A stretch of DNA of 10,554 bases from JAUWCW01 sp030609125 [NCBI: Candidatus Rokuibacteriota bacterium] (lineage in GTDB: Bacteria > JAUVQV01). The stretch lies in assembly GCA_030609125.1 (NCBI GenBank), contig JAUWCW010000041.1, positions 1 to 10,554 on the forward strand. Reading direction: 5' to 3'. Positions 1 to 10,554 of this stretch are shown one piece after another. A program made the translations under genes and the position numbers. Below the pieces are notes generated by a model. The model saw nothing but the letters and a program-made list of their open reading frames with translations, had not been told where the DNA came from and did not search any database. How positions within the stretch are numbered: position 1 is the stretch's first letter; the number at the start of each line of letters is the position of its first letter.

Positions 1-31
1 TGGCTCTCTTGGGACGATAGGTGACTGACAT
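1..31 (-). CDS. 5' end of a minus-strand gene, possibly ribosomal protein L34 (partial)
   Basis: Reading leftward from the ATG at 31 gives MSVTYRPKRA before the window ends. This lines up without gaps with the start of bL34 proteins, which typically read M-x-x-T-(F/Y)-x-P: T4, Y5 and P7 all fall in register, and R9 matches many members. A GGAG ribosome binding site lies at 42-45 on the minus strand, 10 nt from this ATG. A second ATG at 36 in another frame is 5 nt from the same site and would read MRCQSPIVPREP, which I do not recognise. A good minus-strand promoter lies upstream at 80-108, so a leftward gene is likely; its identity is tentative because only ten residues are visible. L34 is a small basic protein of the large ribosomal subunit, usually followed by rnpA. 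Confidence 0.35.
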   Translation of the reverse strand, partial: MSVTYRPKRA

Positions 32-79
32 CGCATTCTCACTCCGTTAGTTGTCGATAATGGGAACAACGAACGAACA

Positions 80-108
80 ATCTTATTTCCCGGAACCGGT
101 TTTGTCAA
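80..108 (-). promoter_or_regulatory. Minus-strand sigma-70 promoter for the leftward gene
   Basis: On the minus strand there is a perfect -35 TTGACA (103-108) and a -10 TAAGAT (80-85, 4 of 6 matches to TATAAT), with a 17-bp spacer. It lies in an AT-rich stretch, unlike the GC-rich genes around it. Transcription would start near 73 and leave a leader of about 40 nt before the putative rpmH start. Confidence 0.55.
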
Positions 109-116
109 GAATAATA

Positions 117-145
117 TTGACTTCTCGGTCCGTAAAAACTACAGT
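117..145 (+). promoter_or_regulatory. Sigma-70 promoter for the hisB operon
   Basis: TTGACT (117-122, 5 of 6 matches) and TACAGT (140-145, 4 of 6) are separated by 17 bp. The element sits 57 bp upstream of the hisB ATG. Its -35 box lies only 8 bp from the -35 box of the leftward promoter, so the two are back to back, and the -35 cores (GTCAA at 104-108, TTGAC at 117-121) form an inverted repeat. The predicted transcript would begin near 152 and carry the palindrome at 160-178. Confidence 0.5.
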
Positions 146-159
146 AACGCCGTGCTGCG

Positions 160-178
160 AGCCCGCCTCAGGCGGGCT
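160..178 (+). repeat. Perfect GC-rich palindrome in the hisB leader
   Basis: AGCCCGCCT and its exact reverse complement AGGCGGGCT flank a single C. As RNA this would fold as an 8-bp stem with a 3-nt loop. No T-run follows, so it is not a normal intrinsic terminator. It ends 23 nt before the hisB ATG and just upstream of its purine-rich ribosome binding region. It may be a leader hairpin that tunes translation, or one copy of a short dispersed palindromic repeat. Only one copy was noticed in this window. Confidence 0.6.
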
Positions 179-201
179 GCCGCGTGCATCCGGGGAAAAA
201 G

Positions 202-789
202 ATGACGAGAAAAGGCGAACGGTCCCGCGAGACGTCCGAGACACAGGTCAGGGTCGAAATAGACCTGGACGGAGACGGATCTTCGAGCATAAGCACGACG
301 GTCCCGTTTTTCGACCACATGCTGACCCTCATGGCGAAACACGGTTTTCTGACCGTGAGCATAGAGGCCCGGGGAGATACCGAGGTCGATCTCCACCACA
401 CCGTGGAGGATACGGGCATCACTCTCGGCGAGGCGCTCAACAGCGCCCTGGGAGACCGGTCCGGGATACGGCGCTACGGCCAGGCCACGGTTCCCATGGA
501 CGAGGCCCTGGCGACGGTCAACATCGACCTCTGCTCCCGGCCCTACCTTGTCTACAACGTGGAGGCGGCGCCGGGGAGGGACGGGGCCTTCGACATCGAC
601 CTGGCGGAGCAGTTCTTCCGGGCCCTGGTGAGCAGCCTGGCCGCGACGGTGCACCTGAACCTGCACTACGGCGCTAACCAGCACCACGTGCTGGAGGCCC
701 TTTTCAAGGCCTTCGGAAGGGCCCTGGCCGAGGCGGTCTCGCCGGATCCTCGCCTGAAGGGCGTTCTCTCCACGAAGGGAAGCCTCTGA
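202..789 (+). CDS. hisB: Imidazoleglycerol-phosphate dehydratase HisB (monofunctional)
   Basis: HisB dehydrates imidazole-glycerol phosphate to imidazole-acetol phosphate in histidine biosynthesis; it is a cytosolic Mn-dependent enzyme that forms 24-mers. The 195-residue product matches the usual length of the single-domain form; the N-terminal HAD phosphatase domain of enterobacterial HisB is absent. The family motifs are clear: PFFDHML near the N-terminus, the metal-binding HHxxED (H65, H66, E69, D70), and the second HHxxE (H161, H162, E165) followed by FKAFGRAL. I chose the ATG at 202, which has GGGGA five bases upstream and gives the family length; a GTG at 184 would add six residues and begin close to the leader palindrome. 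It is the first gene of a short operon, with hisIE starting 3 bp after its stop. Histidinol phosphatase must be encoded elsewhere. Confidence 0.95.
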   Translation: MTRKGERSRETSETQVRVEIDLDGDGSSSISTTVPFFDHMLTLMAKHGFLTVSIEARGDTEVDLHHTVEDTGITLGEALNSALGDRSGIRRYGQATVPMDEALATVNIDLCSRPYLVYNVEAAPGRDGAFDIDLAEQFFRALVSSLAATVHLNLHYGANQHHVLEALFKAFGRALAEAVSPDPRLKGVLSTKGSL

Positions 790-792
790 GTC

Positions 793-1455
793 GTGGGTGA
801 GCAGGTCCTGCCGGAGCTGAAATACGACGCCGCCGGGCTCATCCCCACAGTGGTGCAGGATTTCGACACCGGCGCGGTCCTCATGGTGGCCTGGATGAAC
901 CGGGAATCACTGAAGATGACCCTGGAGTCGGGGTACACCCATTTCTGGAGCCGCTCCCGGAAGAAGTTCTGGAAAAAAGGGGAGACATCCGGTCACCTGC
1001 AGAAGGTCCGCGAGATCAGGGCCGACTGCGACAGGGACACCCTGCTGGTCCAGGTCGAGCAGACCGGTCCCGCCTGCCACACCAACAGCTACAGCTGTTT
1101 TTTCGAGCTGCTGCAGCAGCGGGACGGCGAGGGCGCCGCCCGCCCGGAGATCCTGGAGGCGGTGCACCGTACGATCCTCGACCGCAAGAGCCGTCTCCCG
1201 GAAGGTTCCTACGTCGCCGGCCTCATGAAAGAGGGGCAGGAGAAGATCATCGGCAAGGTCATCGAGGAAGCCGGCGAGGTCGCCGAGGCGTCGAGAAATC
1301 AGGTCGGCGGCGAACTCGTCCGGGAGCTGGCGGATCTGTGGTTTCACACGCTGGTGCTCCTCGGGTGGCACGACGTCGCCCCGGCGGAGGTCTTCCGGGA
1401 GCTGGGCAGGCGCTACGGCAAGCCTGGCAAGGGATCGGAGCCCCGCCAGGAGTGA
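793..1455 (+). CDS. hisIE: Bifunctional phosphoribosyl-AMP cyclohydrolase / phosphoribosyl-ATP pyrophosphatase HisIE
   Basis: This protein performs the second and third steps of histidine biosynthesis: PR-ATP to PR-AMP (HisE domain) and ring opening of PR-AMP (HisI domain). The 220 residues divide into an N-terminal cyclohydrolase (about 1-115) and a C-terminal MazG-like pyrophosphatase (about 125-205). In HisI, C79, C95 and C102 keep the 16- and 7-residue spacing of the zinc ligands, and D78, D80 and D82 form the acidic metal motif. In HisE, EEAGE (158-162) and ELAD (178-181) are the metal-binding acidic motifs. It starts with GTG at 793, 3 bp after hisB, with the purine-rich end of hisB (GAAGGGAAG) as a likely ribosome binding site. 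The fused form is common in some bacteria and plants, while many lineages keep hisI and hisE separate. The absence of hisH, hisA and hisF between hisB and hisI is notable. Confidence 0.95.
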
Positions 1456-2291
1456 GAAACCCCGACGGACCCTCACCGCCGGGCGGATCTTCGACGGGGG
1501 GACGGTTCGAGTTCGGCAGGAACTGGAAGGCCTTTCTCTCCACCGTTGACGAGGGCCGCATCGGGGAAGCCGAAGCCTCCCTCAGGGAAATGCTGGAATG
1601 CGCCGACCTGAGGGGAAAATCGTTCCTGGACGCAGGCTCGGGGAGCGGTCTTTTCAGTCTCGCTGCCAGGCGGCTCGGCGCCCGGGTTCGCTCTTTCGAC
1701 ATCGACCCGGAGTCGGTGGCCTGCACGGAAGAGCTCCGGGAGCGCTTCTTCGCCTCGGACAGCCGGTGGTCGATCGAAAAGGGATCGGTTCTGGACCGGG
1801 ACTACCTGAAATCTCTCGGGACCTTCGACGTCGTCTACTCCTGGGGCGTTCTACATCACACCGGTGACATGTGGCGGGCACTGGAGAGCATCAGCATTCC
1901 CGTCGCCGCCGGAGGGCAGCTCTTTGTCGCCATCTACAACGACCAGGGAGCGCTCTCGTCCCTCTGGAAAAGAGTCAAGGCGGCCTACTGCTCCGGGCGG
2001 CCGGGAAAGTGGGCAGTCAGTGCCGCCTTCATTCCCCTGCTGGCCCTGAAGAGCCTCGCCGCCGGAACCGTCAGGTACGGCAACCCCTTCGGACAGATGA
2101 AAAACTACCGGCAGGAGCGCGGCATGTCCCTCTACCACGACTGGATAGACTGGCTCGGCGGATATCCTTTCGAGGCAGCCCGTCCCGACGAGGTGCGGCG
2201 GTTCTGTGAGAAGGCCGGCTTTGAGCTGTCGAAGATGGTCACCACGAAAGGCTGGGGCTGCAACCAGTTCGTCTTCCGCAGGACCGGTTAG
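1452..2291 (+). CDS. Class I SAM-dependent methyltransferase, substrate unknown
   Basis: The 279-residue product is a Rossmann-fold methyltransferase. Motif I is LDAGSGSG (D60 to G66), the ribose-binding acidic region is FDIDPES (D83, D85), and [12 protein letters not shown] (from Y129, with H135 and H136) is the post-II region. The C-terminal [14 protein letters not shown] and WGCNQFVF segments are typical of a methyltransferase subfamily that I associate with surface-polysaccharide and other biosynthetic clusters; the substrate cannot be read from sequence. I chose GTG at 1452, which overlaps the hisIE stop in a GTGA junction, with GGAG at 1437-1440 in hisIE as a possible ribosome binding site. 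No other usable start lies before the conserved FGRNWKAFL segment; the same frame is open upstream to 1338, but that is inside hisIE. The overlap implies translational coupling to histidine genes. No signal peptide is apparent. Confidence 0.85.
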
Positions 2292-2294
2292 AAC

Positions 2295-2322
2295 TTGATT
2301 TCCCCCCGCCCGCTATTATAAT
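2295..2322 (+). promoter_or_regulatory. Sigma-70 promoter for the yqeY-mutS2 operon
   Basis: TTGATT (2295-2300, 4 of 6) is followed after 16 bp by a perfect TATAAT (2317-2322). It begins 3 bp after the methyltransferase stop codon. A transcript would start near 2329 and carry a leader of about 110 nt before yqeY. I see no terminator hairpin between the methyltransferase stop and this promoter, so readthrough from the his operon is possible. Confidence 0.65.
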
Positions 2323-2363
2323 CGTCCTTTTCCGGGTCTCCTTTCCGAAGTCCGGAGGCGGGA

Positions 2364-2391
2364 GCACTGCGGGAAGCCCGGCGTCCGGTGC
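2364..2391 (+). promoter_or_regulatory. Bulged hairpin in the yqeY leader
   Basis: GCACTG (2364-2369) can pair with CGGTGC (2386-2391, one G-U pair), and inside it CGGG (2370-2373) pairs with CCCG (2377-2380) around an AAG loop. Bases 2381-2385 would be bulged. No T-run follows, so it is not a terminator. It does not match any riboswitch class I can recognise. The leader as a whole (2323-2437) encodes no convincing peptide, and the rpsU gene often found at this position in related operons is absent. Confidence 0.3.
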
Positions 2392-2437
2392 AGGAAGAAG
2401 GCGCCGGGGGTACTGAAGGAGAGAAGATAGGGGCGAC

Positions 2438-2902
2438 ATGGGTCTAAAAGAGAGGCTGCAAGACGGGCTCAGGGCAGCCCTCAAAGCCGGAAACAAGGAA
2501 GCAGTCCCCGTCTACAGGCTTACGCTTTCTGAAATCCTGTACGCCGAGAAGGAAAAGCGCCGCTCCCTGGAGGAGAAGGAAGTGGTGCAGCTTCTGCGCT
2601 CGGCCGTCAAGAAGAGGAAAGAGTCCATAGAGCTCTTTCAGCAGGGCGGCCGCACCGACCTGGTGGAGAAAGAAAAAACGGAAGTGCGCGTGCTGGAAGA
2701 GTTGCTTCCCGCGTCACTGTCAGCGGAGGAACTGGCTGCCCTGGTCGACGAGGCCGTACGCGAGACCGGCGCCTCGACACCGAAAGACCTGGGCACGGTC
2801 ATGAAGTGGATCGTTCCCCGTCTCGAAGGCCGGGCCGACGGCTCCGAAGTGAGCCGCCTGGTACGGGAAAAGCTCACCGCACCCAGGAGGAGAAACCGGT
2901 GA
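2438..2902 (+). CDS. yqeY: GatB/YqeY domain protein
   Basis: The 154-residue product matches the stand-alone YqeY family at its usual length of about 150. Recognisable features are the N-terminal MGLKERLQDGLRAALK helix, the LVEKEKTEVRVLEELLP segment, the conserved TGASTPKDLGTVMK segment and the GRADGSEVSRLV C-terminal motif. The fold resembles the tRNA-binding tail of the GatB subunit of the tRNA-dependent amidotransferase, so a role in tRNA or translation is presumed, but the biochemical function is not established. The ATG at 2438 is preceded by AGGGG (2429-2433) at 4 nt spacing. yqeY commonly precedes dnaG-rpoD type operons, often just after rpsU. The stop codon overlaps the start of the next gene in a GTGA junction. 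Confidence 0.93.
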   Translation: MGLKERLQDGLRAALKAGNKEAVPVYRLTLSEILYAEKEKRRSLEEKEVVQLLRSAVKKRKESIELFQQGGRTDLVEKEKTEVRVLEELLPASLSAEELAALVDEAVRETGASTPKDLGTVMKWIVPRLEGRADGSEVSRLVREKLTAPRRRNR

Positions 2903-3852
2903 AACTCGGAGATATCTACAAGCTGACCGTCCGCGCCGGGCAGGAGGCCGACCCGCGCGGCGAGGAGAGGCTGAAGAAAGTCCTTGCCGACACGCAGAAG
3001 GAGTACGACGACCTGAAGGAGAAGGACCGGGAGTTCTTTGACAGGGAGCGGCTGGTCCATCCCTACCACGACACCAGGATTGCCTACGGGTCTCCGGACA
3101 CGGAGGTCAAGAGCATCCTCGTCGGTGTCGACATGGAAGTGGGCGAGCTCGTCCTCGCCGACAGGCTTCGTGAAAAGCGCTCCCTGGACCTCGTTCTGAC
3201 CCACCACCCGGAGGGGAGGGCCCTGGCCCGCTTCTACGAAGTCATGTGGATGCAGGCCGACATCCTGCACTCCATGGGCGTTCCCATCACCGTTGCCGAG
3301 GGGATCCTGAAAGAGCGGGTGAAACAGGTTGCCAACCGCATTCTTCCCGTCAATCACACCCGCGCCTCCGACGCAGCGCGGCTGCTGGACCTTCCCTTTC
3401 TCTGCGTTCACACGCCCGCGGACAACATGGTCACCCGCCACCTGCAGCAGCTCTTCGACGAGAAGCAGCCCGACAAGGTGGGGGAGGTCATGGAGCTGCT
3501 CATGGACATTGCCGAGTACAGGCATTTTGCCGGACTCGGTGTCGGGCCGGAGGTTGTGGCGGGAGGCGAGAAGAACCGCTGCGGCAAGGTGATGGTGGAC
3601 ATGACGGGAGGCACGGAAGGCTCGAAGGAGGCCTTCGAGAAACTCGCCCGCACCGAGGTGGGCACCATCGTCGGCATGCACATGAGCGAGGACAACCTCA
3701 AGGAAGCGGAGAAGAACCACCTGAACGTCATAATCGCCGGCCACATCTCGAGCGACACCATCGGCATCAACCTCATCCTGGACGAGGTCGAGAAGGTCGA
3801 GCCGATGGAGATCATCGCCACCTCCGGTTTCGAGAGGATTCGCCGCGCCTGA
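2899..3852 (+). CDS. Divergent NIF3-family dinuclear metal-centre protein
   Basis: This 317-residue protein belongs to the NIF3/YbgI/YqfO superfamily of metal-binding hexameric proteins, often annotated as GTP cyclohydrolase 1 type 2 although the reaction is uncertain. Predicted metal ligands are visible: LTHHP (H102, H103), HTPAD (H171, D175) and GHISSD (H282, D286). Canonical members read H-x3-E at the last site, so D286 is a conservative change. The segment around TRIAYGSPDTEVKSILVGVD aligns with DNCGLQLGSPSRPVRGILVALD of the canonical paralog at the right end of the window. About 50 extra, charged residues precede this core. I chose GTG at 2899 because AGGAGG (2885-2890) lies 8 nt upstream and the junction with yqeY is GTGA; upstream extension would run inside yqeY. 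mutS2 begins 5 bp after its stop. Confidence 0.85.
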   Translation: MKLGDIYKLTVRAGQEADPRGEERLKKVLADTQKEYDDLKEKDREFFDRERLVHPYHDTRIAYGSPDTEVKSILVGVDMEVGELVLADRLREKRSLDLVLTHHPEGRALARFYEVMWMQADILHSMGVPITVAEGILKERVKQVANRILPVNHTRASDAARLLDLPFLCVHTPADNMVTRHLQQLFDEKQPDKVGEVMELLMDIAEYRHFAGLGVGPEVVAGGEKNRCGKVMVDMTGGTEGSKEAFEKLARTEVGTIVGMHMSEDNLKEAEKNHLNVIIAGHISSDTIGINLILDEVEKVEPMEIIATSGFERIRRA

Positions 3853-3857
3853 GCTCC

Positions 3858-6200
3858 GTGTCTTTTCCTGAAGACCACACGGTAAGACTCTTGGAGTTCG
3901 ACAAGGTCCTCGACCTTGTCCGTCTCCACGCCCCCAGCAGCCTCGGCCGAGAAGCCCTCGCCGACCGGGTCCCGAGCTTCGATCGCGGAGAGGTCCTGGC
4001 CTGGCAGCGCGAAACGTCCGAGATGCGCTCCCTGAGAGAGGAGGGAAAGGACCCGTCGTGGGGAGGTTCCCAGGACGTCTCTCCGGAGCTGGAGAGGCTG
4101 AGGGCGGAAGGGTCGTGGGTCGAGCCGCCGTCGCTCAGCCGGATCGCGGAGTTCGCCGAGGCGGCGGGCAGGGTGAAGAAGGTCATCGAATCATCGGCCC
4201 GATCGTGCCCCGGGCTGTACCTCATTGCCGGGCCGATGCCTCTGCTGGAGGACCTGGCGGCGGAGATCCGGCGCTGCGTCAACGGCGAAGGCGAGGTCGA
4301 CGACGCCGCCTCGGGGGAGCTGAGGAAGATCCGCCGGGGGCTGGAGCAGACGCGGCGCGATCTCATTTCGTCCCTGGAGCGATACTTCAGCAGGCCCGAG
4401 AGCGCCGGGGCCGTTCAGGAGCAGATTGTCACCCGGCGGGCGGAGCGCTACGTCATCCCCGTCAAGGCGGGCTCGAGAGGCGCTATCCGGGGCCTCGTCC
4501 ACGACCGGTCTGCCAGCGGTCAGACGCTCTACGTCGAACCGGAGAGCGTGGTGCAGAAGAACAACGCCCTCCGGGAACTCCTGACGGCGGAGCGGGATGA
4601 GGTCCTGCGGATACTGCGCCGTCTTGGATCCCTGGTGCGGGGCGAGAGTGAGAGCATCCGGGCGGCGACGGCAGGCATGGCGTCCCTGGAAGCGATCTGG
4701 GCCCGCGCGGTCTTCTGCGCCGAGGCGGACCTGACCGAGCCGGTGATCTTCGAGGACGAGGGGAGGATAGAGCTGGGCGCCGCGAGGCATCCTCTGCTCG
4801 ATCAGGCCGTGGGCGAAGGGGTGGTGCCGGTCGATTTCTCTCTCGGCGGCGACACGAGGACCCTTGTCCTGACCGGTCCCAACACCGGGGGCAAGACGGT
4901 CGCCCTCAAGACGGTAGGACTGCTCTGTCTCATGGCCCAGAGCGGTCTGCAGATACCGGCGTTGCCGGAGAGCGGCATGTCGTGCTTTTCCGGGATTCTT
5001 GCGGACATCGGCGATGAGCAGTCGATCCAGCAGAGCCTTTCCACCTTCTCGGGTCACATGAAGAACATCATCACCGTCCTCGAGCGCTCCGGGCCGGGCA
5101 CCCTCGCTCTGCTGGACGAGCTCGGCGCCGGCACGGACCCCTCGGAGGGGGCGGCCATCGGCATCGCCGTCCTCGAGGAGCTGCACTCCCGGGGCGGCCT
5201 CACCGCCGCCACCACCCACCACAACGCGGTGAAGGTCTTCGCCTCGGTGACCCCGGGGGTGGCCAACGCGTCGATGGAGTTCGACAGCGAAACCCTTCGC
5301 CCGACCTACCGCCTCGTGAAAGGAATACCGGGCAGGAGCCAGGCCTTTCACATTGCGGCCCGTCTCGGCCTGGACAAGGAGGTGCTGGAGAGGGCACGGA
5401 GGCACCGCAGTTCCGGCGAAGTGCGTCTCGATCGCCTCGTGGCCGACCTGGAAAGGGAGCGCTCCGGGTTGTCGGAGGAGAAGGCGCTCCTGGAGAAGGA
5501 AAGGGATCTGCTCCGGAAGCAAATGCAGAAGGAGCGGCAGCGCTGGGAGAAGAAGCGGGAGAAGATAGAAAAAGAAGGCCGCGGTGCGCTGCGAGAGGCG
5601 GAGCGGGAGCTGAGGAAGAGCAGGGAGAGGCTGAGAGAGGAAAAAAGCCGTTCTTCCGCGGAGGGGGTGCGGGCATCGATGCAGAAGGTGCAGGAGGTTC
5701 TCCGCCGGCACGCTCCCGCCCCGGAGGTTCCCGGACCGCCGGTGGAAGCTCCCGCCACAGGAGACCAGGTCTTTCTGCGAACGTTGAGGGCCTGGGGCAG
5801 GGTGGAGGATATGGAAAAGGGGAACGTGACGGTCATGGTGGACGGCAAGCGCTGCACGGTTCCCCTCGGGGAAATTGAAAAGAGCCGGAAGGCGACGGGT
5901 AAAGTTGAGCGCAGGACATCCTGGGGAACATACACGGTTGAGGTGCCGGCCATCAGATCGAGCGAGATCGACCTCCGGGGGCTGCGCGCCGAGGAGGCCC
6001 TGAACGATCTTGACCGGTTTATCGGCCACGCGCTTCTGAACGGTCTGCAGGAGATTTCCGTCATCCATGGCAAGGGCTCGGGCCGTCTCCAGGAGGCGGT
6101 GCGGGAATACCTCTCCGGCCATTCCCGGGTCGAGAACTTCGAGTTTGCTCCCTTGGAACAGGGTGGATCGGGGATGACCCGGGTCAGACTATCCGCATGA
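3858..6200 (+). CDS. mutS2: Endonuclease/ATPase MutS2 with C-terminal Smr domain
   Basis: The 780-residue product has full-length MutS2 architecture. An N-terminal core and clamp (1 to about 320) is followed by the ABC-type ATPase: Walker A GPNTGGKT (340-347), signature STFSG (395-399), Walker B LLDE (D420, E421) and the TTHHN switch (452-456). A long charged coiled coil (about 524-615) leads to a KOW-like region (about 634-675) and an Smr domain with DLRG (705-708) and HGKGSG (737-742). The mismatch-recognition domain of MutS is missing, as expected. Known MutS2 proteins suppress homologous recombination or split collided ribosomes; which applies here cannot be told. The GTG at 3858 follows the previous stop by 5 bp and gives the family-typical RLLEFDKVLDL start. 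Its ribosome binding site is weak, which suggests coupling. The same frame is open further upstream, but only inside the NIF3-like gene. Confidence 0.95.
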   Translation: MSFPEDHTVRLLEFDKVLDLVRLHAPSSLGREALADRVPSFDRGEVLAWQRETSEMRSLREEGKDPSWGGSQDVSPELERLRAEGSWVEPPSLSRIAEFAEAAGRVKKVIESSARSCPGLYLIAGPMPLLEDLAAEIRRCVNGEGEVDDAASGELRKIRRGLEQTRRDLISSLERYFSRPESAGAVQEQIVTRRAERYVIPVKAGSRGAIRGLVHDRSASGQTLYVEPESVVQKNNALRELLTAERDEVLRILRRLGSLVRGESESIRAATAGMASLEAIWARAVFCAEADLTEPVIFEDEGRIELGAARHPLLDQAVGEGVVPVDFSLGGDTRTLVLTGPNTGGKTVALKTVGLLCLMAQSGLQIPALPESGMSCFSGILADIGDEQSIQQSLSTFSGHMKNIITVLERSGPGTLALLDELGAGTDPSEGAAIGIAVLEELHSRGGLTAATTHHNAVKVFASVTPGVANASMEFDSETLRPTYRLVKGIPGRSQAFHIAARLGLDKEVLERARRHRSSGEVRLDRLVADLERERSGLSEEKALLEKERDLLRKQMQKERQRWEKKREKIEKEGRGALREAERELRKSRERLREEKSRSSAEGVRASMQKVQEVLRRHAPAPEVPGPPVEAPATGDQVFLRTLRAWGRVEDMEKGNVTVMVDGKRCTVPLGEIEKSRKATGKVERRTSWGTYTVEVPAIRSSEIDLRGLRAEEALNDLDRFIGHALLNGLQEISVIHGKGSGRLQEAVREYLSGHSRVENFEFAPLEQGGSGMTRVRLSA

Positions 6201-6215
6201 AAATCATCAAAAAGG

Positions 6216-6243
6216 TTGTTTTTTATTAATCTGAACCTATATT
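6216..6243 (+). promoter_or_regulatory. Candidate promoter for dnaG-rpoD
   Basis: TTGTTT (6216-6221, 3 of 6) and TATATT (6238-6243, 5 of 6) are separated by 16 bp. They lie in a conspicuous AT-rich patch (about 6198-6250) between GC-rich genes. The transcript would start near 6250 and carry a leader of about 30 nt. This would give dnaG-rpoD a promoter separate from the yqeY-mutS2 transcript; no terminator separates the two, so both inputs are possible. Confidence 0.45.
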
Positions 6244-6279
6244 TACCTCTGACATCCAGACAAGGAGCACGGTTCCGAT

Positions 6280-8049
6280 TTGTTTTCCGAAGATTTGCTT
6301 GACGACATCAGGAGTGCAAACGCCATCAGCGAGGTCGTTTCCGAGTTCCTGCCGCTGAACAAAAGTGGCAGTAATTACAAAGGGTTATGTCCTTTTCACG
6401 CGGAAAAGACTCCTTCCTTCATGGTCAATCCCGAAAAGAGGATCTTCCATTGCTTCGGTTGCGGCGAAGGTGGCAATGTCTTTGGTTTTGTTATGAAACA
6501 TCAGAACATGACCTTTCCCGAGGCGGTGCGCTACCTGGCGAAAAGGGGAGGGGTGCGGATTCCGGAGAACCTCCCCCCCCGGCAGCGAGAGCGCGGGAGG
6601 GAGAAAGAGCGTCTCCAGGAGGCCAACGCCGCTGCCGCGGAGCACTTCCGGGAGAACCTTCTCGGCCCGCAGGGGAAGAGGGCCATGGCCTATCTGCTGA
6701 AACGGGGCATGAGCCGCGAGACGATCGACGGCTTTTCCCTCGGCTGCGCCCGCCCCTCGTGGGACGCCCTCTCGAGGGCACTGCGGGCGAAGGGCTTCAA
6801 GGAGGAGGAGCTGGTCAAGGCAGGCCTCATCGTCCCCAGGTCGAGCGGCGGGTTCAACGACCGCTTCCGCAACAGGATTATCTTCCCCATCAACGACCTG
6901 CAGGGCAACGTCATCGCTTTCGGCGGACGTATCATGGGCGACGGCGAGCCGAAGTACCTGAACTCGCCCGAGACGCCCCTTTACAACAAGAGCAAGGTGC
7001 TCTACGGCTTCGACCGGGCGCGGGACACCTTCCGCAAGGAAGGCTTCGGCGTAGTCGTCGAGGGCTACTTCGACTGCATCACCGCCCACCAGGGGGGAGT
7101 CAGAAACGTGGTGGCCACGTCGGGGACGGCGCTGACGGACGATCACCTCCGGCTGATGGAAAGATACAGCCCTCGGTGGACCGTCATGTTCGACGGCGAC
7201 ACCGCCGGAATCCGCGCGGCCAAGAGAAGCCTGGCGCTTTTCGTCTCCCACGGGCTTTTCGCCCGGGGGGTCCTTCTGCCGGAGGGCGAGGACCCCGACT
7301 CCTTCTTCTCGAAGAACGGAAAAGACGCTTTTTGTGCCCTGCTGGAAGGCGCGGAGAGCCTGATGGATTTTTTTATCGGACGGACGGTGCAGGAGCACCG
7401 TACGGGAACGGTGGAAGGCAAAGTGGCCGCTGTCCGCGAGGTAGTGCCGCTGCTGGCAAAAGTAAAAGGAAACGTTGAGCTGGCGGAATACGTCGGTCTC
7501 GCCGCCCACCGTCTCGGTGTCAAGGAGGAGGTCCTGTGGTCAGAGGTCCAGGCGACTGCTTCCCAGGGGAAGAAAGGGAAGCCGCCCGTCGCCAGGATCC
7601 CGCTTTCCCTGAAGTCGGGGCGGGCGGAGGAGACCGGGATAGTCAGGGCCATGCTGAACAGCGAGGCCGTTGCCGCTCGGATGAAGAAGGAGGTTTCCCT
7701 CGAGGACCTCGAAGACGATGACTGCAGAGCGGTCGCGGCGCGCATCTTCTCCCTCCTTGACGAGGGCGTCACCGGCGGTATCGGTGATCGCCTTCACTTC
7801 GAAGAGGAGCACCTCAACCGCCTGGTCGCGTCGTGGCTGGCCGACTCTCGTTTCTCAGGGGACGAGAAGACGGCCCTCAGGGAGGCAAGGGACTGTCTTG
7901 CCCGCCTTGGAAAACGGCGCGTCGACCGGGAGAGCCTCCTTCTTCAGGAGAAGATAGTGGAAGCCGAGCGAACAGGAAACAAGGACGTCATTCACAAGCT
8001 GCTCAGGATAAAACAGGGACTCAGGCTGCAGGCCGGGCCGGGCAGTTGA
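6280..8049 (+). CDS. dnaG: DNA primase DnaG
   Basis: DnaG makes RNA primers for the replication fork. The 589-residue protein has the CHC2 zinc-binding domain (C37, H40, C58, C61), a short linker, and the RNA polymerase core with FGGR...[11 protein letters not shown] (214-234). The Toprim domain carries the catalytic E261 in VEGYFD and the DGD motif (D305, D307). The C-terminal part (about 430-589) should be the helicase-binding domain and is poorly conserved. The start must be the TTG at 6280: in the 30 bases upstream there is no other start codon before an in-frame TGA at 6250. AAGGAG (6262-6267) is a strong ribosome binding sequence but sits 12 nt away, so initiation is probably inefficient, in keeping with the low abundance of primase. 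A run of eight C residues (6573-6580) lies in the linker. rpoD follows 19 bp after its stop. Confidence 0.97.
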
Positions 8050-8056
8050 GAATTTG

Positions 8057-8062
8057 AGGAGG
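8057..8062 (+). promoter_or_regulatory. Strong ribosome binding site that fixes the rpoD start
   Basis: A perfect AGGAGG ends 6 nt before the ATG at 8069. A TTG at 8054 in the same frame would add five residues but would place the Shine-Dalgarno inside the coding region, so the ATG is preferred. The contrast with the poorly spaced TTG start of dnaG suggests much higher translation of rpoD from the shared message. Confidence 0.85.
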
Positions 8063-8068
8063 ATAGGA

Positions 8069-9847
<1,779 letters not shown>

Positions 9848-9867
9848 GGGGTCACACACATCTTTCC

Positions 9868-9895
9868 TTGACAGGCTCCCTCTCTGGCTTATAAT
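9868..9895 (+). promoter_or_regulatory. Consensus promoter for the tRNA gene
   Basis: TTGACA (9868-9873) and TATAAT (9890-9895) both match consensus perfectly and are separated by 16 bp. The promoter lies 20 bp after the rpoD stop and places the transcript start near 9902, a few bases before the mature tRNA 5' end at 9907. It is the strongest promoter in the window. Confidence 0.85.
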
Positions 9896-9906
9896 TAAGC
9901 TTTTCC

Positions 9907-9982
9907 GGGCCTATAGCTCAGTTGGAAGAGCCACCGGCTCATAACCGGTAGGTCCTAGGTTCGAGCCCTAGTGGGCCCACCA
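9907..9982 (+). tRNA. tRNA with CAU anticodon: elongator Met or Ile2
   Basis: The 76-nt gene folds as a complete cloverleaf. The acceptor stem pairs 9907-9913 with 9972-9978 (one G-U pair), the D stem pairs GCTC with GAGC, the anticodon stem pairs ACCGG (9933-9937) with CCGGT (9945-9949), and the T stem pairs CTAGG (9955-9959) with CCTAG (9967-9971) around TTCGAGC. The anticodon CAT is at 9940-9942, the discriminator is A and CCA is encoded. It is not an initiator: the first acceptor pair is a G-C match and the anticodon stem lacks three consecutive G-C pairs. CAU also occurs in the AUA-reading tRNA-Ile2, whose C34 is changed to lysidine by TilS. The C4-G69 and C5-G68 pairs seen here are TilS-favouring features in E. 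coli, so the amino acid identity is open. Confidence 0.95.
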
Positions 9983-10044
9983 ATTACCATCCAGCTGATA
10001 CGAGAGAGGCTTTTGGCAGGAGATTTTCATACAATCGGCGAACG

Positions 10045-10073
10045 TTTCCCCCGCCGCCGTGAAGTGGGGGAAG
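10045..10073 (+). other. Stem-loop upstream of the terminator in the tRNA-nif3 gap
   Basis: TTTCCCCC (10045-10052) can pair with GGGGGAAG (10066-10073, one G-U pair) around a 13-nt loop. It is followed within six bases by the terminator hairpin. The rest of the gap between the tRNA and nif3 (9983-10149) holds no recognisable gene or known RNA family. Confidence 0.4.
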
Positions 10074-10082
10074 AGCAGAGGG

Positions 10083-10112
10083 GTGCATCTTCGGATGCAC
10101 TCTTTCTTATTT
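10083..10112 (+). terminator. Intrinsic terminator with a C(UUCG)G tetraloop
   Basis: GTGCATC (10083-10089) pairs perfectly with GATGCAC (10094-10100) around the exceptionally stable UUCG loop closed by C-G, and is followed by the T-rich tract TCTTTCTTATTT. G-U and G-C pairs can lengthen the base. It is about 100 nt downstream of the tRNA and probably ends the tRNA and any rpoD readthrough transcripts. It is also upstream of nif3, so it would attenuate any transcript entering that gene. Confidence 0.85.
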
Positions 10113-10124
10113 GGGGGATAAGCG

Positions 10125-10142
10125 CCTCCCGGTCCGGGGAGG
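10125..10142 (+). promoter_or_regulatory. Hairpin covering the nif3 ribosome binding site
   Basis: CCTCCC (10125-10130) is the exact complement of GGGAGG (10137-10142), which contains the Shine-Dalgarno of nif3, 7 nt before its ATG. The loop is six bases. A GGGGG run at 10113-10117 could compete for the CCTCCC arm and release the site, so two folds are possible. Confidence 0.45.
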
Positions 10143-10149
10143 GACTTTG

Positions 10150-10554
10150 ATGGTCCGGGTCGGCACTGTCGCCCGGATCATAGAAACCATAGCGCCCCTG
10201 CACCTTGCCCTCCCGGGGGACAACTGCGGCCTTCAGCTCGGCAGCCCGTCCCGTCCCGTCCGGGGAATTCTCGTGGCCCTCGACCCTTCGCTGGATGCGG
10301 TCCGCAGGGCCGCCGGCCGGAAGGCGAACATGCTTGTCACCCATCACCCCCTTTTCTACGAGCCCATCAGGCGGCTGGACACTTCCACCGCCACCGGCGC
10401 GGCGGCGGCTCTGGCAATCTCGAAGGGCGTGGCGGTCTACTCGGCACACACCAGCCTCGACGCCGCCCCGGAGGGACTTGCCCGGGAGCTGGCGCGACGC
10501 GCCGGCCTGGAAGACGTCCGTTTCTTCCCCTCCAGCCTCTCCGAGCGGTGGTTC
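10150..10554 (+). CDS. Canonical NIF3/YbgI/YqfO-family protein, 5' part
   Basis: The first 135 residues are present and the frame is open to the window edge. The order is that of canonical NIF3 proteins: an N-terminal helix, GDNCGLQLG (the conserved D-N-x-G-L-Q motif), a VLVALD-like strand, LVTHHPLFY with metal ligands H65 and H66, and HTSLD with H100 and D104. The second metal-site motif, usually G-H-x3-E, should lie beyond the edge. Family members form hexameric toroids with a dinuclear metal centre; the GTP cyclohydrolase label sometimes used is not firmly supported. The ATG at 10150 is preceded by GGAGG (10138-10142) at 7 nt. nif3 genes are frequently found just downstream of rpoD/sigA, so the context supports the call. 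It is a distant paralog of the protein at 2899-3852. Confidence 0.92.
   Translation, partial: MVRVGTVARIIETIAPLHLALPGDNCGLQLGSPSRPVRGILVALDPSLDAVRRAAGRKANMLVTHHPLFYEPIRRLDTSTATGAAAALAISKGVAVYSAHTSLDAAPEGLARELARRAGLEDVRFFPSSLSERWF

Follow-up and report, generated by a model that had tools for sequence, protein, structure and literature searches.

The gene between yqeY and mutS2 on the DNA analyzed encodes a divergent NIF3-family protein, termed NIF3d, which represents a real, old, and poorly recognized NIF3 clade whose metal site is altered and whose genes are strongly linked to rpsU, dnaG, and rpoD. Few protein families that still lack an agreed function are as widespread as NIF3. Because current family models recognize NIF3d poorly, its members are easily misannotated or missed. 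The clean change at two positions of the site allows a direct comparison of metals, ligands, and clients against the residue of the C-terminal motif.

The DNA analyzed (the window, 10,554 bases) is an entire contig, C186, from a 2.3-Mb genome that is fragmented into 376 contigs. Its + strand carries, in order, hisB, hisIE, a methyltransferase gene, yqeY, NIF3d, mutS2, dnaG, rpoD, a tRNA-Met, and the 5′ part of a canonical NIF3 gene (Table 1). The original prediction placed one NIF3-family gene on either side of mutS2-dnaG-rpoD, and both genes are found there. Four bases, GTGA, are common to the stop codon of yqeY and the GTG start of NIF3d, a start supported by N-terminal alignment, and 5 bases separate the NIF3d stop from the mutS2 start. 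The macromolecular synthesis operon is defined by rpsU, dnaG, and rpoD clustered on one strand; the window has dnaG-rpoD, and a search of the window for rpsU did not find it. Promoter-like sites number 4 in the window against 0.9 expected from shuffles and are pattern matches that carry no evidence of function. Terminator-like matches, 7 against 9.2 expected from shuffles, are not commoner than chance.

Table 1. Positions of genes, motif codons, and putative signals in the window
Feature	Position	Strand	Basis or remark
Promoter-like site TTGATT-16-TATAAT, upstream of yqeY	2295..2322	+	consensus scan, 10/12
yqeY	2438..2902	+	PF09424, E 2.5e-43
NIF3d (divergent NIF3), 317 aa, GTG start overlapping yqeY stop	2899..3852	+	
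His102-His103 codons (THHP metal motif)	3202..3207	+	invariant in 43/43 NIF3d
His171 to Asp175 codons (HTPAD)	3409..3423	+	His171 and Asp175 invariant; also in 33/33 canonical rows
His261 codon, in place of Asp/Glu of canonical TG[DE]	3679..3681	+	alignment
His282 to Asp286 codons (H-x3-D; H-x3-E in canonical rows)	3742..3756	+	alignment
mutS2, GTG start	3858..6200	+	TIGR01069, E 4.8e-234
dnaG, TTG start as listed	6280..8049	+	PF01807, PF08275, Toprim, PF10410
rpoD, start codon uncertain	8054..9847	+	sigma-70 regions 1.1, 1.2, 2, 3, 4
Promoter-like site TTGACA-16-TATAAT, upstream of tRNA-Met	9868..9895	+	consensus scan, 12/12
tRNA-Met (CAT)	9907..9982	+	ARAGORN
Terminator-like hairpin, gap between tRNA-Met and canonical NIF3	10078..10105	+	12 pairs, T-rich tail
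Canonical NIF3, first 135 aa, truncated by contig end	10150..10554	+	PF01784, E 4.1e-35

NIF3 fold and clade of NIF3d

The single sequence of NIF3d scores 22.9 bits against PF01784, below the curated cut-off of 23.4, and 21.7 bits against TIGR00486, far below the equivalog cut-off of 130.55. Several members of its clade exceed the PF01784 cut-off, and in the clade alignment of 43 sequences PF01784 is matched in 43/43 and TIGR00486 in 35/43 at E ≤ 0.01. A model for the clade itself was found in neither Pfam nor NCBIfam. Viral contigs scanned with the NIF3d of the window gave no relative. Sequence comparison leads from NIF3d to PDB entry 3RXY at 5.9e-23.

The structure of NIF3d, predicted as a monomer by AlphaFold2 from the 43 sequences, has a mean pLDDT of 93.8 and a pTM of 0.91. 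Structural alignment of this model by VIA-align gives 3RXY a Z of 30.5 (rmsd 1.9 over 265 residues) and eleven other NIF3 entries a Z of 13.4–15.2, and the first row outside NIF3 stands at 6.5. The neighbors outside NIF3, at Z 4–6.5, are DRTGG domains, PurH, and a pseudomurein ligase. The NIF3 alpha/beta fold that makes a protein a member of the DUF34/NIF3 superfamily, and whose absence would have undone the original prediction, is thus present in NIF3d. Similarity of the two window proteins around core motifs had also been proposed, and BLASTP detects it at E 3e-5, with 20/63 residues identical in the best stretch. This similarity is confined to the named motifs, and the match to 3RXY, PF01784, and the fold place the NIF3 kinship of NIF3d beyond chance.

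A quick tree of 109 rows (69 NIF3d, 7 3RXY-like, and 33 canonical proteins; SH-aLRT support, no bootstrap) separates the three groups, and each can be split off whole by a single branch. NIF3d plus 3RXY-like proteins are divided from canonical NIF3 by a branch with an SH-aLRT of 100 and a length of 3.13, and the own branches of NIF3d and the 3RXY-like proteins have 93 and 95. Two rows were excluded from the tree as too gappy, one partial sequence (L056) was dropped from alignments and trees, and the trees also omit some near-duplicates and some rows whose matches were split. One canonical gene was counted though odd, at 83.7 bits and a branch length of 4.71 (G184). The NIF3d of the window falls outside the 3RXY-like branch, on the sister branch, and on this tree NIF3d is placed as a deep clade, sister to the 3RXY-like proteins. 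The assignment of the latter was checked for three of the seven, which match 3RXY at 1.6e-68, 6.5e-70, and 8.4e-47. The closest relative of the NIF3d of the window, at 66% identity, is encoded in a genome of the same order (G001). Because the two forms occupy separate branches, the two copies of the window are old paralogs and not the outcome of a recent duplication.

The closest known protein, 3RXY (Sthe_0840 of Sphaerobacter thermophilus), is a NIF3-superfamily protein known by structure only, and the table of PMC8469502 lists no metal among its ligands. It has the same fold as NIF3d and, by alignment, the H-x3-D motif and the His at position 261, but shares 27–28% identity with NIF3d and lies on a separate branch. 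The 3RXY-like proteins of the sample have no residue aligned to the DPR motif of NIF3d and none of the modeled gene neighbors. With canonical DUF34/NIF3 proteins (YbgI, YqfO, SA1388, and HcgD), NIF3d has in common the fold (Z 13–15), the HH pair, HxxxD, and the last His. It departs from them in the replacement of the C-terminal Glu by Asp and of the TG[DE] acid by His, in a longer N terminus, which carries the DPR motif, and in a longer segment after HHP.

Metal site and conserved residues

The residues of the putative metal site were compared in an alignment of 105 NIF3d, 7 3RXY-like, and 33 canonical proteins. All three groups retain both His residues of HHP, the final His, and, within HTPAD, the His and the Asp. 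HH stands in 32/33 canonical rows; the exception is the odd gene noted above, in which the second His is replaced. At position 286, Asp occupies 100/100 gap-free NIF3d rows and 7/7 3RXY-like rows, against Glu in 32/32 gap-free canonical rows. Position 261 follows the same division, with His in 100/100 gap-free NIF3d rows and 7/7 3RXY-like rows against Asp or Glu in 32/32 gap-free canonical rows, so that the two positions are altered together in NIF3d and 3RXY-like proteins. The H-x3 spacing is three residues in all gap-free rows of the three groups. The gapped NIF3d rows (L046, L047, L048, L050, and L052) have a shorter N terminus that splits the profile match, and all five keep His261 and Asp286 in the full-length alignment A2. 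The canonical site is His-rich with one Asp and one Glu; NIF3d keeps the His and Asp positions and has Asp for Glu.

The Glu that NIF3d has exchanged would be a metal ligand in a canonical relative, as Glu329 of SA1388 is reported to coordinate both metal ions (PMC1779786). In the alignment, the C-terminal motif of SA1388 has its Glu at chain position 333. The construct is 370 residues long, and this position would correspond to Glu329 if the construct bears a four-residue tag. SA1388, B. cereus YqfO, and SP1609 have this Glu spaced as H-x2-E. As judged by alignment, the metal site of NIF3d is remodeled, and the joint change at two positions could mean a different reaction.

The segment between HHP and HTP is also longer in NIF3d and contains Gln119 (99/100 gap-free rows), Arg140 (99/100), and Asn152 (100/100), at positions that are gaps in 33/33 canonical rows.

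Gene neighborhood and co-occurrence with canonical NIF3

NIF3d chiefly neighbors macromolecular synthesis genes. Of 386 genomes sampled, 72 have a profile match: 62 are NIF3d, 7 are 3RXY-like proteins, and 3 are read as cross-matches to canonical genes. The 62 NIF3d loci come from 37 families. The control consists of 30 canonical NIF3 loci of NIF3d-negative genomes from 25 families, picked from the upper part of the list of TIGR00486 matches rather than at random. Downstream of NIF3d, dnaG lies within 500 bases in 32/62 loci and 19/37 families, and dnaG lies within 3.1 kb of NIF3d in 35/62 loci and 21/37 families. On the same strand and at most 6 kb away, rpsU is found with NIF3d in 31/62 loci versus 0/30 with canonical NIF3, dnaG in 35/62 versus 6/30, rpoD in 33/62 versus 6/30, yqeY in 14/62 versus 0/30, and cvpA in 7/62 versus 0/30. 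For the COG1579 zinc-ribbon gene the counts are 9/62 versus 11/30, and for mutS2 7/62 versus 4/30; by family mutS2 has no demonstrated excess beside NIF3d (4/37 versus 2/25).

The neighbor models were built from NIF3d loci and could favor NIF3d over the control. A recheck with Pfam models, which covered rpsU, dnaG, and yqeY, finds these genes present in 25, 29, and 14 of the 30 control genomes, and leaves the counts within 6 kb of canonical NIF3 unchanged (0, 6, and 0 of 30); rpoD, cvpA, and the others rest on the NIF3d-derived models. For rpsU and yqeY, position explains some of the contrast: where canonical NIF3 belongs to such an operon, it sits downstream of rpoD. In one control genome (G093), rpsU and yqeY lie 6.5–7.1 kb from canonical NIF3, just beyond the 6-kb limit.

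The linkage to yqeY or mutS2 that the original prediction proposed does recur, in 17/62 loci and 13/37 families, but these genes are the lesser partners and rpsU, dnaG, and rpoD the main ones. Upstream, yqeY lies within 1.1 kb of NIF3d in 14/62 loci and 12/37 families, and mutS2 directly follows NIF3d in 7/62 loci and 4/37 families. Among 44 named loci, a second context appears in firmicutes, pheS-pheT-zapA-(polX)-NIF3d-U32 peptidase-mutS2, and looser contexts occur in coriobacteria and actinobacteria. The links of the window to yqeY and mutS2 belong to the macromolecular synthesis context and to this second conserved string. Neither dnaG within 3.1 kb nor an adjoining mutS2 is found at 23/62 NIF3d loci, some of which stop at contig ends.

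Relative to the macromolecular synthesis operon as it is known (rpsU-dnaG-rpoD), NIF3d often stands between rpsU, yqeY, or cvpA and dnaG-rpoD. Canonical DUF34/NIF3 genes are likewise linked in part to dnaG and rpoD: the sigma factor COG0568 and the primase COG0358 are reported to rank 3rd and 4th among operon partners of COG0327 (PMC8469502), and COG1579 genes are described as adjoining rpoD and dnaG, with NIF3 genes in turn adjoining COG1579 (PMC3372290). Among the literature matches listed, titles and abstract openings name no NIF3-type cistron upstream of dnaG. The NIF3d clade is likewise absent among the matches listed, which were mostly titles and abstract openings with few subscription papers.

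A canonical NIF3 is present in 12/62 sampled NIF3d genomes versus 173/324 others, a lineage-confounded difference (Fisher p 6.7e-7). The 173 are the 197 genomes matching TIGR00486 minus 23 NIF3d genomes and minus one (G037) whose match is read as its 3RXY-like protein. By family, canonical NIF3 is present in 8/37 NIF3d families. It was not found in 50/62 sampled NIF3d genomes. Both forms occur in 19 of the 44 named genomes; by record title 17 of the 19 are firmicutes or actinobacteria, the other two are L014 and L035, and none of the 10 titled Omnitrophota or Omnitrophica is among them. Many assemblies are incomplete. Two weak PF01784 matches were not counted as canonical, one in G390 (21.2 bits on its own, over 35 positions) and one in G404. 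On these counts the two-copy idea of the original prediction fares less well than the linkage.

Both forms are also present in 30 other genomes, and there the sequence retrieved on either side of the canonical gene, in several cases short or limited by contig ends, contains no NIF3d. In the same-order relative G001, NIF3d and canonical NIF3 lie on different contigs, and no dnaG occurs in the 6.0 kb retrieved beyond the NIF3d gene on its downstream side. Bracketing by two NIF3 genes was rejected as a conserved feature, as the arrangement was found once and in 0/30 of these retrieved stretches.

A tie between dnaG context and absence of canonical NIF3 was also considered and set aside. The raw Fisher p of 2e-4 (98 rows) is unsupported by independent pairs on the NIF3d tree, which fall the same way in 0.2 and the other way in 0.7 of 5 pairs.

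Possible roles of NIF3d

The reading favored here, tentatively and at somewhat short of even chances, is that NIF3d is a variant NIF3 with a housekeeping function, encoded in the macromolecular synthesis operon, and that it probably takes the place of canonical NIF3. The operon order across many bacterial lineages would be rpsU – yqeY/cvpA – NIF3d – (mutS2) – dnaG – rpoD, and NIF3d would be expressed with this operon. The protein may form the hexameric ring typical of NIF3 and hold two divalent metals by His102, His103, His171, Asp175, His282, and Asp286. It would then perform the general metal-dependent job of canonical NIF3, usually as the sole NIF3 found per genome. The analysis establishes the fold, the clade, the conserved and altered site residues, and the recurrent linkage, whereas the ring, the metal binding, and the stand-in role are inferred. 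The anti-association of the two forms is lineage-confounded, which counts against the certainty of this role. A metal insertase or chaperone role has been proposed for DUF34 (PMC8469502). A single RNA-seq comparison is reported to have found >400 genes with changed expression after disruption of YqfO in B. subtilis (PMC8670212).

The original prediction read the pair of genes as two specialized roles within one neighborhood. As a general arrangement this is not supported: canonical NIF3 accompanies NIF3d in 12/62 sampled and 19/44 named genomes, and the stretches examined around the canonical gene show the pair in 0/30 others. Specialization, in which each form has substrates or clients of its own and the altered site has led NIF3d to a diverged function, is a less likely explanation, drawing on the joint replacement of two site acids, on the longer HHP–HTP segment with Gln119, Arg140, and Asn152, and on the coexistence of both forms in the genomes just counted. 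It sits poorly with the 50/62 sampled genomes in which NIF3d is the only NIF3 found, and with the loci in which dnaG, rpoD, and the COG1579 zinc-ribbon gene accompany one form as well as the other. Where both forms are present, specialization or a division of labor between them is possible.

It is improbable that NIF3d acts directly with the adjoining replication and repair genes, whether in the form of a ring around single-stranded DNA or through nuclease or phosphatase activity toward primers or products of repair. The neighbors of NIF3d include dnaG, mutS2, PolX, and methylpurine-DNA glycosylase, at least one of the last three being no more than four genes away in 25/106 loci and 22/81 groups, and DNA binding in vitro is reported for TTHA1606 and MJ0927 (PMC4163360). 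Yet the binding by TTHA1606 is called very weak in the table of PMC8469502, and the string mutS2-dnaG-rpoD also occurs with canonical NIF3 and without NIF3d (L184). NIF3d is slightly acidic, with a median net charge of -3 (canonical, -8), and the argument from a charged ring for nucleic acid binding was dropped, as net charge lends it no support.

Equally improbable is a housekeeping NIF3d without any functional tie to its neighbors, its linkage being inherited operon order. Gene contexts switch at least 9–10 times on the trees of the clade, and NIF3d stands among unrelated genes in coriobacterial, actinobacterial, and other loci, as such a passenger would. Against this, a dnaG within 500 bases downstream in 19/37 families is much to ascribe to inertia, though gene order alone cannot tell. 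The most doubtful proposal is an unrecognized, dedicated primase/sigma operon component that loads metal into DnaG or processes it in a metal-dependent way and has replaced canonical NIF3 in several phyla; if true, the metals meant would be those of the zinc ribbon and Toprim domain, and Asp for the bridging Glu and His for the TG[DE] acid would suit the NIF3d site to DnaG, a direct link to primase being possible.

For the preferred reading, that of a housekeeping variant standing in for canonical NIF3, the genome of the window is a case with both forms, in which their closeness is most likely incidental, since both forms neighbor dnaG-rpoD. The two genes are probably on separate transcription units, as the promoter-like site, the tRNA-Met, and the terminator-like hairpin between rpoD and canonical NIF3 suggest that they do not share one transcript. 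The canonical copy has HTSLD at the site where NIF3d reads HTPAD, and its H-x3-E region falls outside the window. The remainder of this gene is probably the start of another contig, C7, which covers profile positions 128–251. The end of C186, tried at lengths from 15 up to 120 bases at 5-base intervals, has no match in C7, so that the split of the gene over two contigs is put forward as probable. The NIF3 part on C7 contains the HPYE motif, named as the motif of the PII-like insert in section 3.5 of PMC8469502, and the genes after it encode a zinc-ribbon protein of the COG1579 type and RNase H.

Genes flanking the divergent NIF3 clade

The gene directly 5' of NIF3d, the divergent NIF3-family clade, is supplied by one sequence cluster in seven loci from six groups, and the pair that it forms with NIF3d occurs in two distinct operon contexts. 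Judged by its Pfam match (PF02245), the L035 member of this cluster is a methylpurine-DNA glycosylase. Directly 3' of NIF3d, a single cluster recurs in four loci lacking dnaG; its L109 member is, judged by Pfam, a prolidase-type M24 metallopeptidase.

Loci, genomes and coordinates of the features described
Feature	Loci or position	Genomes
Upstream cluster	L035, L037, L045, L112, L114, L128, L130	
Downstream cluster	L098, L106, L109, L123	
27-residue gap	L046, L047, L048, L050, L052	
3RXY-like proteins	L144-L150	G130, G102, G368, G240, G077, G037, G182
tRNA-Met with predicted promoter	window 9868-9982	

Shortened N termini and the sister branch

In some Omnitrophota NIF3d proteins the N-terminal extension is 27 residues shorter, the missing stretch being the one that follows the DPR motif. 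Despite this shortening, the alignment shows that all five retain the predicted metal-site motifs. Proteins of the sister branch, 3RXY-like NIF3, are present in seven sampled genomes, and a search around these seven loci for the modelled NIF3d neighbour families found none.

tRNA-Met beside rpoD

Between rpoD and the canonical NIF3 gene lies a tRNA-Met with a predicted promoter of perfect consensus. According to the Figure 3 legend of PMC3372290, other bacteria have flgZ (COG1579) neighbourhoods that contain dnaG and sigma-70 genes, and tRNA-Met is one of the genes named for them.
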